Source of the DNA: Cohaesibacter sp.
GTDB lineage: Bacteria; Pseudomonadota; Alphaproteobacteria; Rhizobiales; Cohaesibacteraceae
NCBI GenBank assembly: GCA_025210795.1
Contig: JAOAQZ010000042.1
Coordinates: 1 to 64,000, forward strand
Length of the DNA stretch: 64,000 nucleotides
Direction: 5' to 3'
Both the position numbers and the translations under genes were made by a program. Positions 1 through 64,000 of this stretch are shown one piece after another. The notes under the pieces were generated by a model. That model searched no databases, was not told the origin of the DNA, and saw nothing but the letters and a program-made list of their open reading frames with translations. Numbering within the stretch: the first letter of the stretch is position 1; each line of letters starts with the position of its first letter.

Positions 1-2
1 GC

Positions 3-557
3 TATCAGGCCCAAACACCTGAGAGCAATATGCAGCCGCAAGCACCGGTGACAGCCCCTATGCCCGCTCCGCTAGGGGGGCAGACGGTTCCGTCTGATGC
101 CGCGTTGGCTCCTGCCGCCACATCATCAATTCAGCAAGGGGCCGCAACCGCAATGTCTGCGCCTGCAGTTGCAATTGCGGCTCAACCGCACGAGATCAAT
201 CCCGTGCCGCATGCTGATCTAAGCACAGTGGCGCAATCGGTCATGGTTCCTCATGTCTCCCAGCCAACGCCCACACCTCCTGATCTGACGCAAGGGGATC
301 CTGTCTTTCTTAATGGTCAGGATGCAGCCTTTTCTGTTGAAGCGGGGCGCAATAGTCTCGCCCAGCAAGATCAGAAATCGGGCTTCTTCTCCCGGCTTCG
401 CGGCAAGCCCGCAGGTGAAACTCCAAGCGGCCCTGAAGCACAGATTGCTGAAAGCAAAACGATGCCAAGGGACGATGTCCGCCGCCTGCAATCGACATTG
501 TTTGAAATGCTCGAATGTAAGAGAATTTTGGATCAGGCCCGCAGCGGTAATAAATAA
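3..557 (+). CDS. Pro/Ala/Gln-rich hypothetical protein, C-terminal part
   Basis: The reading frame is open to the left edge of the window, so the true start may lie outside; the first internal ATG is at 30. About the first 80 visible residues are low-complexity and rich in Pro, Ala, Gln and Thr, which suggests a disordered linker. The last 55 residues are more ordered and charged, with a short predicted helix containing LQSTLFEMLECKRILDQAR, and end at a TAA at 555-557. No catalytic motif, signal peptide or membrane segment is visible and I do not recognise the family. A long inverted repeat lies about 70 bases after the stop. The coding call rests on the open frame and the composition change, not on homology. 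Confidence 0.6.
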   Translation, partial: YQAQTPESNMQPQAPVTAPMPAPLGGQTVPSDAALAPAATSSIQQGAATAMSAPAVAIAAQPHEINPVPHADLSTVAQSVMVPHVSQPTPTPPDLTQGDPVFLNGQDAAFSVEAGRNSLAQQDQKSGFFSRLRGKPAGETPSGPEAQIAESKTMPRDDVRRLQSTLFEMLECKRILDQARSGNK

Positions 558-625
558 CCGGCTTGTGCGTTCGCAGAGCGCGTGCCAACCACTAAATAAA
601 TCAGCCACAGATAGATAGCGCCCAT

Positions 626-667
626 TATTCATCCATCAAACAAAGATCTTGATGTGATGGATGAATA
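626..667. repeat. 13-bp perfect inverted repeat downstream of the first gene
   Basis: Arms 626-638 and 655-667 are exact reverse complements (core ATTCATCCATCA / TGATGGATGAAT) around a 16-base spacer. The stem is AT-rich and no long T-run follows, so it is a weak intrinsic-terminator candidate; it could equally be an mRNA 3'-end hairpin or a protein-binding site. It lies between a plus-strand stop and a minus-strand stop. Confidence 0.55.
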
Positions 668-773
668 TATTACGTATAGGTGTCTGAAATATAATACTTA
701 TCAAGTTATAGATCTATATCATTTATAGGGGCGCATAAGGCAAAGGTCTGCTTTCCCTTGAAGGTGAATGCGA

Positions 774-1100
774 TTAGCGTAGAGCTTCCATCAGGTCCTG
801 ACTGGTCTCAATCAAGCTGCGGGTTGCCATGGCACTGGCTTTAAAGGCAAGCTCGGTCGTCATCAAATCCACCCATTGCTGGCTGGGATCGGGAGAGGGA
901 GACACAGTGGCTGCCACAGGCGGAATGCTCGATGAGGGGACGCCTTGCAAATCCTTGGCATCGCTTGTCTCGGCGGGCTGCAGACTATTGCCCTGCGCGA
1001 TAGAGTTCGCCACATCATGCAGGCGCTCACTCGCCTGATGCATACCTGCCAAAGATGTTGAAAGTCCATCAATCATGCCTTGAGCATACGCCCAATCCAT
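774..1100 (-). CDS. Small protein with flagellar rod/hook-like C-terminus
   Basis: A 108-residue protein. The last 35 residues (WVDLMTTELAFKASAMATR, then SLIETSQDLMEALR) resemble the C-terminal helix of flagellar axial proteins such as FlgB/FlgC/FlgE, where a 'D(L/M)...E...A..A......T...M...L' helix packs in the rod or hook. The N-terminal helix (residues 1-35) is also amphipathic, and the middle (40-72) is Ser/Pro-rich and probably disordered. This head-linker-tail layout is a common plan for axial-protein relatives, but no flagellar gene is in the window, so the role is inferred. It lies downstream of the phytase-like gene on the same strand, behind a terminator, so it probably has its own promoter. 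No signal peptide is visible. Confidence 0.55.
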   Translation of the reverse strand: MDWAYAQGMIDGLSTSLAGMHQASERLHDVANSIAQGNSLQPAETSDAKDLQGVPSSSIPPVAATVSPSPDPSQQWVDLMTTELAFKASAMATRSLIETSQDLMEALR

Positions 1101-1194
1101 TAAGGAAACCCAATCAAGATCACTAAAAGTTTAGGCAATCGCCCACGCCTTATTGGGAAGGTCGTGGGATGCCATAAAGTGCCAGACACAGCAT

Positions 1195-1222
1195 AAAAAA
1201 AGGCCCCGCAAGAAGCAGGGCC
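1195..1222 (-). terminator. Intrinsic terminator of the phytase-like gene
   Basis: Read on the minus strand, a GC-rich stem (1202-1222, GGCCC/GGGCC arms with one mismatch and a 5-base loop) is followed by seven T (1195-1201). It sits 108 bases past the stop of the phytase-like gene and isolates it from the small gene further on. Confidence 0.8.
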
Positions 1223-1329
1223 GAAATATGCGTTTGTTGAAATGGGCTATCCCAGCCGAAACCAGTCAAACGCTCTGGTGTGTTCAAGAAACTGGGAAGA
1301 AAAGTGCGATCTTGGCTGCAAGATCGGCC

Positions 1330-2667
1330 TTACTGTCCCTTAACAGAGAAGGATAGGCGAATTGCCTGTGTCGCTTCTCCATCAATGCTGAAATCATTAT
1401 CAGAGATCAGGATGACATCTTGATGACCAACAAGGGCCATGGCCTCAATCTTTCTTGGCAGTGGAGTGGTGGCGTCAAAATCAAGCACAACTTTCTTAAG
1501 GGGTTTGAGCTCAAGTTTTGAGGGCTTCCTCTCTTCAAGACTGGGAGAGGTGGAGATATCATCCCACTTGCTGCCCAATATGTTGGTGGCGCTTGCCTCA
1601 AGCGTGACCTGATAAAGCTTGTTGCTTCTATCGATCCGCTCCAAAAGAATGAGGCGATCAGGCCCGATAGCCACCATCTCAGACAGCTTTACATCCTTTT
1701 GCTTGCACTTCTTTTTCTTGGCATCCGCCTTAAAGCTCTTTGGTTTGTCGAGCAGATAGACATATTCCCCCTGCGATTTGCCCGTGCGGGCATCAAGTTT
1801 GAATAGGCGCACGGCCCGTGCGTTTTTGAAAACTTTCTCGCCCGGATTGGCGAGCGGGCTTTGCAGAATAAAATAAAGAGCGCTTTGGTCAGGGTTGAGC
1901 GCCAGTGCCTCTATGCCTCTATTGGGCGCGCGCTTTGCCAAAATTGCTGGCAGGCTTTCCGATATGGCATAATCGGCCCCTTTAAAATAGCGCCCCAGCC
2001 CCTTGGGGACGATGCGGCGAAGAAGCAGCCCCTTGGCCGAGATATGCAAAAGAGAGGGGCCATATTCTTCCCCGACCCAAAAGGACCCATCCGCCATACG
2101 CACCAAGGCTTCGGCATTGATGCCATTGATGTCTGGCTTGATCTCCTGACCTCTAAGTGAATAGGCCTTGTCCTTTGCAAGAGACGGGAGAGGTGGGTAC
2201 AGCCCCGATAAAGGAGCGCCGGAGCGGGTGGTGAGGGGAAGCCTTTGTTTCAGCACAAGTTCAGAGCCCTCAAGCTGGAAGACGAAAATACTGGGCACAT
2301 ACTCTTGCAGCAAAAACAGCTTGCCATCCTTATTGCCCTTGCAAAGTTTCTTGGCGCTCATATTGATGCGTTTTTTAAGCTCTTTGCAGGCAAGGGCAGG
2401 GCCGCGATCGGAGATCGTATAAAACTGCCCCTCAGGGTCCCCCTCGCGCCGGAAGGCGCCTGACCCGATGCCGTAATCAAGGGGGATTACGGTTCCTGAT
2501 GCGAAAGAAACCTTGCCCAAAGTAAGCCGCTCAAGACTTTCCTTGGAAAAGGACAGGGGACCAGAAGATTGGGCAAAGGCCGGGCTGAGGGCCGAAAAGA
2601 CTGAAAGTAAGGCGCAAAGATAAAAAGCGAAAAAGAAATGAGGGAGAGAGGGGGAAAAGAATCGCAT
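1330..2667 (-). CDS. Secreted esterase-like activity of phytase family protein
   Basis: A 445-residue exported protein. Residues 1-32 form a signal peptide (Arg, then a Phe/Leu-rich core ending in ...SPAFA). The mature part begins with the pattern seen in phytase-like esterases (Pfam PF13449): GSGAFRR followed by FYTISDRGP, then GINAEALVR, WVGEEYGPSL and RGIEALALNPD. These are beta-propeller blades with Asp/Glu loops; some members hydrolyse phosphate esters, but substrates are mostly unknown. The C-terminal part has Lys-rich loops and ends with the blade motif ILISDNDFSIDG. The gene is monocistronic: a terminator follows it, and acnB is divergent 460 bases away. Likely periplasmic; the exact substrate cannot be told from sequence. 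Confidence 0.85.
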   Translation of the reverse strand: MRFFSPSLPHFFFAFYLCALLSVFSALSPAFAQSSGPLSFSKESLERLTLGKVSFASGTVIPLDYGIGSGAFRREGDPEGQFYTISDRGPALACKELKKRINMSAKKLCKGNKDGKLFLLQEYVPSIFVFQLEGSELVLKQRLPLTTRSGAPLSGLYPPLPSLAKDKAYSLRGQEIKPDINGINAEALVRMADGSFWVGEEYGPSLLHISAKGLLLRRIVPKGLGRYFKGADYAISESLPAILAKRAPNRGIEALALNPDQSALYFILQSPLANPGEKVFKNARAVRLFKLDARTGKSQGEYVYLLDKPKSFKADAKKKKCKQKDVKLSEMVAIGPDRLILLERIDRSNKLYQVTLEASATNILGSKWDDISTSPSLEERKPSKLELKPLKKVVLDFDATTPLPRKIEAMALVGHQDVILISDNDFSIDGEATQAIRLSFSVKGQ

Positions 2668-3126
2668 GAAATTGGCCTTACCTGATTGCAGCTGTCATTT
2701 TAAAACAACATCCGTCAGCTTCAAGCAGCTTTCCGGCCACTTTTACGGCCCAAAATCCGCTCTTTGGTACAGAAATGCTGCAATGCAACCGTCTTGCCAT
2801 TGACATCTGCGCAAAAGGCACCATTTTGACACTAAAGGCAGCAGTAATGGGACATTTGAGGCCTTGATTGCGCCTATCCGCATCTGGGCCCTTATCCTGT
2901 CATTCTCCGCTTTCCTTCATGCGCAAGGGTCGTGCTTTGTTGGCAGCACGCACCAGAATGTGCAGTGAGGAAAAACATTGCGATAGAAGGGACATGCTAC
3001 TGTCGAATATCTTGAAACTGTAAAGCAACTGCTATACGACCAACCCAAGCAAGCTTGTCTCACCTTTAAGCAAGATCTGCAAACAGGTATTCAAGCTTCA
3101 TCCAACGCTAGATCATTGGGACCATC
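2668..3126. other. Divergent intergenic region upstream of acnB
   Basis: 459 bases separate the divergent phytase-like gene and acnB, so it must carry both promoters. I see no convincing -35/-10 pair. A small hairpin (CGTGCT 2931-2936 with AGCACG 2945-2950) is the only local structure noticed. No open frame in it looks coding. Confidence 0.5.
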
Positions 3127-5916
3127 ATGAGCTTGTATACTGCCTATCTCGACGACATCGACACTCGTAAAATCCAAGGACTAAACCCCAAACCCATCGA
3201 TGATGGTGCGCTTGTCAGCGAGTTGATCGCTCAGATTCGGGATCTTGAAAGTGAGCATCGTAAAGATTCTCTCGATTTCTTCATCTATAACACCCTGCCA
3301 GGCACGACCAGCGCTGCGGGTGTGAAGGCGAAATTCCTCAAGGAAATCATCCTTGGTGAAGCCGTTGTTGAGGAAATCACCCCAACCTTTGCTTATGAGC
3401 TTTTGTCCCACATGAAAGGCGGCCCGTCTGTTGAGGTGCTTCTTGATCTGGCCCTCGGTGATGATCAGTCTGTTGCCGAGCAGGCAGCTGAAGTGCTCAA
3501 GACACAGGTATTCCTTTATGAGGCCGATACAGAGCGTCTGGATGAGGCCTACAAGGCTGGCAACAAGGTTGCTGAAGACATCCTGCAGAGCTTTGCCAAA
3601 GCCGAATTCTTCACCAAGCTGCCAGAGATCGAAGAAGAGATCAAAGTCATCACCTTCATAGCAGGTGAAGGCGATATCTCCACTGACCTTCTGTCACCCG
3701 GCGCGGAAGCGCACTCACGCGCAGACCGCGAGCTGCACGGCAAATGCATGATCACACCTGAGGCTCAGGCCGAAATCGTGCAGATGAAGAAGGATTACCC
3801 TGACCACCGCGTCATGTTGATCGCCGAAAAAGGCACCATGGGCGTTGGTTCCTCCCGTATGTCCGGTGTGAACAATGTTGCGCTGTGGACTGGTGTGCAG
3901 GCCTCTCCTTATGTGCCTTTCATCAATATCGCCCCTGTTGTCGCAGGCACTAACGGCATTTCGCCAATCTTCCTGACCACAGTTGGCGTAACCGGCGGTA
4001 TCGGCATCGACCTTAAAAACTGGGTCAAGAAAACCGACGCCGATGGCAATGTGATCAAAGATGAAGACGGCGAAGCTGTGCTGGAAGAGGCCTATTCCGT
4101 GGCCACAGGCACCGTGCTGACCATCAACACCAAAACCAAGAAGCTCTATGATGCCGACGGCAATGAGCTGAAAGACGTGTCTGCTGCCTTCACTCCGCAG
4201 AAAGTGGAATTCATGAAGGCCGGCGGCTCTTATGCTGTGGTCTTTGGTAAAAAGCTGCAAACATTCGCAGCCGAGGCTCTGGGTCAGGAACTCAAATCCG
4301 CCTATGCACCGTCCAAAGAAGTGTCAGTTGAAGGGCAGGGCCTGACTGCCGTTGAAAAAATCTTCAACCGCAATGCGCGCGGCACAACACCGGGCATGAC
4401 GCTGCATGCCGGTTCTGACGTCCGCGTTAAAGTCAATGTTGTGGGGTCGCAGGACACCACCGGTCCTATGACCGCTCAGGAACTTGAGGCCATGGCCGCC
4501 ACCGTGATTTCTCCATCTGTCGATGTTGGCTATCAGTCAGGCTGTCACACCGCATCCGTTTGGGACAAGAAGGCTCAGGCCAACATCCCGAAACTGATGA
4601 AATTCATGAACGATTTCGGCCTGATCACCGCGCGTGACCCATTGGGTGAATATCACTCCATGACCGACGTGATCCACAAAGTGCTCAATGACATCACAGT
4701 GGATGACTGGGACATCATCATCGGCGGTGACTCTCACACCCGTATGTCCAAGGGCGTTGCCTTTGGTGCGGATTCCGGCACCGTGGCGCTGGCACTGGCA
4801 ACCGGTGAAGCGTCCATGCCAATTCCAGAGTCGGTTAAGGTCACCTTCAAAGGCAAAATGGCCGACCATCTCGACTTCCGCGATGTAGTGCACGCCACTC
4901 AGGCTCAGATGCTCAAGCAGCATGGCGACAACGTCTTCCAGGGCCGCGTGATCGAAGTGCATATCGGCACCTTGCTGGCCGACCAGGCTTTCACCTTCAC
5001 CGACTGGACTGCTGAGATGAAGGCGAAAGCCTCTGTCTGTATCTCCAATGATGATACCTTGATCGAGTCACTGGAACTGGCCAAGAGCCGCATTCAGATC
5101 ATGATCGAAAAGGGCATGGATAATGCAGGCAAAACGCTGCAGGGCTTGATCAACAAAGCTGATGCTCGTATCGCTGAAATCCGCTCTGGCGAAAAAACAG
5201 CTCTGACACCAGACGAGAATGCCAACTATTATGCGGAAGTGGTTGTTGATCTGGACATCATTGATGAGCCAATGATCGCTGACCCTGATGTCAACAATGA
5301 TGACGTCTCCAAGCGCTACACCCATGACACCATCCGTCCGGTTTCTTACTATGGTGGCGACAAGAAAGTCGATCTTGGCTTTGTTGGCTCCTGCATGGTG
5401 CATAAGGGCGACATGAAGATTGTGGCCCAGATGCTCAAGAATCTGGAAAAAGCTCAGGGTAAAGTTGAGTTCAATGCACCTCTGGTAGTTGCGGCTCCAA
5501 CCTACAACATTGTCGATGAACTGAAAGAAGAAGGCGATTGGGATATTCTCGCACGCTATTCCGGCTTTGAGTTCGATGACATCTTCCCGAAAACCGAGGC
5601 CCGCACCGAGTATGAGAATATTCTCTATCTTGAGCGCCCGGGCTGTAACTTGTGCATGGGTAACCAGGAAAAAGCTGAAAAGGGTGACACCGTACTGGCG
5701 ACCTCAACCCGTCTCTTCCAGGGCCGTGTTGTAGGCGATCTGCCTGAAAAGAAAGGTGAATCACTGTTGGCGTCAACTCCGGTTGTTGTTCTCTCTGCAA
5801 TCCTTGGTCGTACGCCAACCATGGACGAATACAAGTCCGCTGTTGAAGGCATCGACCTGACCAAGTTTGCACCACCTCTGGAAGTTCCCGGTAACTCCCG
5901 CTCCGTGCATTTCTAG
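3127..5916 (+). CDS. acnB: Aconitate hydratase B (aconitase B / 2-methylisocitrate dehydratase)
   Basis: Interconverts citrate and isocitrate in the TCA cycle; AcnB enzymes often also hydrate 2-methylaconitate. The N-terminal HEAT-like domain (residues 1-170) precedes the swivel domain, the order that distinguishes AcnB from AcnA. The [4Fe-4S] ligands are visible as C756 (GSCMVHKGD) and C840/C843 (PGCNLCMGNQ). Further landmarks are GSSRMSGVNN in the swivel domain and GGDSHTRMSKG in the active site. At 929 residues it is longer than the 865-residue E. coli enzyme; part of the extra length lies between the first and second cluster cysteines (84 residues here against about 59). It stands alone, with its own terminator, which suits a central metabolic gene. 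Identity is secure; the second activity is by family analogy. Confidence 0.97.
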   Translation: MSLYTAYLDDIDTRKIQGLNPKPIDDGALVSELIAQIRDLESEHRKDSLDFFIYNTLPGTTSAAGVKAKFLKEIILGEAVVEEITPTFAYELLSHMKGGPSVEVLLDLALGDDQSVAEQAAEVLKTQVFLYEADTERLDEAYKAGNKVAEDILQSFAKAEFFTKLPEIEEEIKVITFIAGEGDISTDLLSPGAEAHSRADRELHGKCMITPEAQAEIVQMKKDYPDHRVMLIAEKGTMGVGSSRMSGVNNVALWTGVQASPYVPFINIAPVVAGTNGISPIFLTTVGVTGGIGIDLKNWVKKTDADGNVIKDEDGEAVLEEAYSVATGTVLTINTKTKKLYDADGNELKDVSAAFTPQKVEFMKAGGSYAVVFGKKLQTFAAEALGQELKSAYAPSKEVSVEGQGLTAVEKIFNRNARGTTPGMTLHAGSDVRVKVNVVGSQDTTGPMTAQELEAMAATVISPSVDVGYQSGCHTASVWDKKAQANIPKLMKFMNDFGLITARDPLGEYHSMTDVIHKVLNDITVDDWDIIIGGDSHTRMSKGVAFGADSGTVALALATGEASMPIPESVKVTFKGKMADHLDFRDVVHATQAQMLKQHGDNVFQGRVIEVHIGTLLADQAFTFTDWTAEMKAKASVCISNDDTLIESLELAKSRIQIMIEKGMDNAGKTLQGLINKADARIAEIRSGEKTALTPDENANYYAEVVVDLDIIDEPMIADPDVNNDDVSKRYTHDTIRPVSYYGGDKKVDLGFVGSCMVHKGDMKIVAQMLKNLEKAQGKVEFNAPLVVAAPTYNIVDELKEEGDWDILARYSGFEFDDIFPKTEARTEYENILYLERPGCNLCMGNQEKAEKGDTVLATSTRLFQGRVVGDLPEKKGESLLASTPVVVLSAILGRTPTMDEYKSAVEGIDLTKFAPPLEVPGNSRSVHF

Positions 5917-5926
5917 GATTGGCCTT

Positions 5927-5949
5927 GCCTGATTGGTCTCCAATCAGGC
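5927..5949 (+). repeat. 10-bp hairpin just after acnB
   Basis: Arms 5927-5936 (GCCTGATTGG) and 5940-5949 are exact reverse complements around a 3-base loop. There is no T-run, so it is probably an mRNA 3'-end stabilising hairpin or a first pause element ahead of the strong terminator 32 bases further on. Confidence 0.6.
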
Positions 5950-5980
5950 CACAGGACCTATATTAGAAAAGAAAATGAAA

Positions 5981-6015
5981 AGAGGCGCGCTCACCCAAGA
6001 GCGCGCCTCTTTTTT
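5981..6015 (+). terminator. Strong intrinsic terminator of acnB
   Basis: A perfect 12-bp GC-rich stem (5981-5992 with 5999-6010), a 6-base loop and five T. It ends the acnB transcript 65 bases after the stop codon. From here to the tRNA at 6232 I see no gene. Confidence 0.93.
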
Positions 6016-6231
6016 GTTTGGATTTGAGTTTGGAGAAGCATGGAGCATCTTGTCTGTGCTGCCTGCTAGGTTTCAGAAATGGCAGGGCCACGCACAGGGC
6101 GGCTTGCTATGCACAAACAACGCACTGGGACTCTGATGAGAAATATATAGGCGTGATGCTGAAGAGAGAAAAGCGAGTGACAAAGCCCCAAGTGGGGATT
6201 GGCTCATATCTTTGTGCTGAGGGGAGGTAAA

Positions 6232-6308
<77 letters not shown>

Positions 6309-6461
6309 ACTCCGGCGAATATAGGGCCAAGTCTTTTATCTTGCAACAAAAGGATGAAAGATTTGAGTGGATTATCCTCAAGCTTTCTTCTCTATCATCC
6401 ACGCTAAATTGCCAGTCAATTTGCGTTCTGAAAAAGGTAAGAAGCCCTAAGATCACGAGCC

Positions 6462-7805
6462 TTAAAAGGTCAGTACCCTTGGAGCGGTCTTAACAGAATG
6501 GACCTGAGAGCGAAGGCGCTGCGGCTGGACAGGAACTGCTGGCTGAAGCCTTGAAAATGCATCTCTCCGTGCCTGTCTCTCTTTAAGGCGAGTCAAATAT
6601 TCCGCCCCGACGAAGCCCCAGACAAATCCGAACAGCATGAAGACATGGCGCCAATGGTCAATGTCGATGACTTGCGCGATAAGAATATGCCCAAGCCAAA
6701 CGCTGAACGCACATTGCAACAGAAGCTGCCATGGACGGGTTTTAAACAGCAAGGGAACAGCGGCAATAAGGGTGGTGAGAATAAGACCAAGGAAAGAGAT
6801 CAGCCCAAGCCAGCCATAGGAAACGAGAGACTTGAGATAGATATTGTGCGGGTCCTGCGCAAATTGCTCACCAAATTCCAGCGCCCCAAAGCCAAAGGGC
6901 CGGGTGAGGGAGGCTGCAAAGCCCGCTGCATGGGTTGCAAAGCGTGTATTGTCGTAATTTTGCTTGAGCGTAAAACGCTGCAACAATAGATCGCGCACAT
7001 TTTCAATGCTGAGCGCCACCAGAATGCCCACAACAACCAACACTGCCCCCAAAGCCAGATAGGCAAGAATGCGTGCCCTGACCACTGTAGAGCGGGTGGT
7101 GACCAGAAACAAAAGTGAGGAGCCAAGGGTGGCAAAGACGGTCAAGCCCCAAGCCGCACGCGAAAAGCTGAGCAAAATACCAATGGCCAAAATACCGATG
7201 AAGGGCAACAGGATAAGGGCTTTGCTTGGCGGATTTTTCAAAATGCTGACCAGCAAAAAGACAAAGGGCAGCACCAGATAGGGGCCAAAGACGTTGGGAT
7301 CCTGAAAAGCCCCCATAGCACGGCTATAGCGGGTGAAAATCTCAAAACCCGGAACAAGGCCGAAATAGCCGATAATGCCCAGAATGGCCGTCACCACAGC
7401 AGCAGCAACATAGGCGCGATAAATATGGGTGGCATATTCGACCGGCTTTTGGCTGATAATGGCGGCAAAAAAGATGGATGTGAAGGCCAGAAAGGCAGAG
7501 ACCGCTATATAGAGCGGTTCATAATCAATCACTCTTGATTGGGTGATCGACAACACCCCGCCTGCAATGAAGGTGATCATCAAGACAACCAGCGGTAGGA
7601 TATAGCGATTGATTTTAAGGTCGATAAAAGCCCAAAGCCCGATAAGGGCCACCATGGCCAGCTCGTAAGGGGAGGGCTCATTGATCACAAAACCGGAGCA
7701 GAAGACAGCCACGGACAAAGAGCCGATGGCAATCTTCTGTTTCCAGGCAGAGGCGCTTGGCCAAGCCAGGCGACCTGTCGCCAAAAAGGCAAGCGCGCTC
7801 GACAT
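6462..7805 (-). CDS. O-antigen ligase / polysaccharide polymerase family membrane protein (Wzy/WaaL-like)
   Basis: A 447-residue polytopic inner-membrane protein with roughly a dozen hydrophobic segments and a periplasmic loop near residues 265-325. That loop carries RFATHAAGFAASL, GFGALEFG and DPHNIYLKSLVSYGWLG; the DPHNIYL..L...G..G pattern is the hallmark of the Wzy_C / O-antigen ligase family (PF04932). Such enzymes join undecaprenyl-linked repeat units to one another or to lipid A core. The start ATG lies 2 bases after the stop of the upstream sugar transferase, so translation is probably coupled and the two act in one pathway. With a Wza lipoprotein and a co-polymerase nearby, a capsule or EPS polymerase role is more likely than ligase, but sequence cannot decide. 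Confidence 0.88.
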   Translation of the reverse strand: MSSALAFLATGRLAWPSASAWKQKIAIGSLSVAVFCSGFVINEPSPYELAMVALIGLWAFIDLKINRYILPLVVLMITFIAGGVLSITQSRVIDYEPLYIAVSAFLAFTSIFFAAIISQKPVEYATHIYRAYVAAAVVTAILGIIGYFGLVPGFEIFTRYSRAMGAFQDPNVFGPYLVLPFVFLLVSILKNPPSKALILLPFIGILAIGILLSFSRAAWGLTVFATLGSSLLFLVTTRSTVVRARILAYLALGAVLVVVGILVALSIENVRDLLLQRFTLKQNYDNTRFATHAAGFAASLTRPFGFGALEFGEQFAQDPHNIYLKSLVSYGWLGLISFLGLILTTLIAAVPLLFKTRPWQLLLQCAFSVWLGHILIAQVIDIDHWRHVFMLFGFVWGFVGAEYLTRLKERQARRDAFSRLQPAVPVQPQRLRSQVHSVKTAPRVLTF

Positions 7806-7807
7806 GA

Positions 7808-9343
7808 TCAGTATGCCCCGTCCTGATTGATGATTTTAAATGGCGTTGCGGCAAGGATGTAGAAATCCAGAGCAAAGGACCAGTTTTCGATATAATAGAT
7901 ATCGTGCTGGACGCGCTGCTTAAGCTTGTCATCATCATCAATTTCGCCGCGCCAGCCGTGGATTTGTGCCCAGCCGGTAATGCCGGGTTTCACTTTATGG
8001 CGGGCCATATAGCCATCGGCCACTTCTTCAAACAATTTGTTGTTGGTTTCCTGATGGGGAACATGCGGACGCGGGCCCACCAACGACAAGGTGCCAAAAA
8101 TCACATTGAACAATTGCGGCAATTCATCAATAGAAGTGCGGCGAATGAAACGCCCAACCTTGGTCACGCGACTATCATTCTTGGTCACGGACTTGGCAGC
8201 CTTCTGGTCGGACTGATTGTGATACAAAGAGCGGAACTTATAGACCAGAACCTCTTCATTGTTAAAACCAACGCGCTTTTGCTTGAACAGAACCGGACCG
8301 GAGCTATCAAGCTTGATGGCAATTGCAGTGGCAATCAAAACCGGTGACAGCACGATCAGGGCAATGATAGAGACCAGCACATCAAAAATGCGTTTGAAGA
8401 GGGAACCCCAATTGGTAATCGGTTTAGCAAAGATGGGAACCGTTGGTAATTTACCGACATAGCTATAGGTACGACGGCGGAACTGCATCTTGTTCATATG
8501 CGCGCTCAGATGAATATCGAGCGGCAGCACCCACAATTTATGCAACATCTGCAATACGCGATGTTCTGCGGTCACCGGAATGGTAACGATCAGCATATCA
8601 ATCTTGCACAGGCGGGCAAACTCTACCAGATCATCAACATTGCCAAGTTTTGGATAGCCGGACACGATAGAAGGCGAGCGCTCGTCATCCCGGTCATCAA
8701 AGATACCGCAAATGCGAATATCATTTGCTTCCTGACTTTCAAGGGTGGTGATGATGTCTGCTGCTGGCTGACCGCCACCTACAATAACGGCACGGCGCTC
8801 AAGGCGGCCATCTTCTTTCCAAAGGCGTACGAGCATGGATTCGATTGCGCGGGCAAAGGAGACAGAGGCAATGCCTGCTGCAAACCATAAGCCGAGCCAG
8901 CTTCTATAGGTCTCAAACTCTGCCCCAGAGAAGAAGTTGACCAGAACCGCCAAAACAATGACCAGCGCCCAGGCGCCCACAATCTTGCCGATCTGCGGAG
9001 CATATTGATGCATGGACACCATGGCATAGCCATCGGCCGAGAGCATGAATAGCAAAAAGAGAACACTGCCTGCCGCAGACGCAAGGAGTGGCATCGTAAC
9101 ACCAGAGAAAGCGGTTGTTTCAGAGAAATAGACTGCCAGCAACCCCGATAGGCCAATCAGAAGCAAATCGCCAATCTGAATAAGCCCGCGCACCAGCATG
9201 GGCGCATAGGTGGTTGAGGAAAAGTCAGCTGCTACCTCACGCGCCATTTCTGTGATTTCATGTGAAGACGCTTTATACTCATCATCAGAGGAGGCAAGGA
9301 CTGCACTCGAAGTATAGACTGCTCTTGGATCCAAAGCCTGCAT
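7808..9343 (-). CDS. Undecaprenyl-phosphate glucose (hexose-1-P) phosphotransferase, WcaJ/ExoY family
   Basis: Initiating enzyme of polysaccharide assembly: moves a hexose-1-phosphate from a UDP-sugar to undecaprenyl phosphate at the inner membrane. Residues about 50-170 contain four membrane segments. The Rossmann-like CoA_binding_3 domain follows (AVIVGGGQPAADII near 190). The C-terminal bac_transf domain begins at KRIFDVLVS and holds the family signatures LFKQKRVG, VYKFRSL, FIRRTSIDELPQ, LVGPRPH and KPGITGWAQ. The 511-residue length is normal for the WcaJ subfamily, as opposed to short ExoY. Glucose is the usual sugar but galactose is possible. It is the first gene of a pair with the polymerase, with a 2-base gap. 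Confidence 0.93.
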   Translation of the reverse strand: MQALDPRAVYTSSAVLASSDDEYKASSHEITEMAREVAADFSSTTYAPMLVRGLIQIGDLLLIGLSGLLAVYFSETTAFSGVTMPLLASAAGSVLFLLFMLSADGYAMVSMHQYAPQIGKIVGAWALVIVLAVLVNFFSGAEFETYRSWLGLWFAAGIASVSFARAIESMLVRLWKEDGRLERRAVIVGGGQPAADIITTLESQEANDIRICGIFDDRDDERSPSIVSGYPKLGNVDDLVEFARLCKIDMLIVTIPVTAEHRVLQMLHKLWVLPLDIHLSAHMNKMQFRRRTYSYVGKLPTVPIFAKPITNWGSLFKRIFDVLVSIIALIVLSPVLIATAIAIKLDSSGPVLFKQKRVGFNNEEVLVYKFRSLYHNQSDQKAAKSVTKNDSRVTKVGRFIRRTSIDELPQLFNVIFGTLSLVGPRPHVPHQETNNKLFEEVADGYMARHKVKPGITGWAQIHGWRGEIDDDDKLKQRVQHDIYYIENWSFALDFYILAATPFKIINQDGAY

Positions 9344-9431
9344 TGTTTAACACCGTAATCATTTTTCTTATGCGTTGCACCTGGATCCAAAATAGGTGCG
9401 AAATTCTGCAAAAGATTTAACTCTTTGTTTT

Positions 9432-10619
9432 TTATGCAGCATCCGTCATGCTTTTTGACTTCGTCGTTAACAAAGAGCTAAGATTGGAACGGTTGCGAAG
9501 GCAATGCAAATATTGATCCATGATTGTGCGGTTCATCATATCCAGCGAGAAGGTCTGCTCTACGGATTGAACAAGCTGGCGAGCTTGGGCAAGGGCAAGA
9601 TCGGGGCTGGCAAGTTTCTCGCCCATGGCAAGGCTTAGGGCCTTGGCATTATCGGCAGGAACAAGCTGATTGGCATGTTCTGCGAAAATTTCAGGAATGC
9701 CGCCCACGCGAGTGGCAATAAGCGGCTTGTGCGCGCCAATTGTCTCCAGCACGATATAGGGCAGGGATTCTGCCCGTGATGGCACCACAACGCAGCGGCT
9801 CTTGGCAAAGGCTTCAGCCGCGGGCATGGGTGCGGAGAAAGAAATATAGTCACCAAGGCCGTAATTGGCGACCATCTGATGATATTTCTGCTCATCTTCA
9901 CCTGCGCCAACAATCAAAGCGGTCGGGTGCTTGCCGTCATCATGAAGCATCTTGATAGCGTCAATGAACAGATCTGGGCCCTTAAGATCCCGCAGTTGGC
10001 CAATCATCAAAAAATCAGCAGCATCATCACTTGCCTCAATCGGCGTAAATTCTGCAGGTCTTAAGCCGTTATAGGCAAGACACCAAGCTGTATTGGGTTG
10101 CCCCACTTTGGAGGAGTAAGAGCGCATCTCATATTCTGAGACGAAAACAAGGGAATCGGTAAGTTGTTCCAAAAGCCTCTCTAGAGCAAAGAAAATCCGC
10201 CCTTTAAGGCTTTTCTTGTCATAATGCAGGCTGCCTCCATGGGGGCAGTAAAGCCGCACTGGCTTGCTGGCAAGGCAGCTGGCAACGCTGCGTCCCAGTG
10301 CACCGCCTTTGGCGCCATGGGTGTGCACGACGTCCGGCTTCATGGCAGACAGTGCCTTATACATGCGTGCAAAGGCAATGAGATCGCCGGGCCAGATAGT
10401 GCGCTTGATAGGAAATTTATGAACACCCAAGGTCAGGGCTGCAGCCTCAGTTTGAATTTTTGCCTCTTCAAAAGGGCTGCAGGTCTCACTGTCAAGAATG
10501 AGGCCAACATCGTGACCTTCCAAATGCTGTTGGTGAGCTAAATCCAGAATATGCCGAAAAATCCCACCAAATGGGGAGCGAACACAATGAACAATGCGCA
10601 ACTTTTCAGCATTTGCCAT
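9432..10619 (-). CDS. Glycosyltransferase family 4 protein
   Basis: A 395-residue GT-B fold retaining glycosyltransferase, probably adding a sugar to the lipid-linked repeat unit on the cytoplasmic face. The N-terminal acceptor domain has the glycine-rich opening SPFGGIFRHILDLA, and VVHTHGAKGG follows at about 95. The donor domain contains FLMIGQLRDLKGPDLFIDA near residue 230, and the GT4 EX7E motif appears as ESLPYIVLE, with VGGIPEI downstream. It lies 88 bases upstream of the phosphotransferase and 47 bases downstream of the Wza gene on the same strand, so a common transcript is likely. Donor and acceptor sugars cannot be inferred. Confidence 0.9.
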   Translation of the reverse strand: MANAEKLRIVHCVRSPFGGIFRHILDLAHQQHLEGHDVGLILDSETCSPFEEAKIQTEAAALTLGVHKFPIKRTIWPGDLIAFARMYKALSAMKPDVVHTHGAKGGALGRSVASCLASKPVRLYCPHGGSLHYDKKSLKGRIFFALERLLEQLTDSLVFVSEYEMRSYSSKVGQPNTAWCLAYNGLRPAEFTPIEASDDAADFLMIGQLRDLKGPDLFIDAIKMLHDDGKHPTALIVGAGEDEQKYHQMVANYGLGDYISFSAPMPAAEAFAKSRCVVVPSRAESLPYIVLETIGAHKPLIATRVGGIPEIFAEHANQLVPADNAKALSLAMGEKLASPDLALAQARQLVQSVEQTFSLDMMNRTIMDQYLHCLRNRSNLSSLLTTKSKSMTDAA

Positions 10620-10666
10620 GCCAGTCTCCTGTCGTGGCCGGTACCAAGTCTTGTCTCAAGTGATGT

Positions 10667-11224
10667 TTAGAACAGGCGCTCTTTTACATAGATAGTGTCG
10701 CCCGGGCGTACCGGATCTGTCAATCCTACGCGCCCGGTTATGATTTTACCGTTAATTTGGCGCGTTATATCAACATAGCGTTGTTTCGCGCGCGGAGTAA
10801 AACCGCCCGCAATGGCGATGGCTGTTTGAACGGTCATGCCGGTAACATAGCCATATTGGCCTGCATTTGTGACCTCGCCCATAATAAAGAAGGGGCGATA
10901 TTGGGCAATCTCGACCGAGACGTCAGGATCTCTGACAAAACCGTTTTGCAGACGACCAGCAATTTCAGAGGCAAGCTCAGATGTCTGGCGACCGCGAGCA
11001 ACCACATTGCCAATCAGAGGAACAGAGATGTAGCCCGATTGATCAACGGTATATTCGTTATTGAGATTGTCCTGATCAAAAACGATCACCCGAACGCGAT
11101 CGCCTGAATCCAGCTGGTAAGGCCCGATCAGCGATTTGTGGAACGCATCCCCAGCCGGACGGTAGCTAGAACAGCCTGTTATTGCAAAGGCAACAGCAAG
11201 AAGAAGGATAACTCGAATAATCAT
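10667..11224 (-). CDS. Polysaccharide export lipoprotein (Wza/ExoF-type OMA protein)
   Basis: A 185-residue outer-membrane polysaccharide export protein. The N-terminus is a lipoprotein signal: a hydrophobic core, then ITGCSS with the acylated Cys at residue 18. The Poly_export domain follows (LDSGDRVRVIVFDQ, YTVDQSGYISVPLIGNV), then an SLBB-type repeat (FFIMGEVTNAGQYGYVTG, AIAIAGGFTPRAKQ). It ends DTIYVKERLF, so it is the short form lacking the C-terminal amphipathic barrel helix of E. coli Wza (about 380 residues), as is common in rhizobia. It is divergent from the co-polymerase gene across a 200-base region and heads the minus-strand operon with the glycosyltransferase. Confidence 0.93.
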   Translation of the reverse strand: MIIRVILLLAVAFAITGCSSYRPAGDAFHKSLIGPYQLDSGDRVRVIVFDQDNLNNEYTVDQSGYISVPLIGNVVARGRQTSELASEIAGRLQNGFVRDPDVSVEIAQYRPFFIMGEVTNAGQYGYVTGMTVQTAIAIAGGFTPRAKQRYVDITRQINGKIITGRVGLTDPVRPGDTIYVKERLF

Positions 11225-11431
11225 AATGGTCGACTCGCCTACAAAAACGTATCTATAGAAAACGGGATTTATAGTTAATGAAGCGTAAAATGAAGGTAGG
11301 AAAGTTGGTGAAAGCGAATTTGCTTTACGCTTCTTTTTTATAGGAAGGGACGCAAAATCGAACCGCTATTAACGCCTCGGTTACCATGTTTAGGCATAAA
11401 TGAGGTGTGATCTTAGCGGAGAAGATTGGCA
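11225..11431. promoter_or_regulatory. Divergent promoter region of the polysaccharide export genes
   Basis: The 207 bases between the Wza lipoprotein gene (minus) and the co-polymerase gene (plus) must carry both promoters. The region is AT-rich. The ribosome binding site GGAGAAG at 11418-11424 fixes the ATG at 11432 as the start on the plus strand. No clear palindrome was found. Confidence 0.5.
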
Positions 11432-13591
11432 ATGGAAAAGTCACGCGTAAGCCATCAAGACGAAGTTGAACTGGATCTTAAGGCCCTCCTTGGCTCTATG
11501 TATAAAGCCAAGTGGAAGCTTGCTGCGACCTCTATCTTGGTGGGGGCTGTGACCGGATTTCTGGTTATGTCCCAAGAGACCAATTATAGCGCTGATGCTC
11601 GCTTGCTGATTGCTCCGCAAGATGCAGGTTTTGCGCGCTCGTCGGTTGAGAATCCGGTTTCTGCTTCCTCCGCTGATGAAGCGATGTTTGCCAGTCAGGT
11701 TCAGATCCTGACAAGCCGGGACCTCGCCTCGCGGGTTATTGATGAGCTTAATATTATTGACGAAGCCGAGCTAAATGAAGGCTCCCTGGCTGCTGGAATC
11801 ACGGCCATGCTAGGGCTCGGGGGAGGCGGTAAGAATGCCAGAGATCGCGCCATTGAGAATTTTGCCAAACGCCTGACCGTTGAGGCCGTCGATCAGACCC
11901 GTGTCATCACAGTCCAATATAAGTCACTCAAACAGGGTTTGTCGGCCAAGGTGGTGAATGCGGTTGTGGCTGATTACCAGCAATTGCAGCGCAATGCCAA
12001 AGTGGAAAATACCAAAGACGCAACACGCTTGCTGGAGACCGAAATTAGCAAGTTGCGCGAACGGGTTAAAGAAGCTGAATCCAAGGTTGAAAGCTATCGT
12101 GCAGGCTCCGATCTGTTGCAGGTAACAGGCGAGGGGACCGATACTCTCGTCGATCAAAGATTGTCAGATGCCAATGCCCAGCTTACGCGCGTACGTGCTG
12201 AAAAAACCGAGGCGCAGGCACGGGCGCGCCGCGTAAGGTCACTGCTGAAAGAAGGCATCTCCGCTGAAAGTGCAGCAGAAGTCTCTTCCAATCCCCTTAT
12301 TCAGCGCCTTAAAGAGCAATTGCTAGCCCAACAAGGCGAGATTGCGGAACTGTCAGCGACTTTGCTGCCAGCGCATCCCAGTATTCGTGCGCTTAAAACA
12401 CAGGTTGTGCAGACCAAAAATTCTATCCGCGCCGAGGTTCGCAATATTCTGCAAGGTCTTGAAAATGATGCTCGTATCGCCGCTGCTCGCGAAAAAGGGC
12501 TGCTTCAGGATCTTAATCGCCTCAAGCTGGATGTTGCAGGTGCCAATGAACAGTCCATCAAGCTGCGCGCGCTAGAGCGTGAAGCCGCGGCACAGCGCCA
12601 GCTTCTTGAAAGCTTCCTTGCACGTTACCGTGAAGCTTTGTCTTTGCAAAATCCGGAATTTGTTTTGCCCGATGCTCGCATTATTGCCCGGGCAACAGTT
12701 CCTTCCGAGCCGGTGAAGAAAAATGTCGTGGCAAAAGCCATTGTCGGGGCGCTAGGGGCTTTCCTTATTGGTATTGTTCTCGTTGTTTTGCGTTCCTTCT
12801 TTACCGGCGAAGCCTTCCGTACTGTGAGCTATCAGGCCGAACTCCCTCGTGATGCAGCTGTTGGTCCACTTCAATCAGCACCAGCCTATTTAGCTGCTGG
12901 GCTTGATGCTGAGAAAACAGATCATCCTCAGGCAGCTGGTAATTGGTCACCTGATGCAGATGTAACGCGGATGGCCCCAGATTCTCAGCACGAAGCCAAT
13001 CAGGACGTTGTTTCAATTGCAGCAAAGGCAGCGCTTGAAACGCTCAAAAAAGGCCAGGCACGTATTGTCATGCTGGCTCCCGGCCAGACAGAAGAGCAGC
13101 CACTGACCTCCAAGCCGATTGCGCGAACCATTTCCAAGGCAGGAAAGAATGTTGTGCTGATTTCGCTCTCAGACGCCAAGCTGGCGGGCCGGGCAGATAT
13201 TGCTTGGGAAGGCTTGAGTGATCTGATTGACGGGGAGGCCTCCTATTCGCAGATTCTCTATCGCGATCGCTTGTCTCGTTGCCATCTGGTGCCAAGCGGC
13301 AGCCGTCAGCTCACAGCCGATGATTTCCGCTCTGAGAGCTTCCAGACCCTTCTGGCAGCATTGGGCGAGACCTATGATATCGTTCTGGTTGATACTGGAA
13401 GCTTTGGCGAGAACGACCATGTCGTTGAAGGCCTGACAAAAGGGGCCGAGGCTCTGGCTTTGGTTCTCACAGCCCAAGAAAGTGACGAAAGCGCCAGCGA
13501 GATTGGCCATTATCTCAAATCAATCGGCTTTGCAGATGTGGCCATCGTCATCACCGGTGAAGACGGGATTGATGCCCGAGACGTTGCCTAG
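11432..13591 (+). CDS. Wzz/GumC-type polysaccharide co-polymerase with degenerate BY-kinase domain
   Basis: An inner-membrane chain-length determinant. The N-terminal Wzz domain starts at residue about 15 (VELDLKALLGSMYKAKWK) with a first membrane helix at about 35-50; a long periplasmic coiled-coil region (about 190-400) includes the GNVR-like segment, and a second membrane helix lies near 430-450. The cytoplasmic domain (about 530-719) has the fold order of a bacterial tyrosine kinase, with a Walker-B-like DIVLVDTGSF near 650. Where Walker A should be it reads LAPGQTEEQPLTSKP, without GK(S/T), and there is no C-terminal tyrosine cluster. ATP-dependent autophosphorylation is therefore unlikely. 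I start it at ATG 11432 because GGAGAAG lies 7 bases upstream; a TTG six bases earlier is too close to it. A bidirectional terminator follows. Confidence 0.92.
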   Translation: MEKSRVSHQDEVELDLKALLGSMYKAKWKLAATSILVGAVTGFLVMSQETNYSADARLLIAPQDAGFARSSVENPVSASSADEAMFASQVQILTSRDLASRVIDELNIIDEAELNEGSLAAGITAMLGLGGGGKNARDRAIENFAKRLTVEAVDQTRVITVQYKSLKQGLSAKVVNAVVADYQQLQRNAKVENTKDATRLLETEISKLRERVKEAESKVESYRAGSDLLQVTGEGTDTLVDQRLSDANAQLTRVRAEKTEAQARARRVRSLLKEGISAESAAEVSSNPLIQRLKEQLLAQQGEIAELSATLLPAHPSIRALKTQVVQTKNSIRAEVRNILQGLENDARIAAAREKGLLQDLNRLKLDVAGANEQSIKLRALEREAAAQRQLLESFLARYREALSLQNPEFVLPDARIIARATVPSEPVKKNVVAKAIVGALGAFLIGIVLVVLRSFFTGEAFRTVSYQAELPRDAAVGPLQSAPAYLAAGLDAEKTDHPQAAGNWSPDADVTRMAPDSQHEANQDVVSIAAKAALETLKKGQARIVMLAPGQTEEQPLTSKPIARTISKAGKNVVLISLSDAKLAGRADIAWEGLSDLIDGEASYSQILYRDRLSRCHLVPSGSRQLTADDFRSESFQTLLAALGETYDIVLVDTGSFGENDHVVEGLTKGAEALALVLTAQESDESASEIGHYLKSIGFADVAIVITGEDGIDARDVA

Positions 13592-13613
13592 GCGCGGTAA
13601 ATGAATGAACACC

Positions 13614-13649
13614 AAAAGGCCCGGCTTGCAGGATCAAGCCGGGCCTTTT
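13614..13649. terminator. Bidirectional intrinsic terminator
   Basis: A perfect 15-bp stem (13614-13628 with 13635-13649) with A-run and T-run at its ends and a 6-base loop. It separates the convergent co-polymerase (plus) and CelD-like (minus) genes and can work on both strands. Confidence 0.93.
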
Positions 13650-13671
13650 GCGTTATAATTGTGAGATCAGT

Positions 13672-14862
13672 TCAAAGCTTTGCTTTGATCTTGCGGATGA
13701 CCTTAAATGCATTCCAAAGCGCTGGGTTTGAGCGGATCGTCCGCTTTACAATTGCCAAATATTTAGTTGCCGCAGCGCCTAATGTGCCCAAATGCGTGAG
13801 AGGCCTATGGATGGTGTAATAGTCAATACGGGTATCACACCAGATATGCTTATAGCGTTCATCGCCCATACCCAAATCAAAAAAGCGATCTCCAAGCGTG
13901 GCCCGATGGCGGATCATCTCACCCAGAAGCAACTCCCCTGCAGAAAGGCGGGGCAAATAGTCTTCGTCAAAACTGTTGAAATAGGCAGAGAAACAGCCAT
14001 TATGACTGCCTCCGGCATAGGTTGCGATAATGTTCCCACCAACTTCAAGGCCATAAAAATGAAGCGCTGCTGGGCCATCCAAGTGGTGCGTGCCAAGGGC
14101 TGTGATGAAATCTTGTGTCTCTTTCTCTCCAAAAACATCCTTGATGCCAAGTTTTTGAAATCGGCTTTGTTTTTGGTGATAAAAGGCACTGAGAAGAAGC
14201 CCATATTGAGCTGGGTCGGTTGTTTCTATCACCCGCCACTCGAGGCCTTCATTTTCAAGAAAACGATGCTGCCAGCGTTGTTTCTTGCGCATCCTTTTGC
14301 GTGATTTGTCTGAATAGACCGCATCGAACCCATTCGATAAATCAAGCCCGAAAGCTGGTGTCATGCCCATATGCTGGGCAAGAGAGCCGAAAATATGCCA
14401 GTGACGATCCCACAACATGGGATTGGCTTCCAGATTAATCAGATCGGCTCCAGATTGTTCCAAAATGCCAAAGAGTCGTTTGCCAAAAAGGCTATGAGCT
14501 TCCGTGTCGGTTAGCTTTTGCAACAGCGACGGGGTGAAAAGACCGAAGTTGAAGTTGCTATGTTTGCCGCCGGACCAACGAAGAACGGAGAGGAAAAAGT
14601 CTTGCGAAATGACAAAGGGTAAAAGAAAGGCCGGCTTGCCCCCTTCATACCCTATAACAATGTGCGGCGTGATCTTGCCATCATTTGCAAAACTGGAAAA
14701 CCATGCCTGTTGCCAGCCATATCGCTGATAGGTCGGGCCAATAGCAGTTTCTTCCAAGCGCAGCCAATCCTGCTCACAGTAATCAAGATTATCAAAAATC
14801 CTGATCTCCATGCCGGAAATCATAAAAGAAGAAAGAGGATCTTGGCCTGGCGATGCCAGCAT
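13672..14862 (-). CDS. GNAT-superfamily acyltransferase, CelD/BcsL type
   Basis: A protein of about 396 residues with two GNAT-like halves, matching the Acetyltransf_6 / CelD family (PF13480) that is common in alphaproteobacterial polysaccharide loci. Typical features are an early YQRYGWQQAWFSSF, the middle segment SRKRMRKKQRW, then LHFYGLEVGGNIIATYAGG, and the terminal FDLGMGDERYKHIWC. It probably transfers an acyl group to a sugar or cell-wall precursor; FemAB-like peptide transfer is the alternative. The start is put at ATG 14862 because GGAG stands 6 bases upstream. A TTG at 14877 extends the frame but has no better signal. It ends against a bidirectional terminator. Confidence 0.82.
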   Translation of the reverse strand: MLASPGQDPLSSFMISGMEIRIFDNLDYCEQDWLRLEETAIGPTYQRYGWQQAWFSSFANDGKITPHIVIGYEGGKPAFLLPFVISQDFFLSVLRWSGGKHSNFNFGLFTPSLLQKLTDTEAHSLFGKRLFGILEQSGADLINLEANPMLWDRHWHIFGSLAQHMGMTPAFGLDLSNGFDAVYSDKSRKRMRKKQRWQHRFLENEGLEWRVIETTDPAQYGLLLSAFYHQKQSRFQKLGIKDVFGEKETQDFITALGTHHLDGPAALHFYGLEVGGNIIATYAGGSHNGCFSAYFNSFDEDYLPRLSAGELLLGEMIRHRATLGDRFFDLGMGDERYKHIWCDTRIDYYTIHRPLTHLGTLGAAATKYLAIVKRTIRSNPALWNAFKVIRKIKAKL

Positions 14863-15035
14863 TGGGGACTCCAACAATAAAAAGCAGCAGAGGGCAGATA
14901 GTATGTCGCAATTTTATTTTAAATGGGGACTGTAAATGCTTTGCTGCTCATGGGATAAAGAATCACATAATGTGCGAGCATGGTTAAGCAAAAGTGTGAT
15001 TGCTCGTTTAAGATGTAAGACCCAAGGCCTATTGC

Positions 15036-16091
15036 ATGGATTTTCGCCGAACAGTGCAGCGCTCTGTCCTTGCCTTTATTGCAAATACAGGGCTAGAAAT
15101 CGCGTTTCGCCCCGTCCTTGGCGGGCGAGGGGCTATCCTTATGCTCCATCGCGTAAAGCCTGCACCTGGCTATGATTTTCAGCCCAATGCCCATTTGGAA
15201 ATCACCCCGCAATTCCTTGATGAATTGCTGGGACTGATGAGCGACTGGGGCTATGAGTGGGTCCACTTGCACGACATCCCCAAAGCGCTGGCCGATGGGG
15301 AAAGCCGAAAACGCTTTGCGGCTATCACTATGGATGATGGTTATAAGGATAATCTGGAAATTGCCGCCCCGATTTTCCAAAAGCACAAGGCACCCTATAC
15401 GGTCTTTTTGGTCCCCGGTTTCTTTGACGGCTTTGCCTTGCCGTGGTGGATCATCTCTGAAGAGGTGATCCGGGAAAATGCCAGCATTTCCTACCGCGAT
15501 GCCAAGGGTAGCGTGCAAGAGCTGGCCACCGGCAGTATGGCGGAAAAGCAGCAAGCGTATAAAGTCCTGGGTGACCTCTATCTGACGATGGATCAGGATC
15601 GGGTCTTTGATGCGCTCAAAGAATTGTGCGAGCTGAATGCAATTGATCCCTTTGCCATTTGCCAGCAGGCGTTCCTTTCGTGGGAAGATGTTAAGCGCAT
15701 GATAGCCGATCCGCTTTGTTCCATTGGCGGCCATACAGAATTGCATCCCTCTCTTGCTCGATTAAGCGATCAATCTGTTCGTAAGGAAATGGCCGCAGGC
15801 CTTGAGCAAATCGCCAAGCATGTGGGCGAGAAGCCGCGCGTTTTTGCTTATCCCTTTGGATTTAAAAGCACAGCAGGCAGTCGCGAATTCGAGATTGCCA
15901 AGGAACTGGGGCTTGATTGCGCGGTGACCACTCGTCCCGGGCTGATTTATGATCGCCATAAAGACTATCTGACAGCTTTGCCCCGCCTCTCGGTCAATGG
16001 CCTGTTTCAGGAACCACGTTATCTGAAAGCGCTTCTCTCGGGCCTGCCCTTTTTCCTTGCCAATGCTGGCAAGCGGGTGGATGTGGATTAG
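15036..16091 (+). CDS. Polysaccharide deacetylase family protein (NodB homology)
   Basis: A 351-residue carbohydrate esterase family 4-like protein. Metal-binding and catalytic positions are visible: D100-D101 in ITMDDGYKDN (motif 1) and H233/H237 in GGHTELHPSL (motif 2), with FAYPFG and TTRPGL later as motifs 3 and 5. It would remove N- or O-acetyl groups from a polysaccharide. There is no clear signal peptide, so it may act on lipid-linked intermediates on the cytoplasmic side or be exported atypically. It lies divergently from the CelD-like acyltransferase, 173 bases away, which suggests that acylation and deacylation of the same polymer are encoded side by side. Confidence 0.92.
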   Translation: MDFRRTVQRSVLAFIANTGLEIAFRPVLGGRGAILMLHRVKPAPGYDFQPNAHLEITPQFLDELLGLMSDWGYEWVHLHDIPKALADGESRKRFAAITMDDGYKDNLEIAAPIFQKHKAPYTVFLVPGFFDGFALPWWIISEEVIRENASISYRDAKGSVQELATGSMAEKQQAYKVLGDLYLTMDQDRVFDALKELCELNAIDPFAICQQAFLSWEDVKRMIADPLCSIGGHTELHPSLARLSDQSVRKEMAAGLEQIAKHVGEKPRVFAYPFGFKSTAGSREFEIAKELGLDCAVTTRPGLIYDRHKDYLTALPRLSVNGLFQEPRYLKALLSGLPFFLANAGKRVDVD

Positions 16092-16127
16092 AACGCGGCT
16101 ATTGCGCGGTATTTTTGGGTAAGGGGA

Positions 16128-16325
16128 CTACTTTTCCATCCAGCGGATGATGAGCCCTGCCGGAAAGACCCACAAAGCGCCTGTAATAATGAAAAACAGG
16201 ATCTGAACCCAGCCACTGGCCTTGGCCACGACAACGGCACCCAATGTCATGCCAATGGCGGCATAGACGACAATCAGGGTCACAAGGGCCAACATGCCAA
16301 AAAATTTGCGGGTCCGACGGGTCAT
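16128..16325 (-). CDS. DUF2842 small membrane protein
   Basis: A 65-residue protein with two membrane helices (about 10-32 and 38-58), a basic N-terminus (MTRRTRKFFG) and a C-terminal ALWVFPAGLIIRWME. This matches the DUF2842 family of alphaproteobacteria, found mostly near respiratory or housekeeping genes. Its function is unknown. It lies convergent with the deacetylase and divergent from the heme A synthase gene; the latter link is common for this family but may be only positional. Confidence 0.85.
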   Translation of the reverse strand: MTRRTRKFFGMLALVTLIVVYAAIGMTLGAVVVAKASGWVQILFFIITGALWVFPAGLIIRWMEK

Positions 16326-16581
16326 GAAAATCCTGCCTCAGCTTGGCTTTTTAAAGACGCGCTCCTCCTTTACCCCAGCAAGAGGGAGGAGAAAAGCCCA
16401 AACTGGTCATCAGGCCCAATTTGCTTTCCTTTGCCTGATGGCAATAGAGCAGGGGCCTTGCACAGAGCTTTGAAGGCTGTGCACCAAAATATCGGCCAAA
16501 GGATTGAAAATAGGTTTTTTTACTTGGTTCAGGCGGCAGATTGAGTAGCATGGCAGCACGGAACGAACAGAAAGACTGACT

Positions 16582-17655
16582 ATGACAGGCTCCATAACCC
16601 AAGAAGATCATTGGCAAGGATTAAGCGAAAAGGTGGTTGCGGCACGCCCCTATGTGCGCGGCTGGCTTTATTGCGTGGCTTTTCTGGTTTTTGCCATGGT
16701 GCTTGTGGGCGGTGCAACGCGCCTCACTGATTCCGGTCTGTCGATTACCGAATGGAAGCCGATCCATGGCGCGATTCCGCCCCTTAGCGTGGAAGCATGG
16801 CAAGAGGAGTTTGAAAAATACAAACAAATTCCGGAATATGAGCAAGTCAACAAAGGTATGTCTCTGGATGAGTTCAAAACCATCTTCTGGTGGGAATGGG
16901 GCCACCGCCAGTTGGGGCGCTTTATCGGGCTGGCTTTCTTCGTGCCTATGATGATTTTCTGGCTGTCTGGTCGCTTATCAAGGCCCATAAAACCGCGTGT
17001 TTTGATTCTCTTTGTCCTTGGCGGCCTGCAAGGGGCAATCGGCTGGTGGATGGTAGCCTCAGGCCTGTCGGAGCGGGTGGATGTCAGCCAATATCGCTTG
17101 GCCGTCCATCTCACGCTGGCCTGTGTGATCTTTGTTGCGCTTTTGTGGGTGGCACGGGGCTATCGCTCGGTTGATGAAGTGCCGGAATGTGTAAGCGCCG
17201 ATCGCCATCTCTGGCCCTTTGCCATAGTGCTTGGCCTGTTGCTTGTGCAGATATTCTTCGGCGCTTTGGTTGCTGGCACTCATGCTGGCAAAACCTATAA
17301 CACTTGGCCCCTGATGGATGGCAGTTTCATTCCAGATCTTATCTATGATTCTGTGCCTGCTTGGCTGTCTGCCTTTGAAGACCTGATGACCATCCAGTTC
17401 AATCACCGCATGATGGCCTATATCCTTTTGGCTGTTGGCCTTTTAGCGGCTCTGCGCCTGATGCGAGATGGCTTTGGTGCCTCGATGCGGGCGATGGTCA
17501 TCGCCTTTAAGGCCGGACTGGTTGTTCAGGTGATCCTGGGTATTTTGACTCTCTTGTTTGTTGTGCCCTTGGGATTGGCTCTCGCTCATCAGGCAGGGGC
17601 GATCTTCCTTCTGGCGGTCGCGACATTTCTGGTGCGCGATCTTAAAGACAATTGA
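16582..17655 (+). CDS. ctaA: Heme A synthase (Cox15/CtaA)
   Basis: Oxidises the C8 methyl of heme O to formyl, giving heme A for aa3-type cytochrome oxidase. The 357 residues contain eight predicted membrane helices in two four-helix repeats. Conserved segments include GGATRLTDSGLSITEWKPI with the family Glu, the helix-2 histidine in FWWEWGHRQLGR, the helix-4 histidine in LAVHLTLAC, TYNTWPLMDGSFIP, and the second-half histidines in QFNHRMMAY and LALAHQ. The absence of the paired loop cysteines of the Bacillus enzyme and the NTWPLMDG loop mark the proteobacterial/mitochondrial type. Monocistronic, ended by a bidirectional terminator. Confidence 0.96.
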   Translation: MTGSITQEDHWQGLSEKVVAARPYVRGWLYCVAFLVFAMVLVGGATRLTDSGLSITEWKPIHGAIPPLSVEAWQEEFEKYKQIPEYEQVNKGMSLDEFKTIFWWEWGHRQLGRFIGLAFFVPMMIFWLSGRLSRPIKPRVLILFVLGGLQGAIGWWMVASGLSERVDVSQYRLAVHLTLACVIFVALLWVARGYRSVDEVPECVSADRHLWPFAIVLGLLLVQIFFGALVAGTHAGKTYNTWPLMDGSFIPDLIYDSVPAWLSAFEDLMTIQFNHRMMAYILLAVGLLAALRLMRDGFGASMRAMVIAFKAGLVVQVILGILTLLFVVPLGLALAHQAGAIFLLAVATFLVRDLKDN

Positions 17656-17708
17656 TCGCGCGGAGCTGCAAGCAAAGTGGCTCAGCCCCAATGACATGAA
17701 GACACAAA

Positions 17709-17735
17709 AAAGGCCGGAGCTGATGTCCGGCCTTT
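17709..17735. terminator. Bidirectional intrinsic terminator between ctaA and metY
   Basis: A perfect 10-bp stem (AAAGGCCGGA 17709-17718 with 17726-17735) with a 7-base loop, flanked by an A-run on the left and T-rich sequence on the right, in the gap between convergent genes. Confidence 0.9.
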
Positions 17736-17761
17736 CTCTATGATGCTCTTTTGATTTCAGC

Positions 17762-19042
17762 TTATTTCATAGCCTGATCAAGATCTGCGATAATGTCTTT
17801 CACATCTTCAATACCGATGGAAATACGAACAGTATCTGGTGCAGCACCAGCTGCAATCTTCTGCTCATCGGTCAGCTGGCTATGAGTGGTCGATGCCGGA
17901 TGAATGGCAAGAGAGCGCGTGTCACCCAGATTGGCCACATGGCTGAACAGCTTCATGCTTTCAATCAGCTTGACCCCGGCCTCATATCCGCCCTTAAGGC
18001 CGAAGGTGAAGACTGAACCGGCACCCTTTGGCATATATTTTTGCTGAAGGGCATGGTGGGGGCTGCTTTCAAGACCAGCATAAGAAACCCAGCTCACCGC
18101 TTCGTGGGATTCAAGGAACTCGGCAACCGCCTGCGCATTCTGGCAGTGGCGCTCCATACGCAGAGGCAGGGTTTCCATGCCAGTGAGGATCTGGAAGCAG
18201 TTAAAGGGAGAGATAGCAGGGCCCAAATCACGCAGACCAAGCACGCGGCAGGCAATGGCAAAAGCAAAATTGCCGAAAGTTTCATGCAACTTCACGCCAT
18301 TATATTCTGGCCGTGGCTCGCTGAGCATTGGATACTTGCCAGAGGCAGACCAGTCAAAGCTGCCACCATCCACGATAACACCACCCATGGAATTGCCATG
18401 GCCACCCATGAATTTGGTCATGGAATGCAAAACGATATCCGCGCCATGATCAATCGGCTTGCACAGATAAGGCGTTGCCATGGTGTTGTCGACGATCAGC
18501 GGAATACCTGCTTCCTTGGCAACAGCCGCCCAGCCTTCAATATCGGTAATCACGCCACCGGGATTGGCAAGGCTTTCGATATAGATGGCTTTGGTTTTGT
18601 CATCAATCAGTGCCTTGGCAGAGCTTGGGTCCAGTGCATCGGCCCAGCGAGCATGCCAGTCAAAGCTTTTGAAGGAATGGTTGAACTGGTTGATATTGCC
18701 GCCATACAATTTATCGGCCGCAATGAAATTCTCGCCCGGGCTCATGATAGCATGGAATGTCAGCATTGCAGCAGCATGGCCGGATGCAACCGCAAGAGAG
18801 GCAGTGCCCCCTTCAAGAGCCGCCACGCGCTCTTCCAATGCACCCTGTGTCGGGTTCATGATGCGCGTATAGATATTGCCAAATTCCTGCAGGCCAAACA
18901 ACTTGGCTGCATGCTCGGTATCATTAAAGACATATGCAGTTGTCTGATAAATAGGTGTTGCACGAGCGCCCGTTGTCGGGTCCGGTTGTGCCCCTGCATG
19001 AATTGCCAAAGTTGCAAAGCCCGGTGCGGTCTCTTCGCTCAT
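17762..19042 (-). CDS. metY: O-acetylhomoserine aminocarboxypropyltransferase / sulfhydrylase
   Basis: A PLP enzyme that makes homocysteine from O-acetyl-homoserine and sulfide, or the analogous reaction with methanethiol. Typical MetY opening GFATLAIHAGAQPDPTTGA, then YTRIMNPTQGALEERVAALEGG. The PLP lysine is K210 in LHSMTKFMGGHG, and SGHAAAMLTF lies near the phosphate-binding region. The length of 426 residues fits MetY rather than the ~390-residue MetB/MetZ. No other methionine gene is adjacent, but hom about 32 kb away supplies the homoserine precursor. I looked for a SAM-II riboswitch upstream and did not find one; a candidate promoter with a palindrome is described separately. Confidence 0.95.
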   Translation of the reverse strand: MSEETAPGFATLAIHAGAQPDPTTGARATPIYQTTAYVFNDTEHAAKLFGLQEFGNIYTRIMNPTQGALEERVAALEGGTASLAVASGHAAAMLTFHAIMSPGENFIAADKLYGGNINQFNHSFKSFDWHARWADALDPSSAKALIDDKTKAIYIESLANPGGVITDIEGWAAVAKEAGIPLIVDNTMATPYLCKPIDHGADIVLHSMTKFMGGHGNSMGGVIVDGGSFDWSASGKYPMLSEPRPEYNGVKLHETFGNFAFAIACRVLGLRDLGPAISPFNCFQILTGMETLPLRMERHCQNAQAVAEFLESHEAVSWVSYAGLESSPHHALQQKYMPKGAGSVFTFGLKGGYEAGVKLIESMKLFSHVANLGDTRSLAIHPASTTHSQLTDEQKIAAGAAPDTVRISIGIEDVKDIIADLDQAMK

Positions 19043-19211
19043 ATCGTTACCCCTTAAAACTCGCTTCCCTCTCGCCCTGCTGGTCGAAGATCAAAGAAGC
19101 ATCTTCATTCTATTATGAGCGAGACTTTAGCCCAGACAGAGCGTGGGGGCCATTTCTATCGGGCAAAAATTATTCTATTTATTGCGTTACATAGGAAAAT
19201 ATGAACCTGAA

Positions 19212-19239
19212 AATATACGAATGTCTCGTATGACTGCAA
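19212..19239 (-). promoter_or_regulatory. Candidate metY promoter with palindrome in the spacer
   Basis: On the minus strand TTGCAG (19234-19239) and TATATT (19212-19217) are spaced by 16 bases, about 170 bases upstream of metY. A palindrome ATACGA-N5-TCGTAT (19215-19231) fills the spacer and overlaps the -10, a position suited to a repressor. No experimental support; the long leader is unexplained. Confidence 0.4.
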
Positions 19240-19315
19240 TAATCTTGCTTGGAAGTTGAGGGCGTTACCGGCCCAAAGCCACAAAGTTCAAATTCTAGCC
19301 ACTTGGTTCAATAAA

Positions 19316-19347
19316 GAAAAAAGCAGATCTGGCCAACCAGACCTGCT
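19316..19347 (-). terminator. Intrinsic terminator of the CoA-binding protein gene
   Basis: On the minus strand, an 11-bp stem with one mismatch (19322-19332 with 19337-19347, loop CCAA) is followed by a T-rich run (A-run at 19316-19322 on the plus strand). It lies 72 bases past the stop of the upstream gene. Confidence 0.82.
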
Positions 19348-19418
19348 GTGTATTTTGTCAATCCGGCCTTGGAGAAGGCAAAGCTGATGCCAAAGCCTTC
19401 ATCCAGCCTCTCTCACCT

Positions 19419-19838
19419 TTACGACAGGCGAGGTAGTTCGATTTTGGGGCAGCGGTCCATGACCACGCGCATGCCAGCCTCTTCGGCCCGCTTTGCCGCC
19501 TCTTCATTGACCACGCCAAGCTGCATCCAAGCAACCTTGGCGCCAATCTTGATTGCCTCATCGGTCACACCGCCAGCGGCTTCTGAATTGCGGAAGATAT
19601 CGACCATATCCACCGGCTCTTCAATGGCAGTAAGCGATCCTGCAACCGTCTGACCAAGAATTTCCTGCCCTGCTTTGCCCGGATTGACCGGAATGACGTT
19701 ATAGCCACTTTCTAAAAGGAATTTGAGCACCTTATAGCTTGGGCGCTCTTCCTTATCGCTGGCGCCAACCAGTGCAATTGTTTTAACGTCATCAAGAATG
19801 CCTTTGATATAGGCATCATCATAAGAGGTATGATCCAT
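19419..19838 (-). CDS. CoA-binding domain protein (YccU-like)
   Basis: A 139-residue stand-alone CoA_binding_2 Rossmann domain (PF13380). The nucleotide-binding start is IALVGASDKEERPSYKV; VIPVNPGKAGQEILG and the terminal VVMDRCPKIELPRL are typical. Small proteins of this type bind CoA or acyl-CoA in the cytoplasm, but their role is not settled. It lies between metY and an enoyl-CoA hydratase, an order seen in other Rhizobiales, and ends with its own terminator. Confidence 0.92.
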   Translation of the reverse strand: MDHTSYDDAYIKGILDDVKTIALVGASDKEERPSYKVLKFLLESGYNVIPVNPGKAGQEILGQTVAGSLTAIEEPVDMVDIFRNSEAAGGVTDEAIKIGAKVAWMQLGVVNEEAAKRAEEAGMRVVMDRCPKIELPRLS

Positions 19839-19920
19839 TTAAAATTCCAATCCTCAAAAAGACCGGATCGGCAAAAGTAGGCATCCGGCTAATCTGAAAT
19901 ATAGGGGGAGGACCCTAGAA

Positions 19921-20751
19921 TTAACCGCAAGGCCATTCAGGCTTGCGTTTGTCGATAAAGGCACCAATGCCTTCCTTGGCATCAGCGGCCATCATATTCT
20001 CGGTCATCACCTTGGCCGCCAGTTCATAGGCATCTTTAAGGGGCAATTCTGCCTGCTGGTTGAAGATTTCCTTGCCAAATTTCAGCGCCATGGGTGACTT
20101 GGCGGCAATCTCTTCGCAATAGCGGTCAACGACAAGAGGCAGATAGTCCATCGGCACCACGCGATTGACCAAGCCATAGGCCTTGGCGGTGTGCGCGTCG
20201 ATTTCCTCACCCGTTACCAGCATTTCCATGGCCTGTTTCTTGGGCACATTGCGAGTAAGCGCCACCATGGGAGTGGAGCAGAAGAGGCCGATATTCACGC
20301 CCGGTGTGCAGAAATTGGCTTCATTGACCGTAATCGCCAAATCACATGTCGCAACCAGCTGACAACCGGCAGCTGTTGCGGTGCCTTGCACCTGTGCAAT
20401 CACCAGCTTGGGCAGATTGGAAATCTGCTGCATCAGGCGAGAACAGGTCTCCATGATCATGGCAAAATAGGCGCGACCCCCATCATCATCACTGCGGTGG
20501 GCGGTAAGCTCTTTCAAATTATGCCCCGCACAAAAAACCGGACCGTTGGCGGCAATCACAATCAGGCGCACACTCTCATCCTGATTGGCGCGCTCCAGCT
20601 CCAAAGAAAGGGCCGCCATCATCTCTTCCGACAGAGCATTGCGGCTTTTGGGGCGGTTCATAATCAGGCGGCGGGTCGGGCCTTTTTGCTCAATCACAAC
20701 GGCGGGGCCGGATGCTGCATCATTTGCAGGCTTGCTATCCTCGGTGCTCAT
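19921..20751 (-). CDS. Enoyl-CoA hydratase/isomerase family protein
   Basis: A crotonase-fold protein of 276 residues. The oxyanion-hole segments are visible: FCAGHNLKEL and, later, VQGTATAAGCQLVATCDLAI; the segment NFCTPGVNIGLFCSTP follows. The glutamates used by classical hydratases are replaced or unclear (ATAAGCQL), so it may be an isomerase, hydrolase or other crotonase rather than a true 2-enoyl-CoA hydratase. Start ATG 20751 is chosen because GGAGAG lies 6 bases upstream; a longer frame to 20826 adds 25 residues that do not look family-like. Probably fatty-acid or amino-acid catabolism. Confidence 0.9.
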   Translation of the reverse strand: MSTEDSKPANDAASGPAVVIEQKGPTRRLIMNRPKSRNALSEEMMAALSLELERANQDESVRLIVIAANGPVFCAGHNLKELTAHRSDDDGGRAYFAMIMETCSRLMQQISNLPKLVIAQVQGTATAAGCQLVATCDLAITVNEANFCTPGVNIGLFCSTPMVALTRNVPKKQAMEMLVTGEEIDAHTAKAYGLVNRVVPMDYLPLVVDRYCEEIAAKSPMALKFGKEIFNQQAELPLKDAYELAAKVMTENMMAADAKEGIGAFIDKRKPEWPCG

Positions 20752-21121
20752 GCATGTCTCTCCAAACTGGTCAGGGGTGTGATCACTATGCCCTAACGGC
20801 AAGGCCGAATCCCCTGTGCGCCACAAGGCGCTCTGGTCTTCTGGTTGGCCCTAATGTGCGAAGCTATGATCGCCCCGTCAAGTAGCCTCTTGAGCAATGC
20901 GACATCAAAGAGTCTCGGGCAGGGGAGCTACGCCAATTATACAGAAGCCAGCGAGGAAGTGATTGCAATAGGCACAAATTTGCGTTTCTATTTCCTTTAA
21001 CGTCAACTGATTTGAGGAACAGGGCAACGCCCCATGAGAGATCGGATTGGCTAGAAGCAACAGACCATCAAACCGGCGGGCTTCTAATCAACAAAAACCC
21101 AAGACGCACTGGGAGGGTGCC
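20752..21121. other. Divergent intergenic region
   Basis: 370 bases between the crotonase gene (minus) and the PaaI-type thioesterase gene (plus). It holds both promoters; I see no clear motif, RNA or repeat in it. The first part overlaps an unsupported N-terminal extension of the crotonase frame. Confidence 0.4.
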
Positions 21122-21547
21122 TTGACCCTTAAGATGACTAAAGACGAAGTCTCCGCGCTTCTGGACGAAGTATTTCCTCAAATCCACGAAGGAGGGCGCT
21201 GCTATTCGATCGACTGGATCGAATCCGGTGAGACGCAAATGCGCCTCAAAGCCGACAACCGCCACCTGCGCCCCGGCGGAACTGTCTCTGGTCCATCCAT
21301 GATGGCACTGGCCGATCTTGCCGCCTATGTCATCATTCTTGCCGAATTGGGGCCAGTGGCTCTGGCGGTGACTACCAATCTCAATATCAATTTCCTCAAC
21401 AAGCCGGGCCCCGGTGATTTGCTGGGCCATTGCAAGATCTTGAAAAAAGGCAAAAGGCTTGTCGTGGTGGATGTTGGTATCCGTTCCGAAGGGCAGGAGG
21501 CACTGGTCGCCCATGCCACCGCTACCTATTCGATTCCGCCACAGTAA
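21122..21547 (+). CDS. PaaI-family hotdog-fold acyl-CoA thioesterase
   Basis: A protein of about 141 residues with the hotdog signature: LRPGGTVSGPSMMALADLAA forms the active-site helix (the Gly-Thr-Val-Ser...Asp pattern of PaaI/YbgC clan members), followed by NLNINFLNKPGPGDLLGHC and a final VAHATATYSIP. It hydrolyses an acyl- or aryl-CoA. The start is placed at TTG 21122, preceded by GGAGG at 5 bases; ATG 21134 is the alternative and an upstream TTG at 21047 is less likely. It lies upstream of the GrlR-like and ribosomal protein genes. Confidence 0.88.
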   Translation: MTLKMTKDEVSALLDEVFPQIHEGGRCYSIDWIESGETQMRLKADNRHLRPGGTVSGPSMMALADLAAYVIILAELGPVALAVTTNLNINFLNKPGPGDLLGHCKILKKGKRLVVVDVGIRSEGQEALVAHATATYSIPPQ

Positions 21548-21625
21548 TTGAAGCTTAGACTTGGACTTGGGCGCAGAATCAGAGAATGTGCAATTTATGA
21601 TTGTATTATTGATGGAGGCAGGTTC

Positions 21626-21955
21626 ATGAAAACAGGATTGTATAAGATCCAATTCCAGACCTCATTAGGGAATGGTGATGGTGTTGTGTATATGAAAGAT
21701 GGAAAAATCTGGGGTGGTGACTCTACTATCTATTACACAGGGGAGTATACTGCCGAAGGCGAAACTCTATCGGCGTCTGTTACCACCGGGCGGCATGCTG
21801 GGGCGGCATCCAGTGACCCAAGTGTTTTTGGTATTGATAATGTGAATATTACGCTTTCTGGTAAGATATCTGAAAACTTGATGACAGTTGTTGGGCAAGC
21901 ACGGGAGGCACCCGGAGTTCAATTCGATGCAAATCTTGCCTTCATTTGTGATTAG
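21626..21955 (+). CDS. GrlR-like regulatory protein
   Basis: A 109-residue protein with the beta-rich pattern of GrlR (PF16518), the negative regulator of the LEE type III secretion activator GrlA in enterobacteria. Matching parts are MKTGLYKIQFQT, GDGVVYMKDGKIWGGDSTIY, YTGEYTAEGETLSASV and a terminal VQFDANL. Start ATG 21626 has GGAGG 7 bases upstream. No GrlA partner or secretion gene is in the window, and scattered GrlR homologues in alphaproteobacteria are known without a defined role. It is probably a small cytoplasmic ligand- or protein-binding barrel. Whether it shares a transcript with the thioesterase (78-base gap) is open. Confidence 0.75.
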   Translation: MKTGLYKIQFQTSLGNGDGVVYMKDGKIWGGDSTIYYTGEYTAEGETLSASVTTGRHAGAASSDPSVFGIDNVNITLSGKISENLMTVVGQAREAPGVQFDANLAFICD

Positions 21956-22053
21956 TGACTGCATTATGATGCAGAAAAGGCTCTCTTTTTGTGGTAAAAT
22001 AATACCGTATTTTTAACCATTTGAAATTGCGATGTTATTTCAAGCTAAAGTGC

Positions 22054-22081
22054 TTGACAAAATAGTCCTGATCTATAAAAG
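22054..22081 (+). promoter_or_regulatory. Candidate rplM-rpsI promoter
   Basis: TTGACA at 22054-22059 is followed, with 14-16 bases spacing, by TATAAA (22074-22079) or TAAAAG (22076-22081). It is the best sigma-70-like match in the region and would give an mRNA leader of about 70 bases before rplM. Confidence 0.6.
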
Positions 22082-22095
22082 AAGCCCAGACATTG

Positions 22096-22118
22096 CGGCG
22101 GTACATGAGGTGCCGCCG
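22096..22118 (+). promoter_or_regulatory. Stem-loop in the rplM leader
   Basis: A 9-bp stem (22096-22104 with 22110-22118, one G-U pair) closed by ATGAG lies 42 bases before the rplM start codon, within the predicted 5' leader. Leaders of L13 operons are autoregulatory in some bacteria, so this is a candidate binding site for L13 or S9; it could also be an ordinary leader hairpin. Confidence 0.5.
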
Positions 22119-22159
22119 TTTCACGTTGTCTTTGTTGACACCGGAAATACGGATAAGCA

Positions 22160-22621
22160 ATGAAAACCTTTTCTGCAAATCCTTCAAACATCGAAAAGAA
22201 ATGGATTCTGATCGATGCAGAAGGTCTGGTAGTTGGTCGTCTCGCTTCGCTGATTGCTATGCGTCTGCGTGGTAAGCATAAAGCTACCTTCACTCCACAT
22301 ATGGATTGTGGTGACAATGTTATCGTAATCAACGCCGATAAAGTCAAACTGACCGGCCGTAAATACGAAAACAAAAAATACTACTGGCACACCGGTCATC
22401 CCGGCGGCATCAAAGAGCGCACTGCTCGTCAGATCATCGAGGGTAAATTCCCTGAGCGTGTTCTGCAGAAAGCTGTGCAGCGCATGATGCCCGGCGGTCC
22501 TCTGACCCGTACCCAGCTGTCCAACCTGCGCGTTTATGCTGGTTCCGAGCATCCGCATGAGGCTCAGTCTCCTGAGACTCTGGATGTAAAATCCCTTAAC
22601 TCCAAGAATGCGAGGGGCTGA
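22160..22621 (+). CDS. rplM: 50S ribosomal protein L13
   Basis: A 153-residue ribosomal protein of the large subunit. Hallmarks are [17 protein letters not shown] near the N-terminus, [18 protein letters not shown] and the [12 protein letters not shown] segment, then [20 protein letters not shown] and [14 protein letters not shown] at the C-terminus. It is the first gene of the conserved rplM-rpsI operon, with 2 bases between the genes, and is preceded by a promoter and a leader hairpin. Confidence 0.99.
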
Positions 22622-22623
22622 TT

Positions 22624-23103
22624 ATGAGCGATCAAATCCAGTCTTTGGAAGATCTCGGTGCAGCTGTAGGCGCTGAAGAAGAATCCGCACCAGTACATGT
22701 TCAGAAGCTTGACGCACAGGGCCGCGCTTATGCAACCGGCAAGCGTAAAGATGCTGTTGCTCGTGTATGGGTTAAGCCAGGTTCTGGCAAAATCATCGTG
22801 AACAAAAAAGACTTCAGCGACTATTTCGGTCGTCCTGTTCTGCAGATGGTTCTCAAGCAGCCAATCGTTGCCGCTGATCGTGATGGTCAGTTCGACGTGA
22901 TCGCAACCGTTGCCGGTGGTGGTCTGTCCGGTCAGGCTGGCGCTATTCGTCACGGCATTTCCAAAGCCCTGACTTACTATGAGCCAGGTCTGCGCGGCGT
23001 GCTGAAAAAGGGTGGCTTCCTTACTCGCGACTCTCGTGTTGTTGAACGTAAGAAATTCGGTCGTGCAAAAGCACGTCGTTCTTTCCAGTTCTCCAAGCGT
23101 TAA
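22624..23103 (+). CDS. rpsI: 30S ribosomal protein S9
   Basis: A 159-residue protein of the small subunit, with an alphaproteobacterial N-terminal extension of about 30 residues before the core ([19 protein letters not shown]). The core motifs [19 protein letters not shown] and [20 protein letters not shown] are intact, and it ends in FQFSKR, the basic tail that reaches the decoding site. It is cotranscribed with rplM and ended by a strong terminator. Confidence 0.99.
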
Positions 23104-23130
23104 GATTTCGCGTCTTTTGCTACGAATACA

Positions 23131-23162
23131 AAAAGCCGCTCCTTGTTGGGAGCGGCTTTTTT
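23131..23162 (+). terminator. Terminator of the rplM-rpsI operon
   Basis: A perfect 12-bp stem (23131-23142 with 23149-23160), a 6-base loop and a run of T, 28 bases after the rpsI stop codon. The stem's A-run makes it potentially bidirectional. Confidence 0.93.
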
Positions 23163-23196
23163 CTTTGGGTTTTTCTGAAATGAAGGGCAAACAGGG

Positions 23197-23523
23197 CTAT
23201 GTTTTCAGCGCATAGACATGGGCCTCAACATCGCTGCCATCCTCGCAGCGTGCTGTTACAAGGCGGCGCTGATAGCCGTCTCCTTCAAACTCATCAAGAA
23301 AATCCCAAAAACCGGCAAGTTGGTCTGATAGAAAGAGATGCCCTTCTATCTCATCGCCGTCGTCGCTGAGCACAAGGGCAGGATATCCCAGCGTGGCACC
23401 CCAGCCTTCGGGATAGAGGTGGCCGCGAACGCTTGCCTTAAGCCAGCGCCCTTCGATCTTTTTCATAATATGCTCATTAGGGCGACCCGGTCCCAGAGTG
23501 CCATAAACAAATAGCTTATCCAT
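23197..23523 (-). CDS. Gamma-glutamylcyclotransferase (AIG2-like) family protein
   Basis: A protein of about 108 residues with the AIG2/GGCT signature LFVYGTLGPGRPNEH at its start and the conserved acidic residue in FLDEFEGDGYQR. Members cyclise gamma-glutamyl or related amide substrates; many have no proven substrate. Start ATG 23523 has AGGAG 9 bases upstream; nine more codons to 23550 are open but unsupported. Short, single gene next to rpsI on the opposite strand. Confidence 0.9.
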   Translation of the reverse strand: MDKLFVYGTLGPGRPNEHIMKKIEGRWLKASVRGHLYPEGWGATLGYPALVLSDDGDEIEGHLFLSDQLAGFWDFLDEFEGDGYQRRLVTARCEDGSDVEAHVYALKT

Positions 23524-23629
23524 TGCGCAATTCTCCTGCCCAAATTCCAATCCTGACTATAGAGCCAGCTGGGGGTGAATGGATAGGGGAGACGATTGCA
23601 TCATCAGTACAGCGAGAAGATAGCCCGTC

Positions 23630-24049
23630 TTAGCTATAGTGCGGAACCAAGGCAGGCTTGGCAGAGACCGGTTTGAAATAGGCAAGGCTCAAACCTGCAC
23701 CATCCAGCATCCAGCGCAGGAAAAGTACAAACAGGGCACCCCCGCAGTTGGCTGCAATATCGGCATAGGAAAAGGTGCGACCGGGAATGAAATACTGAAG
23801 ACATTCAAGGGCACCACCGCACAGAAAAACCATCACGGTCGCAACCACATAGGCATTAAAAAATCGCCCGAACAGGAAGGTGAAAAGAGCAAACCCGAGA
23901 AAGTGTGCCACCTTGTCCATTGGATGGGTAACATCGGGGGTAAGGCCGGTTGTGCCCATAATCGCGCCAGCGGCAATGGTTGCCACAAGCAAAAAGCCGG
24001 TAAGAGTATGGCCTGCATCAATGCGTTTGATTTGCTCATTCTGTGACAT
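23630..24049 (-). CDS. VanZ-like membrane protein
   Basis: A 139-residue inner-membrane protein with four predicted helices. The family-like segments are MDKVAHFLGFALFTFLFG, ALECLQYFIPGRTFSYADIAANCGGAL, matching the VanZ-type D-K-hydrophobic...LQ...P.R.....D..AN..G pattern. VanZ relatives influence glycopeptide sensitivity in some Gram-positives, but in proteobacteria the role is unknown. I start it at ATG 24049 (MSQNEQIK); the 45 further codons upstream lack a plausible signal or helix. Confidence 0.78.
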   Translation of the reverse strand: MSQNEQIKRIDAGHTLTGFLLVATIAAGAIMGTTGLTPDVTHPMDKVAHFLGFALFTFLFGRFFNAYVVATVMVFLCGGALECLQYFIPGRTFSYADIAANCGGALFVLFLRWMLDGAGLSLAYFKPVSAKPALVPHYS

Positions 24050-24275
24050 GAATAGGCACCCTGATTGAAATGATCTTGGTGCGCACTCTGTTGTAAAGCT
24101 GCCTAACAAAGGGAAAAGAATGCAGCGATTACTGCCTTGGAAGGCATGAAAATCCAAACTAGCCTTAAGACATTCTTGCTGCATCCATTAAAACTTTAGG
24201 GATGAACCAATTCGATCGATTTAAGAGGTAGAAAAACTTACCCATAAAAAGGGCAAGGAAAAACCGGCACAAAAG

Positions 24276-24306
24276 AAAACCGCCCGCACAGAATGCGGAC
24301 GGTTTT
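24276..24306 (-). terminator. Terminator of the yceI-like gene
   Basis: On the minus strand a 13-bp stem with a single mismatch (24276-24288 with 24294-24306, 5-base loop) is followed by a T-rich stretch. It closes the b561-YceI operon. Confidence 0.85.
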
Positions 24307-24340
24307 GCGGGGCACTGGTCAAGCTCTTGGCTTGCCGCTG

Positions 24341-24937
24341 TTATTTGCGAATGCCTTCGACATGAAGAGAAAGCTGAACATTCTGGGAAGCCGGGCCCAG
24401 ATCCATTGGAATGCCGAAGTCTTTCAAAGCAATCTCGGTCGTTGCTTCAAAGCCCTGACGGAAACCACCCCAAGGATCTTTACCACCACCAATATAATTG
24501 GCATCCAGAACCACTTCTTTGGTTACGCCATGAAGGGTGAGATTGCCTGCAATTTTTGCTGTTTTGTCACCAGTGACTTCAATCTTGGTGCTCTCAAAAG
24601 TTGCCTTGGGGAATTTGGCAACATCAAGAAAATCACCACTGCGCAGATGCTTGTCGCGGGCAGCATGGTTGGAGTTCACACTATTGGTGTCAATCTCAAC
24701 GCTTACCTTGCTGTCTTGCGGGGCTTTCTCGTCAAAAGAGAAGGAGCCGGAGAAGGTATCAAAGCGGCCAACAAGCCAGCTATAGCCCAGATGCTGGATT
24801 TTAAAGTTGATAGAGGCATGAGCGCCTTGTGTGTCTATGACATAGTCTGCGGCCTGGGCAGAAACATTTGCTATGGCAAGGCCGCCTGCAAGAGCACCAG
24901 CGGCAACAACGGATTTAAACCAGTTAGACGTTTTCAT
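24341..24937 (-). CDS. YceI family periplasmic protein
   Basis: A 198-residue protein with a clear signal peptide (cleavage after ...NVSAQA, about residue 29). The mature part has the lipocalin-like YceI barrel pattern: [38 protein letters not shown], then the conserved [20 protein letters not shown] segment. YceI proteins bind polyisoprenoids such as ubiquinone-8 precursors. It lies 73 bases downstream of a cytochrome b561 gene on the same strand; this b561-YceI pairing is widespread and suggests a shared quinone or redox role. Confidence 0.95.
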
Positions 24938-25010
24938 GTTGGAATATCCTTCACTGATAGGATTGATTGGATGGATCTAGGAGAATGAGGGTGGGAACCC
25001 TCAGTTTAAG

Positions 25011-25571
25011 TTAGTCACGCAACATGCGCAGTAAGGTCGGGTCTTTGTCGATGAAATGATGTTTCAGCGCTGCAAGCGCATGAATGGTGCTAAGCCCGAT
25101 CAAGCCATAAGCTGTGTATTTGTGAATGAAGCCCGCCTGATCTTCGAGACCTGTTGCTTGATAAAGGGAAGGCACTTCAAAAAGGCCAAAAATGATCAAT
25201 GGTCGTCCATCGGCAGTAAAGATCAAATAGCCGGAAATCATAAGAATGATCAGCAGGGCATAAAGCGCCATATGCACCAAATGAGAGATTATTCGCTCAT
25301 GGGTCGGCAGGTAGGAATCATCAGGCCTTGGATTAATCTGACGCCAGACAATGCGCCCGATCAGCGCCACCAGCAAAGTCATGCCAATACTGATATGCAA
25401 GTCGGGAGCGGTCTTGTAATAGGGGCTGTAATAGGTCAAATCGACCATCCAGAAGCCAAGACCGAAGAGGCCCAGAATGGCAATCGCCATCAGCCAATGA
25501 AGAAGCCGGGCCACCAGCCCGTAGCCATCCTTTGAGTTTTTAAGCGCCATCTCAGTCGTCTCAATGCTCAT
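25011..25571 (-). CDS. Cytochrome b561 family protein
   Basis: A four-helix inner-membrane diheme cytochrome, about 186 residues. Heme-ligand histidines are visible in ARLLHWLMA (helix 1), DLHISIGM (helix 2) and, in helix 4, FIHKYTAYGLIGLSTIHALAAL. The conserved INPRPDD/..P loop lies between helices 2 and 3. It probably passes electrons between the quinone pool and a periplasmic partner; the neighbouring YceI protein is the obvious candidate. ATG 25571 is chosen because the longer frame opens with TTG at 25586. ATG 25550 is also possible. Divergent from a LysR regulator 101 bases away. Confidence 0.92.
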   Translation of the reverse strand: MSIETTEMALKNSKDGYGLVARLLHWLMAIAILGLFGLGFWMVDLTYYSPYYKTAPDLHISIGMTLLVALIGRIVWRQINPRPDDSYLPTHERIISHLVHMALYALLIILMISGYLIFTADGRPLIIFGLFEVPSLYQATGLEDQAGFIHKYTAYGLIGLSTIHALAALKHHFIDKDPTLLRMLRD

Positions 25572-25672
25572 GCGCAACAAGCGCAAAGACCCGGTTTGAA
25601 CTATCGCACAGGGCTAAGTGATGAAGTGAACTTGAGTGCTCAATCTGGTTCTTGATGTGAGGGAGATAAAGA

Positions 25673-26614
25673 TTGCGTTTGGCATTTAATTATCAATGCA
25701 ATATTGATAATGCTATGGATATTCTGACAGGTATGCGCACCTTCTGCGCAGTTGTTGAAGAGCGCAGCTTTGTACGGGCCGCGCAAAAGCTAGAGATTTC
25801 TGCCGCTTTGACCAGTAAATATGTGGCGCAGCTGGAAGAAAGGCTGGGGGCAAGACTGCTCAATCGCACGACTCGAAGCCTTGCTCTGACTGAGGAAGGG
25901 CAGGCCTATTTTGAGCGCTGCTCACAAATTCTTGATCAATTTGACGAGATGGAAGCCGCAATTAAGGACAAACAGGGAAAACCTCATGGCCGCTTGCTGG
26001 TTTCTGCGCCCATTTCTCTGGGCGAAAGCCATCTTTCTGCCGCAATTGCTCAATTCTTGCAGCTGCATGAGGGCATCTCAATCGAATTACGCTTGAGTGA
26101 CCGCTTTATCAATATCGTTGATGAAGGCTTCGATCTGGCCATTCGCATGGGGCAATTGGGGGACTCAAGCCTTATTGCCCGCAAGCTTGCCCCCATGTAT
26201 GCCGCAACAGTCGCTTCGGCCGACTATCTGGCACAACATGGAGAGCCCAAGCACCCATCAGAGCTGACCGGCCATGAATGCATCCATGATACCAACTTTC
26301 TTGGCGGTAAATTGTGGCCCTACCAAAATGAAGAGGGGGAATGGACTATTCCTACCTCAGGCCGCTTTGCGGTCAACAGCGCACAAGCGGCAAGGGCTGC
26401 TGCGCTGGCCAATGTCGGCATCGCCGCGCTACCGCGCTATATCGTCAAAAAAGACATTGATGAGGGGCGCTTGATCGAGATTTTGCCAGATTATATGCGC
26501 GCATCCGGTGCCGTTTATGCCCTTTATCCTCACAACCGCCATCTAGCTATGAAAGTGCGGGTGTTTGTTGATTTCATGGTGCGCTATTTCGCCGAACAAA
26601 AAGACTGGCAATAA
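25673..26614 (+). CDS. LysR-type transcriptional regulator
   Basis: A 300-313 residue LTTR. The N-terminal winged helix contains MRTFCAVVEERSFVRAAQKL and the recognition helix ALTSKYVAQLEERLGARLLNR; the C-terminal part is a periplasmic-binding-like effector domain. The start is ambiguous. TTG 25673 has GGGAGA 7 bases upstream, giving 14 extra residues. ATG 25715 (MDILTGM...) fits the usual family start but lacks a ribosome binding site. A perfect 9-bp-arm palindrome lies between the two starts. It is divergent from the b561-YceI operon and probably regulates it and itself. Confidence 0.93.
   Translation: MRLAFNYQCNIDNAMDILTGMRTFCAVVEERSFVRAAQKLEISAALTSKYVAQLEERLGARLLNRTTRSLALTEEGQAYFERCSQILDQFDEMEAAIKDKQGKPHGRLLVSAPISLGESHLSAAIAQFLQLHEGISIELRLSDRFINIVDEGFDLAIRMGQLGDSSLIARKLAPMYAATVASADYLAQHGEPKHPSELTGHECIHDTNFLGGKLWPYQNEEGEWTIPTSGRFAVNSAQAARAAALANVGIAALPRYIVKKDIDEGRLIEILPDYMRASGAVYALYPHNRHLAMKVRVFVDFMVRYFAEQKDWQ
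25689..25711. promoter_or_regulatory. Palindromic LTTR-type operator candidate
   Basis: Arms ATTATCAAT (25689-25697) and ATTGATAAT (25703-25711) are perfect reverse complements with a 5-base spacer and include the T-N11-A layout of LysR boxes (ATC-N11-GAT, 25692-25708). It lies 3 bases before ATG 25715, in the region divergent from the b561 gene. Confidence 0.6.
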
Positions 26615-26654
26615 GATCAGTAAGGACAGAAGAGTAAGAAAAGCTTGACCTTCT

Positions 26655-28172
26655 TTAGGTGCCGCAGAAAGTGGCATAAACCCGTTCATCTTCGCTCGGG
26701 GGGAACTCATAGTCTTCACACCCTGCTTGCGGGGTGAAAGGGGATTGAAGCACAGCATGCAACCGCCGAAATGGCTCGAAATTGCCCCGATAGGCAGCTT
26801 GAATAGCAGCCTCGATCTGATGATTGCGCGGACAATAGACCGGATTGGCACGACGCATGGGCTTGTGTCGCTCAAGCGGGGAGGAAACCTGACGAGCAAC
26901 GCGGGCTTGCCAATCCCCTTGCCAATTTGCCAGAGCACGCTTGTTTGCAAAAAGGGCTTCAAGCCCTTTATGTGTGTCATCCTGAGCATATTGGGTCAGG
27001 TGATGGAAAAACCGGGTGAAGTCCACTTTATGCTTTGTCAGCAATTCAAGCGTTGATCCAAGAAAGGCCTCGTCCTCTTCATCGCTCAGAACCAGCCCCA
27101 GCTTCTGGCCAAATTTCTCAAGATAGGATTGATTGAAAACTTGAGAAAAGAGGCCAAGAGAATCTTGGGCTAAAGACACGGCCTCATTCTCATCTTCATG
27201 GAAAAGCGGCAAAAGAGCCGTTGCCAACTGGCTTAAATTCCATTGTGCCATATGGGGCTGGTTCCCCCAGCTATAGCGGCCCTGCCGGTCAATGGAACTA
27301 AAGACCTTGGCTGGATGAAACTCATCCATAAAAGCACAAGGCCCAAAATCAATGGTCTCGCCAGACAGGGCCATATTGTCCGTATTCATCACCCCATGGA
27401 TAAAGCCAAACTGAAGCCATTTCGCAACCAGATGCGCCTGCCGCCTGATCACCTCTTCATACATCGCCAAATAGGGATTGTCGGCGGAGCGACAGTCAGG
27501 ATAAAGGCGATCTATGGCATAGTCGGCCAATTGCCGAAGAGCGGCATGGTCCCCCAGTGCATAGAAATATTGAAAAGTGCCAACCCGAATATGGCTGCGG
27601 GCAATACGGGTGAGAACGGCCCCTTCAAGCGCTGTCTCGCGCCGCACGTCATCACCAGTGGTGACAATAGCCAAAGCTCGCGTGGTCGGCACTCCAAGGG
27701 CATGCATGGCCTCTGAGACCAGATATTCACGCAAAACAGGGCCAAGCGCAGCCCGTCCATCGCCATTGCGCGAGAAGGGCGTGGGACCAGAGCCCTTGAG
27801 GTGGATGTCATAGCGCACCTCTTGAGGGTCAAGAATTTCTCCCAGCAACAAGGCCCGTCCATCGCCCAGTTGCGGCACCCAACCACCAAATTGGTGACCG
27901 GCATAAACCATCGCCAGAGGGTCTGCTCCCTTGGGGAAGAAGGAACCGGATAAAAGCCGTGCCGTGGCCTCAGGGTCGCCAAAATGCTCAAGGATCCCCA
28001 AATCCTTCGCCAATGCCTGATTAAACTCAATCAGATAGGGCGCAGAGGAGGGCGATGGGTTCAGCCGCGCATAGAACTTGCCCGGCAAGCGACCATAGCT
28101 GTTATCAAATGGCAAACTGGCAAATGGCTCTGTCACACAAACGCCCTCTCGATTCCTCAATTGAAAGGCCAT
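26655..28172 (-). CDS. selO: Protein adenylyltransferase SelO (YdiU)
   Basis: A pseudokinase-fold enzyme that AMPylates protein side chains and is linked to redox stress. The family blocks are all present: LPFDNSYGRLPGKFYARLNP, YAGHQFGGWVPQLGDGRA, HLKGSGPTPFSRNGDGRAA, ALAIVTTGDDV(R), FIHGVMNTDNMALSGET and IDFGPCAFMDEF, the last two holding the metal-binding Asn and Asp. The chosen start ATG 28172 gives 505 residues; E. coli SelO has 478. An open extension to 28277 has no family match. The selenocysteine found at the C-terminus of eukaryotic SelO is absent here, where the tail reads ATFCGT with a cysteine at the third residue from the end. Confidence 0.95.
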   Translation of the reverse strand: MAFQLRNREGVCVTEPFASLPFDNSYGRLPGKFYARLNPSPSSAPYLIEFNQALAKDLGILEHFGDPEATARLLSGSFFPKGADPLAMVYAGHQFGGWVPQLGDGRALLLGEILDPQEVRYDIHLKGSGPTPFSRNGDGRAALGPVLREYLVSEAMHALGVPTTRALAIVTTGDDVRRETALEGAVLTRIARSHIRVGTFQYFYALGDHAALRQLADYAIDRLYPDCRSADNPYLAMYEEVIRRQAHLVAKWLQFGFIHGVMNTDNMALSGETIDFGPCAFMDEFHPAKVFSSIDRQGRYSWGNQPHMAQWNLSQLATALLPLFHEDENEAVSLAQDSLGLFSQVFNQSYLEKFGQKLGLVLSDEEDEAFLGSTLELLTKHKVDFTRFFHHLTQYAQDDTHKGLEALFANKRALANWQGDWQARVARQVSSPLERHKPMRRANPVYCPRNHQIEAAIQAAYRGNFEPFRRLHAVLQSPFTPQAGCEDYEFPPSEDERVYATFCGT

Positions 28173-28509
28173 CTTATCATGGCTTTGGGGGAAGGCGGGA
28201 GACGGCCCACAGTTTCGTGTGCGTTGGCATCTATTTTCATCATGGCGCCCCAGCGGGAAGAATAGCGGGGATAACACTCATAGAGAGGTCTGGTAATAAA
28301 ATTACAACTATTTAGTGCGTTTATCAAAATTTAAGAACGGAGATTGCACAAAGAAGAAACATATACAGAAAAGTGTAGAATCGCGCATAATAATCTATAG
28401 TTGTATATTGGGATTTATAGCGACTTGATTGCGGTCTTGCGTTTTTAAAAGGATAGAGCGGGAGAAAATAGGGAGGGAGGCGAAGACCGGCAGAAGCAAG
28501 TAAGCAGGA
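28173..28509. promoter_or_regulatory. AT-rich upstream region of the restriction-modification gene
   Basis: The 337 bases between selO and the Type ISP-like gene contain ACAACTAT at 28304-28311 and its reverse complement ATAGTTGT at 28397-28404. The longer block TATAGTTGTATATTG (28396-28410) is identical to part of the palindrome upstream of the MarR-GNAT gene at 56807-56821. It probably holds the promoter of the large gene; no coding frame is credible. Confidence 0.4.
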
Positions 28510-28548
28510 TTGGCGGCTTTCTTAAAAGCCCTTTTCGCGAGTTCCCTT

Positions 28549-31500
28549 ATGCTTCTTTCCCATATCGATGATCCCAGCCTTTATCAGTTTTTAGAAACAT
28601 ACGCCCAGACAGTTGCTAACCAGCGCGACAAAGGCACGATGTTTGAAAAGGCGGTTGCGCTGTTCCTCATCCATGATGCTGTCCAGCAGCAATTTTATGA
28701 CGAGGTGAAGCCCTATGCATCTTGGGCGCAGGAACAGGAACAATCCGGCACCGACCATGGCATAGATCTGGTCGCCCGCCTGCGAGATGGCTCCGGCTAT
28801 GCCGCTATACAATGCAAATTCTACAAAGCTGACCATCGCATCCAAAAAGCGGATATCGATAGCTTCCTTGCCGCCTCTGGTAAAAGTCTCTTTGTCGAAC
28901 GCATCTTTTTTGACACGACAAAGGGCAGTTTTGGCAAACTGGCGGAAGCGCAAATTGCCGGCCAGACCATTCCTTTCAGGCGGATTGGTCTTGAGGCAAT
29001 GGAGCAAAGCCGCATCAAATGGGCCTCCTATTTCCGCGATGACCGCCTTGACTATATCGAGCAGAAAAGCCTGCGCCCCCACCAAAAGGATGCGCTGAAT
29101 GCTGTAAAGAAAGGGCTTTCAAGCGCCGACAGAGGCAAGCTGATCATGGCCTGCGGCACCGGCAAAACCTTCACCGCCCTTAAAATCGCTGAAGACATGG
29201 TAGGCAGGGGCAAAAGGGTATTGTTCATGGTGCCGTCCCTTGCGCTTATGTCCCAAACGGTAACGGAATGGAAAAATGACGCAGAGCGCCCCTTTCAGGC
29301 CTTTGCGGTTTGCTCTGACAATAAGGTCGGCAAACGCAGCGCCAGCGATGACGATCTTATCGAAATAGCGCGTCATGATCTGGCCTTTCCCGCAACAACA
29401 GACGCGCGGCGATTGGCCAAGGAATACAAGACCGCACAGACAAGCGGCGAAATGATCGTCGTTTTTTCAACCTACCAATCCATCGAGGTTATCTCCAAAG
29501 CTCAGCAAAGCTTTGGTATGGATGATTTTGATCTGATCATTTGCGATGAAGCCCATAGAACCACGGGATATGCCGAAAAGAAGAGCGATGCCTCTCTCTT
29601 CATGCGCATTCACGATCAGGCGTATGTCAAAGGCAACAAGCGCATTTATATGACTGCAACACCGCGTATTTTTGCTGAAGACGCGCAAAAACAAGCCCGG
29701 CAGGCTGAGGGGCTGCTCTGCTCCATGGATGATGAAAGTGTCTTTGGCAAAGAGCTATTCTTCCGCGGCTTTTCCTGGGCGGTGGGGCAGGGCCTGCTCT
29801 CAGACTATAAAGTGCTGGTTTTGGCGGTCGATGAAGATCTGGTTAGCCACGCCATGCAATCAAGACTGAGCACGGGAAGTGAGCTGGACCTGGATGATGC
29901 AACGCGCATCATCGGCTGCTACAAGGCGCTGACCAAGGAAAGGCTAAAAGAGGATCTTGCCGGTGATACAGGCCCCATGCGTCGGGCACTGGCCTTTTGT
30001 AAGGATATCAAAACCTCCAAACGGATAGCCAAGGATTTTGGGCAGTTTGTTAGCGACTATCTTGCCGCTGTCAAAGAAGAGCAGAACGAAGGTGAGGGGG
30101 TGGATGGCGACTCTTCACTTCCCGCACTTGAATGCGAGCTGAACCATGTTGACGGGACATTTAACGCCAAACAACGAGGAGAGCTACTGCGGTGGCTCAA
30201 AGAGGAGCCGGAAAAGGGAGAAGGGGCGCAAGACAAACCCATTAGCCGCATATTGACCAATGCCCGATGCCTGTCAGAAGGGGTAGATGTGCCCGCCCTT
30301 GATGCCATCATGTTTCTCCACCCGCGTAAAAGCCAGATTGATGTGGTGCAATCGGTCGGCCGCGTGATGCGCCGGGCACCGGGCAAGGAAATGGGATATG
30401 TCATCATTCCCGTTGGCATCCCGTCTGGCATAAAGCCCGAAGAAGCGCTGAATGACAATGAGCGCTATAAGGTCATCTGGCAAATTCTCAATGCCCTGCG
30501 GGCCCATGATGAGCGGTTCGATGCCATGATCAATCGCGCTGGTCTTGAAGAAGATGTTAGCGACAAGATCGAGATTATCGGTGTCAGTCGGCAGGAAAAA
30601 GAAGCCACCACTGCAGTGGTGGAGGAACTGCCCAAACGCAGAGCCCAGACCAAGCCGACCGGCATGGGCAGGGATATGGCGAGTGAGACACGCTCGATCC
30701 ATCCGTCAGAAATCCAGCTTCCCTTTATCTTTGATGATGTGACCAAGGCCATCATGGCGCGGATTGTCAAAAAATGCGGCACACGGGACTATTGGGAAAA
30801 TTGGGCAACAGATATCGCCCATATCGCGCAAAAGCATATTGCTCGCATTACGGCAGCCATCAGCATCAAGGACAGTAAGGCGCAAAGCAGCTTTTCCCGA
30901 TTTCTGTTGGAAATTCGCGATGATCTCAACCCCAATGTCTCGCAAGACGAAGCGGTGGAAATGCTGGCCCAGCACCTGATCACCCGACCCGTCTTTGAAA
31001 CCCTGTTTCAGGGGCATGAATTTGCCCGCGATAATCCGGTCTCCAAAGCTATGGAACAGGTGTTGGGGGATTTGCAGCAAGGGGATCTGGAGACGGAAAA
31101 TGCGAGGCTGGAGAAATTCTATGACAGCGTCAAAATGCGAGCCGACGGGATCGAGACCGCCCATGGTCGCCAACAGCTTATCCTAAAGCTCTACGATACC
31201 TTCTTCTCCAAGGCCTTTCCAAAAATGCAGCAGCAATTGGGGATCGTCTATACGCCGGTCGAGGTGGTGGATTTCATCATTCACTCGGTCAATGATGTAC
31301 TCAAAGACCAGTTCGGCCAAACATTGGGGAGCCGAGGCGTCCATATCTTGGACCCCTTTACCGGCACAGGAACCTTCATCACCCGCCTATTGCAATCCGG
31401 CCTCATCAAGCCAGAGGAGCTGGAGCATAAATATCGCTATGAGATCCACGCTAACGAGATCGTCTTGCTCGCCTATTACATCGCCGCGATTAACATCGAG

Positions 31501-33516
31501 GCGGTCTATCATGATTTGAGCAAAGATCCCGTCACGGGTGAGAGAAAGACCTATCACCCCTATGAGGGGATTTGCCTGACGGATACCTTCCAGATGTATG
31601 AGCAAGAGCGGGATATGGTGGCCGACCTGCTGCCTGATAATTCCGAGCGCCGAACCCGGCAAAAGCAGCTTGATATTCAGGTGATCATCGGCAATCCGCC
31701 TTATTCCGCAGGTCAGCGCAGCGCCAATGATAATGCGGCGAACCTGAGCTACCCCAATCTGGATGAAGCCATCCGCAAAAGCTATGCGGCTCATTCTGGC
31801 GCCACCAACAAAAATGCCCTCTATGACAGCTATATCCGCGCCATCCGCTGGGCAACAGATCGCATCACCGAAAAAGGCGATGATCGCGGCATTGTGGCAT
31901 ATGTTTCCAACGCCGGATGGATAGACGGCAACGCGACAGCTGGGCTTCGCAAATGTTTGAAAGAGGAATTCTCAAACCTCTATATTTTCCATCTTCGTGG
32001 GAATGCTCGCACCTCGGGAGAGCAAAGGAGGAAAGAAAAAGGCAATGTGTTTGGAGAAGGGACCCGAACGCCAATTGCCATTTCCATTCTCGTTCGCAAC
32101 CCGCAAGCAAAGCATCAGGGCCAAATCTATTTCCATGATATTGGGGATTACCTAAGCCGCGAAGACAAGCTCAACACCATCAAGACACTCAAAAGCATCA
32201 ATGGAATTTCGGACAGCGATAGCTGGACCCCAATCAATCCAGACGAGAACCACGATTGGCTCAACCAAAGCGATAAGAGCTTTGGGAAATATCTGGTTTT
32301 GGGGAATAAGAAAGACAAACAGGCTGTCTCGATCTTTTCCAACTATTCTAACGGAATAAAAACCAATTCCGATACTTGGATGTATAATTCATCAGTAAAG
32401 TCTTTGGGTGCCAACATGGCCAAGATGACGAGCTTCTACAATAGCGAAGTTGATCGCTACCAAAAACATGGCAATGATCTTCCTATCGATCAGTTTGTGA
32501 GCTTCGATCCAGCGAAGATAAGTTGGCACAGCAGTAGTCTACCAAAAGCTTCTAAAGGAATAAAAGCCAGTTTTAATTCCAGCCGTATACTGATTGGCCT
32601 ATATCGTCCATTCCAAAAGCAACAGCTCTATTATGACAGCCATTTTATCCAACGAAGAGCACAAATACCCCAAATCTTCCCACATGCCAGTGCAGAGAAC
32701 CTCGTTATCCAGATTGCTGGAGTAGGAGGACGAGCCTTCAGCGCGCTTATGTCAAAATGTATCCCTGACATTCAGGCAATGTTTAACGGCCAATGCTTCC
32801 CCCTCTATCTCTATGAAAAAGAGGAAGATGGAGAGGGGTTGTTCGCTTCAAATGAGACAGGCTATCGGCGCGTCTCTGGCATCAGCGATGAGGGGCTGGC
32901 GCATTTTCGTGCGGCTTATCCTGATGAGGAGATCGAAAAGGAAGATCTGTTTTATTACATCTATGGCCTTTTGCATTCGCCCCACTACCGCAAGCGCTTT
33001 AAAAACAATCTCTCCAAGGAATTGCCGCGCATTCCGCCCGTTAAAAAAAGCAAAGATTTCTGGGCCTTTGCCGAGGCCGGGCGCAAACTGGGTGCCTTGC
33101 ATGTCGATTTTGAAAAGGCGGATCTATATCCCGTAACCTTCAAGGAAGGGGCGCGGGAGACATGGGTCTATGACGACGAAGAGGCTTTCTTTCGGGTAGA
33201 GAAAATGAAACAGCCCGGCACAGCCAAAACCAAAGACAGGAGTGAGGTGATCTATAATAGCAACATCACCATCACCAATATTCCGCTTGAGGCTTACGGC
33301 TATGTGATCAATGGCAAACCGGCTCTTGATTGGGTGATGGAGCGGCAATGCGTCAAAACAGACAAGGCAAGCGGCATCGTCAATGATGCCAATCTCTATG
33401 CGACCGAGACGATGAACAACCCCGCTTATCCATTGGAGCTGTTTCAACGGGTGATCACCGTCTCGCTTGAAACCATGGCAATTGTCCGTGCGCTACCCAA
33501 GCTGGATATCGACTAA
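28549..33516 (+). CDS. Type ISP-like single-polypeptide restriction-modification enzyme
   Basis: A 1655-residue protein joining nuclease, translocase and methyltransferase, as in LlaGI/LlaBIII enzymes. An Mrr-like PD-(D/E)XK nuclease lies at the N-terminus (GIDLVAR with D73, IQCKF with Q88 and K90). A superfamily 2 helicase follows: Walker A ACGTGKT 201-207, DEAH 333-336, and motif VI VQSVGRVMRR. The gamma-class N6-adenine methyltransferase has motif I DPFTGTGTF at 935 and motif IV NPPY at 1049. The C-terminal part (about 1150-1655) should hold the target-recognition domain. All catalytic motifs look intact. I chose ATG 28549; a TTG at 28510 also opens the frame. No separate subunit lies nearby. 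It probably protects against phage by cutting DNA lacking hemimethylated sites. Confidence 0.93.
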   Translation: MLLSHIDDPSLYQFLETYAQTVANQRDKGTMFEKAVALFLIHDAVQQQFYDEVKPYASWAQEQEQSGTDHGIDLVARLRDGSGYAAIQCKFYKADHRIQKADIDSFLAASGKSLFVERIFFDTTKGSFGKLAEAQIAGQTIPFRRIGLEAMEQSRIKWASYFRDDRLDYIEQKSLRPHQKDALNAVKKGLSSADRGKLIMACGTGKTFTALKIAEDMVGRGKRVLFMVPSLALMSQTVTEWKNDAERPFQAFAVCSDNKVGKRSASDDDLIEIARHDLAFPATTDARRLAKEYKTAQTSGEMIVVFSTYQSIEVISKAQQSFGMDDFDLIICDEAHRTTGYAEKKSDASLFMRIHDQAYVKGNKRIYMTATPRIFAEDAQKQARQAEGLLCSMDDESVFGKELFFRGFSWAVGQGLLSDYKVLVLAVDEDLVSHAMQSRLSTGSELDLDDATRIIGCYKALTKERLKEDLAGDTGPMRRALAFCKDIKTSKRIAKDFGQFVSDYLAAVKEEQNEGEGVDGDSSLPALECELNHVDGTFNAKQRGELLRWLKEEPEKGEGAQDKPISRILTNARCLSEGVDVPALDAIMFLHPRKSQIDVVQSVGRVMRRAPGKEMGYVIIPVGIPSGIKPEEALNDNERYKVIWQILNALRAHDERFDAMINRAGLEEDVSDKIEIIGVSRQEKEATTAVVEELPKRRAQTKPTGMGRDMASETRSIHPSEIQLPFIFDDVTKAIMARIVKKCGTRDYWENWATDIAHIAQKHIARITAAISIKDSKAQSSFSRFLLEIRDDLNPNVSQDEAVEMLAQHLITRPVFETLFQGHEFARDNPVSKAMEQVLGDLQQGDLETENARLEKFYDSVKMRADGIETAHGRQQLILKLYDTFFSKAFPKMQQQLGIVYTPVEVVDFIIHSVNDVLKDQFGQTLGSRGVHILDPFTGTGTFITRLLQSGLIKPEELEHKYRYEIHANEIVLLAYYIAAINIEAVYHDLSKDPVTGERKTYHPYEGICLTDTFQMYEQERDMVADLLPDNSERRTRQKQLDIQVIIGNPPYSAGQRSANDNAANLSYPNLDEAIRKSYAAHSGATNKNALYDSYIRAIRWATDRITEKGDDRGIVAYVSNAGWIDGNATAGLRKCLKEEFSNLYIFHLRGNARTSGEQRRKEKGNVFGEGTRTPIAISILVRNPQAKHQGQIYFHDIGDYLSREDKLNTIKTLKSINGISDSDSWTPINPDENHDWLNQSDKSFGKYLVLGNKKDKQAVSIFSNYSNGIKTNSDTWMYNSSVKSLGANMAKMTSFYNSEVDRYQKHGNDLPIDQFVSFDPAKISWHSSSLPKASKGIKASFNSSRILIGLYRPFQKQQLYYDSHFIQRRAQIPQIFPHASAENLVIQIAGVGGRAFSALMSKCIPDIQAMFNGQCFPLYLYEKEEDGEGLFASNETGYRRVSGISDEGLAHFRAAYPDEEIEKEDLFYYIYGLLHSPHYRKRFKNNLSKELPRIPPVKKSKDFWAFAEAGRKLGALHVDFEKADLYPVTFKEGARETWVYDDEEAFFRVEKMKQPGTAKTKDRSEVIYNSNITITNIPLEAYGYVINGKPALDWVMERQCVKTDKASGIVNDANLYATETMNNPAYPLELFQRVITVSLETMAIVRALPKLDID

Positions 33517-33532
33517 AGGTCTCTACCGGCTT

Positions 33533-34144
33533 TTAGCGCGCAAGGGTCAGCTGGACATTCGAGGTGGTGGCAAGACCTGTCCATCGGTTTGGCAATTCCT
33601 GATTAAGGCGCGCCAAAACCGCATCGGTGCTGGAAATGAGAAGGATCTGATTGCCCACCACATTCCATTTAAAGCCGCCAAACAGCCCTGAGGGGCAGTT
33701 AATCCCGGCCCAAGCCTGATAAGCGCCAAACCATTGATTGGGTTTCAGCTCAATCTTGCAGGATTTGCTGCCTGATGTCTCGAGCAAGGTCCAGTTGCCA
33801 GACAGGGTTTGGGGTGTGGCAGCGGGGGCAGGGGCGGAACCAGAATTGGAGAGGGCCGCCAGAACCAGCCCGCCAACCATACCGGCCGCAGCTGCCTTGT
33901 TAAAGCTCACACTGGCCGATGTTTTGGTGGTCTCGGTAACGCGCGTCCCGTCAGGCCGCACATGCTGGCTGGTGCTTTTATCGCTCGTCCCCCAAATTTT
34001 CTTATTCTGTCCGGCAGGCTGGGCTGGCGCAGAAAGGGTAGACAGCGGATTGTAAAGCGGATTAGTCGGCGCTGTCGGTGACGAGGACTGACAGCCAGCA
34101 AGCAGGCATGAGACGCCCACAAGGGAGAATATCTTCAAGTTCAT
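33533..34144 (-). CDS. AprI/Inh-type protease inhibitor lipoprotein, Omp19-like
   Basis: A 203-residue lipoprotein. Lipobox LLAGC follows a short signal (Cys at about residue 18), then a Pro/Thr/Ser-rich linker and a Gly/Ala segment (AAAAGMVGGLVLAAL) that could be a membrane-inserted helix. The C-terminal 90 residues form an Inh/AprI beta-barrel (PF02974): LSGNWTLLE, SKSCKIEL, YQAWAGINCPSGL, WNVVGNQILLI and a terminal VQLTLAR. The order of blocks and the Cys pair match Brucella Omp19, an Inh-family outer-membrane lipoprotein reported to inhibit host proteases. It lies 77 bases downstream of a serine protease autotransporter gene on the same strand, with a hairpin between them. It may protect the cell from that protease. 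Confidence 0.85.
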   Translation of the reverse strand: MNLKIFSLVGVSCLLAGCQSSSPTAPTNPLYNPLSTLSAPAQPAGQNKKIWGTSDKSTSQHVRPDGTRVTETTKTSASVSFNKAAAAGMVGGLVLAALSNSGSAPAPAATPQTLSGNWTLLETSGSKSCKIELKPNQWFGAYQAWAGINCPSGLFGGFKWNVVGNQILLISSTDAVLARLNQELPNRWTGLATTSNVQLTLAR

Positions 34145-34175
34145 AGTCGCACCCATGTGAAATATTTGTGTCATG

Positions 34176-34207
34176 TGAGCCAGAGAGAAGATCGTCGCTC
34201 TGGCTCA
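34176..34207 (-). terminator. Intercistronic hairpin between autotransporter and inhibitor genes
   Basis: A perfect 10-bp stem (34176-34185 with 34198-34207) with a 12-base loop lies right after the autotransporter stop codon. No T-run follows on the minus strand, so it would at most attenuate read-through, or stabilise the upstream mRNA, and could set the protease-to-inhibitor ratio. Confidence 0.45.
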
Positions 34208-34221
34208 TATTTTGTCAAAAC

Positions 34222-37200
34222 CTAATCCAGCGCCAATGTCAGCCGGATAGACCCTTGATGATCCTGATAGGAAGAGGACAGCCGTCCGTCATAGCGGGTT
34301 TCAAGGGCCAAGCCATTTTCCAGATTAACGGAGAGGCCCAGATTGGCCGCAAGCGCATGCCTTGAATTGCCTTTGTTTTTGATATCCAGAGACTGACCGG
34401 CCAGATTGGCAGATAGCTGGTTATCAGGATCGGTCAACTCACTCCGCCAGCCAATCCCGAACAAAGGCGTAATTTCGTTGTTGCCAACCTGCATGGTCTT
34501 TTCAAACCGCACGCCAATATCGCTATAAACCATGGTTTTTTGAGAGGCCGCCACAGTCAGATTAGCAACGCCAGCGCCTGTTTCGGTAAAGCCATCAATG
34601 CGGGCATGATGAACCTCAATTCCGGCAAATGGAATGATCTCAAAGGTTTGGGCCAGCTCAAGCGCCCGGGAAATCTCCGCCGAGGCAGAAAAAACATGCC
34701 CGCTATAATTGGCATTTGCGGTTGTTGCAGCGCCCCCTAAAAGAACCGAGCGCTTGGCATCAAAAGTCTGATGCCCATATTGCACATAGCCACCAAGAGC
34801 AAAGTCGCCAAGCGAGAGCTCACCGTTCAGGCCAGCCACAAACCCTTCAACCGTGACAGAGTTGCCGCCGCCCTGATCTCCAGCTGTTTGCGTATACCCG
34901 CCATAGGCCCCCAGAACCGCGTCGCTTGGGAAGGTATAATAGCCACCGCCCATAAAGCCGAATGTATTGGTGTCGGTATTGGCAGCGCCATCGCGGCCTT
35001 CATAACGCCCGACCCCGGCCAGGAACTTACCCCAGACAGACCAGAAGCCTTTCGGCATCTCAGCGGAAGGGGCTTGCGTAAATGCGCGCAAGGCCTTGGT
35101 CGCTTCGTCTTCTTTCTCTTCCGCAGCATAGGAGCGGATATAAGAGCTCATGGCACCATTGTGAGAACTGGAGCCAACGGTAACACCACTTCCCTGGCGC
35201 AATTGCCCAAGCACATTGGAAACAGCATTAAGGCTGCCCAACAAAGTATTGGTGCCCTGGCCGTGAATATCGCCCTTCAGGCTCTTCAGCGTTTCATCAA
35301 GCTTGTCGTCAGAGGTGTTCTTGATGAGTTTGAACAGGGATTGAACCTTGGCATTTTTACTATCAAGTCCTGACTGCAAAAGCGACATGACTGCGCTCTC
35401 GCGCGTTTTGCCCTTGGCTGCTGCCATATCGCGTTTCACATCAACAGACATAATAAGGCCGGACAGGCTTTTTTGGGCGCTCGCCTTATAAAAGGCGGAG
35501 CTACTTTTCACTTCCTTGAACTCACCCTGAATTGGTGTAAAGCGCGTATTGATGATTGTGGCGGTCTTGGTTGTTCCATCAAGGCTGTCATCAGGGATCA
35601 CCTCCAAAGTGGCCTGAGCGACATCAAGGGTGCCATCAACATTCAGTTGGCCGGTTTTACCCGCCTCGTTCATCTCAACCTTCAGGTTAGACCCATCACC
35701 AAAGGTCACATCTCCAGTCACATCCAAAGAGGTTTGAACCAATGTGGGGGCTTTGATCCGGATAGTACCAAGCGTGTTGACCTTGCCCTCAAGTTCGCCA
35801 ATGCCTGACAATTCTGCCTGACGGTGGATATTGATTGTGGGGGCCCCAAGAAGGCTGTTATCTGCAAGTGAGACCTTACCTTGACGCAATTCAATGGCGT
35901 TAACGGCCCGCAAATCCTGATTTTGCAGCAGTGAAAGAGAAGCTGCCGCGTTATCGAGAGTCAATTTGTCAATGGTGGGGCTGATGTCAAGCGACAGATC
36001 TGTTGCCTGATCAATGGTTACATTGAAATAGGTTGAATGTTTGCAAAAGCCTTTTTCATCTGAATTACAGGTGGTGGTGGTCGTATTGTTGGGCTGCAAG
36101 GTCTGCATGCCTGTGACCGTATTGACCATATTCCAGCTGGCAAGATCGCTCCAATTGCCAGAACCGGCTTTGGCCGACACTTCTTTGAGCGGGTTATTGC
36201 GCTCAAGCCAGTCAAGATTGGCAGCAATTGAAGCATGGAAGACCACGTTGCCATAACCGCCATCATAGCCTGTTGGGTTTTCCTCTCGTGGACCACCGGA
36301 GTTTGAAACCCCAACCAAATAGCGCACACCATTGCGGGTGACAAACATCGGACCGCCACTATCGCCAGGGGCTGTTCCACCTTCTTCTGCATGAACAATA
36401 TCGCCTGGTTCGTTCTTGCCTGTCAGATGATCTTTGGGCGCATTAGGGTCATCCACGTCAAAGATGAGCATAGGCACCCCGACCTTAAACGGAGCGTCAT
36501 CCGGATCAATCGTTCCGGTTGGGGTCAAACCATTAAGCAGCTCCTGGGTCACAGGGCCTGTGCTTTCAAGATAGTTGCCTGCAACCCGTCTTTTGTCATC
36601 GGTCAGAGACAGAGACCGCCCACTGCCTATGCCATTTACATCCACATCAATCGCCCCGGCTCTGCCGTAGCCAACCAAGGTGATCTCCTCGCCTACGTCG
36701 GGGAGGGTGGTGAGGATTTGAGCGGCTTCAATAGACGTGATCGGCTTATCAAGTGAAATGATGGCAAGATCATAACTGTTGGTGGCGTCGATTTTCGGGC
36801 TATGAGGCTTGCCATAATTAGGATTGACGACAAAGCCGGAAATCAGGCTCTCATCCTGATTGTTCTGAAATTCGGCTGTTGCAGTTGCCTGATCTTTGCC
36901 TTGCTTATTGGAATCGGCCCGAAAGCTGATACCAAATGTCTTGGCTCCGGCTTTGGCAGGATCCACGTCCCCGACATCAATATTGGTATCAGGATTGTTT
37001 TCATCCACCAGACAATGCGCTGCAGTAACAATTGTACGCGAATTGATCAACGTGCCTGTGCAGGTGTTATTAAAGCTGCCACCCTGAAATTTCATGATAT
37101 TGGCAACATTGGCATAGCTGTTGGCCTGATCATAGAAGTTGGCGAGACCACCAGAATAGGTGCCATCTGATCGCAGCCCGATGGCTTGCGCATGAAATGT

Positions 37201-37263
37201 TGAAGACAAAAGAAGCGCGGACAGAAGTCCGGCTTTTCCAACTAAACGGAGCGGTTTATTCAT
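34222..37263 (-). CDS. Autotransporter with trypsin-like serine protease passenger
   Basis: A 1013-residue Type Va secreted protein. A signal peptide ends at ...STFHAQA (about residue 27). The S1 chymotrypsin-fold passenger has its triad in TAAHCLV (H83), SYDLAIISLDKPI (D165) and APGDSGGPMFV (S302). A repeat-poor beta-helical stalk of about residues 390-680 follows, then the autotransporter beta-domain (about 750-1013: WSVWGKFLAGVGRYEG through LTLALD). The last residue is Asp rather than the usual Phe or Trp. Start ATG 37263 has AGGGGA 7 bases upstream. It is divergent from a small secreted protein and precedes an Omp19-like inhibitor gene. Substrate unknown; cleavage may release the passenger. 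Confidence 0.92.
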   Translation of the reverse strand: MNKPLRLVGKAGLLSALLLSSTFHAQAIGLRSDGTYSGGLANFYDQANSYANVANIMKFQGGSFNNTCTGTLINSRTIVTAAHCLVDENNPDTNIDVGDVDPAKAGAKTFGISFRADSNKQGKDQATATAEFQNNQDESLISGFVVNPNYGKPHSPKIDATNSYDLAIISLDKPITSIEAAQILTTLPDVGEEITLVGYGRAGAIDVDVNGIGSGRSLSLTDDKRRVAGNYLESTGPVTQELLNGLTPTGTIDPDDAPFKVGVPMLIFDVDDPNAPKDHLTGKNEPGDIVHAEEGGTAPGDSGGPMFVTRNGVRYLVGVSNSGGPREENPTGYDGGYGNVVFHASIAANLDWLERNNPLKEVSAKAGSGNWSDLASWNMVNTVTGMQTLQPNNTTTTTCNSDEKGFCKHSTYFNVTIDQATDLSLDISPTIDKLTLDNAAASLSLLQNQDLRAVNAIELRQGKVSLADNSLLGAPTINIHRQAELSGIGELEGKVNTLGTIRIKAPTLVQTSLDVTGDVTFGDGSNLKVEMNEAGKTGQLNVDGTLDVAQATLEVIPDDSLDGTTKTATIINTRFTPIQGEFKEVKSSSAFYKASAQKSLSGLIMSVDVKRDMAAAKGKTRESAVMSLLQSGLDSKNAKVQSLFKLIKNTSDDKLDETLKSLKGDIHGQGTNTLLGSLNAVSNVLGQLRQGSGVTVGSSSHNGAMSSYIRSYAAEEKEDEATKALRAFTQAPSAEMPKGFWSVWGKFLAGVGRYEGRDGAANTDTNTFGFMGGGYYTFPSDAVLGAYGGYTQTAGDQGGGNSVTVEGFVAGLNGELSLGDFALGGYVQYGHQTFDAKRSVLLGGAATTANANYSGHVFSASAEISRALELAQTFEIIPFAGIEVHHARIDGFTETGAGVANLTVAASQKTMVYSDIGVRFEKTMQVGNNEITPLFGIGWRSELTDPDNQLSANLAGQSLDIKNKGNSRHALAANLGLSVNLENGLALETRYDGRLSSSYQDHQGSIRLTLALD

Positions 37264-37721
37264 TACTGATCCCCTACAAACAAGCCTCGGTTCTGGCCTG
37301 TTTGAGATAACGCACTGACGCCGCTGCCAGTGACCAATACGGATCAAATGACAGAGCAGATAAATCACAAAACTTGGTAATGCGAACAACATATCGCCTA
37401 GGATCGGTAATCAGGATCAGTTTACTTTGTTGTTTTAAGCGATCTTGGTTCCGATCTTCCCACGGGCCGGAGCAAATCATATTTCCCCCAAAGCGCCAAG
37501 ATCACCTCGTTCGAAATGGACAAACTGCCTAATATTCTGGACAAACTGCACAGTGATGTGAGTGACTTATCACAAATTTGGCGTTTCTGTTGGATTGGCT
37601 GTTGGTCAAATTGCCCTTTTAGCTACGCTAAGGGATGTCAATACACCTGTAGCACTTGAGAAACCGCAGATCCGCTCTTAGCGTTCTTGAAATAGGATTA
37701 AAGATGGTAAGGGCTAGAGAG
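37264..37721. promoter_or_regulatory. Divergent region between autotransporter and secreted-protein genes
   Basis: 458 bases without a gene. It holds the 12-bp direct repeat TGGACAAACTGC at 37517-37528 and 37538-37549, described separately. The rest shows no clear structure. Confidence 0.5.
37517..37549. repeat. Two 12-bp direct repeats, 21-bp period
   Basis: TGGACAAACTGC occurs twice, separated by 9 bases, so copies start 21 bases (two helical turns) apart, on the same face of the helix. This is typical of a response-regulator or activator tandem site. It is 254 bases upstream of the autotransporter and 173 bases upstream of the plus-strand gene. Confidence 0.7.
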
Positions 37722-38051
37722 ATGAAAAAACTGATATTTTCTGCAGCAGTTGCAATGGTCATAACAGGTGCCAGCTTCTCTACGTCAGCGCAGGCAAGGG
37801 CAGAAGTGCAGTTTGGATATATGCAGAATAACAAATTCTATTATGCCAGCAACAAGGGGATCTGGCAGAACCATCAGGAATGTAATGCCTTCTTTAAAAG
37901 AATTGGAGGCTGCAGCCGTTATAAAGCATGTGGTGAAATGGTCTACTATCCCGGTTTGAACAAACTGATCCAAGACCACTTACGCTCAGGTCGTAATAAA
38001 GCAGTTAAAATCAAAACAAACCGAACAAATTGCCTGATCAGACTGAAATAG
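37722..38051 (+). CDS. Small secreted Cys-containing protein, hypothetical
   Basis: A 109-residue protein with an N-terminal signal peptide (MKKLIFSAAVAMVITGAS, cleavage near ...SAQA at about 24). The mature part is basic and has four cysteines (QECNAFF, GCSRYKACGEM, NCLIRL), likely two disulfides, with aromatic residues (FGYMQNNKFYYAS). No family is recognised. ATG 37722 is chosen because the signal peptide starts there; ATG 37704 is an alternative. It lies divergent from the autotransporter gene, with the tandem repeat between them, so co-regulation is possible. Confidence 0.65.
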   Translation: MKKLIFSAAVAMVITGASFSTSAQARAEVQFGYMQNNKFYYASNKGIWQNHQECNAFFKRIGGCSRYKACGEMVYYPGLNKLIQDHLRSGRNKAVKIKTNRTNCLIRLK

Positions 38052-38134
38052 GTATCAATCGCCCTGACATATCGCATAAGCTGTCTAGGGGTGTCGTATG
38101 CAACGAACTGATAGGGCAAAGAAGCAGCGCAGAG

Positions 38135-38431
38135 ATGTCTAATAGAGGGTATTTCGGAATAGTCAGAGTTGATTGCGAAGGAGGTGGCGCAGATGCGCTT
38201 GTTCATGCGCAGCCTGAATTGGTCGATTGGGACGACATGATAGAGTTGGCCAACCAATTTGACCAGGGTTTCGATAAATCCTCACCCTATCGACATTTCC
38301 CAACAAGAATTTCCAAGGAAGAATACAAAGCCTTATTCGGGAGAGATATGCCTGATACCTTTTGGAAAAAGCTATTGCAAAGACTGCAGTCCAGTGCATT
38401 TGCAAAAAAGTTAAAATCAAGAAAAAACTGA
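38135..38431 (+). CDS. Hypothetical acidic protein
   Basis: A frame of 98 residues from ATG 38135 (GCAGAG just upstream). The middle is acidic (ELVDWDDMIELANQFDQGFDK) and the C-terminus basic (FWKKLLQRLQSSAFAKKLK). No signal peptide, membrane helix or known motif. A TTG at 38030 would extend it to 133 residues and overlap the preceding gene. Its amino-acid composition looks protein-like, but I cannot exclude that it is not expressed. Confidence 0.4.
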   Translation: MSNRGYFGIVRVDCEGGGADALVHAQPELVDWDDMIELANQFDQGFDKSSPYRHFPTRISKEEYKALFGRDMPDTFWKKLLQRLQSSAFAKKLKSRKN

Positions 38432-38747
38432 AGCCTTTCACAATACCCTGGCTACCTGCAGCGAAGGTGGCCGCCCCTTTCGGTAGGTGATAAAGATCGG
38501 TGGGCAAAATCTATCAGGCAAGAGGTGAGTTGAATGAGCAGCCCGAATATATCTGAAAACACAACCACTGCAGTCTAAGTCTGCATCAATATGCCGAGTT
38601 ATTACAAAATAGCAGTGCAGTTTTTAGCTAGCCGGATAGTGCACAACCTCATTAGCCGTACAAATGCAAATCGGCGTAAAAATAGGATGAGCTATTAGAA
38701 ATTATCTAATAATTTGAAAAATTTACTTTGTAATTGTAATGGGAAAG
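38432..38747. other. Intergenic region before tRNA-Ser
   Basis: 316 bases with no convincing gene, terminator or repeat; the part nearest the tRNA is strongly AT-rich. Confidence 0.4.
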
Positions 38748-38837
38748 TGGCGGAGAGGAAGGGATTCGAACCCTCGAGACAGTTACCCGCCTACGCCCTT
38801 AGCAGGGGCGCGCCTTCAGCCACTCGGCCACCTCTCC
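38748..38837 (-). tRNA. tRNA-Ser (anticodon GCT), CCA encoded
   Basis: Class II tRNA with a long variable arm. On the minus strand: GGAGAGG acceptor (5' end 38837), D-arm GGCCGAGTGGCTGAAGG, anticodon loop CTGCTAA, a variable arm after GGGCG, T-arm GGGTTCGAATCCC, CCTCTCC, discriminator G and an encoded CCA (38748-38750). It reads AGC/AGU serine codons. Confidence 0.94.
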
Positions 38838-38939
38838 GCAGACCGGTTTAAAGATTTGATCCATGCCCCGCAACTGCTTTTTTGTCATAGCTATGACATT
38901 TCCACATTTGGCTGGGTAAGGGACAAAAGGCGACATAAC

Positions 38940-38975
38940 AAAAAAGCCAGTCAGGGCAAGGCTCTGACTGGCTTT
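38940..38975 (-). terminator. Terminator of the GltB-like/diflavin reductase operon
   Basis: On the minus strand a perfect 12-bp stem (38943-38954 with 38964-38975, 9-base loop) is followed by a T-run (A-run 38940-38945 on the plus strand), 34 bases after the reductase stop. Confidence 0.88.
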
Positions 38976-39008
38976 GGGTTGCTTGAAGGCAAGTGTTAGC
39001 TGATAAAA

Positions 39009-40766
39009 TCAGTAAACATCACGAACATAGCGCTTGTCTTTTTTCAGCTTGTTCACATAGTCCTTGGCGGCGTCGCCGGACATACTGCCTTCCTTGGCAA
39101 TGATCTCATGCAGCGCAACGTCCACGTCTTTTGCCATGCGGGTTGCATCACCACAGACATAGAAATGACCGCCTTCTTCAAGGGCTGCAAAAAGGTCTTT
39201 TGATTGCTCGGCCATTCTGGTCTGAACATAGATCTTCTGCGCCTGATCACGCGAGAAGGCAAGATCAAGACGGCTCAGAACACCAGAAGACTGCATCTCG
39301 CTCAGCTCGTCCTTATAGACAAAGTCCGTGGCTTCATGCTGGTCACCAAAGAACAGCCAGTTCATGCCCTTGGCACCGATGGCCTCACGCTCCTGCAAGA
39401 AAGCACGGAATGGCGCAATACCGGTGCCCGGGCCGACCATGATCATAGGCACATCGTTATTTTGTGGCACGCGGAAGCTCTTGTTCGGTGTCATGAAGAC
39501 CTTGGCAGGCTCGGAGCCAACCCGGTCAGCAAGGAAGCAAGAGGCCACACCACCATGGTCGCGCCCATGGCTGTTATAGCGAACCGATGCAATGGTCAGA
39601 TGGACGCTGTCAGCAAACTTCTTGGAGCTGGAGGAGATGGAATAGGCCCGGTGCTGAAGCGGCTTGAGGAGACCGGTCAGTTCTTCAACTGACAGGGAAA
39701 TATGCGGGAACATATTCAAAAGATCCAGCGCATCCTTGGACCATAGGAAAGCCTCCATGGCTTCCTTGTCACCATGCTCGACAATATGGCTCAAATGCTC
39801 GTCATTGGCGCGTGCTTCAATAGCTTTGACAAAGTCGGAGGATGGCGTTGAAATCTCGTAATGGCTGAACATCAGCTCGGCCAACGAGACGTCCTTGCCC
39901 TCAACCGCTTCTTCACCAGAAAAGCCACATCTTTCAAGGAAGCTGGAGACAAGAGCGGGATCGTTGGTGGGGATCACGCCCATGGCATCACCGGCTTCAT
40001 AGGTCGGGCCATCATTTGAGAGATCAAACTCGTAATGGCGGATCTCTTTGGCAGAGCCTTCACCCGACAGAAGACGGTTACAGGTAACCGGTGCGGAGAA
40101 GGGGGTCTTGCGGGTCCATTTGGATTTCGGCGCTTTTGGAGCGGCTCCTGCAGCGGGAGCTGCGCCCGCGCTTGCCCCTTCAGGCTTGCGTTTGGCCAGC
40201 TCTTCAACCACGCCACTGGTCCAGGCTTCAGCGCTCTCTTCAAAATCTACATCGCAATCAACACGCGGCAGAATGCGCTTGGCACCCAACTGCTCAAGGC
40301 GCAGGTCAAACTGTTTGCCTGCCTCGCAGAACTCGTCATAGGCGGTGTCACCAAGGGCGAGAACGGAGAATTGCAGATCTTCAAGGCGCGGAGCAGAAGT
40401 GTCTTTAAGAGCATCCCAGAAGATTTCGGCATTGTCTGGCATTTCGCCCTCACCATAGGTGGAGGTAACGATCAGCACGTAATCCATCTGGGTAAGAGCC
40501 TCGACTTCGGTCTCATCCAAAGAGGCGAGAACAGCGTTAGAGCCGCCAGCGCGGATGGCTTCACACACATCTTCGGCCACAGTTTCGGAATTACCGGTCT
40601 GAGTGCCGTAAAAGACATTGACGGTCAGGGCCTGCGCAGCTTCCCCGGCAGAGGAGGCGCTGGCATCTTTGGTCATTTGGGTGTGAAGACCAGCATAGAA
40701 ACCTGAAAGCCAGGAGCGCTGATCTTCAGAGAAAGGGGTGTCATTTGGAATGAATGGAGCTTGCAT
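39009..40766 (-). CDS. Diflavin reductase, CysJ / cytochrome P450 reductase type
   Basis: A 585-residue NADPH-FAD-FMN electron carrier. The FMN flavodoxin domain has VFYGTQTGNSETVAEDV (about 51) and TSTYGEGEMPDNA; a Pro/Ala linker at about 205-220 joins it to the FAD/NADPH ferredoxin-reductase part, with RAYSISSS, GGVASCFL, MVGPGTGIAPFRAF and YVCGDATRMAKDV, and the C-terminal RYVRDVY ending in an aromatic residue that stacks on FAD. This resembles sulfite reductase flavoprotein (CysJ), but no CysI hemoprotein is in the window. It lies 66 bases downstream of a glutamate-synthase-like gene on the same strand, so it is probably the electron donor of that protein rather than of sulfite reductase. 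Confidence 0.9.
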   Translation of the reverse strand: MQAPFIPNDTPFSEDQRSWLSGFYAGLHTQMTKDASASSAGEAAQALTVNVFYGTQTGNSETVAEDVCEAIRAGGSNAVLASLDETEVEALTQMDYVLIVTSTYGEGEMPDNAEIFWDALKDTSAPRLEDLQFSVLALGDTAYDEFCEAGKQFDLRLEQLGAKRILPRVDCDVDFEESAEAWTSGVVEELAKRKPEGASAGAAPAAGAAPKAPKSKWTRKTPFSAPVTCNRLLSGEGSAKEIRHYEFDLSNDGPTYEAGDAMGVIPTNDPALVSSFLERCGFSGEEAVEGKDVSLAELMFSHYEISTPSSDFVKAIEARANDEHLSHIVEHGDKEAMEAFLWSKDALDLLNMFPHISLSVEELTGLLKPLQHRAYSISSSSKKFADSVHLTIASVRYNSHGRDHGGVASCFLADRVGSEPAKVFMTPNKSFRVPQNNDVPMIMVGPGTGIAPFRAFLQEREAIGAKGMNWLFFGDQHEATDFVYKDELSEMQSSGVLSRLDLAFSRDQAQKIYVQTRMAEQSKDLFAALEEGGHFYVCGDATRMAKDVDVALHEIIAKEGSMSGDAAKDYVNKLKKDKRYVRDVY

Positions 40767-40832
40767 GAGATTATGTCCAACTCAAAAGTCTAAAATCCGG
40801 GTGAAGAGGAGGGGCCGAGTGGCCCCGTCCGC

Positions 40833-43800
40833 TTATGACATCTGTTTGACCATTTCCATGCTGGCCGATGTTGCAAACAGGGCTTCATAGTCGGGTAGAT
40901 CCCCCATTGCAGCCCGGTTCAGACGGTCCTGAAGCAAGATCCAGCCATAGGTGCCGATGCTGTCCATCAGGCGGACATTTCGGTTTGACAAGGCTGTTTT
41001 ATAATCCTTCATCCGCTTGTCCGAAACCATCACGGCCAATTGCTCGTCGCTATAATTTGCCAGAGCCTGACGGGCGATGCCCGAGAGCTTGCTCATCAGA
41101 CCGAAATCTTCGGTCAGGATCAGCTTGCGAACGCCCCCATTCAATTGGGCCTCAGAGATTGCCTCTTCTCCGCGATAGCGAGCTTTGACCAATTGCTGGG
41201 CGGTATTGACCACGGCAAAGTTATTGATCAGCTCATGCATCAGGGCGCTATCAACCTCGCCATAACCGGGAATTGCACCCCCGGCAATGGTGTGGCCATC
41301 ACGATAAGCTTCCTTGAATTTGCGAATCTGGTGAGACACCAGCGCCTGGCCCAGCTCTTCCACCAGTTCCTTGCGGGAAGCGGCTTTGAGGATGGCCTCA
41401 TAATTCTGATAGGTCTCAAGGGCCAGCGGGGTCGCAAAGCGGAAGTTGGAAACTTCGCTCTCCCAATTGTCCAGAATGAACTGGGCCTTTTGAGAATTGG
41501 TGAATTTGATATGACGCTGCAAAAGAGCCTTGACCGCAAGCCGGTGAATGGCTGCGCGATCATTGTCACTATCAAGACGATGCAGTTTGACGGAATCATC
41601 AGAATAGAGATTTTGAAGCTGATCATAAGGGTCATACTGATAGGCCACGCCACCAGACATGCCATTACAGAAGCCCTTGCCAAAGCCGCCCAAATTCATC
41701 ACAGCGCCATTGGTCATATATTCGCAGCAGAAGTCACCAACCCCTTCAACAACCGCGGTCGCACCAGAGTTACGAACCGCAAAGCGGTCACCGGCACCAC
41801 CTTCAACAAACAGGGCAGAGCCCGTTGCGCCAAAGAGAGCAAAGTTACCGATGAGGTAGTTTTCCTTGTCGCCGCCACCGGGTGAGTGAACAACGATATT
41901 GCCGCCGGAAGCACCCTTGCCAACACCATCGTTACAGGTGCCCACATGATGCAGAACCATACCGGAGTTACAGAAGGCACCATAAGACTGACCGGCAGAG
42001 CCATGAGTGTGGATCTCAAGCATTTCAGGCTTGAGAAGATTGCGGCCGCGATCATCGGTGTAAACCATTGGCATGGTCGAGAGGTGCTTGTCAGACAATT
42101 CATGCTGCAGCATCCGCTCTACATCAATGGCGAACTGGCCACCAACGGTTTTGTTGCGGTTGTCCAACTTGCGCTTGACCACGATTTTTGCCTTGGTCTG
42201 GTGCTGCTGAACGGCTTTGTTTTTGAACTCTCTAAGGATACGATCATCAATATCGAAATTGGCTTCGAGATAGACCGGCTCCTTGACGAAAACCTCAGGC
42301 ACAACGGTGAGCATATTGCGCAGATCCATCTGGCCGATGGCCCGCTCATGCTTGACCAGATGCAGATAGTCGGCACGGCCACGTGCTTCGCGCAAGGAAG
42401 TAAAGCCCAAATCGGAGAGGATCTCGCGGGTTTCATGGGCAATATTCATCAGATATTGCGCCAGCGCTCTTGGATCACCTTCGAAGGTCTCAGCATTGGT
42501 GGTCAAACCAGCCGGACATTTGATGTTGCAATTCTTGGCCATAACGCATTTGAGCATCATCAGCGCGGTTGTACCAAACTCGAAGCTGTCACCACCCAGA
42601 AGACAGGATTTCACTACGTCAGAGGCTGTCTGGTGCGCGCCGGAGCAGCGCAGAATAACCTTCTCGCGCAGGCCATTGGCACAAAGCGCCTGATGAACCT
42701 CGGCAAGGCCGATCTCGGCTGCACGACCGGTATTCTTGAGCGATGTCACAGCCGCAGCACCCGTGCCGCCCGTGTTTCCGGCGATATTGATGATGTCAGC
42801 ACCCGCCTTGGCAACACCAACGGCGATGGTGCCAATCCCTTCGGACGATACCAGTTTGACAATCACGCGAACGCGCGCTGCTTTGGCATCATGGATGAGC
42901 TGTGCCAGATCCTCAATGGAATAGGTGTCGTGATGCGGAGGAGGGGAGATCAATTCCACACCCGGCGTGCCGCCACGGGCCGCTGCAATTTCTACCGTTA
43001 CTTTTGGCGCTGGCAGCTGACCACCTTCACCGGGCTTGGCACCCTGAGCAATCTTGATTTCCAGCTCTTCCAGGGTTGGATCGGCCAGATAACCGGTCCA
43101 GACCCCGAAACGACCAGAAGCAAGCTGTTTGATGCGGCTGGAGCGAATGGTGCCATAGCGGGACATATGCTCGCCGCCTTCACCGGAGTTGGAGAAACCA
43201 CCGGCCATGTTGGTGCCGTGGGCCACCGCTTCGTGGGCTGGTGAGACCAGAGCACCGTGCGACATGGCACCAGAGGCCAGGGTCGCGGTGATTTCATGGG
43301 CAGGCTGCACCTCGTCCAGGTCAATCTTGGGATTGCAATGCTCAATATTGCTGAAATAGTTCAGCGCAAGGCCGGAGGCTTTTACCTCAATCACATTGCC
43401 GGAGGTCTCCAGCTTGGACAGCTCATTGCCGAACTTTTCTTTCAAAGCAACCGACAGGGCCACAACACGCTCGGGCTTGCCGCGCTCGGGCAAGGTCAGC
43501 GAGAAGCAATCATCCCCTTTGGGCTCCACTTCAAGGCCGCGTACCACAAAGCAATTGTTGCCGATCAGGTCATGGGCAAACAATTCTTCTGCAAATTCTT
43601 CGGCGCTCAGTGCCCAGTTGATGTCAGCCGGGAAGGCCAGAACGTCACGCAGGGCGGCGGGGCGCTTTTCGCGCTCGAGTGCAAGATCGTGTGAGAATTC
43701 GCGATATTGCTTGGTGATCTTAAAGGCGTCGATTTCCTCGGGCTTACGGCGGGCAAAGCTTGTATGACGGTAGGCCTCGGCCCCCTTGCCATAGGCATCA

Positions 43801-46316
43801 GCCAGCTTGGCTACAGGAAGCAAACGCAAATCATCATCATTGGCATCGCCTTCAGAAGGAGCAGCAGCCCCGGACTGAATGCCTTCTTCAGTCATCTCGA
43901 CAAAGCCGCGCACTGCGGTTGTACCATAAGAGTGGCCAGCGCCTTCAGAGCGCTCTTTAAAGAGACCTAGAAGCGGAATGTCGCTGTCGCCTTTGATCTC
44001 GCAAGCGCGGATGTGCCATGCATTGACGCTGTCAGCAATCGCGGCAAAGCCAACGCCGCCAACAGTGTTTTTCATGTTGGGGAAGTAACGGGCCAGAACA
44101 CCATCATCGGTATCAAAGAAGTTTGGCTCGAAGAATTCACCACCAATATAGCTCTCTGCCGTACAAAGACCGACCTTACCCATGGTTTTCATCAGGGATT
44201 TGTCAGCGGCCTTGTTATAGCGCTTGATGCAGGCTGCAATCTCGGCTTCATCCCCTTTGGCCATGTCGCGGGCACGGGCGGCAACGCTAAGCGGCATCAC
44301 CGCAGAGGCGCCAAAGCCAAGCGCGGTTGCGACCTGATGGGAGGAAGCAATCTGGCCACTTTCAGCAATGAGAGACGCACGGAACCGCAAGCCTTGCTCA
44401 ATCAGGCGCTGGTTGGCGGCAGAGATCATCATAACAAGCGGAATCGCTGCCATGCGCTCGCTGACCAGAGCATCGGAGAGAATGATGATGCCGCCCTGAT
44501 CGCGGGCCGCTTCTTCCACCTTGTCACAAACATTATCAACCGCTGCAATCAGGTCTGCCTGCTGCTGCTCATTGTCAGCGCCATGATCGATGGCATAGAT
44601 GGCGGCAATGTCTGTGACAGGCACTTCACTTTGCGCGCGCAAGGTCGCCAGCTCGGTCGGAGACAGGATCGGGCTTTGAATGACGATCTGTTTTGTTTCA
44701 TCTTCATTGAAATGAGGCTTGGCGCCCAGAGCAACGCGCAGGGTCATACCATCGGCCTCGCGCAAGCTATCAAGCGGCGGGTTGGTCACCTGAGCAAAAC
44801 GCTGGGAGAAATATTTTGCCATGCCGCCTTCCTGATCGGTCAGCGCGTTAATGGCAACGCCATAGCCCATGGCAGAGATTTTCTCAGATCCCTTTTGCAT
44901 CATCGGATCCATCAGGAACTTGAAGCTTTCCTGATTAAGGCCGTAAGCTACCGCGCGCTGAGGCTCGGAGAAGTCGCTTGAGAGTTCTGGCTGGCTGTTA
45001 TCAGCAGGCAGATCGGCAAGATCGGTGCGTGCCTTCTCCAGTAAGCTGCGATAGTCGCGCTTTGCAGCAAGCATTTCCAAAGCTTCGCTAGAGGAATAGG
45101 ATTTACCGGTGCTGTGATCGAAATAGAGCATGCCACCAGCTTCAATCCGCCCGCGGCGGGTGATGCTCTCGGCGGGGAAGTCAATCTGGCCCGCTTCGGA
45201 CATGACACACAGATATTCGTCGGTCTCGACCGAGCGCAAAGGCCGCAGGCCAAGGCGGTCAAGCCGGGCACCAATCACCTGGCCATTGCCAAAGATCAAA
45301 GCTGCAGGGCCGTCATTCTTCTCTTCATACAAAGAGAAATATTCCAGCATCACTTTGATGTCGTCGGAAAGGCGGCTGTCATTCTCCCATGCGGGAGGCA
45401 TCATGGCGACAACAGCAGTGATTAGGTCAAGATCATCTTCAATCAGGCGGCGCTCAAGGGTCTGGTCAAGGCGGCAACTGTCAGACTGGCCAGGAGGAGA
45501 ATAGATCTGGCTATTTTTCATCTGCGCAATTGCAGCCTCGGACAGGCGGTTCTTCTTGTCGGTATTGAGCTCACCATTATGGGCCATCATACGGAATGGC
45601 TGCGCCATGCTCGGATGCGGCTCGGTATTGGTTGAAAAGCGCGTATGGAAGAACATGGAGTGGATCTGGTGATCCTCATCCATCAAATCGGCAAAATAGG
45701 GGATGATCTCATTGGAGTTAAGGCGCCCCTTGTAAACCTGCGTGTGGGCAGACATGGAAAGCGGATACAGGCCTTTGAGGGTTGGCTCAAGATAGGCAAC
45801 CGCTTCGATAGCCATCAGGGCATCATGGATCTTCTTGTCGAACTCTTTGGCGTCCATGTCAGCAGGCTTGGCAAAAACAACCTGATGAATGGTCTGCATA
45901 TATTTAACGGCAGCCGGGCGAATAACAGCATTATTGACGGGTGCATTGCGCACCATGAGAACTTTGAGGTCTTCGCCTTCCAGCGAACCCTGAATAAGGG
46001 CGTCTGCTTCATCCCAATAAGCCTTGTCTTCCGGCAGGAAGAAGTTGCCAACACCAAAAGCGCCAAGCTCAAGCTCGGGATTGCCGGTCAACTTGCGGAA
46101 GAAAGACAGGGAGAGATCGATATTGACACCTGCACCATCGCCAACCCCTTCAGAACTCATTCCGCCCCGGTGAGGAATGGTACAAAGGGCCTCATGACCC
46201 TTGACCAAAACATCATGAGTCTGCTCACCTGACTTGTAGGTCATGAAACCAACGCCGCAGCTGCTTTTCTCAAAGCCGTGGTCGTAAAGGCCAAAATTAA
46301 GCTGTGTCTGTTCCAA
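40833..46316 (-). CDS. Oversized, divergent glutamate synthase large subunit (GltB-like)
   Basis: A 1827-residue protein with the GltB domain order. Class II amidotransferase: catalytic Cys20 exposed by removal of a 19-residue propeptide (SSCGVGFMTY), then HTRFSTNTEP and MMAHNGELNT. Central domain with GLRPLR and QSPILSP. FMN-binding synthase domain: GAMSHGAL near 1016, ISPPPHHDTYSIEDLAQLI, NTGGTGAAA. The [3Fe-4S] cysteines are C1257, C1263 and C1267, spaced C-x5-C-x3-C instead of the usual C-x5-C-x4-C. GXGXG domain from about 1400 (HGSAGQSYGAFCNSG). It is about 300 residues longer than E. coli GltB, with about 150 extra before the FMN domain and 190 at the C-terminus. It is followed by a diflavin reductase, not by gltD. 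Glutamine-dependent glutamate formation is likely but unproven. Confidence 0.88.
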   Translation of the reverse strand: MEQTQLNFGLYDHGFEKSSCGVGFMTYKSGEQTHDVLVKGHEALCTIPHRGGMSSEGVGDGAGVNIDLSLSFFRKLTGNPELELGAFGVGNFFLPEDKAYWDEADALIQGSLEGEDLKVLMVRNAPVNNAVIRPAAVKYMQTIHQVVFAKPADMDAKEFDKKIHDALMAIEAVAYLEPTLKGLYPLSMSAHTQVYKGRLNSNEIIPYFADLMDEDHQIHSMFFHTRFSTNTEPHPSMAQPFRMMAHNGELNTDKKNRLSEAAIAQMKNSQIYSPPGQSDSCRLDQTLERRLIEDDLDLITAVVAMMPPAWENDSRLSDDIKVMLEYFSLYEEKNDGPAALIFGNGQVIGARLDRLGLRPLRSVETDEYLCVMSEAGQIDFPAESITRRGRIEAGGMLYFDHSTGKSYSSSEALEMLAAKRDYRSLLEKARTDLADLPADNSQPELSSDFSEPQRAVAYGLNQESFKFLMDPMMQKGSEKISAMGYGVAINALTDQEGGMAKYFSQRFAQVTNPPLDSLREADGMTLRVALGAKPHFNEDETKQIVIQSPILSPTELATLRAQSEVPVTDIAAIYAIDHGADNEQQQADLIAAVDNVCDKVEEAARDQGGIIILSDALVSERMAAIPLVMMISAANQRLIEQGLRFRASLIAESGQIASSHQVATALGFGASAVMPLSVAARARDMAKGDEAEIAACIKRYNKAADKSLMKTMGKVGLCTAESYIGGEFFEPNFFDTDDGVLARYFPNMKNTVGGVGFAAIADSVNAWHIRACEIKGDSDIPLLGLFKERSEGAGHSYGTTAVRGFVEMTEEGIQSGAAAPSEGDANDDDLRLLPVAKLADAYGKGAEAYRHTSFARRKPEEIDAFKITKQYREFSHDLALEREKRPAALRDVLAFPADINWALSAEEFAEELFAHDLIGNNCFVVRGLEVEPKGDDCFSLTLPERGKPERVVALSVALKEKFGNELSKLETSGNVIEVKASGLALNYFSNIEHCNPKIDLDEVQPAHEITATLASGAMSHGALVSPAHEAVAHGTNMAGGFSNSGEGGEHMSRYGTIRSSRIKQLASGRFGVWTGYLADPTLEELEIKIAQGAKPGEGGQLPAPKVTVEIAAARGGTPGVELISPPPHHDTYSIEDLAQLIHDAKAARVRVIVKLVSSEGIGTIAVGVAKAGADIINIAGNTGGTGAAAVTSLKNTGRAAEIGLAEVHQALCANGLREKVILRCSGAHQTASDVVKSCLLGGDSFEFGTTALMMLKCVMAKNCNIKCPAGLTTNAETFEGDPRALAQYLMNIAHETREILSDLGFTSLREARGRADYLHLVKHERAIGQMDLRNMLTVVPEVFVKEPVYLEANFDIDDRILREFKNKAVQQHQTKAKIVVKRKLDNRNKTVGGQFAIDVERMLQHELSDKHLSTMPMVYTDDRGRNLLKPEMLEIHTHGSAGQSYGAFCNSGMVLHHVGTCNDGVGKGASGGNIVVHSPGGGDKENYLIGNFALFGATGSALFVEGGAGDRFAVRNSGATAVVEGVGDFCCEYMTNGAVMNLGGFGKGFCNGMSGGVAYQYDPYDQLQNLYSDDSVKLHRLDSDNDRAAIHRLAVKALLQRHIKFTNSQKAQFILDNWESEVSNFRFATPLALETYQNYEAILKAASRKELVEELGQALVSHQIRKFKEAYRDGHTIAGGAIPGYGEVDSALMHELINNFAVVNTAQQLVKARYRGEEAISEAQLNGGVRKLILTEDFGLMSKLSGIARQALANYSDEQLAVMVSDKRMKDYKTALSNRNVRLMDSIGTYGWILLQDRLNRAAMGDLPDYEALFATSASMEMVKQMS

Positions 46317-46400
46317 ACCAAAGTCCTCGCTTTTTCGTCGCTGGCTGCCCAGCTTCCCTCATGGTCTACAGGGAGATGTGCAGCTTCAATTATTTTCGAA

Positions 46401-46421
46401 ATTGGATAGCGCTTATCCAAT
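46401..46421. promoter_or_regulatory. Palindrome upstream of the GltB-like gene
   Basis: ATTGGATA (46401-46408) and TATCCAAT (46414-46421) are perfect inverted arms with a 5-base spacer, 85 bases upstream of the GltB-like start codon. Size and placement suit a dimeric regulator of the LysR or similar type. Confidence 0.5.
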
Positions 46422-46940
46422 AAGTCGGGAAAGGTCGTAAATTTGACTTCCCGAATTGTCTGTATCTATGCCGGTTCTGTCTGTCAGACCAGTTGTGCCA
46501 GATCGGGCCGGATGCGCCAACTGGAGCTATGGTCTGGTGCGACTCTGCGCCGCGTTTCTTGCGTATCTTTAGCCGCAACCTGTCTGCCTGATCTGTGTTT
46601 GATGACAAAATAGGCAGTTTCAGAACACTTTGCTGGGTAAATGCTCAAACAATCGGCGTCAACCACGCGGCAGCGGAAAAATGGCAAAATAGCCTTAAAT
46701 GACTGTTTTAACCTGCAAAAAGAGCAATTGTTTTCAGATTTCAGTGCATTAAGTACGATTGTTCTCAAGGGAGCGGGCGCTCGTGAAACAAGTGTTTGGA
46801 GGCCAATTTTGTCACCCAACTATCCTTGGTAATTCTATCAGTTTTGTGACGTCGTGGCAAAAGACAGGAAGTCTTGAAAAGATCTATAGGGTAGGGCAGA
46901 AGCACTGGCCAAAGGCTGCGATGCCAACACAGCAAACAGC

Positions 46941-46973
46941 AAAGCCGCCACACCAATCAGGCGCGGCGGCTTT
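46941..46973 (-). terminator. Candidate terminator of phaC
   Basis: A 9-bp GC-rich stem (46941-46949 with 46965-46973) with a 15-base loop, 46 bases past the phaC stop. The T-run on the minus strand is short and interrupted, so termination may be partial. Confidence 0.6.
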
Positions 46974-47018
46974 GAGTGCCATAGAAGGCGTTAGAGCTAA
47001 CACAGAGGGCCTAGACCA

Positions 47019-48890
47019 TTAATCTGCCGGTGCTTCAATCTGCGCCGGTTTTGATTTGTTGGAACGCACGGCAACAAAGCTGCCCGGTGCATCTTCGATC
47101 GGCTTAAGCTTGCCGTCGCCAATTTTGCGGGCAGGAACCTTCTCGTCAGAAATATTGGCAATCCACTTGTTCCAATCCGGCCACCACGAGCCTGGGGTCT
47201 CCTTGGCAGAAGCTGTCCAGCTTTCCAAATCGCCCTCAGCCTTGCCGCCGCGCCAATATTGATATTTTTCCTTGTCAGGAGGATTGACCACTCCGGCAAT
47301 ATGACCAGAGCCAGAGAGAACGAAGTCCACCTTGCCGCCAAACATGGACGAGCCTTTAAAGACAGACACGGCAGGCGCGATATGATCTTCCTTGGTGGCA
47401 AGGTTATAGATCGGCACCTTCACCTTCCCGAGGTCGAGTTTGACACCATCAATCTCCATCTTGCCTTGGGCCAGATTATTCTCCAGATAGCAATTGCGCA
47501 TATAGAAAACATGATTGGCTGCTGGCATGCGGGTGGAATCAGAATTCCAGTAGAGCAAATCAAACGGGAAGGGCTCTTTGCCTTTCATGTAATTGTTGAT
47601 CACATAAGGCCAGATCAGATCGTTAGAGCGCAGCATGTTAAAGGCATTGGCCATGGATCGGCCTTCCAGATAGCCAAGCTCCTTGATATGCCCTTCCATC
47701 TCGGTCAATTGCTCTTCATCAACAAAGACTTTCAGATCGCCCGCATGGGTAAAATCAACCTGAGTGGTAAACAGAGTAGTTGAAGCCACTTTGGATTGGC
47801 GCTTTGCGGCCATATAGGCAAGGGAGGAAGAAAGAAGCGTTCCACCTACGCAATAACCGATGGTATGGGCCTTTTTCTCACCTGTGGCCTTGGCAACGCT
47901 ATCAAGACCAAAGATCACGCCTTCCTTGATGTAGGAGTCGAACCCTTTATCGCGCAGGCTTGCATCGGGGTTAACCCAAGAGATGACAAAGACGCTATGG
48001 CCCTGATCAACACACCATTTGATAAAGCTCTTCTTCTCGTTCAAATCCAGAATATAGAATTTGTTGATCCAGGGTGGAACAATCAAAAGAGGGGTTTTGT
48101 AAACTTCCTTGGTGGTCGCTTCATATTGGATGATCTGGCAAACATCACTCTGGGCAATCACCTTGCCGGGGGTCACTGCGATATTTTTGCCCAGCTCAAA
48201 CTGGTCATTGCTGGACTGGCGAATGATAAGATCCCCATCGCCTGCAGCAATATCCTCGGCCAGCATCTTCATGCCGCGCACAAGATTCTCGCCATCATTG
48301 GCCATGGTTTCTTTGAGCAATTCAGGATTGGTCATCAGATAATTGGAAGGGGCGAGGGCATTGATCACCTGATCCATATAGAATTGCGCCTGATGACGGG
48401 TATGATCATCCAGATCCTGAGCTTCATCAACCATTTCATGAGCCCATTTGGACGTGATCAGATAGAATTGCTTGACGAAATTAAAGAATTGGTTGTTGTC
48501 CCATTCAGGGTCAGAAAAGCGCTTGTCGCCTTTCTCCGGTGCTTCAACAACATCTTGCTTTTCGCCCATCATGGTTTTGACCGACGAACCCCACAAATCC
48601 ATATAACGACCCCAAAGGCGACTCTGGGCCTGCATGGCCCGCTGCGGGTCTGAGGTCCAGTACTCCCCCACCTTGCCAAGGGTTTTCACAATATGATTGA
48701 TCTGTTCTGCTTGCGCCGAACGGGACTCGTTGTCGCGCGGATTGAGATAAGCCGAAGCTGCTTTGCCAGCTTCTTCAATCACACGGGCAAAATTATGTGC
48801 AAATTGCTCGGGATCCTTGACCATATATTGCACAAGGTTGAGCTCGGATTGCGGGGCATCATTTTCTGATTTATCTTTTTTGTCTGCCAT
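47019..48890 (-). CDS. phaC: Class I poly(3-hydroxyalkanoate) synthase
   Basis: Polymerises hydroxyacyl-CoA into PHA granules. The 623 residues contain the PhaC_N domain (about 100-270) and an alpha/beta hydrolase core. The lipase-like box is GYCVGGTLL with nucleophile C347; the other triad members are D502 in KEDHIAP and H530 in SGSGHIAG, with spacings like the Cupriavidus enzyme (C319, D480, H508). PPWINKFYILDL and SWVNPD are family blocks. No phaA/phaB genes are adjacent; a degraded thiolase lies 13 kb away but is not a plausible source. Single gene with its own terminator. Confidence 0.97.
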   Translation of the reverse strand: MADKKDKSENDAPQSELNLVQYMVKDPEQFAHNFARVIEEAGKAASAYLNPRDNESRSAQAEQINHIVKTLGKVGEYWTSDPQRAMQAQSRLWGRYMDLWGSSVKTMMGEKQDVVEAPEKGDKRFSDPEWDNNQFFNFVKQFYLITSKWAHEMVDEAQDLDDHTRHQAQFYMDQVINALAPSNYLMTNPELLKETMANDGENLVRGMKMLAEDIAAGDGDLIIRQSSNDQFELGKNIAVTPGKVIAQSDVCQIIQYEATTKEVYKTPLLIVPPWINKFYILDLNEKKSFIKWCVDQGHSVFVISWVNPDASLRDKGFDSYIKEGVIFGLDSVAKATGEKKAHTIGYCVGGTLLSSSLAYMAAKRQSKVASTTLFTTQVDFTHAGDLKVFVDEEQLTEMEGHIKELGYLEGRSMANAFNMLRSNDLIWPYVINNYMKGKEPFPFDLLYWNSDSTRMPAANHVFYMRNCYLENNLAQGKMEIDGVKLDLGKVKVPIYNLATKEDHIAPAVSVFKGSSMFGGKVDFVLSGSGHIAGVVNPPDKEKYQYWRGGKAEGDLESWTASAKETPGSWWPDWNKWIANISDEKVPARKIGDGKLKPIEDAPGSFVAVRSNKSKPAQIEAPAD

Positions 48891-49483
48891 GCTTTCCCCC
48901 TCTTAAAATCTTAGAGCCTTGCTTGCACGGCAACAGCAAATCCTAGTTCACTCTTGCCAAGCCTCGCTCGCATTCTGTTTTTATGTCCCTATTAGGTACG
49001 TTTTGCAGCTCTGTGACAAGTTGCCGTAATATCCAAATATATAAGTAATTAGACCATATAGGTGTGTTTATTTCCAAACCAGCAAGAGGGGAGAGGCAGA
49101 GTTCCATAGCAAAACTTCGCCTTTTGATGAGGTTTTTTCTTCGGTGGCTGGGGGCAATATCTCAAACAGGCCTTAAAAGCAGAGAATTGCTGCATTGCAC
49201 AAGCGTAAGCGAGTGATTCTACACGTTTCCTTAGCCTCGCTGGTGGCGCAGAAGTCGGAAAGTCGCGAGTAGTATTCTGGGTTCTTGAAGGCTGAGTATA
49301 TCGCTTGAGAGGTAATGGATGATCGAAGGCGGGATCCATGCCATACTTTGGCCAAAGATCCGGGGCCTTTACGATTCTGATATGGATGGGACACCGGATT
49401 TGCGTTAGCAAAAACAACCAAGTGTAGGGCTGGTATTGAACTGCCCCAAACGTGAAGATCTACAGTAAAGACTAGTTTTGCAA
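48891..49483. other. Intergenic region upstream of phaC
   Basis: 593 bases between divergent phaC and the lipoprotein gene. Two overlapping minus-strand frames of about 120-135 codons exist but show no recognisable protein pattern and are probably chance. I see no repeat or RNA. Confidence 0.4.
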
Positions 49484-49948
49484 ATGATGGCAACGAGAAA
49501 TTGGCCCACAAACAATAAAGGTCAACTGAGTGTGCGAGATGGGCTCCGAACTGGTTTGATTTGTGTGGCAGCGCTTGCATTATCGGGCTGTCTGGGAACG
49601 GGTATGAGCGCCGTAGATGCCGCAGCGCCGACCGTCTCTGGCCAGCGAAATGCTACACTTCCCCCAAATCCTGCTTCACAACCTGCTTCGCAAAATGTCT
49701 CGAACCAGAATAGCCCTTCTGCTGCAAAGCCGCAGGAGGCGACGGGCGTTAGAGCCAATATCGAAAAGAAGGTCCGAGAGAACTATCTCCCTTCTCAGAT
49801 CGGCCATTCTATCCGCGAACTCAATGTCGATAATTCGCGCCAGAATTACCCTGTCATTGCCGACCCCGAGCAGCAGGAGCGCCGCTTGCTGACCGAAGAG
49901 GAGCGCAAGAGAATCGAAGAGGAATTGCGCTCCTTAAGTGATGGATAA
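49484..49948 (+). CDS. Hypothetical lipoprotein
   Basis: About 154 residues. After an Arg-containing N-terminus the hydrophobic stretch TGLICVAALALSGC ends in a lipobox with acylated Cys (at about residue 36 from the start chosen here). A Ser/Ala/Asn/Pro-rich linker follows, then a charged C-terminal helix rich in Arg/Glu (EQQERRLLTEEERKRIEEE). The long region before the lipobox suggests that a later start (GTG/TTG) may be used. No family recognised. ATG 49484 or 49487 is the likeliest start; the frame also opens at TTG 49478. Precedes the aminotransferase gene by 213 bases. Confidence 0.65.
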   Translation: MMATRNWPTNNKGQLSVRDGLRTGLICVAALALSGCLGTGMSAVDAAAPTVSGQRNATLPPNPASQPASQNVSNQNSPSAAKPQEATGVRANIEKKVRENYLPSQIGHSIRELNVDNSRQNYPVIADPEQQERRLLTEEERKRIEEELRSLSDG

Positions 49949-50161
49949 TTGGATATGTAGGGCGGACACAGGCGCGGGCAAGGGATGCAGGCGAATCTTC
50001 GCATTGCACCAATAGTTCGTGAATATCGCGCCTTAAAACCAATTGTCTGATTGTGCGATCAAGCCCGGCTGTGTAAAAAGCAACAGATAATTATGCGGGA
50101 TCTGCAAAAGGCGGTCCCTTTTTCGTCAATGAAACCCCAAAAAATGCTGTGGAGTATGACA

Positions 50162-51337
50162 ATGGATGATTTCCATAAAATCCGTCGCCTTCCCCCTTAT
50201 GTTTTCGAGCCCGTAGACCGGCTTAAAGCAAAGGCGCGAGCGGCGGGCGCGGATATCATCGATCTGGGCATGGGCAATCCTGATTTGCCAACGCCTAAGC
50301 ATATTGTCGATAAGCTGACCGAGACCATCAAGGACCCTCGGACCCATCGCTATTCCACCTCGCGGGGCATTCCCGGTTTGCGCAAGGCGCAGGCTGCCTA
50401 TTATGAGCGCCGCTTTGGCGTGAAGCTTAATCCGGATACCGAAGTGGTTGCTACCTTGGGCTCCAAGGAAGGCTTTGCCAATATGGCGCAGGCCATTACC
50501 AGCCCGGGTGATGTGGTTCTGGTGCCCAACCCGACCTATCCCATCCATTCCTTTGGCTTCATCATGTCAGGCGGCGTTGTGCGCTCCATGCCTGCTGAGC
50601 CAAATGAGGAATTCTTCCGGGCGATTGATCGGGCCGTGCGCCATTCCATTCCAAAGCCGATTGCGCTCATCGTCAATTACCCATCCAATCCAACGGCTTA
50701 TACGGCGGATCTTGATTTCTATCGTCAGGTGGTCAAGGTTGCAAAGCAGCATGATATCATGGTGCTGTCCGATCTGGCTTATTCAGAGATCTATTTCGGC
50801 GATACGCCTCCGCCTTCTATCCTTCAAATCGAGGGGGCCAAGGATATTGCAGTTGAGTTTACCTCACTCTCCAAAACCTTCTCCATGCCCGGTTGGCGCA
50901 TGGGTTTTGCGGTTGGCAACGAGCGGATGATCAAGGCTTTGGCTCGGGTAAAGTCCTATCTCGATTATGGTGCCTTTACGCCCATTCAGGTGGCCGCAGC
51001 GGCTGCTCTTAATGGGGCAGAGGATTGCATTGCAGAGGCGCGTGAGACATACAAGCAGCGCCGCGATGTAATGATCGAGAGCTTTGGTCGCGCCGGTTGG
51101 GATATTCCCGTGCCTGACGCCACCATGTTTGCATGGGTGCCCGTGCCGGAGAAATATCGCGAGGCAGGCTCTCTTGAATTTGCCAAGCAACTGGTTTCAG
51201 AAGCCCATGTTGCAGTGGCCCCCGGTGTCGGTTTTGGCGAATATGGTGACGAATATGTGCGCCTTGCTTTCGTGGAAAATGAACAGCGTATCCGTCAGGC
51301 TGCAAGAAATATTCGACGTTTTCTTGCAAGTGACTGA
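50162..51337 (+). CDS. Class I/II PLP aminotransferase (AlaC / LL-DAP aminotransferase-like)
   Basis: A 391-residue fold-type I aminotransferase. Landmarks are IIDLGMGNPDLPTP, YSTSRGIPGLR, NPTYPIHSFGF, NYPSNPTAY, SDLAYSEIYF and the PLP lysine K238 in TSLSKTFSMPGWRMGF. The family includes E. coli AlaC and enzymes annotated as LL-diaminopimelate aminotransferase; alanine or aspartate-family amino acids are the likely substrates. Start ATG 50162 is chosen because GGAG lies 7 bases upstream; 37 codons further upstream are open but unsupported. It lies 62 bases before hom, an order conserved in Rhizobiales, so one operon is likely. Confidence 0.92.
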   Translation: MDDFHKIRRLPPYVFEPVDRLKAKARAAGADIIDLGMGNPDLPTPKHIVDKLTETIKDPRTHRYSTSRGIPGLRKAQAAYYERRFGVKLNPDTEVVATLGSKEGFANMAQAITSPGDVVLVPNPTYPIHSFGFIMSGGVVRSMPAEPNEEFFRAIDRAVRHSIPKPIALIVNYPSNPTAYTADLDFYRQVVKVAKQHDIMVLSDLAYSEIYFGDTPPPSILQIEGAKDIAVEFTSLSKTFSMPGWRMGFAVGNERMIKALARVKSYLDYGAFTPIQVAAAAALNGAEDCIAEARETYKQRRDVMIESFGRAGWDIPVPDATMFAWVPVPEKYREAGSLEFAKQLVSEAHVAVAPGVGFGEYGDEYVRLAFVENEQRIRQAARNIRRFLASD

Positions 51338-51399
51338 AAAAAAGTGCATGAAACCGCGTAATTGATCGACAAATAAGAAAAAGACTGGATTTGCGATAA

Positions 51400-52734
51400 A
51401 TGAGCAACCCATTGAAACTGGGCCTTGCAGGCCTCGGCACGGTTGGTGTTTCGGTAGTCAAACGCCTTGCTCAATTGGAAAATGAACTGGCCACAGCCAG
51501 TGGCCGGGCCATGCGGGTCACCGCAGTAACGGCCCGCTCGCGCGATAAAGACAGAGGGGTCGACCTCTCTGCTTGCGAATGGTTCGATGATCCGGTCAGC
51601 CTTGCCACAAGCGAGGATGTCGACGTTTATGTGGAGCTTATGGGCGGCGATAGCGGCGCGGCGGAAGAGTCTGTCCGCGCAGCTCTTGCAGCCGGAAAGC
51701 ATGTTGTCACAGCCAATAAGGCCTTGCTTGCCAAACATGGCAATGAGCTTGCCAAACTGGCCGAAGACAATGGCGTCATGCTCAATTTTGAAGCAGCCGT
51801 TGCTGGCGGCATTCCAATCATCAAAACCATGCGCGAGGGGATGACATCCAATGACATTTCCCGCGTCTATGGTATTATGAATGGCACCTGCAATTACATC
51901 CTGACCCGCATGGAACTGGAAGGCCTGTCTTTTGACGAGTGCCTCAAAGATGCCCAGCGTCTTGGCTATGCCGAAGCAGATCCCACCTTTGATGTCGAGG
52001 GCAACGACACGGCCCACAAGCTGGCCTTGCTGACCAGTCTTGCTTTTGGCACCGAGATCGAAGCCGACAGCATCTTCCTTGAAGGGATCACATCGCTGAC
52101 CACAGACGATATCCGCGCAGCGGACGAGCTTGGTTTCCGCATCAAGCTGCTGGGCGTTGCCTTGCGCACCGATACCGGCATCGAGCAGCGCGTGCATCCA
52201 ACCATGGTGCCCAAAAGCTCTGCCATTGCGCAGATCTCTGGTGTTACCAATGCTGTCGCTGTTGATGGCGACGCGGTCGGCTCTATCACCATGTCCGGCC
52301 CTGGCGCTGGCGGGGATGCAACAGCATCTGCCGTGGTAGCCGATCTTGTTGACGTGGCACGGGATTTCAAAGTCTATCCGCTTGGCCGTCCGGTTGGCGA
52401 GCTTAAGCCATATGTACGGGCGAAAATGCGCGCCCATGAAGGGGGCTATTATATTCGCCTGTCAGTGAATGATCGCCCCGGTGCCTTTGCTTCTATTGCT
52501 CACCGCATGGCAGAGCAGGACATCTCGCTTGAAAGCATCGTCCAGCGCCGCACCAACGGGCATTTCACCAAAACAGATGATGGTGGTTCCGCCAAAGCCA
52601 GCGAAAAACCGCAGGCTGTGGTGTTGATTACCTATGAGACCACCGAAAAGGCCATCCGCATGGCCTTGAAACAGATCGAAGAGGACGGGCATATCGCTGC
52701 CACTCCTCAGATGATTAGAATTGAACGACTGTAA
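51400..52734 (+). CDS. hom: Homoserine dehydrogenase
   Basis: Reduces aspartate-semialdehyde to homoserine, the branch point to threonine and methionine. The Rossmann motif GLAGLGTVGVSV opens the protein; ANKALLAKHG, the signature AVAGGIPIIKTMREG and NGTCNYILTRME follow, then DVEGNDTAHKLALL. A C-terminal ACT domain (about 350-425: YYIRLSVNDRPGAFASIA) is the threonine feedback site. At 444 residues it is a monofunctional enzyme, not a fusion with aspartokinase. It is followed by glpX after 55 bases. Confidence 0.98.
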   Translation: MSNPLKLGLAGLGTVGVSVVKRLAQLENELATASGRAMRVTAVTARSRDKDRGVDLSACEWFDDPVSLATSEDVDVYVELMGGDSGAAEESVRAALAAGKHVVTANKALLAKHGNELAKLAEDNGVMLNFEAAVAGGIPIIKTMREGMTSNDISRVYGIMNGTCNYILTRMELEGLSFDECLKDAQRLGYAEADPTFDVEGNDTAHKLALLTSLAFGTEIEADSIFLEGITSLTTDDIRAADELGFRIKLLGVALRTDTGIEQRVHPTMVPKSSAIAQISGVTNAVAVDGDAVGSITMSGPGAGGDATASAVVADLVDVARDFKVYPLGRPVGELKPYVRAKMRAHEGGYYIRLSVNDRPGAFASIAHRMAEQDISLESIVQRRTNGHFTKTDDGGSAKASEKPQAVVLITYETTEKAIRMALKQIEEDGHIAATPQMIRIERL

Positions 52735-52789
52735 GTTTGAGATTAGGCAGATAAGAGAAACCACTCTGCTGTGTTAAGGGGCATATCGA

Positions 52790-53776
52790 ATGGCTGAAAC
52801 CAAGGAACAAGTGCTGGATCGTATCCTGACACTGGAAATCGTCCGTGTAACCGAACGTGCCGCTGTTGCTGCGGCTCGCCTTCGTGGTCATGGCAATGAA
52901 AAAGCTGCCGATCAGGCCGCTGTTGACGCAATGCGCCGCGAACTGAACCGCCTTCCTATTGATGGCACCGTTGTGATCGGTGAAGGGGAACGCGACGAAG
53001 CACCAATGCTGTTCATTGGTGAAGAAGTTGGCACCAAGCAGGGCCCCAAGGTCGACATCGCGCTTGATCCGCTGGAAGGCACCACCATTTGTGCGAAAAA
53101 CCTGCCAAACTCCCTTGCTGTGATCGCCATGGCAGAAGCAGGCAGCCTGCTCAATGCACCTGACGTTTACATGGACAAGATCGCTATCGGGCCGGGCTAT
53201 CCTGAAAATCTCGTTGATCTTGACCGCACTCCGGTTGAGAACATGCAGGCACTGGCCAATGCCAAGGGCGTGCCAATCAATGAAATCACTGCCTGTATCC
53301 TTGACCGTCCTCGTCATGCCAAGCTGATCGAAGATGTCCGCGCAACCGGCGCTGCTATCCGCCTGATCGGCGATGGTGACGTTGCGGGCGTGATCCATTG
53401 TACCGAGCCTGAAGAAACCGGCATCGATATCTATTTCGGCATTGGTGGCGCTCCTGAAGGCGTTCTGGCAGCAGCAGCGCTTCGCTGCATTGGTGGCCAG
53501 ATGCAGGGCCGTTTGGTCATCAACACCGATGAGCAGCGCCAGCGCGCCATCAAAATGGGTGTGACCGATCCAAACAAGAAATTCACCATGGAAGAAATGG
53601 CTTCCGGTGATGTGACCTTTGCTGCAACCGGCGTGACCGATGGCAACATGCTCTCTGGCGTCAAATTCGGCAAAACCCACATCCAGACCGAAACCGTTGT
53701 CATGCGCTCTTCCACCGGCACCGTTCGCTATGTGAAATCTGAGCACACCAATTTCGAGAAATTCCATCTCGATTGA
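52790..53776 (+). CDS. glpX: Fructose-1,6-bisphosphatase class II
   Basis: A gluconeogenic enzyme that hydrolyses fructose-1,6-bisphosphate. The 328-residue protein has the class II metal-site blocks: IGEGERDEAPMLFIGE, DIALDPLEGTT and the later GGAPEGVLAAAALRC, with DGDVAGVI between. Family members may also act on sedoheptulose-1,7-bisphosphate. It lies between hom and recJ in the usual rhizobial order; a terminator separates it from recJ. Confidence 0.97.
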   Translation: MAETKEQVLDRILTLEIVRVTERAAVAAARLRGHGNEKAADQAAVDAMRRELNRLPIDGTVVIGEGERDEAPMLFIGEEVGTKQGPKVDIALDPLEGTTICAKNLPNSLAVIAMAEAGSLLNAPDVYMDKIAIGPGYPENLVDLDRTPVENMQALANAKGVPINEITACILDRPRHAKLIEDVRATGAAIRLIGDGDVAGVIHCTEPEETGIDIYFGIGGAPEGVLAAAALRCIGGQMQGRLVINTDEQRQRAIKMGVTDPNKKFTMEEMASGDVTFAATGVTDGNMLSGVKFGKTHIQTETVVMRSSTGTVRYVKSEHTNFEKFHLD

Positions 53777-53843
53777 TAGATGCGGCCAATCCTTGAGGGA
53801 GTAAGGCTATGCCTTGCTTCTTTTGCGGATTGAGACAAAGATC

Positions 53844-53876
53844 AAAAGCGGGCAGAGTCATCTGGCCGCTTTTTTT
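53844..53876 (+). terminator. Terminator after glpX
   Basis: An 8-bp stem (53844-53851 with 53866-53873) with a 14-base loop is followed by T to 53876, 68 bases after the glpX stop codon. It suggests that recJ has its own promoter or relies on read-through. Confidence 0.7.
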
Positions 53877-53953
53877 CTGCTGTGTGACAAGGTGAGAGCT
53901 GGCAGCAGAATGACCGCGAAGACGGACCCATGCGCGCAGCAAATGAGGCGGCT

Positions 53954-55759
53954 ATGATTGAGCAAAAGAAAGCCTATTTGGGAATTTCCCAATCCGCAAA
54001 AGAGCGCCGGTGGGTCGAGCGTTTGGATGATCGGGGCGGCTCTATTGCAACTGCAATCGGCCAATCCTTTGATATTCCCGATATTGTCGCGCGCGTTATG
54101 GCGGGCAGGGGGCTCGATCAGGCAAGTGCGGAAGGCTATCTTGACCCCGCCATCAAAGACCTGATGCCAGATCCGTCCTGTATGACAGATATGGACAAAG
54201 CCGCTGCCCGAATTGCAAAGAGCATCCGTGACGGCGACAAGATTGCCATTTTCGGTGACTATGATGTTGACGGGGCCACCTCAAGCGCCTTGCTTTATAA
54301 CTTCCTTGCCCATTGCGGCATCGAAAGCACCATCTATATTCCCGACCGGATTTTCGAGGGCTATGGCCCAAATCCCGATGCGATTGATCAACTGATTGAT
54401 GCTGGTCATAAATTGATCATCACGCTTGATTGCGGCTCCACCTCGTTTGAGGCCTTGGAGAGAGCAAAAGAGCGGGCGGTCGATGTTGTCATTCTCGATC
54501 ACCATCAGGTGGGAGAAGAACTGCCTCCATGTGCGGCACTTGTGAACCCCAATCGGCAGGATGATATCAGCCAGCTTGGCCATCTGGCCGCAGTTGGTGT
54601 CACCTTCATGGCTGTTGTGGCAACCAATCGAGAATTGCGCAAATCCGGCTTCTATGGCAGCGCCTGTCCGGCCCCTGATCTTCTCGCTTGGTTGGATCTT
54701 GTCGCTCTCGGCACGGTTTGCGATGTTGTGCCGCTCAAAGGGCTGAACCGGGCCTTTGTGATCAAAGGCATGCTGGTCATCCGCAAGCATAGCAATATTG
54801 GGCTGTCGGCCTTGCAGGCCGTCTCTCGCGTTTCGGGGCCGGTGCGGCCCTACCATCTGGGCTTTTTGCTGGGGCCAAGAATCAATGCCGGTGGCCGCAT
54901 CGGGGACGCAGCCCTTGGGGCCCGTCTGTTGACCACCAAAAATCCCTCACAGGCCGAACAAATCGCCAATGAGCTGGAACGCCTCAACAAAGAGCGTCAG
55001 GCCCTTGAGCAAATCATGCTGGAAGAGGCAACCGCGCAGGCAGACATGCTGCTGATGGGCAATCCGGACACCAGCTGCCTTGTGACCTCCAGCCCCGATT
55101 GGCATGCAGGCATCGTCGGGCTTTTGGCTTCGCGCCTAAAAGAGAGGTTTCGCCGTCCCGCTTTTGCCATTGCTGTGGGGGCAGGCGGCCAAGGCACAGG
55201 CTCCGGCCGCTCCATAGCCGGTGTCGATCTGGGCGCAGCGGTGCGAAAGGCGGTTGATGAGGGAAGGCTTGTGAAAGGTGGCGGCCATGCCATGGCGGCG
55301 GGCCTCACGGTCGAAGAAGCCAGCCTTCATTCCCTCAAAGCCTATCTTGAGGATGAATTGCACGGGCAAGTCAAACAGGCCCGCTCCAATGACGAAATGA
55401 AAATTGACGGCGCTCTTACGGCCACCGGTGCAACCGAAGAGCTTGTCAATTTGCTGGAGAAAGCCGGGCCTTACGGGGCTGGCAATTCCGAACCGGTTTT
55501 CGTCTTTCCCTCCCACACCATCGCCTTTGCCGATGTGGTCGGGCAGGGGGGGCATGTGCGTTGCACTCTGTCAAATGCCGCTGGCGGTAAACTGAAAGCC
55601 ATTGCTTTTCGTGCAGCTGAAGAGCCATTGGGGAAAATGGTGCTGGAGAATAGAGGCCAGCCCCTGCATGTGGCAGGCAGCCTGTCTCTTGACTATTGGC
55701 AGGGTCGACCAACGGTTCAATTGCGCATATTGGATGTCGCCAAACCTGTCATGCTCTAG
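53954..55759 (+). CDS. recJ: Single-stranded-DNA-specific 5'-3' exonuclease RecJ
   Basis: Degrades single-stranded DNA 5' to 3' in mismatch and recombinational repair. DHH phosphoesterase motifs are intact: IFGDYDVDGATSSA, ITLDCGST, VVILDHHQVGEELPP and, in the DHHA1 part, GGRIGDAALGARLL and VKGGGHAMAAGL. The C-terminal OB-like region ends at the TAG near 55759. Start ATG 53954 is chosen because GAGG lies 5 bases upstream; the frame also opens at ATG 53930. Length is about 601 residues, as in other RecJ proteins. Confidence 0.96.
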   Translation: MIEQKKAYLGISQSAKERRWVERLDDRGGSIATAIGQSFDIPDIVARVMAGRGLDQASAEGYLDPAIKDLMPDPSCMTDMDKAAARIAKSIRDGDKIAIFGDYDVDGATSSALLYNFLAHCGIESTIYIPDRIFEGYGPNPDAIDQLIDAGHKLIITLDCGSTSFEALERAKERAVDVVILDHHQVGEELPPCAALVNPNRQDDISQLGHLAAVGVTFMAVVATNRELRKSGFYGSACPAPDLLAWLDLVALGTVCDVVPLKGLNRAFVIKGMLVIRKHSNIGLSALQAVSRVSGPVRPYHLGFLLGPRINAGGRIGDAALGARLLTTKNPSQAEQIANELERLNKERQALEQIMLEEATAQADMLLMGNPDTSCLVTSSPDWHAGIVGLLASRLKERFRRPAFAIAVGAGGQGTGSGRSIAGVDLGAAVRKAVDEGRLVKGGGHAMAAGLTVEEASLHSLKAYLEDELHGQVKQARSNDEMKIDGALTATGATEELVNLLEKAGPYGAGNSEPVFVFPSHTIAFADVVGQGGHVRCTLSNAAGGKLKAIAFRAAEEPLGKMVLENRGQPLHVAGSLSLDYWQGRPTVQLRILDVAKPVML

Positions 55760-55793
55760 GGGGCGCATTGATAAGGGAGAATTCCTTCATCTC

Positions 55794-56783
55794 TCAGATA
55801 GGGCGGGCGCGAATGAATTTTTGCTCCATCACTTCCTTGCCCCATTGCGAACCGGGATATTCTTCAACAAGCTCAAATCCATAGCGTTCATAAAGCGAGC
55901 GGGCGGCATCAAGCCCCTTGAAAGTCCATAGATGCAGGGCATCAAAGCCCTGCTCGTCCCCAAAGGCAACAGCTGCCTCAAAAAGCTGCTTGCCAAGACC
56001 CGTGCCGCGCAAATTATCATCCATAATGAACCAGCGCAGATGGCCGATATTATCGCCAAGATCCTCCCCATCCAGTGAGATGCTACCGACAATCTTGCCA
56101 TGATGCTCTATCGACCAAATCTGGTTGAGCGGATTTTGAAGTCGCGGCAAGAAGTCAGCCATGCCCGATGCAACGGTTGCTTCAAAGACATGATCAAAGC
56201 CGGAGAAGCGGTGATAAAAACGGGCATGCAGATCGGTGACTTGCCCCAGAATACCCGGCATATAGCCGGTTTGAATTGCCAAGTGAGGGGAAGGGGCTTG
56301 AGATTTCTGGTCAGTCACTCCTTGCTTATTAAGGCGGCTGTCTTTTAGAGATTGCGCGTAAAGGGAAAGAGCAGAGGCGATAGCATCAATATTATTGCCT
56401 TCCAGATCTCCAATGGCGGAAGTTACCTGATTGATGGCAAACTGATTGATATGGTCAAACAACTCACATCCTTGCGCCGTGAGCGATAAATCCTGCTCTC
56501 TTGCATCCTTGGCAGATTGTACCCGCTCAAGCATGCCCTTCTTCTCAAGTGATTTAACCAGACGGCTGATGGTGGATTTTTCAAGCCGTAGGCATAGGCT
56601 CAGATCCCGGGCTTTCATCTTTCCCGCCATCCCGATTTCCAAAATTGTGTGAACACCAGACAGGGACAAATCCGTTCCCGCTACCGCTTTGTCAAGAACG
56701 CCAAGTTCTCTGACCAAAAGACGCGACGCCGCACGAATATGGTTGATTCTGTCGCCGCTGAGATGAGAGGAAAGTTGGGACAT
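55794..56783 (-). CDS. MarR regulator fused to a GNAT acetyltransferase
   Basis: A 329-residue fusion. The N-terminal MarR winged helix (about 1-145) has SLSGVHTILEIG, the recognition helix CLRLEKSTISRLVKSLEKKGML and the wing SAKDAREQDLSLTAQG. After a linker near 150-175, a GNAT domain (about 175-329) follows, with acetyl-CoA motif A in LRGTGLGKQLFEAAVAFG and the terminal LYERYGFELVEEYPGSQWG. Fusions of this kind are widespread, but the acetylated substrate is unknown; a small molecule that also serves as inducer is one possibility. An ATAGTTG...CAACTAT palindrome lies 25 bases upstream of the start, suggesting autoregulation. Convergent with recJ. Confidence 0.95.
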   Translation of the reverse strand: MSQLSSHLSGDRINHIRAASRLLVRELGVLDKAVAGTDLSLSGVHTILEIGMAGKMKARDLSLCLRLEKSTISRLVKSLEKKGMLERVQSAKDAREQDLSLTAQGCELFDHINQFAINQVTSAIGDLEGNNIDAIASALSLYAQSLKDSRLNKQGVTDQKSQAPSPHLAIQTGYMPGILGQVTDLHARFYHRFSGFDHVFEATVASGMADFLPRLQNPLNQIWSIEHHGKIVGSISLDGEDLGDNIGHLRWFIMDDNLRGTGLGKQLFEAAVAFGDEQGFDALHLWTFKGLDAARSLYERYGFELVEEYPGSQWGKEVMEQKFIRARPI

Positions 56784-57085
56784 GACATTGGCCTTCAGAA
56801 ATGAATTATAGTTGTATATTGCAACTATTCATGATTTTCGCAACAACGTCAAGCAGCATTAGGGAACACCGTTTTGAATGCGAAAGCAAGAAGCCAGAAT
56901 GTGGAAAACCTTTGCAGCGATAAATGGCCGAAATTGGCCCTTTCAAAGCTGCTGAAATTGCTAAAAAGCATTGTAGGATTTGGCGAGTAACAGCATTTTT
57001 TGGGACAACACAGATTTTGTGATGAAAAGCCAAAATCTCACTTGCGCTTTGAGAAAAAGCTTTCTATAAACCGCCCATCGCTTAA
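56784..57085. other. Region between MarR-GNAT gene and tRNA-Glu
   Basis: 302 bases without a gene. Apart from the palindromic operator candidate near its left end, I see nothing in it. Confidence 0.45.
56808..56828. promoter_or_regulatory. Palindromic MarR-type operator candidate
   Basis: ATAGTTG (56808-56814) and CAACTAT (56822-56828) are perfect inverted arms around 7 bases, centred 35 bases upstream of the MarR-GNAT start. Part of it (TATAGTTGTATATTG, 56807-56821) recurs exactly upstream of the Type ISP gene at 28396-28410. Confidence 0.6.
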
Positions 57086-57161
57086 GCGCCCTTCGTCTAG
57101 CGGTCTAGGACGCCGCCCTTTCACGGCGGAAACACGGGTTCGAGTCCCGTAGGGCGTGCCA
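57086..57161 (+). tRNA. tRNA-Glu (anticodon TTC), CCA encoded
   Basis: A full cloverleaf: acceptor GCGCCCT pairs with AGGGCGT (one G-U pair), the D-arm includes TCGTCTAGCGGTCTAGGA, the anticodon stem-loop is CCGCCCTTTCACGGCGG with TTC, the T-arm holds GGGTTCGAGTCCC, and discriminator G is followed by CCA (57159-57161). A terminator follows at once. Beyond it the accessory, decayed region begins. Confidence 0.96.
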
Positions 57162-57196
57162 CTCTCTTGCCTAGAAAGAGTGGCAAAGCAAAAACA

Positions 57197-57233
57197 AAAA
57201 GCCCTTGCAGCTCAGGTAGCTGCGAGGGCTTTT
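57197..57233 (+). terminator. Terminator after tRNA-Glu
   Basis: A 16-bp stem (57197-57212 with 57218-57233, one G-U pair) and a 5-base loop with flanking A and T runs, 35 bases after the tRNA. Confidence 0.88.
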
Positions 57234-57653
57234 GTTGTTTTGAGATGTCGGGTCAGGCATCATGCGTCCGACAAATGGGCGCTTCGCCATTATATTGTCA
57301 GCCAACTTCTACCTGTTCGCCGCCGTCACATACTTCAGAACTTCATATGGTGTTTTTAACCCCGAAACGACATGATTTCAGATTCAAGCACTCCGGATTG
57401 CCTGCAGCAACAGGTATTCTTTTCTTAAGGACAAGAGATTGGGCATGCTGTGCCTGAGTTGGGCGACCCTACGGTGACCATGGTCTTGGCGAAAGCGTTT
57501 GGATCTGCTATCCAATGCTCCACCAATTCATTGAAAAAGCCTTGGTTTGTGCGCCGTGCTTTGTTGTCCGTGCTATTTGCCCTTGTCCGATTGGGTAAGA
57601 GGGGAAAACGGCCCTCACTTTTTAAGGGAAAGTGATCCAGATTGGAATTGGGC
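57234..57653. other. Unassigned stretch after tRNA-Glu
   Basis: 420 bases with several overlapping short frames on both strands and no recognisable protein. It precedes (in map order) the 3' end of the broken tonB and may be remnant DNA of the same decayed region. I found no copy of the tRNA 3' end that would mark an attachment site. Confidence 0.4.
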
Positions 57654-58717
57654 TTACTTAACTGGCACCTCCATAACAAGGCGCGATCTGCTGATCGATT
57701 TTGGTAGTGGTGGGAAGGGGGCAGCACGACGTATGGTTAGCTGAGCTTCCCGATCAACGCGCTTGTTGCCGGAAGAGCGAGTGATGCGAATGCCGGATAC
57801 GGACCCTGAGGAATGGATGGTGAAAACCACGATTGCGCTGCGTTTTGCACGTGCCACAATGGTTCGCTTCTTGCGCACAATGCGTGCCCGAACGCGCCCT
57901 TTGTAATTGCTCAGGGCAGCACGTCCATTTGCATTGGCTTTTTTGCCGCCGCTGCCGCCAGTGGCACCTTTCCGGCCCTTACGGTTTTTAACCTTGCCTC
58001 CCTTGCGCGACGCTTGAGACGCGGCCCGTGCTGCTCTTGATTTGGATGTGCGCGCCTGTTTCTTTGCAGCTTTCTTCTTTTTCGTAACTGTTTTTGCCTT
58101 CTTCTTGCGCTTGATTGGCTTTTTTGTGGCGACGCGTTTTTTAGGCGGCTTTTTGACAATCTTAGCCTGCTTTTTTAGGGCGTTGGCTGAATTTCCTTTT
58201 TGGCGCTTTCGGCCATTGCCTCAGGTTTTAGATAGTCGGGTTTGATCAGGGCCTGCTTGGCTTTGAGTAGCCGAGCATTGTTTGCTGCCAGCGCTTTGAA
58301 CGGTGCCGGTGAGGGAGCAGGGATACGCCTTGCTTCAATAAGGCGTGGCTTGACACGCTCTTCAACAAAGCTCTTGGTCTCAATCGCATGCTGGACCTTT
58401 CTCGGCTCCAGCATGGCCTTGTGTGTAGATTTGCTTTGAAGTGGGGTCGCTTTGACGGCCTGTGAAGCTGAGGCATCAAACAGATTGCCAATTTCAAGCG
58501 AGGCAACTCCTGCGCCGCGCTCTTCCAGAGCCGCATCTGGAGCGGACATGAAGAAGGCTGCCACACTGATATGCGCCACAAGGGAAAGACAGGCGAAAAT
58601 CAGCAATCCTTTGCCAAAAACGCCCAGCCAATGTGAGCTGCGCCCATATATGATTATGAGAGAGGAGGCCACTCTTCTGCCATTGATTAAGAATGGGTAG
58701 AAGGATGGCTTGCGCAT
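57654..58717 (-). pseudogene. tonB: TonB protein, split by one frameshift
   Basis: Energy-transducing TonB of a heme or siderophore uptake system. The N-terminal frame (58717 to a stop at 58175) has one membrane helix (VFGKGLLIFACLSLVAHISV) and a Pro/Ala/Lys linker. The C-terminal frame, read continuously to a stop at 57654, has the Lys-rich linker, then LSNYKGRVRARIVRKK, FTIHSSGSVSGIRITRSSG and DREAQLTIRRAAPFPPLP, the classical TonB C-terminal domain. The two parts are joined by a -1 shift, most simply at the AAAAAGG run (plus-strand 58195-58201), where the protein would read ...ESAKKGNSANALKKQ. ATG 58717 lies inside hutW; a GTG shortly downstream may be the real start. It could be a true pseudogene, a frameshifted functional gene, or a sequencing slip in the homopolymer. 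Confidence 0.82.
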
Positions 58718-59787
58718 CAATTCCTCGTGTTGCAAGCTCATTTGCCAATTGGTGAATATGAAGATGCCCAACTTCCATTTGACCCTTGGCTATATTCAGG
58801 AACTCTCGATCAGCGGGTGAACGCATCATGAAACCAAGTGGTTTTTTGCCAGCCTCGACAGATGTCAAATAGCGCTCAAGATTGCCGTCGTTACGAAAAG
58901 AGTGGTTGTCAAGAAAGCCGCCAGCCCCTGAGCCAAAGGCAAGGCAATTGGCCCCGGTCTTGACCATCAGATTGTAGAGGTTGCGCTCTCGGGTGCCGCG
59001 GCGCCAGTGGGTGGTAGAAAGAGTGCTCCACCCATAATTGGCGAGAATGTTAGCGCCAGCTTGGTAATAGTGACCCACTCGACATCGCGCTCCCAGCTTT
59101 TAAGGCTCTGCTCTGGTAAGCCATACATCAAATCAATGACAATTGCCCCTTGATCAAGGGCCACAAGATCCCTCAAAAATGCTTGGGCCTGATCCCCATC
59201 CACTTTGCGCCCGAGACGTTTGCGCAGTTTTGTTTCAAAGGTCTGTACGCCAATGGAAATGCGGTTGGCTCCGGTAGCAAAGCAGGCTTTGGCCTTTTCC
59301 AGGGGGAAGCTGAAAATCCGCCCTTCAATTGTTATTTCGCAGTCAGAAGCAAGGGGCAGATAGTGCCGAACTGCTTCAATAATGCGGCATAGATCAGTGC
59401 TTTCGAGAGCCGTTGGCGTGCCGCCTCCGAAATAAACCGCATGAATGGGCCCGCTGGCTTGTAAGGGGCTGTCTTTTTCAGCTTTGATTTCCTTGATCAT
59501 CGCATCGGCATAGGACGCACTATGGTTGGTGTGCCAAGGATTTTGGTAAAAGCCGCAAAACAGGCAATGATTTTCGCAAAAGGGGATATGAAGATAGGCA
59601 ACAGATTTTCCCGTGCGCGCAGTAGAGCCAATGATCTGCCACGTTTCCTGATGGTCTTCCTGACGCACTGGCTGGGCCGCCAAGAAGGGATGGACTAGTC
59701 CCTTTTCAGGAATGCATGCTCAAGAGGACTCTCAGTATCAGCTGCAAAAAAGTCTTCAAGGCGCAGTGGGGACGCACTGCCTCCCAT
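58494..59787 (-). pseudogene. hutW: HutW/ChuW-type radical SAM heme-utilisation protein, broken
   Basis: HutW/ChuW are radical SAM enzymes of anaerobic heme degradation. Three pieces in different frames match one protein. Piece 1 (from ATG 59787) reads LRLEDFFAADTESPLEHAFLKR. A -1 shift at an AAAAGGG run near 59705 leads to piece 2 (to about 59050), with the cluster motif CENHCLFCGFY, YFGGGTPT, RISIGVQTF and LMYGLPEQSLKSWERD. The next 40-50 residues of the family are missing. Piece 3 (to 58494) resumes at YYQAGANILANYGWSTLSTTHW with RGTRERNLYNLMVKTGANCLAFGSGAGG and LTLAGRFW. An internal deletion with frame change, plus the 5' frameshift, make function very unlikely. Its 3' end overlaps the tonB start by about 100-220 bases. 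Confidence 0.83.
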
Positions 59788-60163
59788 TGGAGCGTGAGAG
59801 GGGGCTTGACGGAAAGAGGCTGTGTGTCATCGACCTTTTGTGAATGCAGACCCGAGGACGGGCGGGACGGCGAGCGGGTATCCTTGTGAGAGAGAACCGA
59901 AGGTTCTGATGCTTTGCTCTGAAGGGATATGGCGGGTCTCTATATTGTGAGTATTTAATTCATAATATAGAAGTGTGACCAAATGGTCTCCTCAACAAAG
60001 CGTGCCATATTGCCGCAACAAGGAGAGGGGGGCTTGCGAGCAAGGGGAGACGTGAGGGTCGAAGCCATTGATTTTGCAAATCTAGAATGGGCGATTGGTT
60101 CAAGCGGCTCTATTGGATGGAGCTTGTCTGTCACATTTCACTGGTAGACGGTGAGGAATGATT
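59788..60163. other. Non-coding stretch between hutW and thiolase remnants
   Basis: 376 bases. I find no recognisable protein remnant. An inverted repeat with 8-bp arms (TCTATATT 59939-59946 with AATATAGA 59964-59971) and a small hairpin at 59893-59907 are the only structures noticed. Confidence 0.4.
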
Positions 60164-60604
60164 TTATGCGAAACTGGATGAAACAAGGGGAATGCACAAC
60201 TTAAACCAAACAGCCTCTGGTAAATCCGCAAGGTCGGTTTGCGCACGATTGCATTCATCTTTTGAGATCAATTCAGGAACCACGTTCATCGCGCTGTTCT
60301 CTTTGTCTTTAACGAGTTTGCTTACAGCACAAGGTATGATTTCTTCATCAAACACTCCAGATCGCTGTTAGCTTTGCAAAGCATGCTGGTCTTGTTGCTG
60401 GCGCGAAATTCCATACTTTTTGGCACCGATCTCGGCAGTCCCAATCATCGAGGTATAGTAGCTCTTTACGACCGATGGGTCTTTGTAACGGTGCCCATTC
60501 CAATGCTCGTTTTGTAGCGGCGAAATGCTATCGAACCCACCGGCTATGGCGACTTAAACCCCTTCATTGAGCATATTCAAGTGAAACGCAAAGAAGCCCG
60601 CAGA
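60164..60604 (-). pseudogene. Thiolase (acetyl-CoA acetyltransferase) fragment with nonsense codons
   Basis: On the minus strand one frame reads, in order, SAGFFAFHLNMLNEGV, stop, VAIAGGFDSISPLQNEHW, ..SYYTSMIGTAEIGAKKYGIS, RQQQDQHALQS, stop, QRSGVFDEEIIPC, SKLVKDKENS, SKDECNRAQTDLADL. This follows the thiolase order 'C-S-S-G..(D)VAIAGG.(E)S(M/I)S', 'TAE..A.KYGISREEQD.(F/Y)ALQS' and 'FDEEIVP......KD E..RP.TTLE.L'. Stops are at 60554-60556 and 60368-60370, the latter apparently CAA changed to TAA. Only about 145 of ~395 residues remain; the catalytic Cys region and the C-terminal half are missing. The reading frame itself is otherwise conserved, which indicates fairly recent decay. Confidence 0.8.
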
Positions 60605-60728
60605 TATTAAAAATGGTCAAAATCGTCAGATAGATTTTGCTGAATTTTTGGTTGTTGGATGTAAAAAGCGGCATTGCCTTTACTCTTAATAGTTGTAGAG
60701 TGTTGATGGTTAGTGTTTCGTGGGATTG

Positions 60729-60745
60729 TTTGGATTCTATCCAAA
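60729..60745 (+). promoter_or_regulatory. Hairpin/palindrome upstream of the DUF4011 gene
   Basis: TTTGGAT (60729-60735) and ATCCAAA (60739-60745) flank a 3-base loop, 25 bases before the start codon and just upstream of the ribosome binding site. It may be a leader hairpin or a binding site controlling the gene. Confidence 0.4.
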
Positions 60746-60770
60746 ATTCTAAGAAGTCGAGGGGCGTAAA

Positions 60771-63700
60771 ATGTCATACGGGGAGCAAGGGAAAAAATCG
60801 GAATTATCGTCTCTGGTTCGCTCAAAAATTGAGAATCTTCGACCTAAGCTCTTGGATCTCAGTCGAAGAAATCCCCTTCTTTCCACCCGTTTTTCGACCC
60901 GATCCAGTGGCATTCTCCGGGTGGTCGATGAGGTTCCTGGAAATCTCTACGATGATTTGGCGTCGGGCCAGACGATGCGGTTTGTTCCCCTTCCACCTTT
61001 AGAAGACGATCCCAAGGACGAAAGGACACGAGAGTTCCAGTTGGCTTACGCAGAGGCCAAGCTTACGGACGAGACCTATCAAATATTCCTTGGGAAAATA
61101 GACCATAATGCAACAAACCACGCAGAGGAGATATTCCGAGCCGAACGGGAGTTGAAGGATCGGGTTCGCGAAGCCCTGAACATGCCCGCCCGCCAGACTA
61201 AGAATGATCTTTCCTTAAGCCAGCATGCGCTGAATAATGGGATCTCGCCGTCATATGAGTTGCCATTACCAGGCAGCGAACACGAGGATGGTCGTCACAC
61301 CGACAGCGACATACAGACGTTGTTGCTTCCCGACGCACTGGAAACCCGCATGGGTTCCCTTATGACCAAGTGCCGGACTTGGGTACAGGAAACAGGGATA
61401 AATGTCCTGTATGTGGCATTTGGATTTCTCGAATGGACTGAGGCCGGGACGTCAAAGGTGTCCTATTCTCCTCTTGTCCTGCTCCCGGTTGAGTTGGAAC
61501 GAAAGAAAACACAGGACGGTCTGGAATATTCCATCCGGACCACTGGCGACGGAGCCGAGACCAATTCGGTTCTTGCAGAAAAATTGCGGTTGGACTTCGG
61601 CATTGAGATCCCGCAAATGCACGGAAGTACAATAGAGGACTATATCTGCGAGATAGCGGAACTGTCACCGAATAGCCTTAGCTGGAAGATCCGTCGGCAG
61701 GTTGCACTGGGAGCGTTCCCTTCGTCCCGCATGGCGATGTATTATGACCTGGAAACAGCCGCTGGCAACTATGATACGCACGAAGTGATTGGCGAACTGT
61801 TTGGGGGCACGCCTGTTTTGGCTGGGGCATCCCCGTTCGGCGAGGAATATGAGGTAGATTCGCCTGATATTGAAAAGAAGGTTCCCTTCTTGGTCAGTGA
61901 TGCAGATTCATCGCAGTTTAGCACGATCGTAGATGTGCTTGATGGCAAGAACCTGGCAGTCGAGGGACCTCCGGGTTCGGGTAAGTCGCAAACCATCGTG
62001 AACACAGTTGCCGCAGCATTGGCAAATGGCCAGAAGGTTCTTTTCGTCGCTGAAAAAATGGCCGCGCTTGACGTCGTGAAATCTCGCCTCGAAGCGGTCG
62101 GGCTCGGCGAGTTCATTTTGTCGTTGCAGGCGAGTAAGTCGACGAAAGAACAGGTTATTTCCTCTCTTCGCGACCGGGTCGAGATGGAGATTTCGGGCGT
62201 CAATGCAGGATACGACAAGAAGGTCGCTGATTTTCGCAAGGCACGGGACGAGATATCTGAATATATCGAAGTGATTTCCTCTCCGTACAAGAAGACGGGA
62301 ATGACAGTTTTCGAGATACTCGGGAAATCGATTGCAACGAACAAGGTACTGCATGAGTTGCAAAGGCAGATGCAGACGGCGACCTTTAGGCATGTTGAGG
62401 ACTTCACCCCCGAGAAATTCGAAGAGATCAGAGAGATCTGTCAGCAGATTGAGAACTCTTGGGGGGAGGTAAGTGCTGCAGGTGGTTACTGGAAAGGAAC
62501 CAAGGTCAGGGATCTCAACCCGTTCAATACCGACGAAATTCTGGATGGGGCGCGATATGCCTCGGAGATTTACGGCAAGTTGGCGGACGTCAGCCGGGCA
62601 TTGTCTGGCTATGGTATTTGCGAAAATTCCGAAATGGAACAGTTGGCGCTGGTGAAGGCGGCGCTTGATCAGGATCAGGAGACCGTTTCCAAAATCGATT
62701 GGCCGTTTCTCACAAAGGCATTGGATTTAGAATGTTTCGGTCGGGTTAGATCATTTTTAGCTCAGTGCGATGAGGTGAGGGCGCGGATAAAAGAAGCGGA
62801 AGAAGATGTTACCGAGCCACTTGATCCTTCCCGGCCTCAGCAGTTGAAAATACTGGCAAAGAAGGCAGAACAGATTTCCCTTCCGGGCCTCTCACCCGAC
62901 CAGATCAGTATGGTGAGGCAACAGAATGCAAACAATAAGGAGACATATGAGAGGGTATGCAGGATTATTGCTCCGATTGCGTCGGTATATTCTTCCTGCA
63001 AGGGTTGGACACTCGCATCCGTTTTGAAGGCGTGTGATATCGTGTCCAGTGTCGGTAGCGAGACATTGTCTCTACGCGATCAGAAACTGGCTGATCCTGC
63101 CTTTAAGGTTATATTGAATAACTGCGCTGGCCGTATACGAGATCTACGTGCGAGGCGTGAAGCCCTCGAACAAGAATTCCTGCTGGACGGCTTGCCGTCC
63201 TATTCCGAGATCATTGACCATGCAATGGTGCTTGAAACTGCTGGAGCATTCTCCTTCCTCTCGTCCGATTTTAAACGTTCAAAACGGTTTTACCTGTCCA
63301 AGGCAAAGGGGAGTAGTTTCGATAAATCCGCAGCATCTACCGGATTGTCAAGGCTTGCTGCCTGGGTCAAGGGCAAGGAAGAGTTGGAAAGGGATCCGCA
63401 ACTCATTGCCCTTCTGGGGGTTCGGTTCAACGGATTGGATTCCGATTTCTCAGGGATTGCAAATGTCCTTAATTTTTATCACCGCATTGATGATGAGTTG
63501 CCCGGTATTGAGAATATTGACCTCAGGAATTTCTTGAAATTTGCAGATGCGGATTTGGTGACTTCCTTGCGGAATGGCCGGGTAGATGGTGAAAGCAACT
63601 CACAATTGGATTGTACCTATGGGGAAGTGCAGGAGATCCTCGAACATATACGGCAAGAAGAGTCGGTCTTTGAGGAAATCGTCCAAGAAATTGAGAGCCT

Positions 63701-64000
63701 GACTTCGGTCTTGAAAAACAGATCCAGTGCCAACGTGGATTGGCTGCGACAATGCGCTGAAGAACTTGCGGAGATCCAGGTCGTCGTGGATGTACTCTCG
63801 CAGGACGATGCGGCAAAAACTATCCTTGGCGATCATTTTAAGGGGCATAATACGGACAGGCGGGTGGTCGGCGCGGAGATGGATATCGCGGAGCATGTCT
63901 CTCAATTGGAGCTGAAAAATCGAGAAGCTGTGCTTTTGTCGTTCGAGAAAGGCAATCATGCCGATCTAAAAGAGGCTTTGCAAAAGCGTTGCCAGCTTGA
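60771..64000 (+). CDS. DUF4011-type P-loop ATPase/helicase, N-terminal 1076 codons
   Basis: The frame is open without a stop to the right edge, so the gene is incomplete. Start ATG 60771 has GAGGGG 7 bases upstream. The N-terminus (LRPKLLDLSRRNPLLSTRF) is the DUF4011 signature. A superfamily 1-like Walker A lies at G399 (GPPGSGKS to S406), followed by LFVAEKMAALDVV, the motif Ia region. A long helical insertion of about 600 residues follows, so Walker B and the remaining helicase motifs should lie beyond the window. Full-length members are 1500-2000 residues, often ending in a DUF559/Vsr-type nuclease, and several such DUF4011-helicase-nuclease proteins are anti-phage (the system called Hhe, as I recall it). 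Located next to decayed genes, as expected for a defence island. Confidence 0.8.
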   Translation, partial: MSYGEQGKKSELSSLVRSKIENLRPKLLDLSRRNPLLSTRFSTRSSGILRVVDEVPGNLYDDLASGQTMRFVPLPPLEDDPKDERTREFQLAYAEAKLTDETYQIFLGKIDHNATNHAEEIFRAERELKDRVREALNMPARQTKNDLSLSQHALNNGISPSYELPLPGSEHEDGRHTDSDIQTLLLPDALETRMGSLMTKCRTWVQETGINVLYVAFGFLEWTEAGTSKVSYSPLVLLPVELERKKTQDGLEYSIRTTGDGAETNSVLAEKLRLDFGIEIPQMHGSTIEDYICEIAELSPNSLSWKIRRQVALGAFPSSRMAMYYDLETAAGNYDTHEVIGELFGGTPVLAGASPFGEEYEVDSPDIEKKVPFLVSDADSSQFSTIVDVLDGKNLAVEGPPGSGKSQTIVNTVAAALANGQKVLFVAEKMAALDVVKSRLEAVGLGEFILSLQASKSTKEQVISSLRDRVEMEISGVNAGYDKKVADFRKARDEISEYIEVISSPYKKTGMTVFEILGKSIATNKVLHELQRQMQTATFRHVEDFTPEKFEEIREICQQIENSWGEVSAAGGYWKGTKVRDLNPFNTDEILDGARYASEIYGKLADVSRALSGYGICENSEMEQLALVKAALDQDQETVSKIDWPFLTKALDLECFGRVRSFLAQCDEVRARIKEAEEDVTEPLDPSRPQQLKILAKKAEQISLPGLSPDQISMVRQQNANNKETYERVCRIIAPIASVYSSCKGWTLASVLKACDIVSSVGSETLSLRDQKLADPAFKVILNNCAGRIRDLRARREALEQEFLLDGLPSYSEIIDHAMVLETAGAFSFLSSDFKRSKRFYLSKAKGSSFDKSAASTGLSRLAAWVKGKEELERDPQLIALLGVRFNGLDSDFSGIANVLNFYHRIDDELPGIENIDLRNFLKFADADLVTSLRNGRVDGESNSQLDCTYGEVQEILEHIRQEESVFEEIVQEIESLTSVLKNRSSANVDWLRQCAEELAEIQVVVDVLSQDDAAKTILGDHFKGHNTDRRVVGAEMDIAEHVSQLELKNREAVLLSFEKGNHADLKEALQKRCQL

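What the first reader, a model, noticed from the sequence alone, without database searches (positions are those of the whole stretch)
60771..64000. Large DUF4011-type ATPase at the edge of a decayed region: likely defence gene
A frame of at least 1076 codons begins with the DUF4011 motif and has a Walker A (GPPGSGKS). It follows three broken genes beyond a tRNA-Glu, the kind of setting where defence islands occur. Gene content to the right cannot be seen and could include partner genes or a novel arrangement.
Basis: partly seen in the sequence, partly recalled or inferred. Interest (0 to 1): 0.62.

Follow-up and report, generated by a model that had tools for sequence, protein, structure and literature searches.

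The report
Likely defence enzyme with Gre-like tail
This is a complete gene for a large helicase-nuclease of a family linked to phage defence, and it ends in a domain resembling the part of the GreA transcription factor that grips RNA polymerase, which suggests, untested, that the enzyme works at transcribing polymerases.

Summary
The frame cut by the window edge is complete in the genome: 1869 codons (contig 60771-66380), with DUF4011, intact SF1 helicase motifs and an MTES_1575 nuclease. It follows a tRNA-Glu and broken heme-uptake genes (hutW, tonB). The right flank is metabolic, without partner genes, but single-gene relatives (Hhe, ProA) are named anti-phage proteins by NCBIfam, so a lone gene does not refute defence. 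It passes neither Hhe's nor ProA's curated cutoff; its best PADLOC match is the candidate PDC-S37.

New here: the last ~75 residues form a GreA/GreB/Rnk-type globular domain. By Pfam 35 of 85 relatives' tails carry it, and an AlphaFold model of a relative's tail matches Gfh1 and GreA at Z 10.5-11.8. In one relative (Akkermansia MAG), inside a clade of mostly Gre-tailed proteins, the same place holds a DksA module. Gre and DksA globular domains share a published partner, the beta-prime rim helices of RNA polymerase. Best reading: a defence helicase-nuclease that docks on RNA polymerase. Docking and defence are both untested by experiment. No paper found in the searched library describes this tail.

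The parts
60771..64000 (+). helicase-nuclease gene, residues 1-1076 of 1869; continues in the contig to 66380 (nuclease at residues 1590-1686 and Gre-like tail at about 1795-1864 lie beyond the window)
60846..61586 (+). DUF4011 domain, residues 26-272
   Evidence: Pfam PF13195, E 5.2e-38
61965..61988 (+). Walker A GPPGSGKS, residues 399-406
60759..60764 (+). GAGGGG, possible ribosome-binding site 6 bases before the ATG
   Evidence: read from the sequence
57086..57161 (+). tRNA-Glu(ttc), synteny breakpoint in the genus and integrase neighbour in 2 of 4 sister genomes inspected
58494..59683 (-). hutW (radical SAM, heme degradation) broken by a frameshift; setting only
   Evidence: NCBIfam TIGR04107 in two frames
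57657..57878 (-). TonB C-terminal fragment; setting only
   Evidence: Pfam TonB_2 4.9e-11

Best explanation
A single-protein anti-phage or anti-mobile-DNA enzyme. Shown by sequence and fold: an N-terminal DUF4011 domain, a split SF1 helicase motor with intact motifs, a C-terminal PD-(D/E)xK-type (MTES_1575) nuclease, a linker and a Gre/Rnk-type globular domain at the very end. Inferred: the Gre-like tail binds the beta-prime rim helices at the mouth of the RNA polymerase secondary channel, so the enzyme is held on RNA polymerase. From there the motor probes or loads on DNA at a stalled, phage-modified or heavily transcribing polymerase, and the nuclease cuts it. In other lineages the same slot is filled by DksA, DUF3320, an Hhe-type tail, or nothing, which suggests an exchangeable targeting module on a common helicase-nuclease engine.
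For: Intact motifs. Family with named anti-phage members Hhe (1260.8 bits) and ProA (989.9 bits), and PADLOC candidate PDC-S37 (1108.5 bits). Gre-like tail: 35 of 85 tails match Pfam GreA_GreB, best 1.1e-16; a profile of 32 such tails finds GreA 1grj at 1.9e-9 and Rnk 3bmb at 6.3e-8; AlphaFold model of the L060 tail, pLDDT 80.9, matches Gfh1 Z 11.8, GreA Z 10.5, GreB 7.9, Rnk 7.0 and HelD 6.6; the window tail hits the tail profile at 7.7e-20. dN/dS of the tail 0.05-0.09 in three pairs of relatives. DksA module in the same slot in L107, inside a 13-row clade with 9 Gre tails. Published: globular domains of Gre factors and DksA bind the beta-prime rim helices (PMC7527559 passage); [quoted passage not shown] Patchy occurrence: 40 of 249 genomes of the order at E <= 1e-30, all subfamilies counted. 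Relatives on 354 plasmid records of which 212 predicted conjugative. Defence genes near Gre/DksA-tailed relatives, 0 of 34 control ORFs.
Against: The window protein's own Gre match stays below the Pfam cutoff (18.7 to 24.9 bits against 26.9). The Gre coiled coil is not seen, and both GreA domains are reported to be required for specific RNAP binding (PMC7527559 passage). The DksA swap is a single MAG protein; no second one among the listed matches of 384 genomes. No defence gene next to the window gene. A DUF4011 protein is a core flanking gene in all P. aeruginosa isolates of one study (PMC10250203 passage), so not all family members are accessory. Many relatives lack the tail (27 of 115 loci counted as none). 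The tail matches FKBP-type folds too, at lower Z.
Confidence: 0.48

Rival explanations
1. A defence helicase-nuclease as above, but the Gre-like tail does not bind RNA polymerase. It is an FKBP-like domain used for self-inhibition, oligomerisation, nucleic-acid binding or sensing of a phage protein.
For: FKBP-like folds also match the model (Z about 6). Tails are freely exchanged with DUF3320, Hhe-type or none, none of which I can tie to RNAP. GreA needs both domains for specific binding.
Against: Gre, Gfh1 and GreA stand clearly above the FKBP rows (Z 10.5-11.8 against about 6). The DksA swap in L107 points to RNAP, the partner that Gre and DksA share.
Confidence: 0.24
2. Not defence: a genome-maintenance factor that clears or processes stalled transcription complexes, comparable to HelD or Mfd, with a nuclease.
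For: HelD is an SF1-type ATPase anchored in the RNAP secondary channel (PMC8655204 passages), and the tail has a weak fold match to it. A DUF4011 protein is core in P. aeruginosa.
Against: Patchy presence in the genus and order, plasmid and viral-contig copies, tRNA-bordered variable locus, defence neighbours of relatives, and named anti-phage relatives.
Confidence: 0.15
3. A decaying remnant: a former island gene that is still open but no longer expressed or useful, like hutW and tonB beside it.
For: Neighbouring hutW and tonB are broken; no integrase or att repeat was found beside the gene.
Against: 1869 codons without a stop, all motifs intact, and a plausible ribosome-binding site.
Confidence: 0.08

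Closest known systems
PDC-S37 (PADLOC candidate defence protein PDLC05009)
   Same: best PADLOC match, 1108.5 bits over three stretches
   Different: a candidate without tested function; whether its last 180 profile positions (beyond 1370 of 1550) are Gre-like could not be checked
Hhe (NCBIfam NF042953)
   Same: DUF4011, SF1 helicase and MTES-type nuclease core, 1260.8 bits over residues 142-1743
   Different: cutoff of 2000 bits not met; the plasmid Hhe matches listed end at query residue 1676-1718, before the Gre-like tail
ProA (NCBIfam NF058533)
   Same: shared core, 989.9 bits
   Different: cutoff of 1500 bits not met
GreA, GreB, Gfh1 and Rnk
   Same: C-terminal globular domain fold (Z 7.0-11.8) and profile match
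   Different: no Gre coiled-coil domain seen; the domain is a small tail on a helicase-nuclease
HelD
   Same: SF1-type ATPase that anchors in the RNAP secondary channel (PMC8655204 passages); weak fold match of the tail (Z 6.6)
   Different: HelD's arm is at its N-terminus and I read of no nuclease; not a DUF4011 protein as far as tested here

Membership tests
DUF4011-SF1-MTES helicase-nucleases | DUF4011 domain over Pfam cutoff | tested here: met
   131 bits, cutoff 22.2
DUF4011-SF1-MTES helicase-nucleases | SF1 helicase domains with Walker A and Walker B | tested here: met
   AAA_11 58.4 bits and AAA_12 49.7 bits, cutoffs 27; GPPGSGKS and IIDEAS
DUF4011-SF1-MTES helicase-nucleases | MTES_1575 nuclease domain with acidic residues conserved | tested here: met
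   123 bits, cutoff 38.2; E1591, D1617, E1634 and D1636 invariant in 7 proteins
Hhe | NCBIfam NF042953 curated cutoff 2000 bits | tested here: not met
   1260.8 bits
ProA | NCBIfam NF058533 curated cutoff 1500 bits | tested here: not met
   989.9 bits
PDC-S37 | PADLOC model match | tested here: inconclusive
   1108.5 bits, E 0, best of the library, but no curated cutoff is shown
Gre factors (GreA/GreB/Gfh1/Rnk) | GreA_GreB C-terminal domain by Pfam cutoff in the window protein | tested here: not met
   18.7 bits whole protein, 23.1 tail alone, 24.9 in the genome search, cutoff 26.9
Gre factors (GreA/GreB/Gfh1/Rnk) | fold of the C-terminal globular domain | tested here: met
   on the tail of relative L060, not on the window's own tail: Z 11.8 Gfh1, 10.5 GreA
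Gre factors (GreA/GreB/Gfh1/Rnk) | N-terminal coiled-coil domain | tested here: not met
   no Pfam family other than GreA_GreB C-term in the tail at E 0.01, none in the whole protein at 0.05
RNA polymerase secondary-channel binders | binding to the beta-prime rim helices | not testable with these tools
   needs a pull-down, two-hybrid or structure
Anti-phage defence protein | protection against phage | not testable with these tools
   needs phage challenge
HelD | HelD sequence signature and clamp arm | not tested
   only the fold of the Gre-like tail was compared

The most novel reading that the evidence does not exclude
A class of transcription-coupled immune nucleases: DUF4011 helicase-nucleases that have repeatedly gained or lost RNA polymerase secondary-channel domains (Gre-type, and once a captured host-like DksA), so that they ride on RNA polymerase and attack the DNA it transcribes when phage takes over or stalls transcription.
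Probability: 0.42. Interest if true: 0.8.

Novelty: new variant of a known kind. Interest (0 to 1): 0.56.

Why it matters
The papers I saw do not say how the large DUF4011 defence proteins choose their DNA target. A polymerase-docking tail, with DksA in the same slot in one relative, gives a concrete and testable answer: guidance by transcription. It would fit a recent hint that transcription factors matter for immunity, since DRT3 defence needs host GreA (PMC13174585 passages).

Tried and rejected
Partner genes to the right: none in the ORFs put to PADLOC (three flank ORFs beside the gene itself) or to Pfam (six flank ORFs). Element ends: the last 12 to 39 bases of tRNA-Glu have no second exact copy in contig 1-117000, so no element boundaries are claimed. 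Phages: 1 of 50,697 records, without annotation. Viral contigs: 3 relatives, of which L190 has a Gre-like tail and L188 and L189 the Hhe type. L107 as an assembly chimera with a dksA locus: not supported, because its downstream ORFs match none of six free dksA loci, whose stored DNA reaches only about 1.5 kb past dksA. Further DksA fusions: 384 genomes of L107's class were searched; among the listed matches only L107 joins DksA to the nuclease (some matches were not listed). DUF4011 fold: confident model (pLDDT 89.5) but best Foldseek E 0.14 and best VIA Z 4.4; a faint overlap with a DUF4297-HerA complex (Z 2.7) was not pursued. Defence neighbours: 133 of the 170 ORFs within 5 kb (231 ORFs in all; 27 of 29 loci) were scanned; ORFs over 1400 aa were dropped and the list was then cut by a residue limit; the scan gives counts by family only, 100 families matched and 25 were shown. 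The control was 34 of 36 window ORFs. The excess is suggestive, not a statistic. The tail census is biased, since relatives were found with a Gre-tailed query. 'None' means a tail under 60 residues (27 of 115 loci); one of these, L056, has its Gre domain in another frame. L006 and L024 give the same tails and match figures as L060 and L073; I took them for duplicates and left them out of the tree. Loci L001, L003-L005 and L011-L023 were not in the census. The tree is the quick kind without bootstrap. In the dN/dS test two of three pairs have nearly saturated synonymous sites.

Full report
What is there. The open frame at 60771 is complete in the genome. The window is G000:C21:1-64000; the frame ends at contig 66380 after 1869 codons. 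Pfam finds DUF4011 at residues 26-272, an SF1 helicase in two parts (P-loop near residue 400, AAA_11 end at 1281-1323, AAA_12 at 1344-1544, so about 880 residues lie between Walker A and Walker B), and an MTES_1575 nuclease at 1590-1686 (E 5.4e-36). Helicase and nuclease motifs are intact and invariant in seven full-length proteins.

Setting. In the sister genomes inspected (four), recJ, a MarR/GNAT gene and tRNA-Glu are shared with the window; to the right of the tRNA no window ORF is found, and in two of the four an integrase lies beside the tRNA. In the window the space between tRNA and gene holds broken heme-uptake genes: hutW in two frames and a TonB C-terminal fragment. The right flank is HupE/UreJ, an unknown ORF, an APH-M23-aminotransferase fusion, a tetrapyrrole methylase and a molybdopterin oxidoreductase. 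The first three of these have no PADLOC match. No att repeat was found.

Which family. NCBIfam gives Hhe_antiphage 1260.8 bits (cutoff 2000) and antiphage_ProA 989.9 (cutoff 1500); PADLOC gives PDC-S37 1108.5 and Hhe 861.3. It belongs to the superfamily that includes named anti-phage proteins, but is neither Hhe nor ProA by the curated tests. Occurrence is patchy: 40 of 249 genomes of the order have a match at E <= 1e-30, all subfamilies counted. Among the 20 genomes of the family search only the window's genome and G019 have a match that covers both core and tail. Relatives occur on 354 of 72,556 plasmid records, 212 of them predicted conjugative; a Rhizobium plasmid hit (H1) covers residues 11-1860 and so reaches through the tail.

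The tail. The last 75 or so residues are the unexpected part. The window protein alone only hints at GreA_GreB (18.7 to 24.9 bits, cutoff 26.9). The family settles it: of 85 tails of at least 60 residues taken after the nuclease, 35 match GreA_GreB (best 1.1e-16), 23 DUF3320, 1 a DksA/TraR zinc finger and 1 a topoisomerase zinc ribbon. A profile of 32 Gre-like tails finds GreA, Gfh1 and Rnk in the PDB at 1.9e-9 to 6.3e-8. The AlphaFold model of one tail (L060, from a Cohaesibacteraceae MAG; pLDDT 80.9) matches Gfh1 at Z 11.8 and E. coli GreA at Z 10.5, well above the FKBP rows at about 6. The window tail scores E 7.7e-20 against a profile built from 26 relatives' tails without it. In three close pairs of relatives the tail has dN/dS 0.05-0.09, against 0.11-0.18 for the whole protein; synonymous sites are near saturation in two pairs, so these are rough.

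Tail exchange. On a tree of 112 cores (around residues 1179-1690, quick method) the Gre label needs 16 changes, at least 10 of them forced by well-supported branches. The tail behaves as an exchangeable module; the Legionella relatives nearest to the window protein by path have none. In one protein, L107 from an Akkermansia MAG, the slot holds a DksA-like module of about 150 residues with the zinc finger, 72% identical to a free DksA in the same genome. It lies inside a 13-row clade with 9 Gre tails and 3 counted as none. Its downstream ORFs differ from those of free dksA loci and include weak matches to a DnaG-type zinc ribbon and a helix-turn-helix. Among the listed matches of 384 genomes of its class no second DksA fusion appeared.

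How it probably works. [quoted passage not shown] HelD is a published case of an SF1-type motor that anchors itself in that channel (PMC8655204). The shared partner of the two tail types is therefore RNA polymerase, and docking is the simplest reading. This is inference: the GreA paper also says that both GreA domains seem required for specific binding, and the DksA swap is a single case. That the enzyme defends against phage is inferred from family, patchiness, mobility and neighbours of relatives (IetA, IetS, restriction genes and others, against 0 of 34 control ORFs).

What is known. No paper found in the library describes a Gre- or DksA-type tail on DUF4011 proteins. Searches: DUF4011+phage, DUF4011+GreA (where the word start also matches 'great'; one of its three papers was not opened), Hhe+anti-phage+helicase (21), PDC-S37 (22), GreA+anti-phage+helicase+nuclease+RNA polymerase (44), DksA/GreA/fusion/antiphage/nuclease (55), PF01272+phage (78), HelD/GreA/Hhe and others (79). 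Domain databases may show the architecture; no tool here lists architectures. Papers were seen as passages only: PMC10250203, PMC6589727, PMC7527559, PMC13174585, PMC12908700, PMC8655204, PMC9239242, PMC10274647; others only as search listings.

Verdict. A real, intact, probably defensive helicase-nuclease of a known superfamily, a new variant by its Gre-like tail. The core is ordinary, the tail is interesting, and the function is unproven.

Noticed in passing
window 57654-59683 (-): Remains of a heme-uptake locus: hutW split by a frameshift and a TonB C-terminal fragment in another frame, just beyond tRNA-Glu.
   Followed up: partly
L107:7032-13601: Akkermansia MAG DUF4011 helicase-nuclease ending in a DksA-like module 72% identical to a free DksA of the same genome: apparent capture of a host transcription factor.
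   Followed up: partly
L087:7410-7871: A relative whose tail is a topoisomerase-type C4 zinc ribbon, a further tail type in the same slot.
   Followed up: no
window 60771-61895, residues 1-375: The DUF4011 region folds with high confidence (pLDDT 89.5) but has no clear PDB match by Foldseek or VIA; its fold is unassigned.
   Followed up: partly
L190:397-5988: A Gre-tailed relative on a 44-kb contig of the viral collection, at its edge.
   Followed up: no
L152:2319-3344, L154:12050-13225: Phage-type integrases beside tRNA-Glu in two sister genomes: this tRNA is an integration site in the genus.
   Followed up: partly
L156:9211-10734: In sister genome G002 the homologue of the window gene's right neighbour (HupE/UreJ) lies elsewhere, next to a tRNA-Arg.
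   Followed up: no
L073:13014-13985: A Devosia relative (46% identical core) carries both a Gre-like domain and a DUF3320-type domain in its tail (L024 is taken as the same protein).
   Followed up: no
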